DNA from: Anaerolineae bacterium
GTDB taxonomy: Bacteria; Chloroflexota; Anaerolineae; SpSt-600
NCBI GenBank assembly: GCA_025062375.1
Contig: JANXAG010000010.1
Span: forward strand, 1-55,856
Direction of reading: 5' to 3'
DNA length: 55,856 nt
The stretch's first letter is position 1. Each line of letters opens with the position of its first letter. This document shows, piece by piece, positions 1 through 55,856 of this stretch. The translations under genes and the position numbers were made by a program. The notes under the pieces are model-generated. The model did not search any database. It was not told where the DNA came from and saw nothing but the letters and a program-made list of their open reading frames with translations.

Positions 1-2
1 TC

Positions 3-53
3 TTTCTGTTCAGCACAGCTAAATATTGGGTGTATTATACGGCAGGAGATTAA
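3..53 (+). CDS. C-terminal end of a MalF-type sugar ABC transporter permease (partial)
   Basis: The frame that opens at position 3 encodes FLFSTAKYWVYYTAGD and stops with TAA at 51-53, four bases before the next ATG. A short tail with an aromatic W-V-Y-Y ending is usual for the first permease (MalF/UgpA type) of carbohydrate uptake ABC transporters, and the next gene is the matching second permease. The tight spacing and gene order support the call. Only 16 residues are visible, so the identification leans on context. The rest of the gene, and presumably the transporter's own binding protein, lie upstream of the window. Confidence 0.7.
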   Translation, partial: FLFSTAKYWVYYTAGD

Positions 54-56
54 GCC

Positions 57-1187
57 ATGGCGGTGCGCACAACCTGTCTCTATTCATGGTCCTCAAAGGC
101 TTACCCAGCCCGGCAGCTCCGTCGGCTAATAGCTGGAGCTTCTCTCACACTTCTGGCTTCCATAATCCTGACCATTTATCTTAGCCCCTTTGGATATATG
201 ATGACTACAGCTTTCAAGGACCGGCAAATGATGGCCAGGCCAGGGGCTCCTCTGTGGCCAGCTGTCGAGGCTACGTATACTTACCAGGGCGAGGAAATGG
301 TATTTAAGGTGGGGAAAAATGAATGGAAAATAGTCCCCGGGGAGAAGTATCCTCTCTATTACGTGCCTTTAGAAAGGGGGACAAGAAAGCTCGCCTTGGT
401 GGTTAAAGGACGGGATGAAAGCTACTTTTTAGACCCTGAGCAGCCCGAGAAAGGTCTGATAAGATGGGAGGGCAACTGGCGCACTCTGAAAGTGGTTTGG
501 GAGTTCAGGCCCAAGTGGGAAAATTTGACCAAGGCATGGCGTGAAATAAACTTCCCTCGCATGCTTCGTAATACCATCATTATCGCTCTCGTGGGCGCCA
601 TTGGAACGACGATTTCTTCCACTTTGGTAGCCTATGGTTTTTCGCGTTTCCGGTTTCCCGCAAGGAATCTGCTTTTCATTATTTTGATCGGCACGATAAT
701 CCTTCCCGGGCAGGTTACGCTGGTGCCCATTTATGCCTTCTTCACCCGCATTGGCTGGGTGGGGACTTTCTTGCCGTTGACTGTGCCTCACTTCTTTGCC
801 AATGCTTACAATGTGTTCCTGTTGCGCCAGTTCTTCCTAACCGTGCCTAAAGAGCTCGACGAAGCAGCCATGATAGACGGTGCCGGTCCTTTCCGCATCC
901 TTATCTCCGTGCTCTTGCCCCAGGTGCTTCCTGCCATTACCACGGTGTTCCTGTTCCACTTCCTCTGGGCCTGGAACGATTACTTCTACCCTTATATTTA
1001 CCTGGCCGCTAAGCCAGAGCTTCAGCCCATATCGGTGGGAATTTACACTTACAACGCAATGTATTTTGCCCAGCCCCACATGATCCAGACCACCGCCCTC
1101 ATGGGTCTGGTTCTTCCTGTTATCATTTTCTTCCTTGCCCAGAGGACTATAATGCGTGGTGTGGTTATCACAGGCATAGAGAAGTGA
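57..1187 (+). CDS. Carbohydrate ABC transporter permease, MalG family, with an extracytoplasmic insertion
   Basis: Inner-membrane permease subunit of a sugar importer. The EAA loop that docks the ATPase is clear at residues 269-288 (EAAMIDGAG followed by LLP). One membrane segment lies near residues 30-55 and five more follow from about residue 170. Family members are usually about 280 residues; this one has 376. The surplus is a hydrophilic stretch, roughly residues 65-155, between the first membrane helix and the conserved core, so it should face outward. AGGAG at 45-49 precedes the ATG. Its neighbours (cellobiose phosphorylase and beta-glucan hydrolases) suggest that it imports cello-oligosaccharides or other beta-glucan fragments; that substrate is inferred. 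No ATPase gene of the MalK type is in the window, as is common for systems sharing one ATPase. Confidence 0.9.
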   Translation: MAVRTTCLYSWSSKAYPARQLRRLIAGASLTLLASIILTIYLSPFGYMMTTAFKDRQMMARPGAPLWPAVEATYTYQGEEMVFKVGKNEWKIVPGEKYPLYYVPLERGTRKLALVVKGRDESYFLDPEQPEKGLIRWEGNWRTLKVVWEFRPKWENLTKAWREINFPRMLRNTIIIALVGAIGTTISSTLVAYGFSRFRFPARNLLFIILIGTIILPGQVTLVPIYAFFTRIGWVGTFLPLTVPHFFANAYNVFLLRQFFLTVPKELDEAAMIDGAGPFRILISVLLPQVLPAITTVFLFHFLWAWNDYFYPYIYLAAKPELQPISVGIYTYNAMYFAQPHMIQTTALMGLVLPVIIFFLAQRTIMRGVVITGIEK

Positions 1188-1228
1188 ATTGATCCCCCAA
1201 AAAACATAGTCGCTTCACGGGAGGAGTT

Positions 1229-3676
1229 ATGAAATACGGGTATTTCGACGACAGGCAACGCGAGTATGTTATCACCCGTCCCGATACCCCATTGCCCTGG
1301 ATAAACTATCTCGGCTGCGAGGAATATTTTGGGATAATCTCTCAAACAGCGGGAGGGTATTCGTTCTACAAGGACGCAAGACTGCGTCGCCTGACAAGAT
1401 ATCGCTATAACAACGTGCCGATGGATTATGGAGGACGTTACATTTACTTGCGGGATAACGAGACAGGTGAATTCTGGTCACCTTCGTGGCAACCCACGCG
1501 TAACGACTTAGAAGACTTTCGTTGCCGTCATGGGCTCGGATACACTATCATAAGTTCCCGTTACAAGGACGTGGAAGCCAGTATTCTTTATTTCATCCCT
1601 CTGGGGGCTACGCTAGAGGTATGGGCGTTAACTATCACAAATCGGCGCAGAAAGTCCCTGCATCTTTCGCTTTTCTCGGCAGTGGAGTTCTGCCTCTGGA
1701 ATGCCTACGATGATATGACCAACTTCCAACGCAATTACAGCACAGGCGAGGTGGAAATTGAAGAGGGCGTGATTTACCACAAGACCGAGTACAGGGAAAG
1801 ACGCAATCATTTTGCCTTTTTTGCCTGTTCTGAAGCTCTGGCTGGCTTTGATACCCAGAGAGATGTGTTTTTGGGATCCTATCGCGGCTGGGATCGCCCC
1901 CTGGCTGTGGAGAGAGGAGAGTCTTTTAACTCCGTCGCCAGTGGATGGGCTCCCATGGGCTCTCATCACGTCAGGTTAACCCTGCAGCCTGGAGAGTCAC
2001 GCCGTGTTATTTTCCTATTGGGCTATCATGAGAATCCCCCGGAGCAGAAGTTTGACCCCCCGGATTCCCTACGGATAAACAAGAGGACAGTCAGACCTGT
2101 AATCGAACGATATCTTGACCTAAATAATGTTGAAAAGGCCTTTGAAGAGCTGCGGGCTTACTGGGACAAGCTCTTAGGGGTTCTCCAAGTGGAGACCCCG
2201 GATGAGCACACCAACAGGATGGTTAACATCTGGAACCCCTATCAATGCACGATCACCTTCAACCTTGCTCGTTCGGCTTCAATGTTTGAATCGGGCATCG
2301 GGAGGGGGATTGGCTTTCGGGATTCCAATCAAGACCTGCTTGGTTTCATGCATATGGTTCCCGAAAAAGCCCGGGAACGCATACTTAATCTGGCAGCCAC
2401 TCAGCTCGAAGACGGCGGTGCCTATCATCAATACCAACCTCTTACCAAGCGAGGCAACGAGGAAATCGGTAGCGGTTTTAACGATGACCCCCTGTGGCTG
2501 GTTCTCAGCGTTGCAGCTTATCTAAAGGAAACGGGTGATTGGAGCATTCTGGACGAGCCAGTAGTCTTTGAAAACAAGCCTGGCACTGAGGCCCCCCTTT
2601 ATGAACACCTGAGGCGCAGTATTCGCTACACTCTCGAAAGGTTGGGACCTCACGGCCTGCCTCTTATTGGCCGGGCTGATTGGAACGATTGTCTGAACCT
2701 GAACACTTTTTCCGATGATCCCAATATTTCTTTTCAGACCGCTCCCCTTAAAATGGACGGTAAGAAAGCTGAATCTGTTTTTATCGCTGGTCTGTTCGTT
2801 CTGGCAGCCACTGAAATGGCGGAAATAGCTCGACGACGCGGCCTTACGGAAGAAACCAAGCAATATTTAGAGGCTGCAGAGAAGATGAAGGACACTGTTC
2901 TTAAATACGGCTGGGATGGAAAATGGTTCCTGAGGGCTTACGATGCTTTCGGGCGGAAGGTGGGCTCTAAGGAGTGTGAAGAAGGCCAGATTTTCGTGGA
3001 AACGCAAGGGATATGTGTGATGGCTGGCATTGGTTTGGAAGATGGAAAGGCGCGCGAGGCGTTAGATTCGGTGCGGGAGAGGCTTGCCACTGAACACGGT
3101 ATAATCCTTCAACAACCAGCCTATACACGCTATCACCTCCATTTAGGAGAGATATCTTCCTATCCGCCCGGTTACAAAGAGAACGCTGGGATTTTCTGCC
3201 ATACCAATCCCTGGATTATGATAGCGGAGGCCAGAACAGGCAATGGCGATCAGGCCTTTGATTACTACCTTCGGATTAATCCTTCGGTGCGGGAAGCTAT
3301 CAGTGAGGTTCATCGGTGTGAACCCTATGTTTACGCCCAGATGATTGCTGGACGCGACGCGCCCAACTTCGGTGAGGCTAAAAATTCGTGGCTCACCGGT
3401 GCTGCAGCTTGGAATTATGTGGCTATAACGCAATGGATACTGGGTATCCGTCCTTCCTATGATGGCCTCGAGATTGCTCCAGTTATTCCCTTAGGCTGGG
3501 AAGGGTTCCGGGCGAAACGGGTTTTCCGTGGAGTAACGTATTATATAACCGTAAAACGCACTGGCAGGGGCAATCGTGTGAGCTTGAAAGTCAACGGAAG
3601 CCCTGTAGAAGGGACTCTGGTGCCCAGGCCCCCTGAGGGAATGCATGAGGTTTATGTGGAGGCAGAGGTTTGGTAA
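1229..3676 (+). CDS. Cellobiose phosphorylase (GH94)
   Basis: Cytoplasmic inverting phosphorylase: cellobiose + phosphate gives glucose and alpha-glucose 1-phosphate, saving one ATP compared with hydrolysis. The N-terminus ([20 protein letters not shown]), the internal [17 protein letters not shown]-type segment and the C-terminal domain follow characterised clostridial cellobiose phosphorylases closely along the whole chain. The length of 815 residues is normal for the family. The general acid is expected at D487 in the motif [11 protein letters not shown], equivalent to D490 of the Cellvibrio gilvus enzyme. GGGAGGAG at 1219-1226 sets the start. The stop codon overlaps the next ATG (TAATG at 3674-3678), so the aldo/keto reductase is probably translationally coupled. 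The cellobiose specificity is well supported by near full-length resemblance to the clostridial enzyme as I remember it. Confidence 0.95.
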
Positions 3677-4617
3677 TGGAAATATCCAGGCGGGTTCTGG
3701 GGAAGAGCGGGATAGAGGTATCCGTCATCGGAATGGGGCTATGGGCCATTGGCGGCGATTACTGGGGATCTATTGATGACCAGGAGGCGCTTCAAGCTAT
3801 AGGTAGAGCTCTTGAGCTCGGTGTGAACTTCTTTGATACCGCTGATGTTTACGGTGATGGACATAGCGAAGAACTTCTCGGGCTAGCAATGAAAGGACGT
3901 CGGGACAAGTTTGTGGTGACCACCAAAATCGGCTGGAAAGGTTACGATCGCGAGCATGGTCGCTCCGCTTACGACACTCCTGAAAAAGTTATCGCTGGAG
4001 TGGAGGAAAGCCTGCGGCGCCTTCAGACCGATTACATAGACCTGATCCAGTGCCACATTAATTTTCGCGATCCCACGATGGAGAACTTCGTTGAAGGCTT
4101 TCAGAGATTGCAACAGGGTGGAAAAGTGCGTGCTTATGGGGTAAGCACGAGTGATTTTGAATACCTCAAAGCCTTCAACGCTGATGGCCGGGGTGCAACC
4201 TTGCAGATAGATTACAGCATCCTCAATCGCACTCCCGAAAGGGAAGTTTTCCCTTACTGCATCGAAAACAATATCGGTGTGATAGCCCGCGGCCCTCTGG
4301 CTATGGGTCGGCTTACCAGCAAGTTTTCCCCCAATACCCGTTTTCCTCCTGATGATTGGCGGCGACGCTGGATTGAGGATCCTGACGAATACGGAATATT
4401 TCGCCCCCTGGCTGAGAGGCGTTCGCTTGCTCAACTTGCTCTTCAGTTTGTAATCTCCAGCCCGGCTGTTTCGGTAGCCATTCCCGGAGCCAGAAGCGCT
4501 TCCCAGGTGGAAGAAAATGTAAAAGCTGCTTTGCTTCCCCCTCTTACTCCTGAGGAGCTTTCCTTCATAGACAGCGTGGTACCCCCTGGAGGTGGGCGGA
4601 AAATTTGGCCGGCTTGA
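3676..4617 (+). CDS. Aldo/keto reductase
   Basis: NAD(P)H-dependent oxidoreductase with a TIM-barrel fold. The start chosen is the ATG at 3676, which overlaps the upstream stop; a TTG at 3670 would add two residues. In the longer reading the catalytic tetrad is D56, Y61, K86 and H129, in the segments FFDTADVYG, VTTKIG and IQCHINF. The C-terminal nucleotide-binding part has AIPGARSASQVEENV. The length (about 313 residues) is typical of the YhdN/Tas-like bacterial subgroup. Its place between a phosphorylase and a glycosidase suggests that it acts on a sugar or on an aldehyde linked to glucan breakdown, but the substrate cannot be read from sequence. General aldehyde detoxification is an alternative. 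Confidence 0.92.
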   Translation: MEISRRVLGKSGIEVSVIGMGLWAIGGDYWGSIDDQEALQAIGRALELGVNFFDTADVYGDGHSEELLGLAMKGRRDKFVVTTKIGWKGYDREHGRSAYDTPEKVIAGVEESLRRLQTDYIDLIQCHINFRDPTMENFVEGFQRLQQGGKVRAYGVSTSDFEYLKAFNADGRGATLQIDYSILNRTPEREVFPYCIENNIGVIARGPLAMGRLTSKFSPNTRFPPDDWRRRWIEDPDEYGIFRPLAERRSLAQLALQFVISSPAVSVAIPGARSASQVEENVKAALLPPLTPEELSFIDSVVPPGGGRKIWPA

Positions 4618-6029
4618 GGATGTTCGGATTAAAACGCATGATTTTTCTCATATTTTTGGAAAAACTTTCAAAAATTTGGCCTTGCTGGGTCACATCCTTG
4701 TTAATACTTACCCTGGCTATTGGTGGTGGCTGTGGAAACGTGGCAGAAGTTTCCACCCCCTGCGTTGGCAGGGCAGGGGTCTGCGTGGATGCGAGAACAC
4801 GCCTCGGGGAAATCAGTCCATACGTTTATGGAACCAATTACGGTCCCTGGATGGTGGTGCCCTTTGAGCTTATGGATGAAGCGGAGGAAGCAAGGATAAC
4901 CTTTCTGCGTTTTCCAGGGGGGAATTGGGGTGATCAGAACGATTTAATGCCATACCAGATTGATCAGTTTATTGGACTGGCCCGCCGCCTGGGGGCTGAG
5001 CCCTCTATAAGCGTGCGTTTGAGGGGAGGTTCGGTGAAAAAAGCAAAGGAACTTATTTACTACACAAACGTGGAAAAGGGATATAACGTCAGGTTCTGGA
5101 GCATTGGGAACGAACCCAGTTTATATCCCGATTACAATACCGAGCGGTATAACGCCGAATGGCGAACTTATGCTTTGGCACTGAAGGAGGTGGACCCCAA
5201 TATCCTTCTGATCGGGCCTGATATCCATCAGTACACCGGCAACCCTGACACTGATCCCAAAGATTCTGCTGGTAAAGATTGGATGGAGGAGTTCCTCAGG
5301 GCTAACGGAGATTTGGTGGATATTGTGTCAATACACAGGTACCCCTTCCCACGGGATAAAATCTCTCCTCCCGCCACAGTAGCGGAACTGCGGGAGAATT
5401 CCCGTGAGTGGGATGAGATTATACCGAAGTTGCGTGAGAAAATCCGGCAGATAACGGGGCGGGATCTTCCTGTAGCCGTTACAGAAGTGAATTCTCACTG
5501 GAGTAAAGCTGTGGGGGGCGAGGCGACGCCTGATTCCTTCTATAATGCTATATGGTGGGCGGATGTTCTCGGCAGGCTTATAAGGCAGCAGGTTTACATC
5601 GTGGCCCATTTCTGTCTGCAAACCCCCAGTGGCTCGGGGGGATGGGGTCTGCTGGAAAGCCGCGAAGTTCGTCCCACCTATTATGTTTACCGGATGTATC
5701 GCCATTTCGGGGAAAAGCTCGTGCTTTCTTCCTCCGATAGCCCTGAAGTGTCAGTTTACGCTTCCATTCGTAGCGATGGTTCCCTTGCCCTTATGCTCGT
5801 GAATCTCGGAGACAACGAAGTTTTGAAACCCCTTACGTTGGAAGGTTTCAGACCCTCCGGGCTTGCCGAGCACTGGCTTTTTGATTCCAGGTATAAAGCT
5901 GAAAAAGTAGGCGAGATCGCTCTGAAGAATGGTTTTGAGCTTAACCTCCCGGCCCGGTCTGTAAGCCTCTTCCTGATACCGGGGCGAATTCTCCATCACA
6001 CTGAGCTCGGGAAATTGCCTGACGAATAA
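4605..6029 (+). CDS. Membrane-anchored clan GH-A glycoside hydrolase, family not fixed
   Basis: Probable retaining beta-glycanase or glycosidase on a (beta/alpha)8 barrel. Residues ~10-43 are hydrophobic and end in GGGC, so the protein is exported and may be a lipoprotein or N-terminally anchored; the lipobox is weak. Landmarks are YGTNYGPW (~75-82), LRFPGGNWGDQND (~101-113), the acid/base E170 in FWSIGNEP, SIHRYP (~242-247) and the nucleophile E294 in AVTEVN. A small beta-rich C-terminal domain follows from about residue 380, as in GH51, GH44, GH39 and GH79 enzymes. I cannot place it in one of those families. The TTG start is supported by GGAGGTG at 4588-4594, ten bases upstream; ATG codons at 4620 and 4638 lack a Shine-Dalgarno site. 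It overlaps the reductase gene by 13 bases. The cluster suggests action on beta-glucan or xyloglucan side chains. Confidence 0.8.
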   Translation: MAGLRMFGLKRMIFLIFLEKLSKIWPCWVTSLLILTLAIGGGCGNVAEVSTPCVGRAGVCVDARTRLGEISPYVYGTNYGPWMVVPFELMDEAEEARITFLRFPGGNWGDQNDLMPYQIDQFIGLARRLGAEPSISVRLRGGSVKKAKELIYYTNVEKGYNVRFWSIGNEPSLYPDYNTERYNAEWRTYALALKEVDPNILLIGPDIHQYTGNPDTDPKDSAGKDWMEEFLRANGDLVDIVSIHRYPFPRDKISPPATVAELRENSREWDEIIPKLREKIRQITGRDLPVAVTEVNSHWSKAVGGEATPDSFYNAIWWADVLGRLIRQQVYIVAHFCLQTPSGSGGWGLLESREVRPTYYVYRMYRHFGEKLVLSSSDSPEVSVYASIRSDGSLALMLVNLGDNEVLKPLTLEGFRPSGLAEHWLFDSRYKAEKVGEIALKNGFELNLPARSVSLFLIPGRILHHTELGKLPDE

Positions 6030-6040
6030 AGGAGCTGGCC

Positions 6041-6757
6041 ATGGAATGGAAATTTGTTGAACCATCCGGAGGGCATTTTTTCGTAGAGCTCACTGGCAAG
6101 TCTGACGTGGTTCGGGTGGCGCATTCTCGCTATTTTGTCCTCAACAATGTATGGGGAGCCGATACTCCACAAACCATTCGGGTGGACGTCCGCAATGGCG
6201 ATTTCACGATCGTCCATGCGGAACACAGTGCCAGAAACCGAGTGGCTGCTTATCCCGCGATAATTAAAGGGAATCACTGGGAGCTTTCTACCACCTCCAG
6301 CGGGATGCCTATAAAGGTTGGCAAGCTAATCTCCCTGCTGAGCAGTTGGTCCTTCACCCCTGTTGATTCGGGGCGATGGAGTGCCGCATATGACCTCTGG
6401 TTCAGCCCCCTCAGCGATTCAAAGGCAGGTTATCCTGGCGGCACCGAACTCATGCTCTGGCTCGATAGAAGGGGGGCGGTTCCGGATGGGTCTCCTGTAA
6501 CTCTGGTGACCATAAACGACATTGAGTGGGAGATTTGGTTTGAGAAAGGCAAGAGGGAGTGGGCCTATGTGGTCTACGTAAGTTCCAGGCCGGTTTATCA
6601 CGTGGACAATTTCAACCTTTTGGAATTTGTGATGGATTGTGTCGCGCGGGGGTGGATAGAGAAAGACTGGTACTTGCATGCGGTAGAGGCTGGATTTGAA
6701 CTGTGGGAGGGGGGTGTAGGACTAGCCAGCAGCAATTTCTCGGTACTGTTGGGATGA
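6041..6757 (+). CDS. GH12 endo-beta-glucanase/xyloglucanase, no signal peptide
   Basis: Retaining endoglucanase with a beta-jelly-roll fold, cutting beta-1,4-glucan, mixed-linkage glucan or xyloglucan. Family landmarks are all present: NNVWGADTPQ (~35-44), SAAYDLWFSP (~114-123), the nucleophile E136 in GTELMLWL and the acid/base E220 in AGFELWEGG. The length (238 residues) equals a bare GH12 catalytic domain. AAAGGAG at 6028-6034 precedes the ATG. No signal peptide or membrane segment is visible, and a TGA at 6020-6022 in the same frame rules out an unnoticed N-terminal extension. The enzyme is therefore either cytoplasmic, acting on imported oligosaccharides, or exported by a non-classical route. 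Both catalytic Glu residues are intact, so it is not an obvious relic. Confidence 0.92.
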   Translation: MEWKFVEPSGGHFFVELTGKSDVVRVAHSRYFVLNNVWGADTPQTIRVDVRNGDFTIVHAEHSARNRVAAYPAIIKGNHWELSTTSSGMPIKVGKLISLLSSWSFTPVDSGRWSAAYDLWFSPLSDSKAGYPGGTELMLWLDRRGAVPDGSPVTLVTINDIEWEIWFEKGKREWAYVVYVSSRPVYHVDNFNLLEFVMDCVARGWIEKDWYLHAVEAGFELWEGGVGLASSNFSVLLG

Positions 6758-6799
6758 GGGACGGGTGGAATCTATATCTTTGCTTTAGAGGATAAAGCG

Positions 6800-9196
6800 A
6801 TGAGATGCAAAAGATATCCTTTTACGGCTATATTGCTGTTAGTACTGGCCCCTTTAGTTTTTTCCTGTGTTCACCCGGCGACTCCTCCTGAAAGGGTCAA
6901 AATTCAAGAAACCTTTACCCCCCAGATACCGTCCGCTGCATGGAGTCGCCCCATAGGTGAGCCTTATGAGAGGGCAGGGCGCCCCAAAGTAAATTACCCG
7001 ATGATAGACGACGGCCCTTTTCAGGGGTTGCCTCTTGGGGGACTAGGAGCAGGAACTATAGGCCGGACTTACCGGGGTGATTTCGCTCGCTGGCATTTGA
7101 ATGCCGGCAAGCATTTCTATGAATCTATCCCAGCTAATCAGTTTTCAGTCTTCGTTCGCAGGGGCAATTACGTTCAGGCTCATGTTTTGAGTCCTCTTAA
7201 GCCCACCGTTCTTGAGGAGTGGAACTGGGATATGCCCGTTGGAGCCGGAACCTATTACGCCCTCTTCCCCAGGGCATGGTTCGTATACAATTGGGATGTC
7301 CTCCCGGTAAAGCTTGTTCAGAAGCAATTTTCCCCTGTAATCCCTCACAATTACAGGGAGAGCAGCTATCCAGTAGGCATTTTTGAATGGGCTATTTACA
7401 ATCCGACGGATGAACCGGTCACCGTAGGGATAATGTTCAGCTGGCAAAACCTTGTGGGATATTTCTGGGGTAGGGGCACTATGGGAGGGCATTACAATTA
7501 CGTTGAAGCCGATGATAAAGTCGTTGGGATTGTGTTGACCCGAGAGGGCGGTGAAGTCACTGAAGAGTGGGATGGTTCCTTTGCCATAGCCACCAGGAAA
7601 GTCCCCGGGGTAGAAGTTACTTACAACGCTCGTTTTCCCATTGCAGATGGTGGCCCCCTGTGGACTGATTTTTCCAGTGACGGCAAACTCAGCAATGTAG
7701 AGGACCGTCGTCCTTCTGAACCCTTAGAGATGGTAGCTGCAGCCCTGGCGGTTACTGTAGATCTGAGACCCGGAGAGCTGATCACGGTTCCCTTTGTCCT
7801 GGCGTGGGATTTCCCCATTATGGAGTTCGGGGCCGGTGAAAAATGGTATAGGCGATACACTCGCTTTTTCGGCAAGAGTGGAAGAAACGCTTTAATTATT
7901 GCTCGGGAAGCTCTTGAAAATTATCATGCGTGGGAAAAGGCGATAGAAGATTGGCAAAGGCCAATCCTCGAAGACAGAAGGCGCCCTGAATGGTATAAAA
8001 CTGCTCTCTTTAACGAACTATATTACCTGGTGGACGGCGGGACCATATGGGAGAACGGTCGCGTGGGCGGTCAAGAGCCAGAAGGTATAGGGCGTTTTGC
8101 CTATCTTGAGTGCTTTGATTACCCCTTCTACAACACTTTTGACGTCCATTTCTATGCTTCTTTCGCTCTAATTCAGCTTTGGCCGGAGTTGCAAAAAAGC
8201 CTGATGAGGGATTTCGCTGCAGCTATCGGGATGGAAGACAAAGAATTTGTCCGGATAGGAGCTACCGGCAAGAAAGCTCAGCGCAAGGTAGCCGGAGCTG
8301 TCCCTCACGATTTAGGGAGCCCGGACGAGGCCCCGTGGGTTAGGCCAAATGCTTACAGATGGCAGGATTCCAACATATGGAAGGACCTGAACAGCAAATT
8401 CGTATTGCAGCTCTGGCGGGATTATGTTTTCACTGGGGATGAAAGCCTGGTCAAAGACCTCTGGCCAGGGGTGGTCCAGGCGCTAGATTACCTGCATCGT
8501 TTCGATGAGGACGAAGATGGGCTGCCCGACCACGCAGGCATACCCGATCAGACTTATGATACCTGGCCCATGAAAGGAGCAAGCGCTTACAGCGGTAGTC
8601 TATTGCTGGCAGCTCTGGAGGCCGCCATTGAAATGGGCAGAATAGTTGGCGATGAGGAGCGTGTTGGCTTCTACTCTCAGTGGCTTGAACTGGCAAAACG
8701 CTCCTTTGAAGAGAAACTGTGGAATGGTCGGTATTACAAATTTGACTCCGAAGGTCCCACTTCAGACAGCATAATGGCCGACCAGCTGGTAGGTCAGTGG
8801 TATGCGGATGCCACAGGTCTGGAACCCATTGTGCCACCGGAGCACATAGAGCTCGCCCTGCGCACCATTTATAGATATAACGTGGCTGGGTTCGCCAACG
8901 GTGAGATGGGCGCAGTCAATGGTATGAGGCCAGATGGGAAGGTGGATAGAACGGGCGAGCAATCTCAGGAAGTCTGGACCGGCACTACTTACGCACTGGC
9001 GGCCTTCATGCTTCACCGGGGACTTGAAGAAGAAGCATGGAAGACTGCCTGGGGTATTTACAACGTTACCTATAACCGCGGGTACTGGTTCCGTACTCCG
9101 GAAGCCTGGGATATCACCGGCAACTTCCGTGCCAGCATGTACATGCGTCCTCTGAGCATATGGGCTATTGAACGGGCTTTGGAAGCACGGAAGTGA
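6800..9196 (+). CDS. GH116 beta-glucosidase family lipoprotein
   Basis: Retaining glycosidase of the family that contains human GBA2 and Thermoanaerobacterium TxGH116, usually a beta-glucosidase or beta-xylosidase. The N-terminus is a lipoprotein signal (hydrophobic residues 8-20, lipobox VFSC, anchor C23), so it sits outside the membrane. An N-terminal beta-domain (~60-400) with GLPLGGLGAGTIGRTYRGDF precedes the (alpha/alpha)6 catalytic domain. The motif YLECFDYPFYNTFDVHFYAS places the nucleophile at E437; the acid/base is probably D587 in TYDTW, 150 residues later, matching the spacing I recall for GBA2. The length of 798 residues is normal. It would release glucose from oligosaccharides produced by the neighbouring endoglucanases. 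AGAGGAT at 6787-6793 is the likely ribosome site. Confidence 0.92.
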   Translation: MRCKRYPFTAILLLVLAPLVFSCVHPATPPERVKIQETFTPQIPSAAWSRPIGEPYERAGRPKVNYPMIDDGPFQGLPLGGLGAGTIGRTYRGDFARWHLNAGKHFYESIPANQFSVFVRRGNYVQAHVLSPLKPTVLEEWNWDMPVGAGTYYALFPRAWFVYNWDVLPVKLVQKQFSPVIPHNYRESSYPVGIFEWAIYNPTDEPVTVGIMFSWQNLVGYFWGRGTMGGHYNYVEADDKVVGIVLTREGGEVTEEWDGSFAIATRKVPGVEVTYNARFPIADGGPLWTDFSSDGKLSNVEDRRPSEPLEMVAAALAVTVDLRPGELITVPFVLAWDFPIMEFGAGEKWYRRYTRFFGKSGRNALIIAREALENYHAWEKAIEDWQRPILEDRRRPEWYKTALFNELYYLVDGGTIWENGRVGGQEPEGIGRFAYLECFDYPFYNTFDVHFYASFALIQLWPELQKSLMRDFAAAIGMEDKEFVRIGATGKKAQRKVAGAVPHDLGSPDEAPWVRPNAYRWQDSNIWKDLNSKFVLQLWRDYVFTGDESLVKDLWPGVVQALDYLHRFDEDEDGLPDHAGIPDQTYDTWPMKGASAYSGSLLLAALEAAIEMGRIVGDEERVGFYSQWLELAKRSFEEKLWNGRYYKFDSEGPTSDSIMADQLVGQWYADATGLEPIVPPEHIELALRTIYRYNVAGFANGEMGAVNGMRPDGKVDRTGEQSQEVWTGTTYALAAFMLHRGLEEEAWKTAWGIYNVTYNRGYWFRTPEAWDITGNFRASMYMRPLSIWAIERALEARK

Positions 9197-9298
9197 TAAA
9201 CAGCTCAGCTATTAAGGTCATGGGCGTTGAGTTTGCACTCTAAGGGCTGAAAGATCACTGCCAATTTATGGATGAGCATGTAGATGAGAGGTATGCTT

Positions 9299-10552
9299 AT
9301 GAAAACTATGAGAGAGCTAACCGTTCAATTGATGTTTGACCCTGGCTTGCCGCTGTTGCTTGAAGTCTTCAACAGGAAAATAAATGGGTTTGCGGAGAGC
9401 CGGTGGATAAAGCTGAATCTACATCTAACGCCGTGGGAGAAAGGGTGGGCTGAATTGATGAAAACGGCCCTTTACAGGTGGGGACCAGATGTTTCCGAAG
9501 TGGGAACAAGCTGGGTAGAAGGCCTGGTGAACTTGCAGGCTCTGCGCCCTTTCACCAGTGAAGAGGTGGAACTGATAAGGGGCAATTATGAATTCTTGCC
9601 TGCTTCGTGGGATACGGCTTACATAGCAGGTGATCCACGGGTATGGTCCATCCCGTGGATGGCAGATACCCGTCTAACTTATTATCGGCTCGATATCTTT
9701 GAAAAAGCCGACGTTGACCCCGAAAGGGCTTTTTCTTCTCACGAGACTTTTCTGGAAGCACTGGAAAAGCTCGCCAGAGCAGAGGTAGAAATCCCTCTGG
9801 CCATTCCCACTGCACCCGAAAACCCCACCCTCCACGTGGCCGCTTCCTGGGTCTGGGCCACGGGCGGAGAGTTTATGAGCCCGGATGGGCAGAAAGTTCT
9901 CTTTAATGAGCCCGAGGCTGTAGAGGGCTTTTGCAGGTACTTTGACCTTTACCGCTACATAGCCCCATCCATCCAGGGCATGGGTGACGCTGAGGTTAAT
10001 CCCCTCTTCCGGAAGGGCCGAGTTGCTATCTTGATAAGTGGGCAGTGGGTGCTCAATTCTATCCGTAGCGGCGACGCAGCTCCGGAAGTCCTTGAAAACT
10101 TGGGAGTAGCGCCGGTCCCCGGAGTGCCCTTCGTAGGCGGCGGTAATCTGGTCATATGGCAGCATGCCCGTTACCCGGACCTGGCCATTGAAACGGTAAG
10201 TTTCCTGACCAGCCTGGAAATGCAAGAAACCTGCTTCAAGGCTCTGTGGATGCTTCCCACGCGTTTAGAAACCCTCAAAAGCGATCTCTTTGAGAAAGAT
10301 GAAGCTTTACGCGTCATAAGGAACAATCTCCTCAGAGGCAAAGCCTTCAAAGGTGCCTACATGTGGGGCATAGTTGAGGATGGGCTCTGCAGTCTTATAG
10401 CCTCTATCTGGAACACCTTGTTTGCAAAGGCCGAAGCAGGAAGGGTTGATTTGAGACAGATGGTTTCTGCAGAACTTGACAAGCTTGCAACCGCCATAAA
10501 TAGCGCCCTTTATGATAGATTCTGGAAAAGGCAGGCGGCGATAGCAAGTTAG
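9299..10552 (+). CDS. Family 1 sugar solute-binding protein homologue lacking a signal peptide
   Basis: The chain follows sugar-binding proteins of ABC importers (SBP_bac_1): an N-terminal strand LTVQLMFDP, WGPDVSEVGTSW (~62-73), WSIPWMADTRLTYYR (~115-130), FRKGRVAILISGQWVL (~240-255) and a C-terminal helical part. Binding proteins must be exported, yet this one starts directly at the mature fold. Neither the 15 bases before the chosen ATG nor the 100 bases upstream encode a hydrophobic leader. GAGAGG at 9286-9291 supports the ATG at 9299; ATGs at 9284 and 9293 are alternatives and do not change this. It may be a cytoplasmic sugar-binding or sensing protein, or a gene that has lost its leader. 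It lies between the GH116 and second GH94 genes, about 90 bases after the former. Confidence 0.85.
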   Translation: MKTMRELTVQLMFDPGLPLLLEVFNRKINGFAESRWIKLNLHLTPWEKGWAELMKTALYRWGPDVSEVGTSWVEGLVNLQALRPFTSEEVELIRGNYEFLPASWDTAYIAGDPRVWSIPWMADTRLTYYRLDIFEKADVDPERAFSSHETFLEALEKLARAEVEIPLAIPTAPENPTLHVAASWVWATGGEFMSPDGQKVLFNEPEAVEGFCRYFDLYRYIAPSIQGMGDAEVNPLFRKGRVAILISGQWVLNSIRSGDAAPEVLENLGVAPVPGVPFVGGGNLVIWQHARYPDLAIETVSFLTSLEMQETCFKALWMLPTRLETLKSDLFEKDEALRVIRNNLLRGKAFKGAYMWGIVEDGLCSLIASIWNTLFAKAEAGRVDLRQMVSAELDKLATAINSALYDRFWKRQAAIAS

Positions 10553-10629
10553 GAATTGCGTTGGCCAGGGGAAATTCATGTTAAAGCCAGCTACCTCTGT
10601 TCTTAGGTAAATTATTGCGGAGGCGCCTT

Positions 10630-13053
10630 ATGAAATACGGTTATTTTGAGGACACCGCTCGCGAATACGTAATAACGAACCCTAAAACACCGGTGAAATG
10701 GATAAACTATATCGGCACTCTTGAATTCGGTGGGTTCGTAGACCACACCGGAGGAGCCCTCATCTGCCGCAGGGACCCTGCCCTCAACCGCATAACCCGT
10801 TACCTTTTTCTTCTGCCGAATTCAGAGTTCAAGGGGGAAACCCTTTACATACGCTTCCGCGAGGGTAACGGCTATCGCATCTTCTCGCCCTTTTTTGTTC
10901 CCACCCTTGACCCCTACGAATTTTACGAATGCCATGTGGGCCTGGGCTATACCCGCATAGTATCCAAATTTTACGGCATCGTCACCGATGTCACCATCTT
11001 CGTGCCTGTTGGCGAAACCTGCGAGATCCGGGATATAAAAGTCACCAACACCACCGACAGGCCACTGGAAATCGATATAATTCCAGTTGTGGAATATTCT
11101 CATCCCGATGCCCTAAAGCAACTGACTAACAACGACTGGGTTCCTCAAACCATGCAGAGTAAGGCGCACTGGGAAGAGGGGGGATACCTCGTACTGAGCC
11201 AGTTTCCATTCATGTTCAAGGAAACTCAGATTAATTACTTCACGTCCAACCATCCAGTCTCTTCCTTTGAGAGCGACCGCAGACGCTTTCTGGGCGATAA
11301 CGAGTACGGTACATGGGCCAGACCACTGAGCCTGCTTCAGGATGAACTGAGCAACTATGAAGCTCTTCGTGGCGATAACATCGGAGCCCTCTTGCATCAC
11401 ATGGGGATCGTCAATCCCGGTGAAACCGTGCGTCTCGTAACCCAGCTTGGGCAAGCCGAAAGCGTGGAAAAAGCACTTCCATCAATTCGGCGCTTCCGCA
11501 AGCCTGAAGAAGTAGAAAGAGCTCTGGATGAGTTGAAGCTATGGTGGGAGGAGTACCTCTTGCGCCTTCAAGTTGAAACGCCTGACCGAGCAACAAACAT
11601 TTTGCTCAACATTTACAATCCCCGCCAATGTTACGTGACCTTCAACTGGTCCCGCGAACTTTCACTCTACCAGCCTGGTTACGGGACTCGAGGCATCGGA
11701 TTCCGGGATAGCTCTCAGGATGTTTTGGCCATTATGTCCCGCATCCCCGATGACGCCAGAGCTCTTATCCGCAAGCTTCTTATGGTCCAGAAAAAGAACG
11801 GCTCAGCTATGCACCAGTTCTACCCTCTGACCATGGAGGCCAATGAGGGTGATGCGCGCTTTGCGCCAGATCGCCCCAAATACTACAGTGATGATCACCT
11901 CTGGGCCGTGCTGGCTGTAACTGCTTATCTTAAAGAAACTGGCAACATAGCCTTTCTGGACGAAGAAATCCCTTACTATGAAAAAGGACCCGATGGGAAA
12001 CCTTTAGAAAGCGGGACAGTACTGGACCACCTGCGCAGAGCTATTGAATTCACATGGAACGACCGAGGCGCTCACGGATTACCCCTTCTGGGCTTTGCTG
12101 ATTGGAACGACACCGTGAATCTCCTTCCTGGCGCAGAATCGGTCTTTACTGCCTGCCTTTTCGGCAAAGCTCTGCTTGAAATGATGGAACTCTGCCATTA
12201 CTTGGGCGATGAAGGATCCCTGGAGCGCTACCGGCGCTACTACGAAGAGATAAAGGAGCTTGTAAACAGATATGCCTGGGATGGCGAATGGTACATAAGC
12301 TATTTTGATTGCGACGGTTCGCCTCTTGGTTCCAAGATTAACACCGAGGGGAAAATTTTCGTCTATGTGCAAGCATGGCTTGTGATGGCAGGCTTTGCTC
12401 CCCCCGAGAGAGCCCGAAAAGCTCTGGATGCCGTTTACAGGTATCTTAACACGTCCAAAGGCATAAAACTGAGTTTGCCAGGCTATAAACGTTACGATCC
12501 CGCCAAGGGCGGAGTAACCACTTACCCACCCGGAGCCAAAGAAAACGGTGGGATTTTCCTGCATCCAAACTCCTGGGTTATAATCGCCGAAACCCTTATG
12601 GGCAACGGAGACCGGGCCTATGAATATTACGTTCAGATAAACCCTATCCTCAAAAACGACATGATAGATGAATACGAATGTGAACCTTACGTTTTCGCCC
12701 AGAACTTGCTGGGTGATGAACACCCGCAGTTTGGCCTGGCTCGCAACAGCTGGCTTACAGGCACGGCCTCCTGGGCTTATATAGCCGCTACCCAATACAT
12801 CCTTGGAATACAACCCCACTACAAAGGGCTGATAATAGACCCCTGTATCCCTTCTCGGTGGCAAGAGTTTCGCGTTAAACGTCAATTCCGAGGAGCCACC
12901 TATGACATAGTGGTGAAAAACCCGAAAAATATATGCAAAGGCGTTGCCCTGGTGAAACTAAACGGGCGTGAGTTGGAAGGCAACCTCCTACCCGTGCAGG
13001 AGCCCGGTAGTGAGCACAAAGTTGAAGTGATTATGGGAAACCCGAAAGATTAG
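10630..13053 (+). CDS. GH94 glycoside phosphorylase, specificity uncertain
   Basis: Second inverting phosphorylase of the cluster, 807 residues from the ATG at 10630. GGAGG at 10619-10623 and alignment of MKYGYFEDTAREYVIT with the first GH94 protein select this start over the in-frame TTG at 10615. The general acid is expected at D494 in FADWNDTVNLL. The scaffold and C-terminus (LEGNLLPVQEPG..HKVEVIMG) match the family, but the substrate region differs from the cellobiose phosphorylase at 1229. For example, it has KYYSDDHLWAV where the other has [11 protein letters not shown], and the segment after the catalytic Asp is shorter (PGAESVFTA). A different beta-glucobiose, chitobiose, cellobionate or longer cellodextrin is therefore possible. 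No membrane or export signal is seen, as expected for a cytoplasmic enzyme. Confidence 0.9.
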   Translation: MKYGYFEDTAREYVITNPKTPVKWINYIGTLEFGGFVDHTGGALICRRDPALNRITRYLFLLPNSEFKGETLYIRFREGNGYRIFSPFFVPTLDPYEFYECHVGLGYTRIVSKFYGIVTDVTIFVPVGETCEIRDIKVTNTTDRPLEIDIIPVVEYSHPDALKQLTNNDWVPQTMQSKAHWEEGGYLVLSQFPFMFKETQINYFTSNHPVSSFESDRRRFLGDNEYGTWARPLSLLQDELSNYEALRGDNIGALLHHMGIVNPGETVRLVTQLGQAESVEKALPSIRRFRKPEEVERALDELKLWWEEYLLRLQVETPDRATNILLNIYNPRQCYVTFNWSRELSLYQPGYGTRGIGFRDSSQDVLAIMSRIPDDARALIRKLLMVQKKNGSAMHQFYPLTMEANEGDARFAPDRPKYYSDDHLWAVLAVTAYLKETGNIAFLDEEIPYYEKGPDGKPLESGTVLDHLRRAIEFTWNDRGAHGLPLLGFADWNDTVNLLPGAESVFTACLFGKALLEMMELCHYLGDEGSLERYRRYYEEIKELVNRYAWDGEWYISYFDCDGSPLGSKINTEGKIFVYVQAWLVMAGFAPPERARKALDAVYRYLNTSKGIKLSLPGYKRYDPAKGGVTTYPPGAKENGGIFLHPNSWVIIAETLMGNGDRAYEYYVQINPILKNDMIDEYECEPYVFAQNLLGDEHPQFGLARNSWLTGTASWAYIAATQYILGIQPHYKGLIIDPCIPSRWQEFRVKRQFRGATYDIVVKNPKNICKGVALVKLNGRELEGNLLPVQEPGSEHKVEVIMGNPKD

Positions 13054-13218
13054 ATGCCCTTAACTAAAGCTCTTCCTTAAAAACCAAGCCCCCGAAGACC
13101 CTGGAAAGGTCAGAAACCCCGGGTTAGATAGATTATCCGCTTGAGCACAACCTGGCAGAAATAGCGCCAGGCGTGGGTCGTGGTGCCTGGAATACGCCAG
13201 ACCAAGAGCTTGCGGCCT

Positions 13219-13247
13219 TTGACTTTTGATTACCTTTGAAATATAAT
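13219..13247 (+). promoter_or_regulatory. Sigma-70-type promoter for the peptidase operon
   Basis: TTGACT at 13219-13224 and TATAAT at 13242-13247 are separated by 17 bases, one mismatch from consensus overall. Transcription would start near 13254, about 30 bases before the first M42 gene. The 165 bases between the GH94 stop and this site hold short inverted repeats, for example CCTGGC at 13151 with GCCAGG at 13166, but no T-rich terminator. Confidence 0.85.
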
Positions 13248-13286
13248 GGGTAAAGCACTGCGCTGGTGAAGATTCTGGAGGAATCT

Positions 13287-14321
13287 ATGGACACTTTTGA
13301 GCTCCTTAAAAAGCTCTCGGAGGCACCCGGAGTCTCAGGTAGCGAAAGCGAAGTTTCCCGGATCGTAGCTGAAGAGTTCAAAAAATATGTGGACGAGGTC
13401 AGGACCGATGCCCTCGGCAATGTGATCGGCCTGAAAAGAGGGACAGGGCCATCACCGCGCCGTATAATGTTAACCGCTCATATGGACGAAATCGGCCTTA
13501 TGGTTTCAGAAATAGAGAAAGGCTTTATCCGCTTCACAACGGTGGGAGGGATAGACGAGAGAGTTCTCCCAGGTCAGGAGGTTATAGTCCACGGCCTCCG
13601 ACCTCTTCCTGGCGTTATCGCCACGAAGCCCCCTCACCTTCTTTCCCCAAAGGAGCGCATGAAAGTAACCCCGAGGGACCAGCTCTTTGTAGATGTGGGT
13701 TTGCCGGAGGAAGAAGTTAATTCCCTGGTGAAGGTGGGGGACTTTATAAGTTTTGCCGCCAGGTGCGTGAAACTTCAGGGGGATATGGCCTCGGGCAAGG
13801 CTTTTGATGACCGAGCTTCAGTAGTGGCCCTCATCTACTGCCTTGAACTTCTTTCCCAGATGAGACACCGCTGGGATGTTTACGCTGTGGCTACTTCCCA
13901 GGAAGAAATGGGCTTAAGAGGGGCAGTGGTAAGTGCTTACGGCATAGCTCCGGATCTGGCCATAGTCATAGACGTGGGCTTTGGGGATAGTCCTGGCCTT
14001 TCAGAGGCCGAAACTATCAGGGTGGGAAAAGGGCCCGCAATAGCCATAGGACCCAATTTCCACCCCCTCCTCAGGGAAGCTCTGATTAAGACTGCAAAGG
14101 AGCTGGAGATTCCCTACCAGATTGAAGCTATACCAGGCCCCAGTGGCACCGATGCCTGGGCTATCCAGGTCTCACGGGAAGGGGTCCCCACCGCCTTGCT
14201 ATCCATACCCCTGCGCTACATGCACACCCCAGTGGAGACCCTCTCCCTCAAAGACATTGAACGCACCGGCCTGCTTCTGGCCAACTTTATATCCCGATTG
14301 GAAAAATTCCCTCCGGAGTGA
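13287..14321 (+). CDS. M42 family aminopeptidase, copy 1
   Basis: Co-catalytic metal aminopeptidase of the FrvX/CelM/TET family, which usually forms large dodecameric shells that degrade peptides in the cytoplasm. Metal and catalytic positions are intact: H65 and D67 in TAHMDEIG, the bridging D174 in KAFDDRAS, E206/E207 in QEEMGLRG, an Asp in IDVGFGDSP and a late His in RYMHTPVE. The start is the ATG at 13287 with GGAGG five bases upstream; the GTG at 13266 would add seven residues. It is the first of three tandem paralogues and lies close behind the promoter at 13219. Together with the oligopeptide-binding protein and ATPases downstream, it points to peptide uptake and breakdown. Confidence 0.93.
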   Translation: MDTFELLKKLSEAPGVSGSESEVSRIVAEEFKKYVDEVRTDALGNVIGLKRGTGPSPRRIMLTAHMDEIGLMVSEIEKGFIRFTTVGGIDERVLPGQEVIVHGLRPLPGVIATKPPHLLSPKERMKVTPRDQLFVDVGLPEEEVNSLVKVGDFISFAARCVKLQGDMASGKAFDDRASVVALIYCLELLSQMRHRWDVYAVATSQEEMGLRGAVVSAYGIAPDLAIVIDVGFGDSPGLSEAETIRVGKGPAIAIGPNFHPLLREALIKTAKELEIPYQIEAIPGPSGTDAWAIQVSREGVPTALLSIPLRYMHTPVETLSLKDIERTGLLLANFISRLEKFPPE

Positions 14322-14327
14322 AGGTCT

Positions 14328-15359
14328 ATGCTCCTCAAAGAGCTTTCTGAAGCTCGCGGAGTTTCAGGAAACGAGGGGAAAGTCCGGGAAATAATCCGGG
14401 AACATATAGAAACCCACGTGGACCAGATCTCGGTGGATAGCATTGGAAACCTTATAGCTTTTAAGAAAGGCGACGGTTCTATCCCCCTCAAAGTAATGCT
14501 GGCTGCCCATATGGACGAGATAGGCTTTATGGTCACCCACATAGACGAAAAGGGTTACCTGCATTTCAGCCCGGTGGGAGGAATTGACGAAAGAGTTATT
14601 CCCGGAAAGCGGGTTCTTGTGGGGGATAAAGCCATCCCTGGAGTAATTGGCCTGAAACCCGTGCACCTCCTCAAAGAAGAAGAGCGCTCTCAGATCACTC
14701 CGCTGGAAAGGCTCGTGATAGACATAGGGGCAGGGGATAGAGCCTCTGCTGAGAAGGTGGTCAGCGTGGGCGACTGCGCAACTTTTGATGTAGCTTTCCA
14801 AGAGCTTGGCTTTCGCAGGGTTAGAGGGAAAGCTTTTGATGATCGGGCAGGGTGCGCCGTGCTGGTAGAATTGGTGAAAGAACGGTTCCCTTTTGACCTC
14901 TACGCTGTTTTCACCGTGCAGGAAGAAGTGGGATTGCGGGGAGCGAAGGTGGCCGCCTACGCCATAGAGCCCGATGTCGCCTTCTCCATAGAGGGAACTG
15001 TGGCCGACGACCTGCCGAAGGATAAAGACGTAAGCCCGACTGCAAAGCTCGGGCATGGCCCCGCTATAACCCTGATGGACCGAACATTTGTTGCCTTTCA
15101 CCCTCTGGTGCGCCTTTTAGTGGAGGCCGCTGAGGCCGAAGGAATCCCCTATCAGTTCAAACAGCCCTTAGTGGGAGGAACGGACTCTGGCGCTATCCAC
15201 CTTGCTCGAAAAGGGGTTCCCTCCGCCACGGTGGCGGTCCCCTGCCGCTATATTCACTCACCCCTTTCCATTCTCAGCCTTGATGACCTTGAAAACACAC
15301 TCCGGCTGATGAAGGCGGCCCTGAGGAGGCTCAGGCCAGAGCACTTGAAGGTAGAATGA
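14328..15359 (+). CDS. M42 family aminopeptidase, copy 2
   Basis: Second tandem paralogue, six bases after the first. Landmarks are AAHMDEIGFM, KAFDDRAGC, QEEVGLRGA, SIEGTVADDLP (Glu replaces the Asp of copies 1 and 3, a change seen in other M42 members), LVGGTDSGAIHL and RYIHSP. An acidic/basic insertion, PKDKDVSPT, follows the EGT segment. The length of 343 residues is normal. All residues needed for two-metal catalysis appear to be present, so this is an active enzyme whose N-terminal residue preference may differ from its neighbours. Divergence between the three copies is large enough that they are not a recent tandem duplication. Confidence 0.93.
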   Translation: MLLKELSEARGVSGNEGKVREIIREHIETHVDQISVDSIGNLIAFKKGDGSIPLKVMLAAHMDEIGFMVTHIDEKGYLHFSPVGGIDERVIPGKRVLVGDKAIPGVIGLKPVHLLKEEERSQITPLERLVIDIGAGDRASAEKVVSVGDCATFDVAFQELGFRRVRGKAFDDRAGCAVLVELVKERFPFDLYAVFTVQEEVGLRGAKVAAYAIEPDVAFSIEGTVADDLPKDKDVSPTAKLGHGPAITLMDRTFVAFHPLVRLLVEAAEAEGIPYQFKQPLVGGTDSGAIHLARKGVPSATVAVPCRYIHSPLSILSLDDLENTLRLMKAALRRLRPEHLKVE

Positions 15360-15368
15360 GGAGGGGAA

Positions 15369-16358
15369 ATGGTAGAGCTCATAAAAACTCTGACAGAAAC
15401 TTATGGACCGGCGGGGAATGAAGCTCGGATCCGCCAGCTCCTACGGGATATGGTGAAAGACAAAGCAGATGAAGTTAAAGTGGATGCCCTGGGCAACCTG
15501 ATAGCCCTTAAGAAAGGCAAAGGCGGAAAGAAAGTCATGTTAGCTGCCCACATGGATGAAATTGGCATCGTGGTAAACTACGTTGATGAAAAGGGCTTTT
15601 TGCGCTTCTCGGCTATGGGAGGCGTTTTCCCTCATACCCTGGTGGGGAACAGGGTGGAATTTGAGAACGGAGTGGTGGGAGTCATAGGAGTTGAGAAGCT
15701 GGAAAGTCCGGAAAAGGTCCCCACTTTTGACAAACTTTATATAGATGTAGGGGCTGAAAGCCGGGAAGACTGCCCGGTGAAAGTAGGAGACATAGGTGTC
15801 TTCTCCCGCCCCCTGGTGGCTCAGGGCAACAGGCTAATAGCCAAAGCCTTTGACGACCGCATAGGGTGTGCTATTCTGGTCAAGCTCTTAGAAGAGCTTA
15901 AAGATTGCCCCCATGACCTCTACATAGTCTTCACCGTTCAGGAGGAGCTGGGGCTCAGAGGGGCGATAACTTCGGCTTATGGCATTGCTCCCGATGTAGG
16001 AATAGCGGTGGATGTTACCCGGACGGGGGATACGCCCGAAGCGCCTAAAATGGCGGTAACCCTGGGTAAAGGGCCAGCTATAAAGGTTAAAGATGCCCGA
16101 ATGGTTTCCCATCCCGGAGTAAGGCAAGCTCTTATCCGCGCCGCCGAAGAGGAAGGTATACCCTATCAGCTGGAGGTTCTGGAAGGCGGCACTACTGATG
16201 CAGCAGCCATCCAGCTTACCAGGGAAGGAATTCCAGCTGGAGTTATCTCCATCCCCTGCCGTTACATCCACACCCCATCGGAGATGGTGGACCTGAGGGA
16301 TGTGGAGAATGCTGTAAAGCTTCTCCTGCGTTACCTTTCCTTTGCAGAGCTTGCCTGA
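15369..16358 (+). CDS. M42 family aminopeptidase, copy 3
   Basis: Third paralogue, nine bases after copy 2, with GAGGAGGGG just before the ATG. Landmarks are AAHMDEIGIV, KAFDDRIGC, QEELGLRGA, DVTRTGDTP, GGTTDAAAIQ and RYIHTPSEM. At 329 residues it is slightly shorter because the PDZ-like insert domain between the two catalytic halves is compact. Members of this family in archaea occur as several TET isoforms with different side-chain preferences, and some assemble as mixed shells. Three adjacent genes here make that arrangement plausible; it is inference. The next gene encodes a peptide-binding protein. Confidence 0.93.
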   Translation: MVELIKTLTETYGPAGNEARIRQLLRDMVKDKADEVKVDALGNLIALKKGKGGKKVMLAAHMDEIGIVVNYVDEKGFLRFSAMGGVFPHTLVGNRVEFENGVVGVIGVEKLESPEKVPTFDKLYIDVGAESREDCPVKVGDIGVFSRPLVAQGNRLIAKAFDDRIGCAILVKLLEELKDCPHDLYIVFTVQEELGLRGAITSAYGIAPDVGIAVDVTRTGDTPEAPKMAVTLGKGPAIKVKDARMVSHPGVRQALIRAAEEEGIPYQLEVLEGGTTDAAAIQLTREGIPAGVISIPCRYIHTPSEMVDLRDVENAVKLLLRYLSFAELA

Positions 16359-16377
16359 ACAGGGCGGGAGGAATGTT

Positions 16378-18012
16378 ATGCAGAGTAAAACTCGTTTCTT
16401 TACCATAGTCCTCATAATTCTGGCTTCCCTCTGCTGTGCCACTATTTTCATAGGAGGAGGGTTCTGGGCCATCTACCGTTACTACGTTTCAAGAGAAGGG
16501 ATAACCCCATCCCCCGTAGCGGTAACTCCCCAACCGGGAGGGGTATTAAGGATAGCTGGCTTTGAACCTGTAACCCTTGACCCCGCTTTGGTGGAAGATA
16601 TTTACTCCGCCGAATACGTGACGAAAATTTTCTCGGGCCTTGTAACCCTGAACGAATTCCTGGAAGTTGCTCCGGATCTGGCTGAAAGATGGGAAGTAAG
16701 CGGTGATGGAACTGTTTACACCTTCTATCTGCGAAAGAACGCTTATTTCCACAATGGGAAACCCGTTACCGCTGAAGACGTCAAATACTCCCTGGAGCGC
16801 GCCTGTGACCCCGCCACTGGCTCCCATACAGCCGGCATTTACCTTGACGATATAAAAGGGGTTAAGGAGAAACTGGCCGGGGAAGCCCCTGAAATAGAGG
16901 GAGTTGAGGTCCTGGACCAGTATACCCTTCGTATCTCCATAGATGCTCCCAAGGCTTACTTTCTGGCTAAACTTACTTACCCTGTAGCCTTCGTGGTGGA
17001 TAAAGAAAATGTAGAAAGCGGCTCCGATTGGACTTCCAGACCCAATGGGACCGGCCCCTTCAAGCTCAAAAGCTATGACCCCGAGAAAGGTATAACCCTT
17101 GAAACCTTCGCCAACTTTTACGGCCAGAAGCCTCTTATCGAGCAAGTTGAGTTCATATTCCCCGAAGGTTCACCCTTTGTCATGTATCAGACGGGAGAAA
17201 TAGATGTGACCCCAGTCGGGGTGGAGAACATAGAGCAGGTGCTGGACCCTCAAAACCCCATGAGCAAAGAATTAATGAAAGTTTCATCCCTGGACCTAAT
17301 GTATGTGGCCTTTAACGTAAAGAAAGAGCCCTTTGAAGACCCGGATGTGCGAAAGGCCTTTGCGTGCGCTACGGATCGGGCAAGTATCGTTAAAGCTCTT
17401 TTTAAAGGAATGGTCAAAGAAGCGAAGGGCATCCTTCCCCCGGGAATGCCCGGCTACACTGAAAAAGCAAAGGGCCTGGTTTGTGAACCATCTCAGGCTA
17501 TGGATTTTCTCAAGAGATCCTCTTATGGAGGGCCAGAAGGGCTTCCATCCATAACTTTAAGTGTGAGTGGGAGCACAGCTCTTGCTCAGGCGCTGGTTGA
17601 GATGTATAAAAATTCCTTAGAGGTCGCGGTAGAGATTGAACAGATCCCTTGGGACCTTTTCCTGAGGGAAGTTAATGAGCACAAATTGCAGATGTTTATC
17701 CTGGGGTGGAGTGCCGATTACCCCGATCCCCACAATTTCCTGGATATTCACTTTCACAGCCAGAGCCCTGGCAACAACACAGGCTATTCCAACCCGGAAG
17801 TGGATAGGCTCCTGGAGGAAGCCAGAGTGGAAAAGGACCACAGCAGAAGAATGGCCCTTTACCAGCAAGCCGAAGACTTGATCCTTAAGGATGCGCCATG
17901 GGTGCCCCTCTTCCATGGGGTTGATTATATCTTGGTGAAGCCTTACGTCCGGGAGTTTGTGGTATCGCCTATTGGCACCCTTTATTTGAATAAAACCTAC
18001 ATTTCCAGATAA
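16378..18012 (+). CDS. Oligopeptide/dipeptide-type ABC transporter substrate-binding protein
   Basis: Family 5 extracellular solute-binding protein (DppA/OppA fold). A hydrophobic segment at about residues 6-34 (TIVLIILASLCCATIFIGGG) followed by a proline/threonine linker anchors it outside the membrane. The mature part starts near GGVLRIAGFEPVTLDPA and contains the family signature LAERWEVSGDGTVYTFYLRK with NGKPVTAEDVKYSLER. The start is the ATG at 16378, with GGGAGG at 16366-16371. The length (544 residues) is typical. It is followed after nine bases by the two ATPases of the same transporter class and preceded by three aminopeptidases, so peptides are the likely ligands, though this family also binds nickel and other solutes. 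Confidence 0.9.
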   Translation: MQSKTRFFTIVLIILASLCCATIFIGGGFWAIYRYYVSREGITPSPVAVTPQPGGVLRIAGFEPVTLDPALVEDIYSAEYVTKIFSGLVTLNEFLEVAPDLAERWEVSGDGTVYTFYLRKNAYFHNGKPVTAEDVKYSLERACDPATGSHTAGIYLDDIKGVKEKLAGEAPEIEGVEVLDQYTLRISIDAPKAYFLAKLTYPVAFVVDKENVESGSDWTSRPNGTGPFKLKSYDPEKGITLETFANFYGQKPLIEQVEFIFPEGSPFVMYQTGEIDVTPVGVENIEQVLDPQNPMSKELMKVSSLDLMYVAFNVKKEPFEDPDVRKAFACATDRASIVKALFKGMVKEAKGILPPGMPGYTEKAKGLVCEPSQAMDFLKRSSYGGPEGLPSITLSVSGSTALAQALVEMYKNSLEVAVEIEQIPWDLFLREVNEHKLQMFILGWSADYPDPHNFLDIHFHSQSPGNNTGYSNPEVDRLLEEARVEKDHSRRMALYQQAEDLILKDAPWVPLFHGVDYILVKPYVREFVVSPIGTLYLNKTYISR

Positions 18013-18021
18013 GCGGCGGAT

Positions 18022-19011
18022 ATGGGGGCACTCCTGGAGATCAAAAACCTGAAGACTCGATTCTTCACCCAGGAAGGGGTAGTTCATGCTGTAAATGGCA
18101 TTTCCCTTTACCTCAACGAGGGAGAAACCCTCGGACTTGTGGGGGAATCGGGTTGTGGGAAAAGCGTGAGTATGCTCTCAGTTCTGAGGTTGATCCCCCA
18201 GCCACCGGGCCGAATCGTTGGGGGAGAGGTGTGGTTTGAAGGCAAAGATCTGCTCAAAATAAGCGAGGATGAGATAAGGAAAATTCGGGGCAACAAAATA
18301 GCCATGATTTTCCAGGACCCTATGACTTCCCTTAACCCGGTCCTGACCATAGGCCAGCAGCTTGGAGAGCCCCTCATGCTCCACAAAGGGATGAGCAAGA
18401 AAGAGGCCCGGGAAGAGTCCATCCGCCTTCTGAAGACTGTGGGGATCCCGGAGGCAGAGAAGCGCATAGACGATTACCCCCACCAGTTTTCAGGGGGGAT
18501 GCGCCAGAGGGTTATGATCGCCATGGCTCTGGCCTGCAACCCCAAAATCTTGATAGCCGATGAGCCCACTACGGCTCTGGACGTCACCATCCAGGCGCAG
18601 ATCATTGACCTGGTGAAAAGGTTAAGGGATGAAATGGGGATGGCCGTCATCTGGATAACTCACGATTTGGGGATAATAGCTGGGCTGGCTCAGAGGGTGA
18701 ACGTAATGTATGCTGGCTTCATCATAGAGGCTGCTCCCGTTAAGAAACTTTACGGTGATCCCCGCCACCCTTACACCATGGGCCTTCTGCGCTCAGTCCC
18801 AAGGGTTGATGCCCCCGTCAAAGAGAAATTAACCCCCATTGAAGGCCTTCCCCCAGATTTGATAAGCCTTCCTCCAGGGTGTCCTTTCGCTCCAAGGTGC
18901 GAATATACTATAGACCGTTGCCTGGAGGAGAACCCAACGCTGGAGCCCGTGGATACAGACCATTCAGTGGCCTGCTGGGTGGACGTTAAAACCCGTGCGC
19001 CAAGGTTTTGA
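18022..19011 (+). CDS. Peptide ABC transporter ATP-binding protein (DppD/OppD type)
   Basis: Cytoplasmic ATPase energising di-/oligopeptide import. Walker A GESGCGKS (~37-44), signature FSGGMRQR (~158-165) and Walker [13 protein letters not shown] (~179-190) are intact. The C-terminal oligopeptide-transporter extension with cysteines ([20 protein letters not shown]) is present; related proteins bind an iron-sulfur cluster there. The start codon is GTG or the nearby ATG at 18022. The length of 329 residues is normal. Dpp/Opp systems need two permeases, and none is found between the binding protein and the ATPases or elsewhere in the window. Confidence 0.93.
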
Positions 19012-19027
19012 GGGAGGTGTACAGGAG

Positions 19028-20014
19028 TTGAAGGAAAAGGATAGGATTCTCGTGCGGGTGGAACATCTTAAAAAATACTTTCCCATCACCAGGGGCATTA
19101 TTTTCCAAAGAACCATCGGCTATATCCGGGCGGTTGATGATGTGAGCTTTTTCATCCGCAAGGGGGAAACTTTCGGCCTTGTCGGAGAATCGGGCTCTGG
19201 CAAAACCACCGTTGGCCGTACCATCCTGCTGCTGCATCGCCCCACTTCCGGTAAAGTTTATTTTGATGGGATTGACCTTACGGCCCTCAAGGGCGAGGAA
19301 CTGCGCCGGATGCGCCGCCGAATGCAGATAATTTTCCAGGACCCCTATGCTTCCCTCAATCCCAGAATGACGGTTGGAGATATTATCGGAGAACCCCTGG
19401 AAATCCATGGGATCGCCAGGGGCAGGGAGAAACGCGAAAGGGTTATGGAACTTCTTCAGGTTGTGGGCCTTAATCCCTATTTCATAAACCGCTATCCCCA
19501 TGAGTTCTCTGGAGGCCAAAGACAGCGCATAGGGGTTGCCAGAGCCCTGGCTATGAATCCCGATTTCATCGTGTGCGACGAGCCCATCTCAGCTCTGGAT
19601 GTTTCAATCCAGGCTCAGATCATAAACCTTCTGGAGGAGCTTCAGGATAGATTCGGGCTCACTTATCTCTTCATAGCTCATGATCTGGCAGTGGTTCGTC
19701 ACATTTCCAATCGGGTGGCTGTAATGTATCTGGGCAAGATTGTGGAACTCACCGATCGTGACAGCCTTTACAACAACCCCCTCCACCCTTATACCCAGGC
19801 TCTTCTTTCGGCAATCCCTATTCCTGATCCGGTGGTGGAAGAACGCCGGCGGCGTATAATCCTCAAGGGAGAGATCCCAAGCCCAGCTAATCCTCCTTCA
19901 GGCTGTCGTTTCCATACACGCTGCCCGGTGGTAATGGATATTTGCAAAGAAGTGGAGCCAGAATTCAAGGACATAGGTGGCGAACATTGGGTCGCTTGCC
20001 ACAGAATTAGCTAA
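19028..20014 (+). CDS. Peptide ABC transporter ATP-binding protein (DppF/OppF type)
   Basis: Partner ATPase of the preceding gene. Walker [10 protein letters not shown], signature FSGGQRQR and Walker [13 protein letters not shown] are intact, and a C-terminal cysteine-bearing extension ([18 protein letters not shown]) follows. A GTG at 18995 would overlap the DppD gene by 17 bases. GGAGGTG at 19013-19019 fits better with the TTG at 19028, which gives the usual N-terminus ([20 protein letters not shown]). The length of about 328 residues is normal. The pair should work as a heterodimer with permeases encoded elsewhere. Confidence 0.92.
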
Positions 20015-20028
20015 AGGGGGTGTGTATA

Positions 20029-21405
20029 ATGAACCAGCGTATTTTGCGTGAAATTGAGAACATAGTGGGGGAAGGAAACGTCCTGGCCGACGATATAGAC
20101 CTCCTCCTTTATTCCTACGATGCTTCCTTTCCCGAAAGCAAGCCCGATGTGGTGGTTTTCCCTCGGTCTGTTGAGGAAATTTCCCGCATAATGGCCTTAG
20201 CTTCAGCCGAGCAAATCCCAGTTATACCCAGAGGAGCAGGGACAGGGCTGAGCGGAGGGGCCGTTCCGGTAAAGGGGGGAATGATCCTTTCCCTCACCAG
20301 GATGACCCGTATCCTTAAAATAGATACTGAAAACCTGGTGGTGGAAGTGGAGCCGGGAGTCGTGAATTCCCACCTACAGATAGCTTTAGCTCCTTACGGC
20401 CTCTTTTACCCTCCCGATCCAGCCAGCATGAAGGTTTGCACCCTGGGAGGGAACGTAGCGGAAAATGCCGGTGGCCCCCGTTGCCTGAAGTACGGAGTGA
20501 CCAAAGATTATGTTTTGGGGCTGGAAGTGGTTCTGCCCGATGGAGAGATAATCCACACCGGGGGTCAGGTTATAAAGAACACCTCGGGGTATGACCTCAC
20601 CCGCCTCTTTGTGGGGTCTGAGGGCACCCTTGGGGTAATAACCAAGATAATTTTAAGGGTTCTGCCCCTCCCCGAGGCTAAAAAGACCATGCTGGCGATA
20701 TTTGACTCCTTGGATGCAGCTTCAAAGACCGTCAGCGCCATCGTGGCGGCTGGCATAATACCTACAACACTGGAACTTATGGACAACCTCCTCATCCGTT
20801 GTGCCGAGGAATTCACCCATGTTGGTCTCCCCACGGATGCCGAAGCCCTGCTCCTCATAGAGGTGGACGGGGCTAAGGAAGCTCTTCCTCCTCAGGTTCA
20901 GGCTATAGAAAACATTTGCCGCAGGGAAGGGGTAAGAGAGATAAGGATCGCTGCCTCTGCTGCTGAAGTGGATAGACTGTGGCTTGCTCGCAGGACAGTT
21001 ATAGGAGCTGTTGCCAGGGTCAGGCCTTCATTGGTCCTTCAGGATGTGACCGTTCCCAGAAGCCTCTTGCCGGAGATGGTGTCCCGCGTTGTTGAAGTAT
21101 CCAGAAAAGTGGGCTTGCCTATAGGTGTCCTTGCCCACGCTGGCGATGGCAACCTTCATCCCCTCATCCTCTTTGATAGCCGTATTCCGGGGGAGCTGGA
21201 GAAAGTCCATCAGGCTGAAGAGGAGATCTTCGCCTCGGCCATTGAGCTTGGAGGAACCCTTACAGGGGAACATGGCATAGGCCTCACCAAGAGGGAATAT
21301 TTCTCCTGGCAATTTTCGCCAAAGGAGATGGAAGTTACGAGAAACATTAAAAAGGCCTTTGACCCGATGAACATTTTGAATCCAGGAAAGATTTTGCCAG
21401 AATAG
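20029..21405 (+). CDS. glcD: FAD-linked oxidase, glycolate/D-lactate dehydrogenase GlcD type
   Basis: Flavoprotein subunit that oxidises a 2-hydroxyacid such as glycolate or D-lactate. The PCMH-type FAD-binding domain has PRGAGTGLSGGAVPVKGG (~72-89), ENAGGPRCLKYGVTKDYVLG and TSGYDLTRLFVGSEGTLG. The C-terminal oxidase domain has HAGDGNLHPLILFD and EHGIGLTKREY. The start is the ATG at 20029, with AAAGGGGG at 20013-20020; the GTG at 20020 is an alternative. The length of 458 residues is typical. The next gene is its iron-sulfur partner, so electrons probably pass from FAD through [4Fe-4S] clusters to quinone. A GlcE subunit is not present, as in many two-subunit bacterial versions. Substrate choice is not readable. 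Confidence 0.93.
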   Translation: MNQRILREIENIVGEGNVLADDIDLLLYSYDASFPESKPDVVVFPRSVEEISRIMALASAEQIPVIPRGAGTGLSGGAVPVKGGMILSLTRMTRILKIDTENLVVEVEPGVVNSHLQIALAPYGLFYPPDPASMKVCTLGGNVAENAGGPRCLKYGVTKDYVLGLEVVLPDGEIIHTGGQVIKNTSGYDLTRLFVGSEGTLGVITKIILRVLPLPEAKKTMLAIFDSLDAASKTVSAIVAAGIIPTTLELMDNLLIRCAEEFTHVGLPTDAEALLLIEVDGAKEALPPQVQAIENICRREGVREIRIAASAAEVDRLWLARRTVIGAVARVRPSLVLQDVTVPRSLLPEMVSRVVEVSRKVGLPIGVLAHAGDGNLHPLILFDSRIPGELEKVHQAEEEIFASAIELGGTLTGEHGIGLTKREYFSWQFSPKEMEVTRNIKKAFDPMNILNPGKILPE

Positions 21406-21417
21406 GGGGAGATAGAG

Positions 21418-22530
21418 ATGGAACTCCATGAAGCCCTTTACAGGTGCAATAAATGTGGTTTCTGCCAGGCTTCTTGCCCCTTTTACCAGTTCACACGAGA
21501 AGAGTGGAGCAGCGCCCGAGGAAGGCTCAGGCTAATAAGGGAAGCTCTGGAAGGCCGGCTTGCTACTTCTGATAAATACAGCCGAAGGCTGTACCGCTGT
21601 TTCATGTGCGGAGCTTGTTCTGTTACCTGCCCGAGCGGGGTGCCGGTGGAGGAAATCCTCCTCAAAACCAGAGAGGCATTGGCTCTCAAGGGGTTCATCC
21701 CTTCCCCCCTGGAAGAGTTAGGCCTGAGAGTTAGTTCTACAGGCAATATCTCAGGGGAAGACAAATCCCTGCGCCTTTCCTGGGCTCAGAACCTGGATTT
21801 TCCCGTCCGCCGCAATGGTAAGCCAGAGATGGTTTACTTCGTAGGGTGTGTTTCATCCCTGTATCCCCAGGCCTATGGCCTTCCTCAGAGCATGGTTTAC
21901 CTTCTGGAAAGGTGTGAGGTTAATTACTCGGTTCTGGGGGAAGAAGAAGTCTGTTGCGGCTATCCTCTCCTCATCAATGGGCAAGTAGAACTGGCCAGGG
22001 ACATGGCCAAGAAGAACATCTCCAGAGTAAAAGAAACTGGAGCCAGCGTTCTTCTGACCACCTGCCCCTCCTGTTACAGGATGTGGAAGAAATTTTACCC
22101 GGAGCTTCTCGGGGAAGATAGCGGCCTGAAAGTGATTCACTCAGTTCAATGGCTTGCAGAGGCTGGGCTTTCCTTCAAACCCTTTGAGGAAAAACTTTCC
22201 TATCATGACCCATGCGATTTGGGGCGGGGCTGCAAGATTTACGAAGAGCCCAGGGCTTTCCTGAGTTCTATCCCCGGCGTAAAACTGGTAGAAATGCCTT
22301 TCACCAAAGGCGAAGCCCTCTGTTGCGGGGGCGGGGGCAATGTGGAAAGCCTTGAACCCTCAGCTGGTGAAGAAGTGGCCAAGATGCGCCTTGAGCAGGC
22401 CCGTATTGCAGGGGCGGGTATAGTAATCACCGCCTGCCCCCAGTGCCGGAGAACTCTCTCAAGGGCCGCAAGGGGAATGGGCCTGAGAGTTCTGGACATT
22501 GTGGAACTTGGGGCGAAGCTATTGACATAG
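21418..22530 (+). CDS. glcF: Iron-sulfur subunit, GlcF type
   Basis: Electron-transfer partner of GlcD. Two ferredoxin motifs are seen at the N-terminus, CNKCGFCQASCP (~9-20) and CFMCGACSVTCP (~61-72), each able to bind a [4Fe-4S] cluster. Two cysteine-rich CCG domains of the heterodisulfide-reductase type follow: VGCVSSLYP..EEVCCGYPL..CPSCYRMW and HDPCDLGRG..ALCCGGGGNV..CPQCRRT. The length of 370 residues is normal, and all cysteines expected of the family are present. The ATG lies 12 bases after the glcD stop with GGGGGAG upstream. Membrane association is likely through a partner or by peripheral binding; no membrane helix is visible. Confidence 0.93.
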   Translation: MELHEALYRCNKCGFCQASCPFYQFTREEWSSARGRLRLIREALEGRLATSDKYSRRLYRCFMCGACSVTCPSGVPVEEILLKTREALALKGFIPSPLEELGLRVSSTGNISGEDKSLRLSWAQNLDFPVRRNGKPEMVYFVGCVSSLYPQAYGLPQSMVYLLERCEVNYSVLGEEEVCCGYPLLINGQVELARDMAKKNISRVKETGASVLLTTCPSCYRMWKKFYPELLGEDSGLKVIHSVQWLAEAGLSFKPFEEKLSYHDPCDLGRGCKIYEEPRAFLSSIPGVKLVEMPFTKGEALCCGGGGNVESLEPSAGEEVAKMRLEQARIAGAGIVITACPQCRRTLSRAARGMGLRVLDIVELGAKLLT

Positions 22531-22690
22531 ATTTTCCGCTCTGGTTATCGGGTCTGCAAGACCACCCTTGGGGGGGTAAACCGAAAAGGCTATCAGGCCC
22601 TCTCGCGGAGGAAATCTTTTGCTATTGATGAAATTTACCCCTGCCCAGGAACTCCGGGAGGGAAATTATTGCGCAAACACAGGAGGTGGT

Positions 22691-23869
22691 ATGGCTCCCT
22701 ACCTTGCCTTGAATTACATCATTACCTTTATCTGCTTCACCGATACCCACCTTCTCCTTCCCATAATGTCCCTTTATGCTCTGAGCATCGGTGCCAGCGT
22801 GGGAGCGATAGGCATTATTGTGGGGCTTTACTCCGCAATCAATACCCTGGCCAACATCTTCTTTGGCCGGCTAATTGACAGGGTGGGCTATAAAAGTCCT
22901 TTGATTTTTGGGCTATTTGGCGATGCCCTATGCATGTTTGGCTATACTCTGTGCCAATCTCCCGTCTGCCTGGCCCTATTGCGCGGCCTTCACGGGTTAG
23001 CAGGTGGAATAGCTGGACCAGCGACCATGTCCTTTACCGGGCAGCGTGTAACCAGAGGAAAGAGGGGAAGAGGTATGGGTTTCTACGGAGCCGCCCTAGC
23101 TTTAGCAAGCCTTATAGGCTATGGACTGAGCGGAATTTTAGCTTCCCGTTTGGGATACAAAGCCGTCTTCTACTTTGGATCGGCTTTGTTGTTTTTGGGC
23201 GGGATTTTGGCTTTGGCAATGCCAAGAGGTAAGCCTATCGCTCGCCCGGAAGTGGTCGTTGGGGAAGAACTAAGGAAAATAGGAAGCCTTTTGAAAAGAA
23301 GGGGGTTAATCATTTCTTACTGCTCTGTATTTGCTCAGTATTTCGCTTTCGGCAGTGTGGTCACTCTGTTGCCTCTGTATGTTAAAGGGTTAGGAATGGA
23401 AGCCTTTCAGGTGGCCATGCTCCTCGCCACCTTCACTATTGCTTTCATCTTTCTCCAGTTACCATCCGGGTTTCTGTCTGACAAAGTAGGGCGCTGGATA
23501 CCTGTTGTTGCAGGGCTTTCATTAAGCGTCGTATCCCTGGTTGCTTTGCCCACTTTGAAGACCTTCACCTCTCTTGCTGCAGTTATGGCGCTATATGGCA
23601 TGGCTTACAGCTTATTATTCCCCTCCATATCAGCCCTAATCACCGATTATACTGACCATGGGGAACAAGGGTTAGCCACAGGAATCTTTCATGCTTTGCT
23701 TACCGCTGGCGTTGGCTTTGGGGCGCCTTTCATGGGCTGGGTTGCTGAATTAACGGGAATTGAGTTGGGCTTGGCCCTCAGCTCGGGGCCGTTTGCTTTA
23801 ACTTTGTTAATCCTCTTGCTCATTGGGGCCCTTGGCGGCATCGGAAAAGCAAGCAATGGACCTCATTAG
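22691..23869 (+). CDS. MFS transporter
   Basis: Major facilitator with about 12 hydrophobic segments. The loop 2-3 motif is recognisable as GRLIDRVGYKSP (~57-68) and its counterpart in the second half as SGFLSDKVGRWIP. AGGAGG at 22681-22686 points to the ATG at 22691, which starts right before the first helix. An upstream in-frame TTG at 22619 or ATG at 22628, with GGAGG at 22606-22610, would add 21-24 hydrophilic residues. The 160 bases before the gene hold no other feature apart from a short hairpin (GGTCT/AGACC). The substrate cannot be predicted. Its position after glcDF suggests, weakly, a hydroxyacid or a related organic acid. Confidence 0.88.
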   Translation: MAPYLALNYIITFICFTDTHLLLPIMSLYALSIGASVGAIGIIVGLYSAINTLANIFFGRLIDRVGYKSPLIFGLFGDALCMFGYTLCQSPVCLALLRGLHGLAGGIAGPATMSFTGQRVTRGKRGRGMGFYGAALALASLIGYGLSGILASRLGYKAVFYFGSALLFLGGILALAMPRGKPIARPEVVVGEELRKIGSLLKRRGLIISYCSVFAQYFAFGSVVTLLPLYVKGLGMEAFQVAMLLATFTIAFIFLQLPSGFLSDKVGRWIPVVAGLSLSVVSLVALPTLKTFTSLAAVMALYGMAYSLLFPSISALITDYTDHGEQGLATGIFHALLTAGVGFGAPFMGWVAELTGIELGLALSSGPFALTLLILLLIGALGGIGKASNGPH

Positions 23870-23909
23870 AGGTTCGGTGTCGGGGTAGCGTTTCCAGGGG
23901 CTTTCAGTA

Positions 23910-24716
23910 TCAAAAAACAACCGTAACAACGTAGTAATAAACGCCAATCGCTGCGAACAGAAGGCTGTCTATTCTATCCAGCATCCCTCCGTGACCCGGG
24001 AAGATGGTCCCTGAATCTTTAGCTCCAACCTGTCTTTTAATCATAGAAACAGCTAAATCCCCGAAGGGCGCAGTAGTAGCCACGATAATTCCCAGGGCCA
24101 GGCTGTGGTGCAGGGGAATTCCCGCAATGGTTCCGAGAACGATAGCCGCCAGCACTCCGGCCAGCCATCCGCCAATTGTTCCTTCCCAAGTTTTCTTGGG
24201 GCTCAGGCGGGGCCAGATGGGCCTCTTGCCCCATTTTAGCCCCACAAAGTAGGCTCCCGAGTCTTCCGCCCAGGTAATAAAAAGGGTTAACAAAACCCAG
24301 GTGTAACCATTGGGGAGGGAACGTAAAGAAACAAAATGGCTGATGAGCCAGCCGATATAGAATCCTCCCGCCAGGGTAAGAGCCCAATCAACGGCTGGGT
24401 AAATAGTCCGGCGAAAAAGTTGCCAGATGGTAGCAACCACTATCCACGCTGAGAGGCCAAAGGGGAGGAGGTTAAGGTGTGGCCAGAAAGCATTCAAGAC
24501 CAGAAAAGCGGTGAGGATAAGGCCCATTGGCCAGAGGGGATTGAACCCCCCTTTTTCCATTAATCGGAAAAACTCCCATGTGGCTATGAGGGCGGCCGCT
24601 CCCACTACTAAAGCGAAAAGTATTCCCCCAGCCCATGTTATTAGAATAATAGCCGGGATAAGCAAAGCAGCGACCAGGACCCGGTTTCGGAATTGGGATT
24701 GCTCTAATTTGGCCAT
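23910..24716 (-). CDS. cdsA: Phosphatidate cytidylyltransferase
   Basis: Integral membrane enzyme making CDP-diacylglycerol from phosphatidate and CTP, the branch point of phospholipid synthesis. The family signature lies near the C-terminus: SMIKRQVGAKDSG..FPGHGGMLDRIDS, with the conserved K-R, K-D and the Asp pair. Several hydrophobic helices precede it. The ATG at 24716 gives a normal short N-terminus (MAKLEQSQFRNRVLVAALLI). A GTG at 24764 inside uppS would add 16 residues, and neither start has a clear Shine-Dalgarno site. It is last in the rpsB-tsf-pyrH-frr-uppS-cdsA order found in many bacteria and meets the MFS gene tail to tail with a 40-base gap. Confidence 0.92.
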   Translation of the reverse strand: MAKLEQSQFRNRVLVAALLIPAIILITWAGGILFALVVGAAALIATWEFFRLMEKGGFNPLWPMGLILTAFLVLNAFWPHLNLLPFGLSAWIVVATIWQLFRRTIYPAVDWALTLAGGFYIGWLISHFVSLRSLPNGYTWVLLTLFITWAEDSGAYFVGLKWGKRPIWPRLSPKKTWEGTIGGWLAGVLAAIVLGTIAGIPLHHSLALGIIVATTAPFGDLAVSMIKRQVGAKDSGTIFPGHGGMLDRIDSLLFAAIGVYYYVVTVVF

Positions 24717-24729
24717 GTAGGAGGAGCTT

Positions 24730-25443
24730 TTACCTTTCTTTGAGGAGTCCAAATCTTCTTTCACGGCGGCTGTAATCTAAAAGGGCTTTGTATAATTCTT
24801 CCTCGTCAAAATCGGGCCAGTAAACGGGCGTGGAATAATACTCAGCGTAGGCGCTTTGCCAGAGGAGAAAATTGGAGAGCCTCATCTCTCCAGCCGTCCG
24901 AATTATAAGGTCAGGGTCAGGAATGCCAGCGGTGTAAAGGTGCGAAGAGATAAGCTCTTCGTTAATTTCCTCAGGTTTGTAGCCTTTAGCAACTATCTTG
25001 CGAACCGCATCTACGATCTCAGTTCTGCCTCCGTAATTGAAAGCCACGCACAGAATAAGGCGATCGTTCTCCTTGGTAGCTTCCACCACCTGGCGGATTT
25101 TTTCCTGAAGTTCCTCAGGGACTCCATCCATCCGGCCTATATGGCGGACCTGCACCCCTTCCTTTACCAGTTCGGGCAGCGATTGGTCTATATACTGGTT
25201 CAATAAATTGAAGAGGCCCTCCACTTCCTCTCTGGGCCTTCCCCAGTTTTCAGTGGAGAAGGCATAGATAGTCACGTATTTTATCCCCCATTCTCCACAG
25301 GCTCTGAGGACACGGCGCAAGTTTTCTGCTCCAGCTCTGTGGCCTGCCAATCTTGGCAATCCCCTTTGTTTAGCCCAGCGCCCGTTGCCGTCCATTATAA
25401 AACCGATATGCTTTGGAAGGTTCTGAATCGCCTCTTTCTTCAC
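24730..25443 (-). CDS. uppS: Isoprenyl (undecaprenyl) diphosphate synthase
   Basis: cis-Prenyltransferase that adds isopentenyl units to farnesyl diphosphate to make the C55 carrier for cell-wall and glycan assembly. The signature [18 protein letters not shown] carries the catalytic Asp at residue 18. FSTENWGRP and [18 protein letters not shown] are also intact, as is the late aromatic stretch [11 protein letters not shown]. The length of 237 residues is typical. GTG is the start, seven bases after the frr stop. It is co-transcribed with ribosome and lipid genes in the conserved order. Confidence 0.95.
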
Positions 25444-25449
25444 TTTCTT

Positions 25450-26007
25450 TCAGATCTCCATTATCTCTTTTTTCTTGACTTCCCCGATCTCGTCTATCTT
25501 CTTCACTATCTCTTCGGTCATCTCATCAAGCCTGTCTCTGGCCCGGAAGAATTCGTCTTCGGAGATAAGTTTTTCGTCCTGCAGTTCTTTCAGCTGCTCC
25601 AGGCCATCCCGCCGACAGTTACGGACAGCTATTTTGGCTTCTTCAAGCCTCCTGGAGACTACCTTGACGAGCTCTTTGCGCCTTTCCTCTGTGAGGCGTG
25701 GAATATTTATCCTTATGACCTTGCCATCGTTCATGGGAGTAAGGCCCAGGTCCGATTTGAGGATAGCCTTCTCTATGGCGGGTAAGGCGGAAGAATCCCA
25801 CGGCCTCACCACCAGAAGCCTGGGCTCCGGAGCCGTTATAGAAGCGAGCTGGTTCAGAGGTAAAAGGGTCCCGTAGTATTCCACCTTTACTTTCTCCAGA
25901 AGAGCAGGAGAAGCACGCCCTGTCCTCAGAGCCTTGAGGTCTTCCTGAAGAACTTCTACAGCTTTTTCCATTCGGGACCGCACATCCTTAAAGATTTCTT
26001 CCACCAT
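25450..26007 (-). CDS. frr: Ribosome recycling factor
   Basis: Splits post-termination ribosomes together with EF-G. AAGGAGG lies eight bases before the ATG at 26007, giving exactly 185 residues, the standard length; an in-frame start at 26025 would add six. Conserved segments are RTGRASPALLEKVKVEYYG, LNQLASI, PRLTEERRKELVK, AVRNCRRD and SEDEFFRARDRLDE, all expected in RRF. It lies between pyrH and uppS in the classic order. Confidence 0.96.
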   Translation of the reverse strand: MVEEIFKDVRSRMEKAVEVLQEDLKALRTGRASPALLEKVKVEYYGTLLPLNQLASITAPEPRLLVVRPWDSSALPAIEKAILKSDLGLTPMNDGKVIRINIPRLTEERRKELVKVVSRRLEEAKIAVRNCRRDGLEQLKELQDEKLISEDEFFRARDRLDEMTEEIVKKIDEIGEVKKKEIMEI

Positions 26008-26018
26008 ATTGGCCTCCT

Positions 26019-26738
<720 letters not shown>

Positions 26739-27362
26739 TCATTTCAAAGGCTCGCCCAACTCAAAGCGCACAAATCGCCTTATCACCACATTTTCCCCGA
26801 GTTTGGCTATGGTTTGGGTGATGACCTCTTCCACCGTGGCATTTTCGTCTTTGAGGAATGGCTGACGCAGGAGGCAAACTTCCCGGTAGAACTCTTCCAG
26901 CTTGTTTTCCACTATTTTCTCTAAAACCTCGGGAGATTTATCTGAACCTCGGTATTCGGCGAGAATTTCGGCCTTTTTGGCCTCGATGACTTCAGGAGGT
27001 ATGTCTTCTGGCCTTATATAGAGGGGGTTAAAGGCCACCACCTGCATTGCTAAATCGTGGGCCAGGTTCCGGAAAATTTCCGTCTTGGCTACGAAATCTG
27101 TTTCGCAATTCAATTCCACCATTGCCCCTACTTTGTTGCCAGTGTGGATGTAGGCTTCAATGATTCCTTCCCGAGCCTGGCGGGTCATCTTCTTGGCGGC
27201 TATAGCGATTCCCCTTTCTTTGAGGTATTGTTTGGCTTTTTCTAAATCACCGCCGCTTTCTTCCAGAGCCTTCTTGCACTCAAGTATCCCGGCTCCAGTA
27301 AGTTCCCTAAGCTCTTTGATAAGCTGAGTGAGCTCCTTGCTTTGCTTCGGTTCTACGGCCAC
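26739..27362 (-). CDS. tsf: Elongation factor Ts, short form
   Basis: Guanine nucleotide exchange factor for EF-Tu. The N-terminal UBA-like domain with LRELTGAGILECKKALEESG and the motif NCETDFVAKTEIF in the core domain are present. With 207 residues it lacks the second half of the core repeat found in the ~280-residue enterobacterial protein. Short forms like this occur in Thermus, Deinococcus and Chloroflexota, which supports the taxonomic guess. The start is a GTG at 27362 with AAGGAGGTG just upstream, 12 bases after rpsB. Confidence 0.95.
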   Translation of the reverse strand: MAVEPKQSKELTQLIKELRELTGAGILECKKALEESGGDLEKAKQYLKERGIAIAAKKMTRQAREGIIEAYIHTGNKVGAMVELNCETDFVAKTEIFRNLAHDLAMQVVAFNPLYIRPEDIPPEVIEAKKAEILAEYRGSDKSPEVLEKIVENKLEEFYREVCLLRQPFLKDENATVEEVITQTIAKLGENVVIRRFVRFELGEPLK

Positions 27363-27374
27363 TTTGTCACCTCC

Positions 27375-28232
27375 TTATTCTTCTTCTTCAATCTCGATCT
27401 CCATTTCCTCCTCTTCTTCCTCAATTAGCTCTTGAGCCCCCTTGCCCATAAATTTGATCTTTTCTAGGACAGAAGGCCCAAGATAGCGTTCCGGAGCTTC
27501 CTCAAAGGAGATTTCCTCCTCTTCTTCGGCCACTTCGGCCTTAATGGTTTCATAGAGCTGACGGCCTTCCAGGACTGCGCTGGCAATTTCAGAGGTTATG
27601 ACTTTTATAGCCCTTATGGCATCATCGTTGGCTGGAATGCAATAGGTAACCAGTTCGGGGTCGGCATTCGTATCTACCACCCCTACCACCGGAATCCCAA
27701 GGCGATTGGCCTCTTTCACCGCCAGAGCTTCCTTGACTACGTCCACCACATAGAGCATGTCTGGAATTCTTTCAAGGCCTTTGAGGCCTCCAATTTTGCG
27801 GCGGAGGCGCTCCAGTTCCCTTTCCTTCTTGAGGGCCTCTTTTTTGGGAAGATGGTCAAACTCTCCCATCTCCTTCTGACGTTCCAGGTTCTCTAGGTAT
27901 TCAATGCGCTTTTTGATGGTCGTAAAGTTGGTGAGGGTTCCTCCAAGCCAGCGTATGTTAACATAAGGCATGCCACAGCGTTTGGCTTCAGTTTCTATAA
28001 TTTCCTGAGCCTGACGTTTTGTGCCCACAAAGAGGATTATTCCACCTTTGCTGGCAGTATCTTTAACCACTTCGCAGGCTTTTCCCAGAGCAGCAATGGT
28101 TTGCTGCAGATCTAAAATGTGAATGCCATTGCGCTCGGTAAAAATATAAGGCTTCATCTTGGGGTTCCACCGCTGTTTCCTGTGGCCGAAATGGACCCCT
28201 GCTTCCAAAAGGGTTTTCATGCTTACCGCCAC
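27375..28232 (-). CDS. rpsB: Ribosomal protein S2
   Basis: Small-subunit protein uS2. The N-terminus [22 protein letters not shown] and the segments [28 protein letters not shown] and [12 protein letters not shown] are diagnostic. A GTG at 28232 is the start, with GGAGG about seven bases upstream. The C-terminus has a long acidic tail (about the last 45 residues, rich in Glu, ending EIEIEEEE), longer than in enterobacterial S2. It leads the operon, and its promoter and a strong hairpin lie in the 100 bases upstream. Confidence 0.96.
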
Positions 28233-28274
28233 TTTCCTCTCCCTCCTTTCGCAAAGATTTTGGGCAATTTAAAA

Positions 28275-28290
28275 CCCCCAACGAGGGGGG
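28275..28290 (-). terminator. G+C-rich hairpin with T-run in the rpsB leader
   Basis: On the - strand CCCCCC-TCGTT-GGGGG is followed by TTTT. It sits about five bases after the predicted transcription start of rpsB and also downstream of the FAD oxidase gene, so it can stop read-through from that gene. It would also put a stable hairpin at the very 5' end of the rpsB mRNA. Confidence 0.6.
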
Positions 28291-28301
28291 CTTTCTAAAG
28301 A

Positions 28302-28330
28302 AGTATAGCACAAGGTAGAGCTTTATGCAA
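28302..28330 (-). promoter_or_regulatory. rpsB: Promoter of the rpsB-tsf-pyrH-frr-uppS-cdsA operon
   Basis: Read on the - strand, TTGCAT (28330-28325) and TATACT (28307-28302) are 17 bases apart. Transcription should start near 28295, leaving a leader of about 60 bases before the GTG of rpsB. The ribosomal protein S2 often represses its own operon through the leader; whether that happens here is not visible. Confidence 0.75.
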
Positions 28331-28341
28331 ATTTTTCTGGG

Positions 28342-29625
28342 CTACAAACTTTCACTTAGTACCTTTTCCGCAGCTTTCTTACCCAGTTCCACCGAGTAGT
28401 TCGTCCCCCGGTCCCAGGGATATACATGATGCATGGAGGCCCAGTAGAGGCCTGGGATGGGAGTCTCAAGGGATGGGACAAACCGGGAATGGTTCACCAG
28501 AGGGACTGGTTGGGCATATGGCTCCCGGAAAAGCCAGGTTTTCCGGATCCACTCAGGCTTGAAGGAAGGATTGAACCGGAGAAGGTGGGGGATGAAGAGT
28601 TCTTCTATCTTCTCCTTGCTGAGACGAAAATACTCGTGGGTGGTCGGAACGTAATCCCCCAGGTACACTATGTGATCGCCGCCGTAATGTGAAGGAGAAA
28701 TGTAATTGGTGTGTTCCACCAGGGCCAGGAAGGGGAATTCCCCCTTGGGCAGGTTTATCCAGTAGTGGCCGGAGGTCAGGGGGTGTTTCAAGGCTATCAC
28801 GAGAACTACTGCTCCCAGAGAACGCAGTTGGCTAAGATATTCCCGGTAATTGTCGGGTAGGCCCTTGACTATGGAGGCCAGGATTTTGGGAGAACAGGTG
28901 GCTAAGACGGCGTCAAATTTCTTAACTCCGGCCGGGCTTATTACCTCCAGGTGCCTGTCTTCTCTCCTTATTTGCTTCACCGGGCTTTTGAGGTGGATTA
29001 TGCCCCCTCTTTCCTTGATGTGGGAAGCAAGAACATCAGCGAAGGTCTGGAATCCCCCTTCCATGTAGCCCAGGCGAGGGCTGCGTTTGTGGAGGCGAGC
29101 CCAGAACCAGGCCATGTTCACTTCTTTGTAAAGAGGACCAAATTTCCCCGCCAGGAGGGGCTCCCAGAGCACGGTATAGGCCTCGTAGCCCATCCGACAC
29201 GAAAGCCATTCGTGAGCGGTGTAGTTTTCCAGAGGCTTCCACCTGGTGCTCAGGCGAAGGTAGAGGCCCACAAGTCCAAATCTTATCTTGCCTCTCCAGG
29301 AAAGATGGGGAAATCTCAGGACCGCCCAGGGGGAATCAAAAGGGTGGGCTTCGCCTTTGTACCAGATGGAGGTTACGGGCCTCGGGAAAAAAACTTTGTC
29401 CTTCAGCCCGAGCTCTTTCAAAAGCTCCAGCACTGTGTAGTCTGAAGCGAACCAGTGGTGGTAGAATCGCTCCAGGGGCCACTCCCAGTTTTCATCCTTA
29501 AAGCCTGATGCTAACCCCCCTACTCGCTCGGAGGCTTCAAAGATTTCCACAAAATGCCCTCTTTTGGTCAGTTCGTAGGCTGCTGTGAGGCCGGTGATTC
29601 CGGCCCCTACAACCCCTACCTTCAT
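28342..29625 (-). CDS. FAD-dependent amine-oxidase/protoporphyrinogen-oxidase-like protein
   Basis: Flavoprotein with an N-terminal dinucleotide fold, MKVGVVGAGITGLTAAYELTKRG, and the second FAD-contact motif ASERVGGLASGF. The start is the ATG at 29625, which overlaps the queD stop (ATGA) and has GGAGGAAGG upstream; the frame could open 16 codons earlier but those residues do not belong to the family. A C-terminal FAD segment, GLYWASMHHVYPWDRGTNYSV, is seen. The family includes many NAD(P)/FAD oxidoreductases found near isoprenoid or polysaccharide genes. The substrate is unknown. The 428-residue length fits. It closes the - strand unit that begins at 31990. Confidence 0.85.
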   Translation of the reverse strand: MKVGVVGAGITGLTAAYELTKRGHFVEIFEASERVGGLASGFKDENWEWPLERFYHHWFASDYTVLELLKELGLKDKVFFPRPVTSIWYKGEAHPFDSPWAVLRFPHLSWRGKIRFGLVGLYLRLSTRWKPLENYTAHEWLSCRMGYEAYTVLWEPLLAGKFGPLYKEVNMAWFWARLHKRSPRLGYMEGGFQTFADVLASHIKERGGIIHLKSPVKQIRREDRHLEVISPAGVKKFDAVLATCSPKILASIVKGLPDNYREYLSQLRSLGAVVLVIALKHPLTSGHYWINLPKGEFPFLALVEHTNYISPSHYGGDHIVYLGDYVPTTHEYFRLSKEKIEELFIPHLLRFNPSFKPEWIRKTWLFREPYAQPVPLVNHSRFVPSLETPIPGLYWASMHHVYPWDRGTNYSVELGKKAAEKVLSESL

Positions 29626-29999
29626 CCACCTTCCTCCGGGTAATAGGTAGCCCAGGCGTCGGGCGATTCCCAAACCTGCACTTTGCTTACCTTCACGTTG
29701 GGGAGCGCCTTTTTCACTTCCTGATAGACAAAGGTGGCAATGTTTTCCGCACTGGGGTTTATGGAATCAAAGGGCGGAACCTCGTTCAGGTAAGCGTGGT
29801 CAAGGAGCGGGATTATCTTTTCGTCCAGTATTCGCTTGAGTTCGGTGAAATCAAAAGCCAGGCCAATTTCATCCAGGCTTTCCGAGCGGATTGAAACGGC
29901 TATTTGGTAGCGATGGCCATGGAGTTTTTCGCATTTACCTCCGTAAAGGCGGAGGCTGTGGGCAGCATCAAAGTGTCTCAGGACTGTAACTTCGTACAC
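29622..29999 (-). CDS. queD: 6-carboxytetrahydropterin synthase family protein (QueD)
   Basis: Zinc enzyme that turns dihydroneopterin triphosphate into 6-carboxy-5,6,7,8-tetrahydropterin, the second step toward queuosine and other deazapurines. Zinc ligands are H14 in DAAHSL and the two His of LHGHRY (~28-30). The catalytic Cys is in KCEKLHGH, and LDHAYLNE and SAENIA match the family. The length of 125 residues is typical. A GTG start follows AAAGGGGG. No queC, queE or queF gene lies nearby, so the pathway is dispersed, or the enzyme is a PTPS-like variant with another product. Confidence 0.92.
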   Translation of the reverse strand: MYEVTVLRHFDAAHSLRLYGGKCEKLHGHRYQIAVSIRSESLDEIGLAFDFTELKRILDEKIIPLLDHAYLNEVPPFDSINPSAENIATFVYQEVKKALPNVKVSKVQVWESPDAWATYYPEEGG

Positions 30000-30011
30000 C
30001 TTTACCCCCTT

Positions 30012-30797
30012 TTATCCGATGAATTCCCCTATTATGATTTTGCCCTCCAGTTCTTCTGGGGGAAGCGTGGAGGCTCTTTCAATGGTTACGCAATTTTCCT
30101 TCCAGAATTTGAGCATTTCCTCAGGTCCCCCCAGTTTGTTTTGCCTGCCGTAGTGGGTGGGACAGGAGCTCAGGACTTCTACGAAGGAGAACCCCGGGTG
30201 TATGAGGGCCTTTTTGAGGGCTTTAATCAGCTGATGTATGTGGAACACGGAGTAACGTGCGACATAGGTAGCCCCAGCCCCTACCATGAGTTTGCACAGG
30301 TCAAAGGGCCTCTCGGGATTTCCTTTCGGGGTGGTAACGGTGAAGGCCCCAGTGGGGGTAGTAGGAGTGACCTGGCCTCCCGTCATGCCGTAAATCATGT
30401 TGTTGGCGCAAATCACCGTCATTTCAATGTTGCGGCGGGCTGCATGAATCAGGTGGTTTCCGCCGATGGAGGCCAGGTCTCCATCTCCTCCTATGACCAC
30501 CACTTTGAGGGTCGGGTTGGCCAGTTTGATCCCTGTGGCGCAGGCCACGGCTCTCCCATGCAGGGTGTGAAGGGTATCGGCTGCATAATAAGGGCTTGGG
30601 ATCCATCCTGCGCAACCTATTCCGGATACAAAGACCATACGTTCAAAGTCCAGGCCCAGTTCGTCTATAGCCCTTAGGATAGCACCCATCAGGATGCCAT
30701 GACCGCACCCTGGGCAAAAGGCCGTTGGGAAAGTTTCAGAGCGAAGATAGCGCCGGATAGAGGCGTTGGTCCCGGGCTTACCACTCTTCCTCTTCAT
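30012..30797 (-). CDS. 2-oxoacid:ferredoxin oxidoreductase beta subunit (KorB-like)
   Basis: Thiamine-diphosphate subunit of a 2-oxoglutarate/2-oxoacid:ferredoxin oxidoreductase, which makes acyl-CoA, CO2 and reduced ferredoxin. FCPGCGHG (~28-35), the TPP/Mg motif GGDGDLASIGGNHL..ICANN, and SSCPTHYGR are as expected. The length is about 261 residues. The ATG at 30797 lies inside the end of the upstream gene. The alpha and gamma subunits needed for catalysis are not beside it, which is unusual because kor genes normally travel together. They may lie elsewhere in the genome or the beta subunit may have another partner. Confidence 0.9.
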   Translation of the reverse strand: MKRKSGKPGTNASIRRYLRSETFPTAFCPGCGHGILMGAILRAIDELGLDFERMVFVSGIGCAGWIPSPYYAADTLHTLHGRAVACATGIKLANPTLKVVVIGGDGDLASIGGNHLIHAARRNIEMTVICANNMIYGMTGGQVTPTTPTGAFTVTTPKGNPERPFDLCKLMVGAGATYVARYSVFHIHQLIKALKKALIHPGFSFVEVLSSCPTHYGRQNKLGGPEEMLKFWKENCVTIERASTLPPEELEGKIIIGEFIG

Positions 30798-30960
30798 CAA
30801 ACCTTTCCTCTTCCCAATCGGAGAAGAGCTCTTCTTCCTCTTCCTCTCCCAGCCGGAAAGTCAGGCATCCTTCATCGGGGTCAATTTCAATTTCCTTTGC
30901 CTGGCAGATGCCTTTTTTCCAGAACATACAGTCTTCAATATAGCAGCGTACCCTCGTCAT
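30778..30960 (-). CDS. DUF1540-like cysteine motif protein with acidic tail
   Basis: Sixty residues from the ATG at 30960, with GAGGGG seven bases upstream. The first half (MTRVRCYIEDCMFWKKGICQ, then AKEIEIDPDEGC) has four cysteines spaced like the metal-binding DUF1540 family. The second half is almost entirely Glu/Asp with aromatic residues (FSDWEEERFDEEEEW). Its 3' end overlaps the korB-like gene by 20 bases, so the two are probably coupled. The function is unknown; a small metal-binding or electron-carrier accessory is conceivable but not shown. An in-frame codon at 30996 would extend it through the hairpin region and is unlikely. Confidence 0.72.
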   Translation of the reverse strand: MTRVRCYIEDCMFWKKGICQAKEIEIDPDEGCLTFRLGEEEEEELFSDWEEERFDEEEEW

Positions 30961-30977
30961 TTTACCCCTCTTCAAAC

Positions 30978-31001
30978 AAACTGTGCGCGAACGCACAGTT
31001 T
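30978..31001 (-). repeat. Perfect 10-bp inverted repeat before the DUF1540-like gene
   Basis: AAACTGTGCG and CGCACAGTTT flank a four-base loop, which reads TTCG on the - strand. On that strand the stem is followed by TTTGTTTG, and the ATG of the DUF1540-like gene comes 18 bases later. It could act as an attenuator or an RNA stabiliser, or as a protein operator. Confidence 0.85.
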
Positions 31002-31030
31002 GCCCTGGGTATTTGTATCCCGCCTTTCAG

Positions 31031-31066
31031 TCTGCTCCATCCCAGGGAGGCGGTATTTGGAGCAGA
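31031..31066 (-). promoter_or_regulatory. Hairpin with 18-base loop, candidate structured leader
   Basis: TCTGCTCCA at 31031-31039 and TGGAGCAGA at 31058-31066 form a perfect nine-pair stem. The loop read on the - strand contains CCGCCT and CCCTGGG. Both have perfect complements further downstream in the same transcript: AGGCGG just after the stem, and CCCAGGG at 31003-31009 of the + strand numbering. This allows pseudoknot or alternative pairings between mobB and the DUF1540-like/korB-like genes. No known riboswitch consensus was recognised. Confidence 0.5.
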
Positions 31067-31083
31067 GCAATCGCCAAACTTGC

Positions 31084-31743
31084 TTAACCTCCTTCACCAA
31101 GGTCTACTTTTATAGAGATATATCGGCCAAGACCGCCTTGTAAGGCGGAGACCATCCCTTTTATCGTTCTGGCGACGATTTGACGAGTGAATTCTTTAAA
31201 GATAGGCACTCCTCTTCCGTCCACCGTGATAGAGACAAGTGGAAATTCCCGTTTCTCAAGAACCCTGGCCTCAAGGAGGTCCGCCAGGGCTTCAGTTTCC
31301 TCAAAGGAGAACTGGGGAACGGGCACATTGAGAGGTTCATCAGTAACCACTGCTAAGAGTTCCTGGGGCGAGCACAGGAGGTCGCCTCCCACAGCTTTGC
31401 GGTGGACCTCTATCTTGGGTTTGTCAGCTCTTTTGTAGCCTTCAGTGAGGATTATATCTACGTCGGTGATGTAAGAAGCTACTTCGTCCAACGTTAGCTC
31501 GCTTTCCAGTCTTTTTATCAAGGCCAGCCTGTTGGGGGAGGCTATCACCACCACATCGCTTCCGGCCTGGGCATGACGCCATGAATCTTTACCGGGATGG
31601 TCTATGTCAAAACCATGGGTATCATGCTTTATCGTGCCCACCCTGTACCCGCGTTTCTTCAGCACCGCTATCAGTTTTTCCAGAAGGGTGGTTTTGCCTG
31701 AGTTTGATCTCCCCACTACTGAAATTATGGGTGTTCCAGACAT
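31084..31743 (-). CDS. mobB: Molybdopterin-guanine dinucleotide biosynthesis protein MobB with C-terminal extension
   Basis: GTP-binding adaptor that assists attachment of GMP to molybdopterin. The P-loop is VVGRSNSGKTTLLEKLI (~8-24), followed by VGTIKHDTHGFDIDHPGKDSWRHAQAGSD, the MobB hallmark, and ILTEGYKRADKPKIEVHR. About 50 extra residues after ~165 (FPLVSITVDGRGVPIFKEF and on) go beyond the ~170-residue E. coli protein and form a small alpha/beta extension. The ATG at 31743 has GAGGGG upstream and follows the small membrane gene by 13 bases. Its presence implies molybdenum or tungsten enzymes in the cell; none is in the window. Confidence 0.92.
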   Translation of the reverse strand: MSGTPIISVVGRSNSGKTTLLEKLIAVLKKRGYRVGTIKHDTHGFDIDHPGKDSWRHAQAGSDVVVIASPNRLALIKRLESELTLDEVASYITDVDIILTEGYKRADKPKIEVHRKAVGGDLLCSPQELLAVVTDEPLNVPVPQFSFEETEALADLLEARVLEKREFPLVSITVDGRGVPIFKEFTRQIVARTIKGMVSALQGGLGRYISIKVDLGEGG

Positions 31744-31756
31744 TTCGCAAGGCCCC

Positions 31757-31990
31757 TCAGCGAATTATCAATGAAAGAAGGAGCATAAACACAAACATAA
31801 CCAGCGCCGTTATGCCCGCCCTTCTAAGGTCGCTATAAATGTAGGGGTATTCTTTCCGGAAGTCAACCCTTAAAGCTGGTCGCTCGGGGATTTTAACGAC
31901 AGGCGCAGGGCTTGGCTTTGAGACGATGGTTTTCTCTTCCCTTCGCTTTTCCTTACGGGCACGAACCTTTTTCTTCTTCTTTTTGGCCAT
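31757..31990 (-). CDS. Small basic tail-anchored-like membrane protein
   Basis: Seventy-seven residues. The first 20 are almost all Lys/Arg/Glu (MAKKKKKKVRARKEKRREEK), then comes a proline-rich linker, then IYSDLRRAGITALVMFVFMLLLSLIIR as a single C-terminal membrane helix. GGAGGAGGAAGG just before the ATG at 31990 sets the start. It is first in the unit behind the promoter at 32020-32047. No family was recognised; a basic N-terminus facing the cytoplasm could bind nucleic acid or ribosomes, which is speculation. Confidence 0.8.
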   Translation of the reverse strand: MAKKKKKKVRARKEKRREEKTIVSKPSPAPVVKIPERPALRVDFRKEYPYIYSDLRRAGITALVMFVFMLLLSLIIR

Positions 31991-32019
31991 CCTTCCTCCT
32001 CCCCAACGGTTTGGAAAAC

Positions 32020-32047
32020 ATTGTAGGCACAGAGGATTTTTTGTCAA
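32020..32047 (-). promoter_or_regulatory. Promoter for the small membrane protein-mobB unit
   Basis: On the - strand, TTGACA (32047-32042) and TACAAT (32025-32020) are 16 bases apart. Transcription would begin about 20 bases before the ATG at 31990. The -35 is a perfect consensus and the -10 has one mismatch. Confidence 0.8.
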
Positions 32048-32187
32048 GGACACCCCAGGCTCAGAGCTTCCAGCCTACTTGAGGGTAGACATGGCTTTGA
32101 AGAGGGCAGATGATGGCAGTTTTTTCCCATCGCTACAGGTGAGGATCTCTTCACCGGGAAACTGCAGGTGTTTTTTAAAGTTTTCTG

Positions 32188-32206
32188 GTGGCGTCGCCAC
32201 TTTTTT
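32188..32206 (+). terminator. Rho-independent terminator-like hairpin, + strand
   Basis: GTGGCG-T-CGCCAC is followed by six T. The orientation fits a + strand transcript, yet the coding genes on both sides are on the - strand. The surrounding 180 bases (32048-32228) hold no open frame I can support; another run, GGCAGTTTTTTCCC, lies at about 32115-32129. The hairpin may also help stop the - strand GT-C/NHL message, though no T-run is on that side. Confidence 0.6.
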
Positions 32207-32228
32207 CAGGCAATCCCAGGATAAAAGG

Positions 32229-35210
32229 TTACTGTTCCTGAGGGGGTAAGGTGAATTTCAGGATTCGGCAACTGCCAGAGTCTGCCACGTAAAGGTTCCC
32301 CTCCTTATCTACCGCCAGGCCAATGGGAAGGTTAAGTTGATCATAACGGCCAATGGAGAAAAGGAAATTGCCTTCTAAATCAAAGGCCAGGATACGGTGG
32401 AACTCCGGGTCGGTGACAAAGAGACGTCCATCCGGGCTTATCGCCAGGTATGGTTTGTTGACTACGGATTGGCTTTCCCAACCGTGGATGCGCCATTCTT
32501 TGATGAAGTAAAAGTTCTCGTCAAATTTCTGGATCCGTCTGTTCCAGGTATCGGCTACATAGATATTGCCTTGCGCATCCAAAGCTATTCCCACGGGTTC
32601 GTCGAAGAAGCCTTCCTGAGTGCCAAAGCCTCCCCACTGGCCCAGGAAAAGACCTTCAGGGGAGAATTTCTGGATCCGTTTGTTTCCCGTATCGGCCACG
32701 TAAAGGTTGCCCTGGCGATCAATGGCAATGGTTCTGGGGCCCCAGAAGGCCCCAGGCTGTCCCAGTTTGCCTTCGGTATTGACGAAGTGGCCCCATGAGG
32801 TTATGAAGTTCCCCTGGGAGTCAAACTTCTGAATCCGGTGATTCCATGTATCAGCTACGTAAATGTAACCTTTCTCGTCTACGGCTATCCCCCACGGTTC
32901 ACTGAACTGGCCTGGGGCGCTGCCGAAGCTCCCCCACTGGAGGATAAACTGCCCATTGGGCCCAAACTTTTGAATCCTGTGATTCCCTGAATCAACCACG
33001 TAGATATTGCCTTCTGCGTCCACAGCCAGGTTACGGGGGTCCAGGAACTGGCCCGGCTTTGCACCGCAGGTTCCAATCTCCAGGGAAGGTGTTATCGTTA
33101 AAAGCTTGCGGGCATATGGGTCAATTTCTTCGGGGGCGGGGGGAGGTGCAACTCCGAGTTCCCATACTTTCTGGTAAACGTCCTTGCGGACGTAGAGGTA
33201 GAAGTAATGCACGTAAGGCCATTGAGTGAGGGGGGTTTTGTAACGGCGATACAGGAAAACGTCCCACATTGCCCGTCGGATTTCGGGATCTTTGAGCATC
33301 TTCCAGAGCCGAGCTGGGGTCAGGCCTTTGTAGTCCTCCCTGGGCCACCAAACGAGCCGGTAAGCAAAGCGGTAGTACTGGTCGCCGAGAAAAGGCTTGA
33401 CTTTGTATTCGTTTTTGGGGCCCACAATAACGATGGGGGCGTCAAGGGCTTCGCGGGTCGGGTTAGAACCATAGTAAACCCGGTTGGGGTAATCCCTGAA
33501 GTACCACTCCAGGGGCCAGGTGGAATCATCGTCGTAGGCAAATTTTATCTGGCGATCCCCCACAGTGTGGAGGGAAATGAGATCAATCTGGGCCAAGGCA
33601 ATTTTTATGTCCGGGGTTCCGTGGGCGTAAACGATGAGCTCCTTGACGTTGTCATAATTAATAAAAGAGGCCATCCAGGCGAACCTGATGGTGAGGAGAG
33701 CCAGGAATACCCCCGCAAGAAGGCCCAGAGTTTTGACGAAGAGCTTCCCCCCCAGCTTTTTGAAATAAAGGTAGAGGAGGTAGCTGAAAGCTCCAAGAGC
33801 TATAAGGGCGGCAAGCCATCGCATGGTTATGGATAGTTTCTGGAGGGAAAGACCCTGGAACGGTCTCTGGGTGAGGACCTGTAAAAGGGTCGCGATGGTT
33901 GGGATCAGCAAGATAAAGGCTATTGGTCCTCCCTTTTCCCACCACTCTTTCCACCTGATTCTTTCAAGAAGTTGCCCTCCGAACATTCCTCCCAGCATTA
34001 CAAGAGGCAAAGCTGGGTGGAGCACAAGCCAGGGCATTTTTTCCCCTGCCCAGCTGTAAATTACCAGGGAAAGGATGAACCAGCAGGCCAGGAAGGCCTG
34101 GAACCAGGCTTTCTCCTTCTGGGGTTTGAAGAGGTAATAAATGAGACCAGCTGTGCCCAGAATAAGGGGCAGAAATTCGTAGAGAGGCAGCAGCATAAGG
34201 TAGTAGTACCAGGGCTGACCACCTCTCTGAACTCCATGCTGGGCAAGCCAGTAAGCGATGGAGCCTGGGATCCCTGTCACAAGGCCGTAGGGGTTGGTGA
34301 AGAAAGTGGTGAAAAGGGTCACGTGGATGGCCAAGAAGATAATGATGCTTATCCCGAGGGCTCTGGAGCTTATGGCACGCAAAGCAGGAGCAAAAGGCCT
34401 TTCCTGGGTTGTTCTGACTATCACGCCCACGGTCAAAATCCCTCCGATAACTCCAGTGAAGAAGGAGATGTAAGGGATTAGGGGGAGCACGGGTTTGGGA
34501 AGGAGTGCAGGTTTCTCCAGAGCTATTGCGCTAAGGGTCAAGATCAGGGCTATTAAAGCGGCTACAGCTCCGGTGAGGAAAAAGCGCATGGTTCTGGCCT
34601 CTTTTGCGCCCAGGCTCTCCCAGAGAAAACCGGAGAGGATGAAGACAACGCCAATGAAACCAGTTATGTAGGTTACTTCCTTAGTGGCGATGGCAAGGCT
34701 CAGAACAGCCGCCCCCAGGTAGAGCCAACGGTGTTCTCGTTCTTCCAGGAATCGGAAGAGGGCGATCACCAGGAGAGAGTTCCAAACGGCGATGTAGATA
34801 TCGTTACGGATGTATCGGGAGTAGTAGAGGAAAGATGGGGAAATTAAAAGGAGGAAAGAGGTGAGGAGTGCGCCGGTGGAACCAAGCCAGCGACGCATGA
34901 AATAGGGCAGAATAACAAGCACCACTCCGAAGAGAGCGGGGAGAATCCTGGCGGTGAAGTCGCTTACGCCAAAGAGAAAGTAAATGAGAGCGTTGGAGTG
35001 GAAAAGGAAGGGTCCGTGCATCATGGGGTTGTGCTGGTAACCTCTGCCGGAGTAGAGGTAATAGGAAAAGAGGGAGTGAAGGCTTTCGTCGTGGCTCATA
35101 GCCCGGGTTCCAAGGTCCCAGAATCGGGAAAAGATGGCGACGATGAGAAAGATCAGGTAGATCATTTTTTCGCGGTCTAATTTAAAAGAAACGGGCTTAT
35201 CCAGCGCCAT
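32229..35210 (-). CDS. GT-C glycosyltransferase-like membrane protein (TIGR03663 type) fused to six NHL repeats
   Basis: The first ~540 residues carry about 12 membrane helices. The conserved first-loop motif AMSHDESLHSLFSYYLY is typical of the Agl23-associated/TIGR03663 branch of dolichyl- or polyprenyl-phosphate-sugar dependent GT-C enzymes. A soluble part follows, and residues ~715-993 hold six NHL repeats with the core YVADTWNHRIQKF (six variants ending in VADSGSCRILKF), enough for a six-bladed propeller. The start is the ATG at 35210 with GAGGAG upstream; an earlier frame opening at 35276 lacks support. Its likely role is transfer or flipping of lipid-linked sugars, with the propeller as an external binding platform. 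The acceptor is unknown. Confidence 0.88.
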   Translation of the reverse strand: MALDKPVSFKLDREKMIYLIFLIVAIFSRFWDLGTRAMSHDESLHSLFSYYLYSGRGYQHNPMMHGPFLFHSNALIYFLFGVSDFTARILPALFGVVLVILPYFMRRWLGSTGALLTSFLLLISPSFLYYSRYIRNDIYIAVWNSLLVIALFRFLEEREHRWLYLGAAVLSLAIATKEVTYITGFIGVVFILSGFLWESLGAKEARTMRFFLTGAVAALIALILTLSAIALEKPALLPKPVLPLIPYISFFTGVIGGILTVGVIVRTTQERPFAPALRAISSRALGISIIIFLAIHVTLFTTFFTNPYGLVTGIPGSIAYWLAQHGVQRGGQPWYYYLMLLPLYEFLPLILGTAGLIYYLFKPQKEKAWFQAFLACWFILSLVIYSWAGEKMPWLVLHPALPLVMLGGMFGGQLLERIRWKEWWEKGGPIAFILLIPTIATLLQVLTQRPFQGLSLQKLSITMRWLAALIALGAFSYLLYLYFKKLGGKLFVKTLGLLAGVFLALLTIRFAWMASFINYDNVKELIVYAHGTPDIKIALAQIDLISLHTVGDRQIKFAYDDDSTWPLEWYFRDYPNRVYYGSNPTREALDAPIVIVGPKNEYKVKPFLGDQYYRFAYRLVWWPREDYKGLTPARLWKMLKDPEIRRAMWDVFLYRRYKTPLTQWPYVHYFYLYVRKDVYQKVWELGVAPPPAPEEIDPYARKLLTITPSLEIGTCGAKPGQFLDPRNLAVDAEGNIYVVDSGNHRIQKFGPNGQFILQWGSFGSAPGQFSEPWGIAVDEKGYIYVADTWNHRIQKFDSQGNFITSWGHFVNTEGKLGQPGAFWGPRTIAIDRQGNLYVADTGNKRIQKFSPEGLFLGQWGGFGTQEGFFDEPVGIALDAQGNIYVADTWNRRIQKFDENFYFIKEWRIHGWESQSVVNKPYLAISPDGRLFVTDPEFHRILAFDLEGNFLFSIGRYDQLNLPIGLAVDKEGNLYVADSGSCRILKFTLPPQEQ

Positions 35211-35247
35211 AACCCTAACTCCTCTGGACCTTATTAAGGGCAGGTAA

Positions 35248-35276
35248 AAGATAACATAACCTCGCCTTTTCCGCAA
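35248..35276 (-). promoter_or_regulatory. Possible promoter for the GT-C/NHL gene
   Basis: On the - strand, TTGCGG (35276-35271) and TATCTT (35253-35248) are 17 bases apart, a moderate match. It lies about 40 bases before the ATG at 35210 and back to back with a stronger + strand promoter. Confidence 0.4.
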
Positions 35277-35313
35277 GAGGCCAGGCCCGGCACCGCTTTG
35301 CAGGTTCGTTTTT

Positions 35314-35342
35314 TTGACAAAACCAGAGCTGTGGTGTAATAT
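35314..35342 (+). promoter_or_regulatory. Promoter for the M23 peptidase-bactofilin operon
   Basis: TTGACA at 35314-35319 and TAATAT at 35337-35342 are 17 bases apart. The start of transcription should be near 35349, leaving a leader of about 20 bases that holds GGAGGG. Confidence 0.8.
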
Positions 35343-35369
35343 GGTTATAACTTCCTGGAGGGCAAAGCT

Positions 35370-36362
35370 TTGCAGAGAAGGAGGAAGCCAGATAACTTAA
35401 CAATTTTGATCATTTCTTCGCCCGAAGAGCCCATAAAGCATTTTTCCCTCCCCCGTTGGACCCTTAAAGCAGTCCTGCTGATAGGCCTTGCTATCCTTTT
35501 AGTTGCAGGTTATTTTTCCCTTGAATATTACCGCAATTTGCAGGATCTGGCCGCTCTGAAGCGCGAGCAGGAGCTTTACCGGGATAAAATCCAGATCTTC
35601 CGCCTCATCCTCTACTCCCAGCAGGAAGAAATTCGGGAAATATCCCAGGAGTTAGAGACGGTCCAGACCAAAGTTAAGGAAGTTGAAGAGCTTGCAATGC
35701 AGGTCCGGGGCCTGGCCGGTTTACCTCAGCCTACCATTACTCCTTCAAGTCAGCAGGAAACTGTAAACTATTCCGGTTTTGTCGTTAAGAAAGTGGCGCA
35801 GGAATTAGCTACTGCCCAAAAGCTTAAAGAGGCCCTGGAATATCACAGAGCTGACCTTAAAAAACTTAAAGATTCCCTCGGTGTGCGGTTGCTCAAAATA
35901 CCTCCTGAAAAGAGAGACACCCCCGAGAAACTGCGGCGTGAGCTGGCTCTTCTGGCAGCTGCTCCCACTCGCTGGCCTGTGGATGTTAAGCCCATCATTA
36001 CTTCAGGATTCGGCCCTCGCGTGTTTATGGGCAAAAAAGAATTTCACACCGGCCTTGATATAGGGGTCTGGTATAAGACTCCCGTTAAGGCCACCAAGGC
36101 AGGTAAAGTGGTCTTTGCCGGGTGGAAAACTGGCTACGGCCTTACGGTGGAGATAGCCCACGAGATGGGTTATTCCACTATCTACGCCCATAATTCTTAC
36201 CTTCTGGTCAAAAGAGGTGAAGAGGTGAAGGAGGGCCAGGTCATCGCGCTCTCTGGAGATACCGGCAGGACCGATGGCCCTCACCTCCATTATGAAATCC
36301 GTCTGAACGGTAAGCCTCTGGACCCACTGGTTTTCCTTTCTCTGAATGTGGAGGAGAAATGA
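35370..36362 (+). CDS. Membrane-anchored M23 (LytM-type) peptidase
   Basis: Predicted zinc endopeptidase acting on peptidoglycan cross-links. One membrane helix is near residues 30-52 (LKAVLLIGLAILLVAGYFSL), then a coiled coil of ~60-180, then the M23 domain with GFGPR, the zinc ligands in EFHTGLDI (~222-229) and HLHYEI (~308-313), and the YAHNS His. All ligands are present, so it should be active. The TTG start at 35370 is supported by GGAGGG at 35357-35362 and the promoter just upstream. The stop overlaps the bactofilin ATG (ATGA). M23 peptidases paired with bactofilins shape the cell wall in several bacteria. Confidence 0.93.
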   Translation: MQRRRKPDNLTILIISSPEEPIKHFSLPRWTLKAVLLIGLAILLVAGYFSLEYYRNLQDLAALKREQELYRDKIQIFRLILYSQQEEIREISQELETVQTKVKEVEELAMQVRGLAGLPQPTITPSSQQETVNYSGFVVKKVAQELATAQKLKEALEYHRADLKKLKDSLGVRLLKIPPEKRDTPEKLRRELALLAAAPTRWPVDVKPIITSGFGPRVFMGKKEFHTGLDIGVWYKTPVKATKAGKVVFAGWKTGYGLTVEIAHEMGYSTIYAHNSYLLVKRGEEVKEGQVIALSGDTGRTDGPHLHYEIRLNGKPLDPLVFLSLNVEEK

Positions 36363-36751
36363 GGATATTTAAGACCCGGGAGGAAAAGCCTGTTCCTGCT
36401 CACATTGAAGTGGTCATAGGGCCTGGGGCACGCTTCAAAGGCGACCTGGAAAGTCAGGGGAGCATAAGGATAGATGGTTTCTACGAGGGTACAATAAAAA
36501 CCCAGGCCAACGTCATTCTGGGGGAATCAGCAAAGGTTATGGGGGATATAACGGCAAGGGCTGTATCGGTTTCCGGTGCTTTCAAGGGTTCAATTCAAGC
36601 CGAAAGGGTTGAGCTTCTGGCCGGTGGAAGGATCTGGGGGGATATAACTGTAAAATCTTTCCTCCTGGACGAAGGCGGGTATATAAAAGGTCAGGTGGTT
36701 TTAAGCACCCCTGAACCACCGGAAAACCCCTTTGAGGAGGTAGAGGGATGA
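36359..36751 (+). CDS. Bactofilin family cytoskeletal protein
   Basis: Polymer-forming scaffold protein of about 130 residues. The central part (~20-118) is a run of hydrophobic/glycine repeats typical of the bactofilin right-handed beta-helix: VVIGPGARFKGDL, GSIRIDGFYEGTI, VILGESAKVMGDI, ALS-like VSVSGAFKGSI, and GRIWGDI. Short polar tails flank it. It overlaps both neighbours by four bases. The M23 gene upstream is the usual partner, since bactofilins recruit such peptidases to the membrane. Confidence 0.95.
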   Translation: MRIFKTREEKPVPAHIEVVIGPGARFKGDLESQGSIRIDGFYEGTIKTQANVILGESAKVMGDITARAVSVSGAFKGSIQAERVELLAGGRIWGDITVKSFLLDEGGYIKGQVVLSTPEPPENPFEEVEG

Positions 36752-36954
36752 TTCCCAAGGATCTTCTGGAGATATTGAGGTGCCCGGCTTGCGTGCGCAA
36801 CGGCCCTGACGCAGGTCTCCTGGACTATATCAGGGAAAAGTGGCTTGTGTGCAGGGATTGCCAGCGCAAATATCCTGTCAGGGAAGGGATTCCCATTATG
36901 CTTATAGAAGAGGGAGATAAGTATCGGGATGTCCCGGTGGAAGAGCTGGATTAA
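36748..36954 (+). CDS. Trm112-like small zinc-ribbon protein
   Basis: Sixty-eight residues: LLEILRCPACVRNGPDAG..WLVCRDCQRKYPVREGIPIML. The two CxxC pairs and the PVREGIPIML end match the Trm112/YcaR family, small partners of methyltransferases in other organisms. The CPAC loop is a little longer than usual. It overlaps the bactofilin stop (ATGA) and its own 3' end overlaps the next gene by 26 bases. Its partner cannot be named. Confidence 0.88.
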   Translation: MIPKDLLEILRCPACVRNGPDAGLLDYIREKWLVCRDCQRKYPVREGIPIMLIEEGDKYRDVPVEELD

Positions 36955-38143
36955 AGGCTTATGGACTTTTTTATTTGTTCTTTCACTGATAGCTCCAGCC
37001 CAGGCGCAGGAAGGACTAAAGGTTGAAGTTAACGAATATTCCTACGAGTTTGCTCAGAGCATAGATTTCCGTCTAGTAGCTGAAGCCCCAAAGCCTGTAA
37101 ATCGGGTGTATTTGATTTACACCTTAAGCCAATCTGGCATCCTCCACAAGCAGGTCCCTAAATTTACTCCGGGAACTTTGGTGGAAGCGAGCTGGAAGTG
37201 GGAATTGGGCCGAGGAGCTCTGCCCCCCGGCACCCTGGTCAAGTATTACTGGCGCCTTGAAGCTGAAGACGGCACTGTCTTCAAAACGGAGATCATCTCT
37301 TTCCGCTACGAAGATAACAGGTTCAAGTGGCGCTCCCTCCAGAGTGGTCCCATTACCCTTTACTGGTATAAGGGAACACGGGATTCTGCCAGAGCCCTCC
37401 TTGAAGCAGCCACCGCAGCTCTTAAGAGGATCCAGGAGGATATTGGAATTGAATTTCAGGGGCCGATAAACATTTACATTTACGGCTCCGGCGGTGATAT
37501 GCGTAGCGTAATCCCTCCCCGCAGCCAGGTCTTTGATGAAGCCACAGTAACCCTCGGGATGGTCCTTTCGGAAGATACAATTGTGGTTCTGGGCACAGCT
37601 TCAGATGTAGAGAAAATCATAGCCCATGAGCTCAGTCACCTGGTGGTGGGGAAGGTGACAGAAAGCCCACTCGCCTCTGCCCTGCCTCGCTGGCTCGATG
37701 AAGGTCTGGCCATGTATGCTGAAGGTGAGCTCCCAGCCAGGAACCTCCTCGCTCTGAGGAGGGCCTTGAGCGAGGACAAGTTGATATCGGTGCGGTCCCT
37801 TTCCAGTTATGTGGGCGATCCGGAGAAGGTGGACCTTTTCTACGCCGAGGCTTACAGTCTCATAGAGTTCCTGCTTGCGGAGTATGGGAAAGAGAAAATG
37901 CGGGAGTTTCTGGTTCAGTTTGCCAATGGGGCCACCCAGGAGGAAGCTCTGGAGAGGGTTTACGGTCTAAGCATTGATGAACTTGATGCCAAGTGGAGAA
38001 GATACCTCCGGAAAAAGTATGGTCCTTCTCCTCGTCCTTCCACCCCTTCTCTCCCATGTTCTCTCCCCCTGGGCCTCGGGGTTGCGGGAGCGATAGGGGT
38101 GCTGGTGCTGCGCCGTAAAGGAAGCCTTCCTGCCCGAGAGTAA
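36929..38143 (+). CDS. Secreted peptidase MA-like gluzincin metallopeptidase
   Basis: A signal peptide (residues 1-27, cleavage after APAQA) is followed by a beta-rich N-terminal domain and a zinc peptidase domain. The motif AHELSHLV gives H233, E234 and H237, and the third ligand is E258 in RWLDEGLAMY. A C-terminal membrane helix (LGLGVAGAIGVLVL) with a basic end anchors it after a Pro/Ser linker. The 404-residue layout is common in Chloroflexota. Substrates are unknown. It may process envelope proteins alongside the M23 enzyme, with which it appears to be co-transcribed. Confidence 0.87.
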   Translation: MSRWKSWIKGLWTFLFVLSLIAPAQAQEGLKVEVNEYSYEFAQSIDFRLVAEAPKPVNRVYLIYTLSQSGILHKQVPKFTPGTLVEASWKWELGRGALPPGTLVKYYWRLEAEDGTVFKTEIISFRYEDNRFKWRSLQSGPITLYWYKGTRDSARALLEAATAALKRIQEDIGIEFQGPINIYIYGSGGDMRSVIPPRSQVFDEATVTLGMVLSEDTIVVLGTASDVEKIIAHELSHLVVGKVTESPLASALPRWLDEGLAMYAEGELPARNLLALRRALSEDKLISVRSLSSYVGDPEKVDLFYAEAYSLIEFLLAEYGKEKMREFLVQFANGATQEEALERVYGLSIDELDAKWRRYLRKKYGPSPRPSTPSLPCSLPLGLGVAGAIGVLVLRRKGSLPARE

Positions 38144-38171
38144 TTCGCTTTAGCCGGAAAGGAGGCCAGAT

Positions 38172-39542
38172 ATGCCCCACGTTCTTATCATTGGTGGGGG
38201 GCCTGGAGGGGTAGCCGCCGCCATAAGGGCCGCCCAGCTGGGAGCAAGAGTTACCCTCATTGAAAAAGGAGATGTAGGCGGAAACTGCACTAATAAAGCT
38301 TGCGTGCCTGTAGAAGCCCTCCAAACCACAGCCCGGCTTCTATCTCAGCTCCGCCGAGCTCAGGAACACGGCATATCTTTCAAGGAAATGGCCTTTGACC
38401 TTTCCACCGCCGTAGCCCGCAAAAACCAGGTGGTTGAAGAAATCCGAATGGGAATAGAGGGGCTTCTGGCTGGAAACGGTGTGGAAGTGATAAAGGGCAA
38501 AGCCAGGCTCTCCAGCCCCAGAGCTATAGAGGTTAACGGGAAGGAAATCGCGGGGGATGCCGTAGTCATCGCCACCGGGTTTAATTTCGCCAGACCTCCC
38601 ATTGATGGAATCCAGGAGGAAGGGGTCATTACTCCCGAGGAGGCTTTGAACCTGAGCCAGGTGCCCCCTCGCCTCCTTATCATCGGAGGCGAGCCACCTC
38701 ATATAGCTCTGGCTTCAATTTTCAGCGCCTTTGGGAGTAAGGTGACCCTGGTGGAAAGGGAAAGAAGGGTGTTGCCGGGTGAGGACGAAGAAATCCGCCA
38801 AAGAGTTGGAGCAGCCTTGAGGGAAGAGGGTGTTGACATATTGGTGGAGGCCAGGGTCCAGGCCATAAGGCGTAAAGGCCCGGAACTGGCCGTTTATGTA
38901 GTGGACCGCAGAGGGGAAAGGGAAATCACTGTGGACAAGGTGCTGGTGGTTGAGCGTATACCAGCCATTGAGGATTTAGGCCTGGAGAAAGCAGGAGTAA
39001 GGGTTGATGGGAAAGCCATAGCAGTGGATGAAAGGATGAGAAGCTCCTGCCCCACCATCTACGCCGTGGGGGATGCAGCAGGAGGCCGCTTTTCATACGA
39101 AGCCACCGCTGGAGGGATCGTGGCCGCTGAAAACATCATGGGCCTGGATAGCTACCTGGACAAACGCTTCATCCCTCGTTGCATTTACGGCCGACCGGAG
39201 GCTGCTTCTGTAGGGTTAACCCAGGAAGAAGCTGAAAAGGCTGGCTACCAGGTTAAGACCAGCGTCATACCCCTGGCCCTGAACGCACGAGCTATGGCTA
39301 TGGGTGAGACCGCTGGCTCGGTGAAGATCATCGCTGAAGCTACCTACGGTAAGATACTGGGGGTTCACATTGTGGGGCCATGGGCCACAGAACTCATTGA
39401 TCAGGCAGTTCTGGCCATCAAGCTGGAAGCTCTGGCTGAAGACCTGGCCGAGGCTATTGCTGGCCACCCCTGCCTCACGGAAAGCCGCCAGGAGGCTGCC
39501 CGCGACCTTTTAGGCAAAGCCCTCTATCTACCGAAATGGTGA
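38172..39542 (+). CDS. Dihydrolipoamide-dehydrogenase-like flavoprotein with altered NAD motif
   Basis: Class I pyridine nucleotide-disulfide oxidoreductase fold, 456 residues. The FAD motif [19 protein letters not shown] (~6-24), redox cysteines C39 and C44 in [11 protein letters not shown], the second FAD motif [11 protein letters not shown] and a C-terminal HPCLTES (normally HPTLSE) are present. Two deviations stand out. The NAD-binding loop, normally GGGxxG, reads GGEPPH (172-177). Also, the residue after the active-site CIPS segment is Glu instead of the usual Lys (CVPVEAL). It may have lost NAD(H) use or reduce another partner. It overlaps lipA by seven bases, so a lipoyl-related role remains likely. 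No E1/E2 subunits are near. Confidence 0.85.
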
Positions 39543-40609
39543 AGGGGAAACTGGCGATCCTGAGGCTCGGCCCAATGGAAAAGCGCCGGGCTCTCAATTT
39601 TGCTCAACACATAGCCAGGGCCTGCAACCCTGATTTGGTAAGCGGTTTTCTCCTCCTGGGCTCAGGCTCTGAAACTGAAAGCTACCTGGTTTTACCCGGT
39701 GCAATCTCCCGTCTCGGCCTCGTTTCGGAAGCCTCTGCTGTGGAAATGGCCCTCAACTCCGGTTTTGAGATAACCTGGGGGTTAAGAGAAGCCCCGTGGC
39801 TCAGAGCTAAAGCCCCTCAAGGGGACAACGTGGAAAGGTTAGCTTCCTTACTGGAAGAGCTTAACCTCCACACCGTCTGCCAGGAAGCCCTCTGCCCTAA
39901 CATTGCGGAGTGCTGGGGGAGGGGCACAGCCACTTTCATGATTCTTGGGGATATCTGCACTCGCGGCTGTCGTTTCTGCTCGGTAAAAACGGGTGAACCC
40001 TTACCTCCTGACCCCCATGAACCGGAAAGAGTGGCGGAGGCGGCCCGGAGGCTTGGTTTAAACCATGTGGTAATTACTTCAGTGACGAGGGATGACCTGC
40101 CGGATGGGGGTGCCAGCCATTTTGCTGAAACCATCAGAGCTGTTAAAAAGCATCTCCCTGGAGCCAGAGTGGAGGTTCTCATTCCAGATTTCGGCGGTTC
40201 TCTGAAGGCATTGGATAGAGTTCTTGAAGCAAATCCGGACATCCTCAACCACAATGTGGAAACAGTCCCGAGGCTGTACCCCCACGTTCGCCCCAGAGCC
40301 GATTACCGGCGTTCTCTTGGGATTCTGGCTCTGGCCTCCAGAGGAGGTTTGACCACCAAATCCGGCCTTATGGTGGGGCTTGGAGAAACCCGAGGCGAAG
40401 TCCTTGAGGTGATGGCAGATCTGCGCCGGGCAGGCTGCCAGATTCTGACGATAGGACAATACCTCCAGCCAATTTCCCATAAACTGCCTGTGGCTGAATA
40501 CATTCACCCGGCGGAATTTGAATGGTACAGACAGGTAGGGGAAGAAATGGGCTTTAAAGCCGTCATATCCGGTCCCCTGGTCCGTAGCTCTTACTACAAA
40601 GGTTCCTGA
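39536..40609 (+). CDS. lipA: Lipoyl synthase with an N-terminal extension
   Basis: Radical-SAM enzyme that inserts two sulfurs into protein-bound octanoate. The auxiliary cluster cysteines are C115, C120 and C126 ([13 protein letters not shown]), the SAM cluster ones are C141, C145 and C148 (CTRGCRFC), and the C-terminal RSSYYKG supplies the usual Ser ligand. The catalytic part starts at about residue 85 ([11 protein letters not shown]). The first ~84 residues are extra compared with standard LipA. They have an alpha/beta look ([37 protein letters not shown]), vaguely like the start of LipB. ATG at 39536 overlaps the upstream stop; ATG at 39575 would shorten the extension by 13. Confidence 0.92.
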
Positions 40610-40622
40610 AGAGGCCACCGCG

Positions 40623-41240
40623 ATGCGTGGTAGAATTTTAGCCTGGCTTGCGCTGGTCCCTGTGGGAGTGCTCCTTTGCATAAGCCTGAACGTATATACT
40701 ACTGGCACGGTTGACAGGGCTCGTCCTGCTGATGCCATCGTGGTGCTCGGCGCCCTGGTGGGGCCGAACCTGGAAGCCCGCATTCGCCACGGAGTAGAAC
40801 TTTACCACCAGGGTTTCGCCCCTTACTTGGTCTGCGCTGGTGGCTACAGGGAAGAGCCGATGTCCGCAGCAGCGGTAGCGAGACGTAAAGCCATACAGGC
40901 CGGGATCCCTCCGGAGCGCATTTTCGTGGCTGACGGGGCCATGACCACCCGCGAAGAGGCTCGTGCTGTCAGGGCCCTGGCGGATCAGGAGGGGTGGCAG
41001 AGTGTTATAATCGTCAGCCACCCGCTGCACCTTTTCAGAGCAAGCCTGCTCTTCCGGCGAGCAGGCTTTGTGGTTTACACAAGCCCCACTAACACAAACC
41101 TGAGGGCTATTCCCCTGGGGGAAAGGCTTTACCTCACCTTGCGGGAAACAATGCTGGTAATAGGTTCCCTCATTGAAGACAGCGGCTTTGTGCCACGCTC
41201 CGTAGCTCTGTGGCTCCAGCGGCACAGGCTCTGGCGGTAA
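40623..41240 (+). CDS. DUF218 (SanA/YdcF-like) membrane protein
   Basis: One N-terminal membrane helix (~5-25) is followed by a DUF218 domain: ADAIVVLGALVGPNLEARIRHGVELY, CAGGYREEPMSAAAVARRKA, REEARAVRALA and VSHPLHLFRASLLFRRAG. These are the conserved segments of the SanA/YdcF/ElyC group, linked in other bacteria to envelope integrity and carrier-lipid metabolism. The fold resembles a nucleotide-binding alpha/beta unit. The length of 205 residues is normal. It begins 14 bases after lipA. Confidence 0.88.
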   Translation: MRGRILAWLALVPVGVLLCISLNVYTTGTVDRARPADAIVVLGALVGPNLEARIRHGVELYHQGFAPYLVCAGGYREEPMSAAAVARRKAIQAGIPPERIFVADGAMTTREEARAVRALADQEGWQSVIIVSHPLHLFRASLLFRRAGFVVYTSPTNTNLRAIPLGERLYLTLRETMLVIGSLIEDSGFVPRSVALWLQRHRLWR

Positions 41241-41314
41241 AGTCTTCCCGGAACATTCCCCTCTTCCCCGGCGTCATAAATTTGGTGCAGTTAATTTAGC
41301 AAAGGAGGTGCGAT

Positions 41315-42598
41315 ATGAGCAGGTTTTTACTCCTTGGCGTTATCCTTCTCAGCATACTGACCGGATGTGCCGAGCCGCCGGTGAGCGTGGTGGAAGCCAG
41401 AACCCTTCGCTCTGACAAGCCTCGCATCACTTCCCCCCAGGTCCCCGATGAAGACCTTCAAGAACTGGTCAGGGGGAATACAGCTTTTGCCCTTGACCTC
41501 TATCAGATGCTTCGGAAAACAGCCGAAGGGAACCTTTTCTACTCTCCCTACAGCATTTCCATCGCCCTGGCTATGACTTACGCCGGTGCCAGGGGGGAAA
41601 CGGAGAAAGAAATGGCCAGAACTCTCCATTTCACCCTTCCCCAGAACCGCCTGCACCCTGCTTTTAACCGTCTGGATCTGGAATTGGCCAGCCGGGGGCA
41701 AGTTCCGCAGGGGGAAGGGAGAGGTTTCCGGCTGCGCATTGCCAACGCCCTCTGGGGGCATAAGGATTACGAGTTTCTTCCGGAATTTCTTGATGTCCTG
41801 GCCCAGAATTACGGCGCGGGCTTAATGTTAGTGGATTTTGTCTCGGATCCTGAAGGTGCGCGCCGCATTATCAACGAATGGGTCAGCGACCAGACGGAAG
41901 GCCGGATTCGGGAGCTTATCCCTCCGGGAACGATTGACATCCTCACGCGCCTTATCCTCACCAATGCCATCTACTTCAATGCTGCCTGGGCTGAACCTTT
42001 CGATAAAGAATTGACTGCAGATGGCACCTTCCACCTTCTGGATGGCCGTAAGGTCACAGTTCCCATGATGCGTCAGACTACCAATTTGGGTTACACTGAA
42101 GGTGAGGGGTATCAGGCAGTGGAGATACCTTACGAAGGTCAGGAGCTGGCGATGGTTATCCTGTTGCCTGCTGAAGGGAACTTTGAAGCTTTTGAGGAGT
42201 CCCTTAGGGCCGAGCGTCTACAGGAAATCCTGCAGGGAATAAAGTATCAGCAGGTGGCTTTGACCCTTCCTCGTTTCCGGGTGGAATCCGCCTTTCACCT
42301 GGCAGAAGCGCTCAAAGCGATGGGAATGCAAACTGCCTTCACACCATATCAGGCGGACTTTTCGGGGATGGATGGCACCCGTGACCTTTACATTGGCCAC
42401 GTCTTTCACAAAGCCTTCGTTTCGGTTGATGAAGAAGGCACGGAAGCGGCTGCGGCGACGGCCGTGGTAGTGAGAGTAACAGCTCTCCCGGTGTCTTTGG
42501 TGGAAGTTACTGTGGATCGCCCATTTATCTTTTTCATCCGGGATATCCAGACGGGAGCCATCATCTTTTTCGGGCGGGTTGTAGACCCGGCTTCGTGA
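41315..42598 (+). CDS. Lipoprotein serpin (protease inhibitor)
   Basis: Serpin fold of about 390 residues behind a lipoprotein signal (hydrophobic residues 4-16, LTGC, anchor C18). NLFYSPYSISIALAMTYAGA, LTNAIYFNAAWAEPF, VPMMRQ, VEIPYEGQELAMVILLP and the C-terminal DRPFIFFIRD..IIFFGRV are standard serpin segments. The reactive loop hinge EEGTEAAAATAVVV starts at E373 and matches inhibitory serpins, including Gly and Thr at P15/P14 and small residues at P12-P9. The scissile bond should fall near Arg-Val-Thr-Ala, so the exact P1 residue is uncertain. AAAGGAGGTG precedes the ATG. It would protect the cell surface from its own or foreign proteases. Confidence 0.94.
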   Translation: MSRFLLLGVILLSILTGCAEPPVSVVEARTLRSDKPRITSPQVPDEDLQELVRGNTAFALDLYQMLRKTAEGNLFYSPYSISIALAMTYAGARGETEKEMARTLHFTLPQNRLHPAFNRLDLELASRGQVPQGEGRGFRLRIANALWGHKDYEFLPEFLDVLAQNYGAGLMLVDFVSDPEGARRIINEWVSDQTEGRIRELIPPGTIDILTRLILTNAIYFNAAWAEPFDKELTADGTFHLLDGRKVTVPMMRQTTNLGYTEGEGYQAVEIPYEGQELAMVILLPAEGNFEAFEESLRAERLQEILQGIKYQQVALTLPRFRVESAFHLAEALKAMGMQTAFTPYQADFSGMDGTRDLYIGHVFHKAFVSVDEEGTEAAAATAVVVRVTALPVSLVEVTVDRPFIFFIRDIQTGAIIFFGRVVDPAS

Positions 42599-42642
42599 TC
42601 CTGTCCTCCTGACGCAACCGTGCCGTAATCTGAGAAAAAAAT

Positions 42643-42667
42643 AGCCGCTGGCGAAAAGTCAGCGGCT
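42643..42667. terminator. Bidirectional terminator after the serpin gene
   Basis: AGCCGCTG and CAGCGGCT form an eight-pair stem with a nine-base loop. On the + strand it is followed by CTATATTT, a modest T-run for the serpin message. On the - strand it is followed by A and seven T, a strong tail, although no - strand gene was recognised to its right. Confidence 0.75.
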
Positions 42668-42789
42668 CTATATTTGGGCCCGGAACCATGAAGCTGCAAG
42701 TCAGAGCGGGAGGGGCGAAAGCGGGGACGTAACCTCCTGTGCTTCTTCGGTGCCGGAGGCGAGAGGGGCTTCTTGCTTCATGTGAAAAT

Positions 42790-42818
42790 TTGCGCAGCCT
42801 CGTTATGCATGGTATAAT
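42790..42818 (+). promoter_or_regulatory. Extended -10 promoter for the first small paralogue
   Basis: TGGTATAAT at 42810-42818 is an extended -10 element. TTGCGC at 42790-42795 is a weak -35, 17 bases upstream. Transcription should start near 42825, only about ten bases before the ATG at 42834. Confidence 0.7.
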
Positions 42819-42833
42819 CCAAAAGGGTGGAAA

Positions 42834-43109
42834 ATGAAGGAGTTTATCCGCAAGGCACTTCGCACAGCAGGCGAAATCCTCTACGGAATGACCGTTTACG
42901 ATATGGTTGTGGAGCTCCGCAAGCAGATCGGAGCAATGGAGAACTTTTTTATTTTCATAACCTTCGGTGACCTTTTAGGGGTTCCCATTTTGCCTACTTA
43001 CTATTCGTTGCGCATTTTTCCTTACCTATTGCCCAAGATTGGCACTTGGAAGAAGAGTGCCCTGAGGGAAAGAGAGTTCACCGAGCTCTTAGCCGAAGAA
43101 ATCGGCTAA
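42834..43109 (+). CDS. Small hydrophobic protein, paralogue A of the ArsA-like ATPase cluster
   Basis: Ninety-one residues of unknown function. An amphipathic start with LYGMTVYDM (~16-24) leads to a hydrophobic stretch at ~35-68 (MENFFIFITFGDLLGVPIL then TYYSLRIFPYLLPKI) and a basic/acidic end (TWKKSALREREFTELLA). In an ungapped alignment of 74 columns with the gene at 43713, 44 residues are identical, including GD.LGVPILP.YYSLRI.PY and TWK...LRER. The stretch could be one long or two short membrane segments broken by GDLLGVP. Two ArsA/Get3-like ATPases follow, so it is probably a client or partner of them. AAGGGTGG at 42822-42829 serves as ribosome site. Confidence 0.82.
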   Translation: MKEFIRKALRTAGEILYGMTVYDMVVELRKQIGAMENFFIFITFGDLLGVPILPTYYSLRIFPYLLPKIGTWKKSALREREFTELLAEEIG

Positions 43110-43522
43110 AAGCGCAATATATGACGCGCGTCTCCGGAAACGTGTGATGAAGGTGTGGGAACAACTGTTGCTTGCCGAGCTGTATGGAGCAATTGGCGCC
43201 ACCGTCACCAGCCTGAAAGGAACATATTCCTGGGTGCGGCAGATACAGGAGCCAGAACTATCGGGTGCTCCCCTTTTACGGCCTGCGGTTTATTTACTGC
43301 AGGATGTAAGTGGGCGAGTAGTCAGTGGCGACGGTAAAGCGTCCAGGAGCTGTGCAAGGGTAAACGGGTATTAAGCAGACGTTGGAGGCCTGGTTGCTGG
43401 CTGACTCCAAAGAGTCCGGAAAGCAATGGCGTGACCCTCCTTTTAGGTTAGTAGACTTCGTTTCGGACCCACCGCAAAAACTCGTGGTAATTATCATGCT
43501 TGGCCCGCGAAAACCAGGCGTT
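43110..43522 (+). other. Stretch without a supported gene
   Basis: About 410 bases between paralogue A and the next promoter. Short open frames exist on both strands, but none has a good start, family resemblance or a ribosome site. I found no transposase remnant, tRNA or repeat. Together with the leader that follows, it separates the two small paralogues by 600 bases, so the two halves of the cluster may be transcribed separately. Confidence 0.6.
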
Positions 43523-43551
43523 TTTACAAAAAACATAAGAGGTGGTATACT
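43523..43551 (+). promoter_or_regulatory. Promoter for paralogue B and the two ATPases
   Basis: TTTACA at 43523-43528 and TATACT at 43546-43551 are 17 bases apart, with TG two bases before the -10 as an extended element. Transcription should start near 43558. Confidence 0.8.
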
Positions 43552-43557
43552 ATATAG

Positions 43558-43712
43558 AAAGCCCGAACGAGAGTCAACGCGCAACCTGAGCATTGCGCGG
43601 TTTCCGAGGGAACAAAAGTCAGGTGGGGGAAGCGAGGAAAGGGCTGGACTTTTCAGAAAATGAGCCCCCGTGCCTTCCTCCGTCTGGACAATCCAGTAAA
43701 GGGAGGTGTGCT
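43558..43712 (+). promoter_or_regulatory. Long 5' leader with hairpins
   Basis: About 155 bases separate the predicted start of transcription from the ATG at 43713. The leader holds GGGCT (43641)/AGCCC (43663) and a tight hairpin CTGGA-CAA-TCCAG (43684-43696) ending eight or so bases before GGGAGGTG. No known riboswitch consensus was recognised. The hairpin next to the ribosome site could affect translation. Confidence 0.45.
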
Positions 43713-43988
43713 ATGTCTGAAGAGAAAGTAAAGGGTTTCAGGGGCTTCCTTGATTCGGTTATAGAATTCCTCTACGGAATGGCGGGTCATGACATGACCA
43801 GGTTTGCCCTCAAGACCAGGGGCAGTATGGAGCACCTTTTCATCCTCATTACTATGGGTGACATGCTGGGCGTTCCCATCCTGCCCCCTTATTACTCCCT
43901 CCGTATCCTTCCCTACGTTGTTCCCCAGATCGCTACCTGGAAGCGCAGAATGCTGAGGGAGCGTGACCTTACCGATGCTCTGGCTTAA
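43713..43988 (+). CDS. Small hydrophobic protein, paralogue B of the ArsA-like ATPase cluster
   Basis: Ninety-one residues, same length and pattern as paralogue A: FLYGMAGHDM (~19-28), MEHLFILITMGDMLGVPIL and PYYSLRILPYVVPQI (~39-72), TWKRRMLRERDLTDALA at the end. GGGAGGTG five bases before the ATG selects this start; the open frame extends 40 codons further upstream, but that part lies in the leader and is unlike paralogue A. It sits 24 bases before the first ATPase gene and is probably co-translated with it. No family was recognised. Conservation is highest in the hydrophobic core, so that segment is likely the functional or recognised part. Confidence 0.85.
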   Translation: MSEEKVKGFRGFLDSVIEFLYGMAGHDMTRFALKTRGSMEHLFILITMGDMLGVPILPPYYSLRILPYVVPQIATWKRRMLRERDLTDALA

Positions 43989-44012
43989 TATACTTTACCC
44001 TGGAGGTGAAAA

Positions 44013-44993
44013 ATGAGCCTGGCAGAAGTCTTCGAGAAACACCCCGAACGCCGATACATTGAGTTTGGAGGGAAAGGGGGCCTGGGTAAGACCACCCTTT
44101 CCGCTGCCACCGCCTATTGGCTGGCTAAAAAGGGGTACAAAGTTCTGGTTTTCTCAGTAGACCCACAGGCAAGCCTTTCGGATATTTTCCAGCGGGATAT
44201 CTTTGGCAAAGGTGCCGTTGAGATAATCCCAGGGCTTTTTGCCCAGGAGATCGATGCCGATAAGCGTATAAAAGAATACCAGGATGAAATCAGGCAAAAA
44301 ATTCTGGATATGTATGGCCTGAGCAAAGTCCCCGACGAGGTAGAGCGATACATCCAGGCTGCTGCCGCTGAGCCCGCTATGGAGGAAAGCGCCATCTTTG
44401 ACCAGGTGGTGGATATTGTCGTTAAAGGCGATTACGATTACTACATTTACGACCTGGTCCCCCTGGGCCATGCCCTCTATTACCTCAGCATGGCCACGGT
44501 GTACGACCAGTGGATTGATAAGATCACCAAACTTAGACAGGAAATGGAGGAATACTCCAAGGTTGTGGCCATAATGCAGCGCAAAAAGGAGCTGGAGGAG
44601 GATAAAATCCTCCGGGAGCTTCAGGAAATCCGCTACCGTATAAATACTTCCTCCAGCATCCTGACCGACCGGGAAAAAACCGCTTTCTTCTTTGTGATCA
44701 TTCCAGAAGAAATGGCCATTCTGGATACGGAGAAAGCGGCCAAGCTTTTCGCCAAATACAAGGTGCCTATCTCCGGATATGTGGTTAACCGCGTCCTTCC
44801 AGCGGAGCTGGAGCACCAGAACATACCTGAGTACCTGCGCTACCGCCTGGAGATGCAGAAGAAACATCTGGCTACCATCAAGGAGAAATTCGGCCATCAG
44901 GTTCTGGCCTACGTTCCGGAATTTGAGCGAGACATAACTGGCCTGGACATGATCCACCGGGTAGCTGAAGTTCTCTTTGGTAAGATTGAATAA
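44013..44993 (+). CDS. ArsA/Get3-type P-loop ATPase 1, switch II degenerate
   Basis: SIMIBI-class ATPase with the intradimer signature Lys: P-loop GGKGGLGKTT with K21 and K26. The switch I region reads FSVDPQASLSD, keeping the Asp (D50) that matches catalytic D57 of yeast Get3. The switch II region, DTAPTGHT in ArsA/Get3, here reads YDLVPLGHA, so the Thr-Ala-Pro-Thr part is lost. There is no cysteine anywhere, so neither the ArsA arsenite site nor the Get3 zinc CxxC exists. A helical insertion (~120-220) could form a client groove. The length of 326 residues is close to Get3. GGAGGTG precedes the ATG. It likely works with the next gene as a heterodimer. Confidence 0.9.
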   Translation: MSLAEVFEKHPERRYIEFGGKGGLGKTTLSAATAYWLAKKGYKVLVFSVDPQASLSDIFQRDIFGKGAVEIIPGLFAQEIDADKRIKEYQDEIRQKILDMYGLSKVPDEVERYIQAAAAEPAMEESAIFDQVVDIVVKGDYDYYIYDLVPLGHALYYLSMATVYDQWIDKITKLRQEMEEYSKVVAIMQRKKELEEDKILRELQEIRYRINTSSSILTDREKTAFFFVIIPEEMAILDTEKAAKLFAKYKVPISGYVVNRVLPAELEHQNIPEYLRYRLEMQKKHLATIKEKFGHQVLAYVPEFERDITGLDMIHRVAEVLFGKIE

Positions 44994-45006
44994 GGGGAGG
45001 GAAGCC

Positions 45007-45990
45007 ATGTTGAAAATAGAAAAGAACATGCTTCAGTTCATGCAGGAGCATCCAAACCTCAAGTATGTTTTCTTCGGCGGCAAGGGAGGTGTGGGTAAAA
45101 CAGTGCTGGCGGGGGCGGCAGCTTTGTGGTTCGCTCAGCAGGGCAAATATACCCTCTTAGCATCCACTAACCCTGTCCATAGCCTCACAAGCCTTCTGGA
45201 CCAGGATGTTTTCGGAAAGCCAACGCCAGTAAAGGGAGTTCCAAACCTCATAGCCTACGAAATTGACACCAAAGACACTATTGAGCGTTCCAAAAAGGAA
45301 ATTCGGGAGAAGATTGAGTGGTTCCTCAAATATGCTGATATAAAGACCAGGGCTGATGAGTTCGTGGAGTCGGCCACCATGAACCCGGCCTTTGAAGAGT
45401 CGGCTATGTTTGAAAACATGGTAGACCTTATGTTCAAGGACGAATACGAGGTTTACGTCTTTGATACCGCCCCCACTGCCAACGCCCGCCGGCTCCTGGG
45501 GATGTCCAGCGTTTATTCCCTCTGGGTGGATAAGATGGTGGAAAGCCGTAGGGAAGCCCAGGCACTGCGCAGGCTCCTTTCCTTCACCAAAAGAGAGGAA
45601 AAAGACCCCCTCATGGAATACCTCCTCAACTTCAGAGACAGGATAAACAGGGCCAAAGCCCTCCTCACTAACGCGGAAAAAACTGCTTTCTTCTTCGTAA
45701 CCCTGCCTGAGGCCCTTCCAATTGCCGTTATTCGCCGGTTCATAAACTGGTTCCAGGACTTCGGCATCCCCATAGGCGGAGTTATAGTCAACATGATGAT
45801 TGATAGAAATGCAGTTGGGGATAATCCGCCAGAGTTCGTCCTGAACAGGATAGCGGCTCAGGAGCATTACCTAAAACTGATCGAGGAACTTTTCAACGGC
45901 ATGGTCAGAGCTATTATCCCCCTCTATGAAACTGAAGTCCGGGGCGTGGAAATGCTGAAGAGGACGGCTAAAGCTCTCTTCGGGGAATAA
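45007..45990 (+). CDS. ArsA/Get3-type P-loop ATPase 2, switch I Asp replaced
   Basis: Paralogue of the preceding gene, 327 residues from the ATG at 45007 (GGGGAGG at 44995-45001; a GTG at 44977 inside the previous gene is less likely). The P-loop GGKGGVGKTV is intact (K26, K31). The switch I region reads STNPVHSL: Asn55 stands where Get3 has catalytic Asp57, the same change used in the laboratory to block Get3 hydrolysis. The switch II core is kept as FDTAPTANAR, although the Gly-His is missing. No cysteine is present. Its defects complement those of ATPase 1. A terminator at 46001 closes the unit. Confidence 0.9.
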   Translation: MLKIEKNMLQFMQEHPNLKYVFFGGKGGVGKTVLAGAAALWFAQQGKYTLLASTNPVHSLTSLLDQDVFGKPTPVKGVPNLIAYEIDTKDTIERSKKEIREKIEWFLKYADIKTRADEFVESATMNPAFEESAMFENMVDLMFKDEYEVYVFDTAPTANARRLLGMSSVYSLWVDKMVESRREAQALRRLLSFTKREEKDPLMEYLLNFRDRINRAKALLTNAEKTAFFFVTLPEALPIAVIRRFINWFQDFGIPIGGVIVNMMIDRNAVGDNPPEFVLNRIAAQEHYLKLIEELFNGMVRAIIPLYETEVRGVEMLKRTAKALFGE

Positions 45991-46000
45991 AGGGGGATAA

Positions 46001-46051
46001 GGGGCTGCCTTTTGCTCTATCGCTATAGGGTGGAAGGTAGCTCCTTTTTTT
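46001..46051 (+). terminator. Rho-independent terminator after the ATPase pair
   Basis: GGGGCTGCCTT pairs with AAGGTAGCTCC, the inner part CTAT pairs with ATAG, and seven T follow at 46045-46051. It ends 18 bases before the sigma factor ATG. Confidence 0.85.
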
Positions 46052-46069
46052 GTTAATGGGATTTCTGGA

Positions 46070-46660
46070 ATGCTTGAGGAGGAAAAGGAGCTTATAGAAA
46101 GGGCTCGCAGAGGCGATTTGGAGGCCTTCAATTCTCTAGTGATCGCTTACCAGAATGTAGCTTACAGCACTGCCTTTCGCATCCTGGGAAACCATCACGA
46201 TGCCTCCGATGCCGTCCAGGAAGCCCTTATCAAAGCCTTCAAGGGGCTCTTTAAATTTAAGGGAGGGTCTTTCAGGGTATGGCTCCTCCGGATTGTGACC
46301 AATACCTGCCGGGATCTTCTGAGGGCCTCTAAAAGGAGACCAGCTACCCCTCTTTATCCTCAAGGGATTGAACCCGATAGAGCCGCCCTTTTATCCGATG
46401 TGGATAACCCTGAGAACTACGCTGAAAGGCAGGAGCTCGCTCGCCTTATTCAGGAGGCAATTGATCAACTGCCTTTCGATCAGAAAGCGGTAATCATCCT
46501 TTCGGATTTGGAGGGCTTTGATTACTGGGAAATATCTGAGGTCCTGGGCATACCTTTGGGCACTGTGAAATCCCGTCTGAGCAGGGCCCGGGCCAGAGTA
46601 AGGGATTATTTGCTGGCCCACCAGGAACTTTTGCCTTTGCGCTATCGTCTTAAGCCTTAG
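46070..46660 (+). CDS. ECF-type RNA polymerase sigma factor
   Basis: Alternative sigma-70 family factor of 196 residues. Region 2 is LIERARRGDLEAFNSLV..ILGNHHDASDAVQEALIKAF..GGSFRVWLLRIVTNTCRDLLR (~10-80), and region 4 is LPFDQKAVIILSDLEGFDYWEISEVLGIPLGTVKSRLSRARARVR (~134-180). It is followed after 11 bases by a gene for a membrane anti-sigma factor with a zinc-binding start. The pair should respond to an envelope signal. The ATG lies 18 bases after a strong terminator and has only a weak ribosome site, so expression may depend on read-through or on a promoter overlapping the hairpin. Confidence 0.94.
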   Translation: MLEEEKELIERARRGDLEAFNSLVIAYQNVAYSTAFRILGNHHDASDAVQEALIKAFKGLFKFKGGSFRVWLLRIVTNTCRDLLRASKRRPATPLYPQGIEPDRAALLSDVDNPENYAERQELARLIQEAIDQLPFDQKAVIILSDLEGFDYWEISEVLGIPLGTVKSRLSRARARVRDYLLAHQELLPLRYRLKP

Positions 46661-46671
46661 AGGTGAGCAGG

Positions 46672-47367
46672 ATGTTCAACTGGAAGCACAGGAGGATCAA
46701 AGCTCTTCTTCCCCTATATGGGGATGAATCCCTTTCCCCAGGGGAAAGAAAAGCTATAGAGGAGCACCTGCAGGTTTGCGACGAGTGTCGGGCGGAATGG
46801 GAGAGCCTCCGCTGGGCGATTTCCCTTATCAAAGAAGCTCCCCAGGTTCCAGCACCCCGACTTTTTGTCGTGAGAGCTGCAGACCTGGAGCGAACTTCCG
46901 TCCCTATTGGGTTCTATGTGGCGAGGGCTTTCACTGCCCTGGCAGCCGCTGCTTTCTTTCTGCTTCTGGGATTTGACCTTCTCACCATTGCATTGGGAAA
47001 AGCCCCCACCCCTGTCCCGATGATCGCTACGGTCCCTGAGGTGACTCTGACGCCCACGCCTGCTCTGGAACCTTCTCCTCAGCTGGATACGGTGAGGAGC
47101 TTGCCGATGATCCCCTCTGCAACAGAGGAAAGAGAGGTGAACATAACCAGGGAAATAGAAGCCCTCGTTTTCAAGAGCCCGCTTCTGACTCCCGAACCGT
47201 CTCCTCCACCAGCGGAAACCCCCACTCCAACCCCAACGCCGATACCAGCTCCTCTGCTGGAGCGAAAGCCTCGGTTCCCCCTGCGCTGGCTCCCGCTGGA
47301 GATTGCAGTGGGGGTTAGTGCTTTGGCAGGGGGCGTTATCTCCTGGATCCTGAGAAGGAGGAAGTAG
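46672..47367 (+). CDS. Membrane anti-sigma factor with zinc-finger domain
   Basis: The N-terminal ~60 residues form an anti-sigma ZAS domain with HLQVCDECRAEW (HxxxCxxC). A membrane helix follows near ~84-105 (ALAAAAFFLLLGFDLLTIAL), then a long Pro/Thr-rich stretch (TPTPALEPSP, PTPTPTPIPAP), and a second membrane helix at the end (IAVGVSALAGGVISWIL) with RRRK. The Pro-rich part should lie outside or span the wall. The start is the ATG at 46672, with AGAGGTGAG upstream; the GTG at 46663 is possible. It would hold the neighbouring sigma factor inactive. Confidence 0.88.
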   Translation: MFNWKHRRIKALLPLYGDESLSPGERKAIEEHLQVCDECRAEWESLRWAISLIKEAPQVPAPRLFVVRAADLERTSVPIGFYVARAFTALAAAAFFLLLGFDLLTIALGKAPTPVPMIATVPEVTLTPTPALEPSPQLDTVRSLPMIPSATEEREVNITREIEALVFKSPLLTPEPSPPPAETPTPTPTPIPAPLLERKPRFPLRWLPLEIAVGVSALAGGVISWILRRRK

Positions 47368-47369
47368 AA

Positions 47370-48164
47370 ATGCCCGAGCTGCCCGAAGTGGAAACCATCG
47401 TGCAAGACCTCAAGCCTTTCCTGGAGGGGCAGCGCATCGCAAAGGTGGAAATCCTTAAACCGAAACTCGTTGTGGACCTTTCACCTGAAGCTCTGGAGGG
47501 GAAAACCATCCACCAGGTGAAGAGACGGGGAAAGTTTGTGGTCTTGGAACTATCGGATGGCTCCGGGCTCCTCTTTCACCTCAGATTAACCGGGAGGCTT
47601 TACCTTGCTCCTGCCTCCGATGCCTCCGCCGTTTTGACGGTCCACACTGAAGAGGGAGTTTCTCTTTCTTTTTACGACCCCAGAGGCCTTGGGCGGGCTT
47701 ACTGGCATCCGGAACCGGAGGAATTTCTCCGTTTCCTGGGCCCTGAACCCCTGGATGAAGGCTTTACCCCTCAGAACTTACAGGAGATCCTTGCCGGCAA
47801 GAAAGCTTCGGTGAAGGCTGTCCTACTGGACCAGCGAAACCTGGCTGGGCTTGGTAACATTTACACCGATGAAGCCCTCTTTTTAGCAGGGATACACCCT
47901 CGCCGACCGGCTTTCTCCCTTTCCCGGGAAGAAGTGGAGAAACTTCACCAGGCTATCCGTGAGGTCTTAAAGGGTGGCATTGAAAGGCGTGGGACTACTT
48001 TCAGCACTTACAGAGATGCCTTCGGAAGGAAGGGGGAAAATCAGTTAAGCTTGAACGTTTTTAGGCGCACGGGGAAGCCCTGTCCCCATTGCGGTACCCC
48101 TATAGAACGGATGAAAGTAGCTGGAAGAAGCTCCCATTTCTGCCCTAAATGCCAGCCTTTGTGA
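47370..48164 (+). CDS. mutM: Formamidopyrimidine-DNA glycosylase
   Basis: Base-excision repair enzyme removing 8-oxoguanine and FaPy lesions. The N-terminus MPELPEVETIV supplies catalytic Pro2 and Glu3. LDQRNLAGLGNIYTDEALF is the helix-two-turn-helix, and the C-terminal zinc finger has CPHCGTPIE..SSHFCPKCQ. The length of 264 residues is normal. It begins three bases after the anti-sigma stop and is probably co-transcribed with it. Confidence 0.96.
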   Translation: MPELPEVETIVQDLKPFLEGQRIAKVEILKPKLVVDLSPEALEGKTIHQVKRRGKFVVLELSDGSGLLFHLRLTGRLYLAPASDASAVLTVHTEEGVSLSFYDPRGLGRAYWHPEPEEFLRFLGPEPLDEGFTPQNLQEILAGKKASVKAVLLDQRNLAGLGNIYTDEALFLAGIHPRRPAFSLSREEVEKLHQAIREVLKGGIERRGTTFSTYRDAFGRKGENQLSLNVFRRTGKPCPHCGTPIERMKVAGRSSHFCPKCQPL

Positions 48165-48572
48165 AAGCTACTGAGGTTTGGGTTAATATGATGATGGTAA
48201 AGCTTTCTCCACCTTTGTGGGCTCAGGGTTAGCTACGGTTAAGGGTTTCACTTATGGGGGATTGCTTCGTACCCATCTTTAGAAGTTTTTGGTTGGCACC
48301 CCCAGATTCCCAAGGATGGGGGCTTTGTCCCCCCTACCCTCCAGTTTTCCCACCCTCGGGGGCTCAGGGTTCGCCACGGTTCTGGGTCCCACTCGTGGGC
48401 AAGTTGCAAAAGATGGCCGATCGCTCCCTTTTTAAGGTTTCTGGGGGCACATCCATCAGGATGGGGCTCCTGCCCACACCCTCGATTGCTGTCCGGGTGG
48501 GAGCTTGCTCTGCCCTGACGGTATCCAGAAAACAAGTAGGAAAGAGATTCATTGCCTTTGTGAGGTGAGATT
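48165..48572. other. Gene-free stretch with a duplicated segment
   Basis: About 400 bases without a supported gene. Open frames on both strands have low-complexity products (Pro, Gly, Trp rich) and no ribosome site. It holds two diverged copies of a ~55-base segment (listed separately), and short C/G runs that could form hairpins. It looks like decayed repeat or non-coding sequence. Confidence 0.6.
48203..48399 (+). repeat. Two imperfect direct copies of a ~55-base segment
   Basis: Copy 1 lies at about 48203-48258 and copy 2 at about 48344-48399. Both run CTTTCTCCACC-like, then GGGCTCAGGGTT, then GCTACGGTT or GCCACGGTT, GGGT, CACT and TGGG. Roughly three quarters of positions agree by eye. 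No open frame or target-site signature goes with them. Confidence 0.6.
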
Positions 48573-49163
48573 ATGGAGATGATACGCACTTTTGTGGCCA
48601 TTGAGCTGGACGAAGAAGCCCTGGAATGGCTTAAAAGGGTCCAGGAACGCCTGAAGACGGAGCTCCCTCAGGGAATTGTGCGCTGGGTTGACCCCAAAGG
48701 TATCCACTTAACCTTGAAATTTCTGGGGGAAATCCCCGCGAACAAGGTTAAAGCCGTTGAGGAAGTCTTGAAGGAAGTGAGCCACCGGCATCGCCCCTTT
48801 TACTTTGATTACGGCGGTTTGGGTTGCTTTCCCTCCTCCTCCCACCCCAACGTGGTATGGGTGGGAGTAGAGGAGAAGACGGGAGCACTTCTGGCTCTTC
48901 AACAGGATGTGGAAAGAAGCCTTTTGAAGCTTGGTTTCAGGCCTGAGGACAGGCCCTTTTCCCCCCACCTGACCCTGGGAAGGGTGAGCAAGGGAGCTTC
49001 AAGCGCCGAAAGGAAACGATTGGGAGAATACATAAAAGCGGGGAAGGTGGGAAGCGGAGGTAAAGTTCTGGTTAAAGCCATAAGCCTTATGAAGAGCGAC
49101 CTTCGCCCGAGCGGAGCTGTTTACACGCGCCTCGCCCTTTTCCCCTTGAAGTCTACTGGATAA
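48573..49163 (+). CDS. thpR: RNA 2',3'-cyclic phosphodiesterase (ThpR/LigT family)
   Basis: 2H phosphoesterase that opens 2',3'-cyclic phosphates on RNA ends. Two HxTx motifs are present: HLTLKFLG (~47-54) and HLTLGRV (~129-135). The N-terminus RTFVAIELDEEA is typical, and the length of 196 residues is normal. GAGGTGA at 48560-48566 precedes the ATG. It ends tail to tail with the Cas4-like gene on the other strand, overlapping by 11 bases; a translin homologue, also an RNA-related protein, is close by. Confidence 0.94.
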   Translation: MEMIRTFVAIELDEEALEWLKRVQERLKTELPQGIVRWVDPKGIHLTLKFLGEIPANKVKAVEEVLKEVSHRHRPFYFDYGGLGCFPSSSHPNVVWVGVEEKTGALLALQQDVERSLLKLGFRPEDRPFSPHLTLGRVSKGASSAERKRLGEYIKAGKVGSGGKVLVKAISLMKSDLRPSGAVYTRLALFPLKSTG

Positions 49164-49398
49164 CCGCCAGGAAAATAAGGCAAAGGCCTGCCAGAAGGAG
49201 AGCAACCCCCACAGCCCACAACCTGTTCAGAGCAAAAACCCGCTTCTGATGGAGGCGGTGAAACTCCTCTCCCTCCTCAAGCTTCTCCCGGGACTCAGGC
49301 TCTATTCCCATAACCCGCCTGAGCCACCAGGCTCGGGGGCAAAAAACGTATTCTTCAATTTCGCTAACCCTTATCACCGGACCCTTTGAGCCACTCAT
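49153..49398 (-). CDS. Small membrane protein with Cas4-N-terminus-like motif
   Basis: About 81 residues. The first half, VIRVSEIEEYVFCPRAWWLRR, followed by EEGEEFHRLHQ, resembles the first conserved block of Cas4/Dna2-type PD-(D/E)XK nucleases (S-I-Y-x-CPR and G-x-x-H). The catalytic D-E-K part is missing; instead a membrane helix (LWAVGVALLLAGLCLIFLAVI) ends the protein. The ATG at 49398 overlaps the translin gene by 35 bases, and a GTG at 49377 would begin exactly at VIRVS. No CRISPR array or cas gene is near, so it is better seen as a stand-alone domain reuse. The function is unknown. Confidence 0.65.
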   Translation of the reverse strand: MSGSKGPVIRVSEIEEYVFCPRAWWLRRVMGIEPESREKLEEGEEFHRLHQKRVFALNRLWAVGVALLLAGLCLIFLAVIQ

Positions 49399-50035
49399 AC
49401 CTGGCTTTTTCCAGGCTCAACCGCAAACGGTAATTCTCATAAGCTGCTGTGAAATCGCTCCTGGTCTTTTCCGTCACCCCTCGGACCATATCCCCCGTGT
49501 GCCTTAACCCACCTGTGAGGGCATCGGGAAAATCAAGAGTCATGAGCAAAGCATAGACTTCGTCCATGATATCCAGAAGCTCTTCCCCTCTGGCAAATTC
49601 ATCCCTGCGGATCAGGTCCAGGATATGGCGCCTGAGCTCGCCCATGGCTTCCCCGAAGCCCCGGAGGTAAGTTTCGGGCTCAACTCCAAGATCCGCCGGG
49701 CTGGGGATGGCTTTTTTCAGGAGAAGGCTACGCACCACTGAGGCCTCCACAAACTCCTTGAGAGCATCCTGAGCATACCCGCTGTAGTAAAGGTCGGGGT
49801 AGAGGGCGGCCAGATCTTTTAAGTGGGAAGCTATCTCTTTGGCTTTCTCCAGCAAGTAAAAGGCTGTATCCCATTCCCCGCGATGGCAGGCTCTTATGGC
49901 CATAGCGCTGTGGCGGGTAAGCTCTCTGGCGTCAGCAAGGGCTTTCTCCCGGGCTTCATTCTTCCGGCTTAAATTTTCCCTCGCCTCCTCCACGAATTTC
50001 CGCAGGGCTTCAATGGTTTCACGAGCGTAGCTCAT
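49364..50035 (-). CDS. Translin family RNA/ssDNA-binding protein
   Basis: All-alpha protein of 223 residues. YSGYAQDALKEFVEASVV, PETYLRGFGEAMGELRRHIL, MDEVYALLMTLDFPDALTGGLRHTGDMVRGVTEKTRSDF are the conserved blocks of translin/TRAX. Several acidic residues that make up the TRAX nuclease site have plausible equivalents (E in FVEAS, the two E of GEAMGE). Translins are eukaryotic and archaeal proteins with scattered bacterial members, and cut or bind small RNAs and tRNA fragments. Its ATG overlaps the stop of the small membrane gene (ATGA), so they are coupled. Confidence 0.85.
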   Translation of the reverse strand: MSYARETIEALRKFVEEARENLSRKNEAREKALADARELTRHSAMAIRACHRGEWDTAFYLLEKAKEIASHLKDLAALYPDLYYSGYAQDALKEFVEASVVRSLLLKKAIPSPADLGVEPETYLRGFGEAMGELRRHILDLIRRDEFARGEELLDIMDEVYALLMTLDFPDALTGGLRHTGDMVRGVTEKTRSDFTAAYENYRLRLSLEKARYEWLKGSGDKG

Positions 50036-50238
50036 GATCTCCTCCGGAAGAAATGGAAGATAAGGAAAACCAGAATGGATACTATCAGGGCCATCCCGGC
50101 TATGAGCCAGGCCAGAGCTAAGACAAGGCTAACGCATCCAGCTAAGACTCCCAGGTCAAGCTGGAGGGAATTCCCGTCGGAAAAGCGGCACCCATTTGCT
50201 GTAAAGATCAGGAGCACAGAAATAAGGCACCTCTTCAT
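50032..50238 (-). CDS. Small membrane protein between transaldolase and translin
   Basis: Sixty-eight residues with an N-terminal hydrophobic segment ending in NGC (CLISVLLIFTANGC, possible lipoprotein-like signal) and one or two further helices (LGVLAGCVSLVLALAWLIAGMALIVSILVFLIF), closed by HFFRRRS. GGAGGAAAGGG precedes the ATG. It overlaps both neighbours by four bases, which supports it as a real, co-translated gene. No family was recognised. Confidence 0.72.
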   Translation of the reverse strand: MKRCLISVLLIFTANGCRFSDGNSLQLDLGVLAGCVSLVLALAWLIAGMALIVSILVFLIFHFFRRRS

Positions 50239-50882
50239 TCCCTTTCCTCCAGGGACCTGCCCGCCTGAACGAATTCTTCCACCGCCTGCAGCGATAGGGG
50301 GTGCTCAGCCATGGCTTTGAGGATGGACCAGGGAACGGTTATGTGCTGGGCACCACAGTTTAGGACCGCAAGAGTCTCCTCCACCGATTTTAAGCTTGCC
50401 GCTATTATTTGCACCTCCGAGCCCTGAAGTATCCGGGAAATTTGAGCGACCAGCTCCAGGCCATCAATCCCCTGGCGGGTTGCCCTGTTGACGTAGGGGA
50501 TAACATAGGTAGCTCCCGCTTCCCTGGCCAGGAAGGCTTGCGATGGACTATACACAGCCGTCAGGGCGCAGCGCCACCCTTTCCTGGCCAGTTCAAAAAG
50601 AAGCTTGAGCCCTTCCCAGGTGGCGGGGATTTTGGGCACCAGAATTGCTCCCGCAATCTCCCGCATTCTCTCCAGCTCTTCCCTGGCTTTATCAAGACCG
50701 GTGGAGAAAGGCTGATAAAGGAGCTCTTCAGGCCAGAGCTCGGAGATGGCGGAAACGATTTCCTCCGGCTTCTGGCCCGTGCGGGCGATCAGGAGAGGGT
50801 TAGTGGTCACCCCCCGAACAAAGCCCGAAGAAAGGGCCTCTCGCACTTCTCCCAGGTCAGCGGAATCCACGTAGATAGCCAT
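50235..50882 (-). CDS. Transaldolase of the small TalC/FSA type
   Basis: TIM-barrel aldolase of about 215 residues, either a pentose-phosphate transaldolase or a fructose-6-phosphate aldolase. IYVDSADLGEVREAL and GVTTNPLLIA form the N-terminal family pattern. The Schiff-base Lys is K84 in LVPKIPAT, followed by EGLK, LTAVYSPSQAFLAREAGATYVIPYVNR and IIAASLKS. The ATG at 50882 has GAGGGGTG upstream. The C-terminal part is a bit diverged (SLEERE end). It offers sugar-phosphate rearrangement next to the GH1 and peptidase genes. Confidence 0.92.
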   Translation of the reverse strand: MAIYVDSADLGEVREALSSGFVRGVTTNPLLIARTGQKPEEIVSAISELWPEELLYQPFSTGLDKAREELERMREIAGAILVPKIPATWEGLKLLFELARKGWRCALTAVYSPSQAFLAREAGATYVIPYVNRATRQGIDGLELVAQISRILQGSEVQIIAASLKSVEETLAVLNCGAQHITVPWSILKAMAEHPLSLQAVEEFVQAGRSLEERE

Positions 50883-50892
50883 CACCCCTCCT

Positions 50893-52212
50893 CTAAGCGC
50901 AGAACTTTCTTACCACTTTGTACAGGACCCGAACCCCAAAAAGCAGGCTTTCAATGGAAATTCGCTCATTGTGGGCATGGGCCAGTTCTAAGAAATTGCA
51001 CTCAGGGTCATACTTCATAGGGGAGAAACCGTAAACTTTAACCCCTCTCTTGGCCAGGAAACGGCTGTCGGTGGTGGCGGGGAGCATGTAGGGGATGACT
51101 TTGGCCCTGGGGTCTTCTTCAGATATGACTTCCTGGATGATGCGGAAAAGTTCTGTTTCATAATGGATCTCAAAGGGTTCGGGTTCCATGAGCACCTCTA
51201 TTTCCACATCGGGCCCGAGGTAAGGGCGAATTTCAGCCAGGAGGGTTTCTTTGGTTTGGCCCGGGAGAACGCGGCAGTCTATTTCTGCTTCAGCTTCGGA
51301 TGGAATGACATTGGTCTTCTGGCCAGCTCTCAGAACAGTTGGAGTGGCAGTGTTATGGAGGAGGGCTCTGAACACGGGAGCGAGCCTTTTCCTATCAGGC
51401 AGGCATCTGAGGATAAGAGGTTCAAAAAAGGGGTTCAAGATTAAGGGAAAAAACCAGGAAATCGGGAATCCCTGGTCCCGGGCCAGCGTTTTGATAAATC
51501 GTTCGACGGTTGCGGTGCGGTGCATGGGCAGGCGGGCTTTCCCCAATCGGACCAGGGCTTCGGCCAGTTTGAGAACGGCATTATCATCCTTGGGAGTGGA
51601 AGCATGGCCTGGCTTACCTTTCGCCCTGACCCTTATCCAGCAGGGGCTCTTTTCGGCAGTATCGCAAACATAGTAGCGGCGGCCAGCGAATTCAATTCCA
51701 TATCCTCCCCCTTCGTTCAGGGCATATTCGCACTTTAAAAGCTCTGGATGGTTCTCCAGGAGCCACTTGACCCCCATAGTCCCGCCCATTTCCTCGTCGG
51801 CTGTGGCTGCCATAATGATGTCCCTTTTCAGGCTCAAACCTTCCCTTTTGAGCTGGATTAGGCACATCATCTCCATAACCGTTAACTGCTTTACATCCAC
51901 AGCTCCTCTTCCCCAGATATATCCATCCACAATCTCCCCACCGAAGGGATCGCGTGTCCAATGGGCTTCCTCCACCGGGACTACGTCCAGGTGGGATAGA
52001 AGGAGCAGTGGTCCTGCTTCACCGCGGCCCCTAAGGCGGGCAATGACGTTCCCCCGTCCAGGGGCTGATTCTATCACTCTAACTTCAATTCCTTCTCGGC
52101 TTAGAGTTTCGGCCACATATTCGGCGGCAGGGGTTTCATTGCCAGGAGGGTTCACTGTTTTTATACGTATGAGTTCCTGCAGGTGTTTTACAGCCTCGTC
52201 TTTTACCTCCAT
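50893..52212 (-). CDS. M20 family metallopeptidase/deacylase
   Basis: Zinc-dependent amidohydrolase of the ArgE/DapE/ACY1 group, 439 residues. The metal-binding blocks are LLLSHLDVVPV, GYIWGRGAVDVKQ and AATADEEMGG with the catalytic Glu pair; the lid domain and a late HAHNERISIESL supply further ligands. AAGGAGG eight bases before the ATG at 52212 sets the start; 16 upstream codons in frame are unlikely. These enzymes cleave dipeptides or N-acyl amino acids; the exact substrate is unclear. The 190 bases upstream, up to DUF1992, contain no clear promoter or terminator. Confidence 0.92.
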   Translation of the reverse strand: MEVKDEAVKHLQELIRIKTVNPPGNETPAAEYVAETLSREGIEVRVIESAPGRGNVIARLRGRGEAGPLLLLSHLDVVPVEEAHWTRDPFGGEIVDGYIWGRGAVDVKQLTVMEMMCLIQLKREGLSLKRDIIMAATADEEMGGTMGVKWLLENHPELLKCEYALNEGGGYGIEFAGRRYYVCDTAEKSPCWIRVRAKGKPGHASTPKDDNAVLKLAEALVRLGKARLPMHRTATVERFIKTLARDQGFPISWFFPLILNPFFEPLILRCLPDRKRLAPVFRALLHNTATPTVLRAGQKTNVIPSEAEAEIDCRVLPGQTKETLLAEIRPYLGPDVEIEVLMEPEPFEIHYETELFRIIQEVISEEDPRAKVIPYMLPATTDSRFLAKRGVKVYGFSPMKYDPECNFLELAHAHNERISIESLLFGVRVLYKVVRKFCA

Positions 52213-52402
52213 TTTTGCCTCCTTAAAAACAAGGTTTTCCCCGTCCAAAGCATAGGGCAACCAGCAGGGTTAGCCCCGGCTCCCACATGAGAGAAAACAC
52301 CCTCTTGGCTCTTCTTATCCCTGTTTCTTTCCCATGAACTCAAAACGGATTGCGCGATGTGAGGAAAATTCCGGGGCTCCCCTGATTTCTCCCCCCAGCA
52401 GT

Positions 52403-52774
52403 TCAAGGGATTTTCGGGCAGAATTTGCGACGTTGTAGCCACACTATCGGAACTTTCAGGTTAAAGAGCTCTATGAGCTTATTGATTTCCTCCACCTCTT
52501 CCTTCAACCAGCACCGCTTCCCCTCATCGGTTCCCCGCAGGGAACTGGCTGCTTTTTGCCAGTTTTCAATTCTTTCCCGGATCTCGTTATCCAAGGCAAT
52601 CCAATCCGGGACAAATCCCGCACTAGCTAAGATTTTAAAGGCGAGGCGCCACTCAGGAGGGGTGAAGGGGTAATCTTCCAGAGCGAGGGGCTGGCCTTTT
52701 CCTGGAAGGTTATCAAATTCGCCCCTGGCGATGGCTTCTTTGATTTTCTCCTCCACGATTTCTCCCCAATCCAT
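52403..52774 (-). CDS. DUF1992 (DnaJC28-like conserved region) protein
   Basis: 123 residues from the ATG at 52774, which overlaps the GH1 stop (TAATG). MDWGEIVEEKIKEAIARGEFDNLPGKGQPL is the hallmark of this conserved region, continuing with DYPFTPPEWRLAFKILASAGFVPDWIALDNEI. The bacterial proteins are stand-alone and of unknown role; in animals the region follows a J-domain in DNAJC28. Coupled translation with the GH1 enzyme is likely. Confidence 0.9.
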   Translation of the reverse strand: MDWGEIVEEKIKEAIARGEFDNLPGKGQPLALEDYPFTPPEWRLAFKILASAGFVPDWIALDNEIRERIENWQKAASSLRGTDEGKRCWLKEEVEEINKLIELFNLKVPIVWLQRRKFCPKIP

Positions 52775-54063
52775 TAGATCCCCCACTCTGTCAGCATATC
52801 CTGAGTTATAGCGTTGGCTTTACAGATGCGGGCGTAAAGTTCGCCGCTGGGCCTCATTTTCCTCTCCTGAGTCTTTTCGTTCAGGGCTATGAGGCCAAAG
52901 CGTCTGCTCCACCCCTCTGCCCACTCAAAATTATCCACCAGGGTCCAGAAGAAATAGCCCTTTACCGGGGCGCCGTCCTGGATAGCCCTCCATAGAGCCA
53001 GGAGATGGCGGAGGAGAAAGCGGGGGCGAACTTCATCGGTGCTATCAGGACAGCCGTTTTCGGTCACGTAGATGGGCTTTTTGAGCATGGCAAGCTCCAT
53101 GACGAAGCGGTAAAGGCCATCGGGGTAATATTCCCCCCAATCTTCGGGGCCCTTATCCCCTCCTGGTGAAGGGAAACGTCTGACGAAAAATTCTCCTGGC
53201 CTGCGGATGTCAAAAGCTACCAGGTCCCGGACGTAATAATTTATCCCGGAGAAATCAATGGTATTGACCATTTTGTCCACCGTCTCCCCCCTTCCCAAGG
53301 GGAAAGCAAGCTTGCCTTCGGTTACGGCTTTGAGGAAAAGCCTGTTGAAGAGCAAATCCAGCAACCTTGCCATCGCCCTATCCAGGGGGAATGAAGGCTG
53401 AGCGGGGTCAAATACACGCATGTTATATGCCAGGCCGACCATTGCTTGTGGCTGGAGGCGGTGGATAGCGTGGTAGGCGGCGGCGTGGGCTTCGGCCATG
53501 TTCCTCATAACTTTTAGGGCCAAAGCGAAATCCTTCTTCTGGGGTGGCCAATAGGCGATCATATAACCTTCGTAAGCGTAAACATTGGGCTCGTTAATGG
53601 TGCACCAGAGATCACATAAATCCCCGAGAGCATCCACCACTTTAGTTACGAACCGCTCAAAGAGGGGAATTATTTGGCGGTTCTCCCATCCCCCTTTAGC
53701 TGCCAGCCAACGAGGGTTAGTGAAATGGTGCAGGGTCACCATGGGCTTGAGGCCATTCTGGTGCATGAACTCCAGAATCTGGCGGTAGCGTGTCAGGGCT
53801 TTCTCATTCCACACCCCTTCCTGGGGTTCTATACGGCTCCATTCCACCGAGAGACGGTGGGCGTTCTGGCCCATCTGGGCGGCGATGGCCAAATCCTCTT
53901 CAGCTCTGTGCCACCAATCGCAGGCTGCCCCTGAAGTTGAGCCATCCTTTATGTGCCCCGGGACCTTTTCCCATTCCCACCAATCGTTATTATCGTTATA
54001 CCCTTCCACCTGGTGAGCGCTCGTAGCAGTCCCCCAAAGGAAACCAGGAGGGAAAGTATACAT
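52774..54063 (-). CDS. GH1 beta-glucosidase
   Basis: Retaining beta-glycosidase with a TIM barrel, 429 residues. PPGFLWGTATSAHQVEG starts the protein in the usual way. The acid/base is E158 in CTINEPN and the nucleophile is E335 in YVTENG. Aglycone-side residues in WTLVDNFEWAEGW are present. No signal peptide is seen, so it is cytoplasmic and would hydrolyse imported cellobiose or other beta-glucosides, alongside the phosphorolytic route at the other end of the window. A strong promoter (54124-54096) and AAGGAGG are upstream. Confidence 0.95.
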   Translation of the reverse strand: MYTFPPGFLWGTATSAHQVEGYNDNNDWWEWEKVPGHIKDGSTSGAACDWWHRAEEDLAIAAQMGQNAHRLSVEWSRIEPQEGVWNEKALTRYRQILEFMHQNGLKPMVTLHHFTNPRWLAAKGGWENRQIIPLFERFVTKVVDALGDLCDLWCTINEPNVYAYEGYMIAYWPPQKKDFALALKVMRNMAEAHAAAYHAIHRLQPQAMVGLAYNMRVFDPAQPSFPLDRAMARLLDLLFNRLFLKAVTEGKLAFPLGRGETVDKMVNTIDFSGINYYVRDLVAFDIRRPGEFFVRRFPSPGGDKGPEDWGEYYPDGLYRFVMELAMLKKPIYVTENGCPDSTDEVRPRFLLRHLLALWRAIQDGAPVKGYFFWTLVDNFEWAEGWSRRFGLIALNEKTQERKMRPSGELYARICKANAITQDMLTEWGI

Positions 54064-54095
54064 ATTTTTCCTCCTTTTCTGGAGTCAGCAAGGCA

Positions 54096-54124
54096 ATTAT
54101 ACGGAGAAATTGGGGTTAAAGCAA
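54096..54124 (-). promoter_or_regulatory. Promoter of the GH1-DUF1992 unit
   Basis: On the - strand, TTGCTT (54124-54119) and TATAAT (54101-54096) are 17 bases apart. Transcription should start near 54089, about 25 bases before the GH1 ATG, with AAAAGGAGG in between. Confidence 0.75.
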
Positions 54125-54577
54125 GGAACCGGGCTGAGTTTCAGAATTTACTCGGATAAAACCTGGGATTTGCCCCACTGAGCGATGCTGATAAAGCTAA
54201 AAGCCAGCACCGTAGTAACGAACTCTTGGTGGAAGAACCACGTGAACTTGCGCGATTAGGAAAAGTGGTCTAAAATATATTAAAAGCTTAACAGCTGAAT
54301 ATCGAGCTTCTGATCCTGTTCTGTTACCTGGGGTTATAAACGTGAGACCGTATTTTTTCTTGTTTGCCCTTGTCTTCTAAAGCCTCTGCAGAAGACCGAG
54401 CTCCTGAAAGTAAAAAGATAGGCCTTAGCGTTGTTGCTGGTTCCCCGCATTGAGAAGCGGCAGATTTTGTATTACCTTGCTGGTTTAAGCAAGGCTGGAA
54501 AAGAAAAAAGCCTGTGCCCTCGAAAGAGGGATAACGGGTGGGCGGAGCATTGGGATGGGTAAATAAAAGGATTGAAA
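54125..54577. other. Intergenic stretch without a supported gene
   Basis: About 450 bases, A+T richer than what follows. It contains several stop codons in all frames and no recognised domain, tRNA or transposase. It marks the boundary between the host-like sequence and the repeat/GxxExxY/TPR part. Confidence 0.6.
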
Positions 54578-54578
54578 C

Positions 54579-54609
54579 CACGGATTCTTTCTTATCCGTG
54601 AAATCCGTG
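54579..54609 (+). repeat. Left ATCCGTG repeats
   Basis: ATCCGTG occurs at 54594 and 54603 (9-base period), and its complement CACGGAT at 54579. The same heptamer recurs six times to the right of the GxxExxY gene. Confidence 0.8.
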
Positions 54610-54627
54610 GTCAGAAGAGATACCGTT

Positions 54628-55100
54628 ATGCCGGAACTGTTGTATGGGGATTTGACCGGGGCCATTATCGGCGCTGCGTGGAAGTGCACCGGATTCTGGG
54701 GCACGGGTTTCTGGAAGCAGTCTACGAAACAGCCCCGGCGCGCGAACTGGACCTGCGCGGCATCCCTTACGAACGCCAGAAGCGGCTGACGGTCACTTAC
54801 AAGGGCGAGGCGGTGGGCGAATACATCGCCGATTTTGTGGTGGACGGAAAAGTCGTGGCTGAACTGAAGGCCACCAAAGGTCTGACAGAAGTAGACGAGG
54901 CCCAGTTGCTGAACTACCTGAAGGCCACCGGCTTGCGGGTGGGACTGCTTCTGAATTTCGGCATCCCCTCGCTGGAACATCGGCGTCGGGTGTTGTTATG
55001 TAACCTCGGATTTCTCGGATTCCAAATATTTTTAATCCGTGAAATCCGTGCAATCCGTGGTTCCCATCATATCCGTGAAATCCGTGTCATCCGTGGTTAG
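54628..55100 (+). pseudogene. GxxExxY-type PD-(D/E)XK-like gene broken by a frameshift
   Basis: The ATG at 54628 opens MPELLYGDLTGAIIGAA, the usual start of GxxExxY proteins. The next block, VEVHRILGHGFLEAVYE, is in another frame beginning at 54678 and holds the family's name-giving motif, G-F-L-E-A-V-Y-E. Then come IPYERQKRLTV, GEYIADFVVDGKVVAELKA (the nuclease-like core) and LLNYLKATGLRVGLLLNFG. The junction GGCGCTGCGTGG lacks one base relative to an expected GCG GTG. After the normal end near LEHRRRVLL, the frame runs into the 9-nt repeats (IREIRAIRG and IREIRVIRG) and stops at 55098-55100. A sequencing error is an alternative to a true frameshift. Confidence 0.8.
55035..55095 (+). repeat. 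Right ATCCGTG tandem repeats, 9-base period
   Basis: ATCCGTG starts at 55035, 55044, 55053, 55071, 55080 and 55089, an exact 9-base period with one degenerate unit at 55062. The last copies cover the end of the GxxExxY frame and the probable start of the next gene. Confidence 0.9.
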
Positions 55101-55856
55101 AAAACTGACCCTCGCCGCGCTGACCGCGATGCTGTTGGTCCTCCACGGCCCGACCCTGGCCGCTCTCGCGCTCCATAACGGGGCTGGGCTCCTCCTGCGC
55201 CCCCGCTGGCAAGCCGCCGGGGAGGGAGGATTTCCGGCGTGCGGGGCTGGCGTCGCTCCAGCCGCCGGGGCCTGGATAGAGCGGGCCCTGTGCCTGAACC
55301 CTCAGGACGAACGGGCCTGGCTCCTGCGAGGCCGCGCGGCCTGGCTGGCCGGCCGCTGCGACGGGGCCCTCCGGGATTGGGAGCGCGCCCTTTCCCTGAA
55401 CCCGAGGGACCCCGCCGCCTGGGCCCTCTACCTGGCCGCCGGAGGAAATGGCCTGCAGCCCGATCCGGCTATCGCCGAAGGGGTGGCGTCCTACTTTCTC
55501 TTCCTGGGCGACCGGAGCCAGAAGGCTGAGCAGTGGGAGGACGCGCTGCAGTGGTACACCCGGGCCTTCTCGCTGCATCCCACTACCGCAGCGACCTGGA
55601 AACTGGAGGCCCTCTACCTCCGGTTGGAGCAGAAAGAAGCGGCGGTAGCGGTGTGGGAAGAACTGGCCACTCATCTTCCCACATCCGATCCCGACCGCTG
55701 GTGGGCGCTGGGCCGGGCGGCGGAACTTTCGGAGAGGTGGGAACACGCAGCCCTCTTCTACGGCGAGGGCGCCCGCCGCAGCCCCAGGCCCTACGACTTC
55801 CGAATGCGGGAGGGCGCGGCCTGGGAGCGGCTCCGGGACTGGGCCCGGGCCGAAGC
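55093..55856 (+). CDS. TPR-repeat membrane protein, 3' end outside the window
   Basis: The frame from the GTG at 55093 stays open to the end of the window. A hydrophobic segment at ~4-35 (LTLAALTAMLLVLHGPTLAA) is followed by helical repeats with tetratricopeptide spacing: WIERALCLNPQDERAWLLRG, WERALSLNPRDPAAWALYL, WYTRAFSLHPTTAATWKLEA. The start is uncertain: the GTG lies in the last 9-nt repeat and has no ribosome site, and an ATG at 55129 is possible. Base composition is far richer in G+C than the rest of the window (82% and 67% in two 60-base lines counted). It may have lost its natural 5' end to the repeat insertion. Confidence 0.72.
   Translation, partial: MVRKLTLAALTAMLLVLHGPTLAALALHNGAGLLLRPRWQAAGEGGFPACGAGVAPAAGAWIERALCLNPQDERAWLLRGRAAWLAGRCDGALRDWERALSLNPRDPAAWALYLAAGGNGLQPDPAIAEGVASYFLFLGDRSQKAEQWEDALQWYTRAFSLHPTTAATWKLEALYLRLEQKEAAVAVWEELATHLPTSDPDRWWALGRAAELSERWEHAALFYGEGARRSPRPYDFRMREGAAWERLRDWARAE

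Follow-up and report, generated by a model that had tools for sequence, protein, structure and literature searches.

Two Get3/ArsA-type ATPases with reciprocal motif losses and two small paralogous proteins form a conserved gene set associated with CstA transporters

A four-gene set from an Anaerolineae bacterium (GCA_025062375.1) encodes two small paralogous proteins, S1 and S2, followed by two Get3/ArsA-type ATPases, A1 and A2, each of which lacks part of the catalytic apparatus that the other retains. The set occupies positions 42834-45990 of contig JANXAG010000010.1, which was analyzed as a single stretch of 55,856 nucleotides and is called the window here. Comparison of related loci revealed a further companion, the membrane transporter CstA, and we conclude that the four-gene set probably acts on or for CstA, either as a lopsided two-part engine or as an assembly helper. 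A preliminary description made from the sequence of the window had proposed that the ATPases handle or assemble the two small membrane proteins. This idea survives as only one possibility, and the main partner, CstA, is encoded outside the window.

The positions of the four open reading frames given in the preliminary description are correct, and all four genes are on the forward strand. S1 (42834-43109; 91 amino acids) is a helical-hairpin-like, CstX-like small protein that is distantly related to the cory-CC-star family. A spacer of 603 bp (43110-43712) separates it from S2 (43713-43988, with an ATG start at 43713), a paralogue that is also 91 amino acids long. A1 (44013-44993; 326 amino acids) and A2 (45007-45990; 327 amino acids) follow. 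The spacer was not seen in related loci, and the corresponding gap in the nearest relative (L009) is about 11 bp. No second copy of the spacer is present in the genome, and a repeated mobile element was therefore rejected. Two other genes in the window deserve mention in their own right. A putative serpin-like gene (serine protease inhibitor), which is unusual in bacteria, lies just 5′ of S1 at 41315-42598 and has a predicted lipoprotein-type start. A predicted lipoyl synthase-like gene at 39536-40609 appears to carry an N-terminal extension of about 100 residues ahead of the usual start region.

Both ATPases have the fold of the Get3/TRC40/ArsA superfamily. They match PF02374 over their full length (E = 8e-73 for A1 and 8e-66 for A2), score well above the TIGR00345 (TRC40/GET3/ArsA) cut-off of 135 (243.5 and 214.5 bits), and align with archaeal Get3 over the full length at 33-38% identity. 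Likewise, the AF2 model of A1 matches the archaeal Get3 structure 3ug7 with a TM score of 0.77. The deviant P-loop GKGGxGKT is present in both proteins, with signature lysines at Lys21 in A1 and Lys26 in A2.

The remaining catalytic motifs are divided between the two proteins, largely as the preliminary description had stated. A1 has the canonical switch I aspartate of Get3 (D50), and its altered switch II, which starts at D147, reads DLVPLGHA. In A2, Asn55 occupies the position of the catalytic aspartate, as asparagine does in the aligned A2 sequences, and switch II, which starts at D153, retains DTAPT. One detail must be amended, in that the alignment shows ANA instead of GHT directly after DTAPT. 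As a result, the canonical switch II DTAPTGHT is found in neither protein: A1 retains the aspartate, P, and GH, whereas A2 (DTAPTANA) retains DTAPT, has the asparagine, and lacks GH. Because the switch II of A1 is itself much altered, the A1 site may hydrolyze ATP poorly, to judge from its sequence. Neither protein contains a cysteine, as had been noted earlier.

A genome scan seeded with A1 yielded 80 loci, which by record title derive from Chloroflexota, Acidobacteriota, Myxococcota, Rokubacteria, Methylomirabilota, Bacteroidota, and others, some of them metagenome bins whose single taxonomic placements may be wrong. The genome samples include related species and some incomplete genomes, and some of the loci may duplicate sampled genomes. 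The co-occurrence of the four genes, which the preliminary description had proposed to look for, is evident in this collection, with CstA as an added companion. Wherever the sequence extends far enough, A2 lies directly 3′ of A1 (77 of 77 loci). Two S genes are found upstream of A1 in 58 of 65 loci, and one or more in 64 of 65. The switch II of A1 is DYYIYDLVPLGHALYYLSM in all 83 aligned rows, an invariance that is slightly biased because one scan pattern contained part of this motif; A2, which was not selected for, keeps STNPVHSL in the aligned rows. Independently of these rows, even two Chloroflexota genomes (G084 and G150) whose A1 proteins are only 46-47% identical keep the Asp/Asn split, with switch II sequences of DMPPFGHG and DTAAVANA.

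In a maximum-likelihood tree, A1 sequences form one clade and A2 sequences another (each 100/99), and the two are sisters (99/93). Thus, a single duplication explains all of the pairs. The single-ATPase relatives from Cytobacillus, Paracoccus, Pseudochrobactrum, and Acidobacteriota (G218), which keep STDPAH and DTAPTGHT, fall outside the A1 and A2 clades, with long branches leaving the exact outgroup placement unsure. The distance matrices of A1, A2, S2, and CstA correlate with r values of 0.69-0.82 (0.81 for A1-A2, 0.82 for A1-CstA, and 0.76 for S2-CstA), as is also expected from species history, shared ancestry, or joint transfer. The linkage of A1 and A2, the accompanying S genes, the fixed D/N pattern, and the matching distances strongly support the obligate pairing of the two ATPase genes that had been suggested for the window. 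Elsewhere, one locus (L156, at G029:C43) encodes two tandem Get3-like ATPases that both have an intact aspartate and DTAPTGHT, and therefore represents a pair without reciprocal loss.

Clustering of neighboring genes identified one recurrent upstream gene, which encodes CstA (PF02554). The cstA gene lies within 4.5 kb of A1 in 44 of the 58 loci with enough sequence, and all 14 genomes in which it does not adjoin the locus still encode CstA. Among 151 Chloroflexota genomes, A1 and CstA are both found in 16, CstA only in one (G089), and A1 only in one (G002), which corresponds to a Fisher p value of about 2e-19 computed over species that are not independent. The 17 genomes with A1 comprise 16 found by search and one (G137) in which the contig ends inside A1. 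S-type proteins were found in the same Chloroflexota genomes as A1 and CstA. The one CstA that occurs without the cassette, from G089, is of the classical type, and the genome with the cassette in which CstA was not found (G002) is 73% complete. Among 99 Acidobacteriota genomes, CstA is encoded in seven of the seven that carry A1, adjoining the locus in six, and some form of CstA is present in 73 of the 99.

The window genome itself encodes CstA on a separate contig (C21), unlinked to 42834-45990. Cassette-linked CstA proteins form one clade (100/100), and this clade contains the unlinked CstA of the window genome. There it lies next to the CstA of locus L013, whose A1 and A2 proteins are also the nearest in the ATPase tree. 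Genomic linkage of an ArsA homologue to CstA, the arrangement by which CstA-CstX-ArsA systems are recognized, is found in most of the loci, with the window genome carrying the two on different contigs.

The paralogy of S1 and S2 claimed in the preliminary description is well founded. The proteins are identical at 44 of 74 ungapped positions, and their alignment scores 230, whereas 500 shuffles reached no more than 47. Their designation as hydrophobic is borderline, with the best 19-residue means at 1.5-1.6 on the Kyte-Doolittle scale. S2 has a strongly conserved core among 75 sequences (SMEHLFILITMGD-LG-PILPPYYSLRLLPYVVP-I-TWKRRMLRE), and its AF2 model is a two-helix hairpin of moderate confidence (pLDDT 73, pTM 0.39). 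The cory-CC-star model NF041419 matches S1 with 27.6 bits (E = 2.2e-6) and S2 with 33.7 bits (E = 2.6e-8), neither of which reaches the cut-off of 80 bits. Annotated plasmid members of this family are encoded between cstA and a single ArsA gene and have a C-terminal CC, which we take from the family name to be its defining feature; this ending is found in 0 of 143 cassette S proteins. A plasmid search with S2 gave no match, and the same search with A1 recovered mostly arsenic ArsA proteins plus the Cytobacillus cstA operon. S1 and S2 resemble accessory subunits of CstA (CstX/cory-CC-star kind) more than they resemble cargo, and on the basis of size and context they may be equivalent to CstX.

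A relationship of S1 and S2 to YbdD (Sel_put, PF04328) was also considered and provisionally set aside. No Pfam match was found in either protein, and hhalign returned a probability of 0.5 in what is a weak test against a two-sequence template. In addition, no YbdD was found in the 151 Chloroflexota genomes or in the cassette-bearing Acidobacteriota.

Several loci depart from the usual complement of S genes. A third S-type gene occurs in some genomes, sometimes 3′ of A2 (L045:9781-10239 and L063:10038-10295; also in G028, G096, and G120). In loci L085 and L073, a lone S gene follows cstA, and the S-A1-A2 genes are located apart or on the opposite strand. This split arrangement hints at an association of S1 with CstA and of S2 with the ATPases. 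Finally, locus L226 of the Acidobacteriota genome G218 encodes an FCC-ending small protein beside a single intact ArsA, and the same phylum also has the paired version.

Considered as a whole, the gene set, the fixed reciprocal motif changes, the single duplication, the conserved gene order, and the genome-wide association with CstA are best explained by an obligate one-site A1-A2 heterodimer that is dedicated to CstA via S1 and S2, an explanation whose probability we place somewhat above even. We strongly infer that A1 and A2 associate, and they would then make up a single obligate heterodimeric ATPase of the Get3/ArsA class, to which each contributes one half. The sole hydrolyzing site would be located in A1, where its own P-loop and D50 would be completed by the signature lysine of A2. 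The D57N variant of Get3 binds ATP without hydrolysis and traps the ATP state (PMC12506534), and by analogy the A2 site should bind ATP and hold it unhydrolyzed. This heterodimer would work only with a CstA-family membrane transporter, which it would reach via the S1/S2 pair serving as accessory subunits of the CstX/cory-CC-star kind. Perhaps the ATP cycle opens, energizes, or stabilizes the CstA-S1-S2 complex, much as ArsA acts on ArsB.

Coupling to transport, whether by energizing or by gating, has an edge over assembly because the constant companion, among loci that all come from one A1-seeded scan, is CstA and not a membrane insertase. CstA-family proteins such as BtsT, which is annotated as a pyruvate:H+ symporter, act without such an ATPase, and so ATP is not obviously required for transport. 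A bolder and more tentative idea, which we consider possible but doubtful, draws on the docking of Get3 on Get1/Get2. A lopsided Get3-class heterodimer, with one hydrolyzing and one ATP-holding subunit, might dock on the S1/S2 hairpins in a similar manner and make CstA, a secondary transporter, ATP-gated or ATP-driven. If true, this would amount to a Get3 that is coupled to a transporter and carries a degenerate site, and its logic would be comparable to that of asymmetric ABC transporters.

Other explanations account for some of the same observations. The heterodimer might instead be a Get3-like targeting chaperone that shields the small proteins, and perhaps CstA as well, and inserts them into the membrane, with CstA linked to the set because S1 and S2 are its subunits. 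Archaeal Get3 proteins are the closest solved relatives, the helical region is retained at full length in the A1 model, and the borderline hydrophobic stretches and predicted hairpins of S1 and S2 would suit such a role. However, S1 and S2 are not tail-anchored, as their hydrophobic stretch is central with a charged tail after it. Moreover, the cory protein of the single-ATPase operons is less hydrophobic (GRAVY -0.28), and no Get1/Get2-like receptor gene recurs among the locus neighbors. Although a chaperone of this kind merits consideration, we regard it as rather unlikely.

It is improbable that A1 and A2 are simply paralogues transcribed together, each acting as a separate homodimer on S1/S2 or CstA, even though Get3 itself is a homodimer and Castillo and Saier supposed that CstA-linked ArsA proteins may be homodimers (PMC2963123). 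If A2 paired with itself, asparagine would occupy both of the switch I positions. The reciprocal losses, moreover, are fixed in the A1 line as well as in the A2 line, and the two genes always occurred together. More improbable by far is participation in an arsenite or metal export system, which is suggested by the automatic family annotation as anion-transporting or arsenical-pump ATPases. The arsenical pump equivalog scores of 103.7 and 112.5 fall far below the cut-off of 650, and the neighbors are cstA and the S genes. We reject arsenite export given this context, the complete lack of cysteines in A1 and A2, and the lack of ArsB in the window genome, an absence that fits the earlier suggestion that the set is unrelated to this process.

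If the heterodimer dedicated to CstA exists as proposed, it would show a route from a Get3-type homodimer to an obligate heterodimer. The substrate of CstA-family transporters is a central metabolite (pyruvate in E. coli), and within the literature found, what their small partners and the neighboring ArsA-like ATPases do has remained a proposal since 2010. A division of catalytic residues between two subunits, kept unchanged in several phyla, would allow clear single-residue tests of hydrolysis in transport versus assembly.

A1 and A2 share with archaeal and eukaryotic Get3/TRC40 the fold, the P-loop with its signature lysine, and full-length alignment. However, Get3 is a homodimer with both catalytic motifs intact, whereas A1 and A2 each lack a part. 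The arsenite pump ATPase ArsA has metal-site cysteines and two tandem domains, in contrast to the cysteine-free, single-domain A1 and A2. Mycobacterial BagA/BagB (Rv3679-Rv3680) are likewise two different Get3-like ATPases, solved in one entry (PDB 6bs3), but the sequence match is weak and partial (E = 3e-8 for A1 and 2e-5 for A2). The E. coli btsT-yjiX-yjiA and cstA-ybdD genes also place a small partner beside a pyruvate transporter of the CstA family, and CstA needs YbdD for pyruvate uptake (PMC5847655). YbdD and YjiX have no detectable profile similarity to S1/S2 in the weak test described above, and YjiA is from another NTPase family. Even so, btsT-yjiX-yjiA (L235) presents a CstA-family transporter, a small CC-ending protein, and a P-loop GTPase in a row, and is an analogue of the CstA-S-ATPase set.

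The single-ATPase cstA, cory-CC-star, and ArsA operons of Cytobacillus, Paracoccus, and Pseudochrobactrum have related proteins in the same gene neighborhood and differ in having one ATPase with intact motifs and a small protein that ends in CC. Castillo and Saier described 26 CstA-ArsA operons in 2010, most of them with CstX, and proposed that ArsA, supposedly as a homodimer, energizes CstA with CstX as the linker (PMC2963123). Their operons resemble the present set in the single-domain ArsA of about 330 amino acids, the CstA, the small CstX of about 90 amino acids (in two copies in two organisms), and the adjacent ArsA pairs (cluster 15), of which two were reported, in Pyrobaculum arsenaticum and Symbiobacterium thermophilum. 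These authors noted that the switch I aspartate may be asparagine in single-domain proteins without tying this to the pairs, and the text of their paper makes no mention of a reciprocal loss of motifs. Here, by comparison, the genes for the small protein and for the ATPase are both present twice, and cstA may lie at another place in the genome. New relative to the 2010 work are the reciprocal loss and its fixation, the doubling of the small protein, an association with CstA that is near-perfect at the genome level even where the genes are unlinked, and the contrast with the intact single-ATPase operons.
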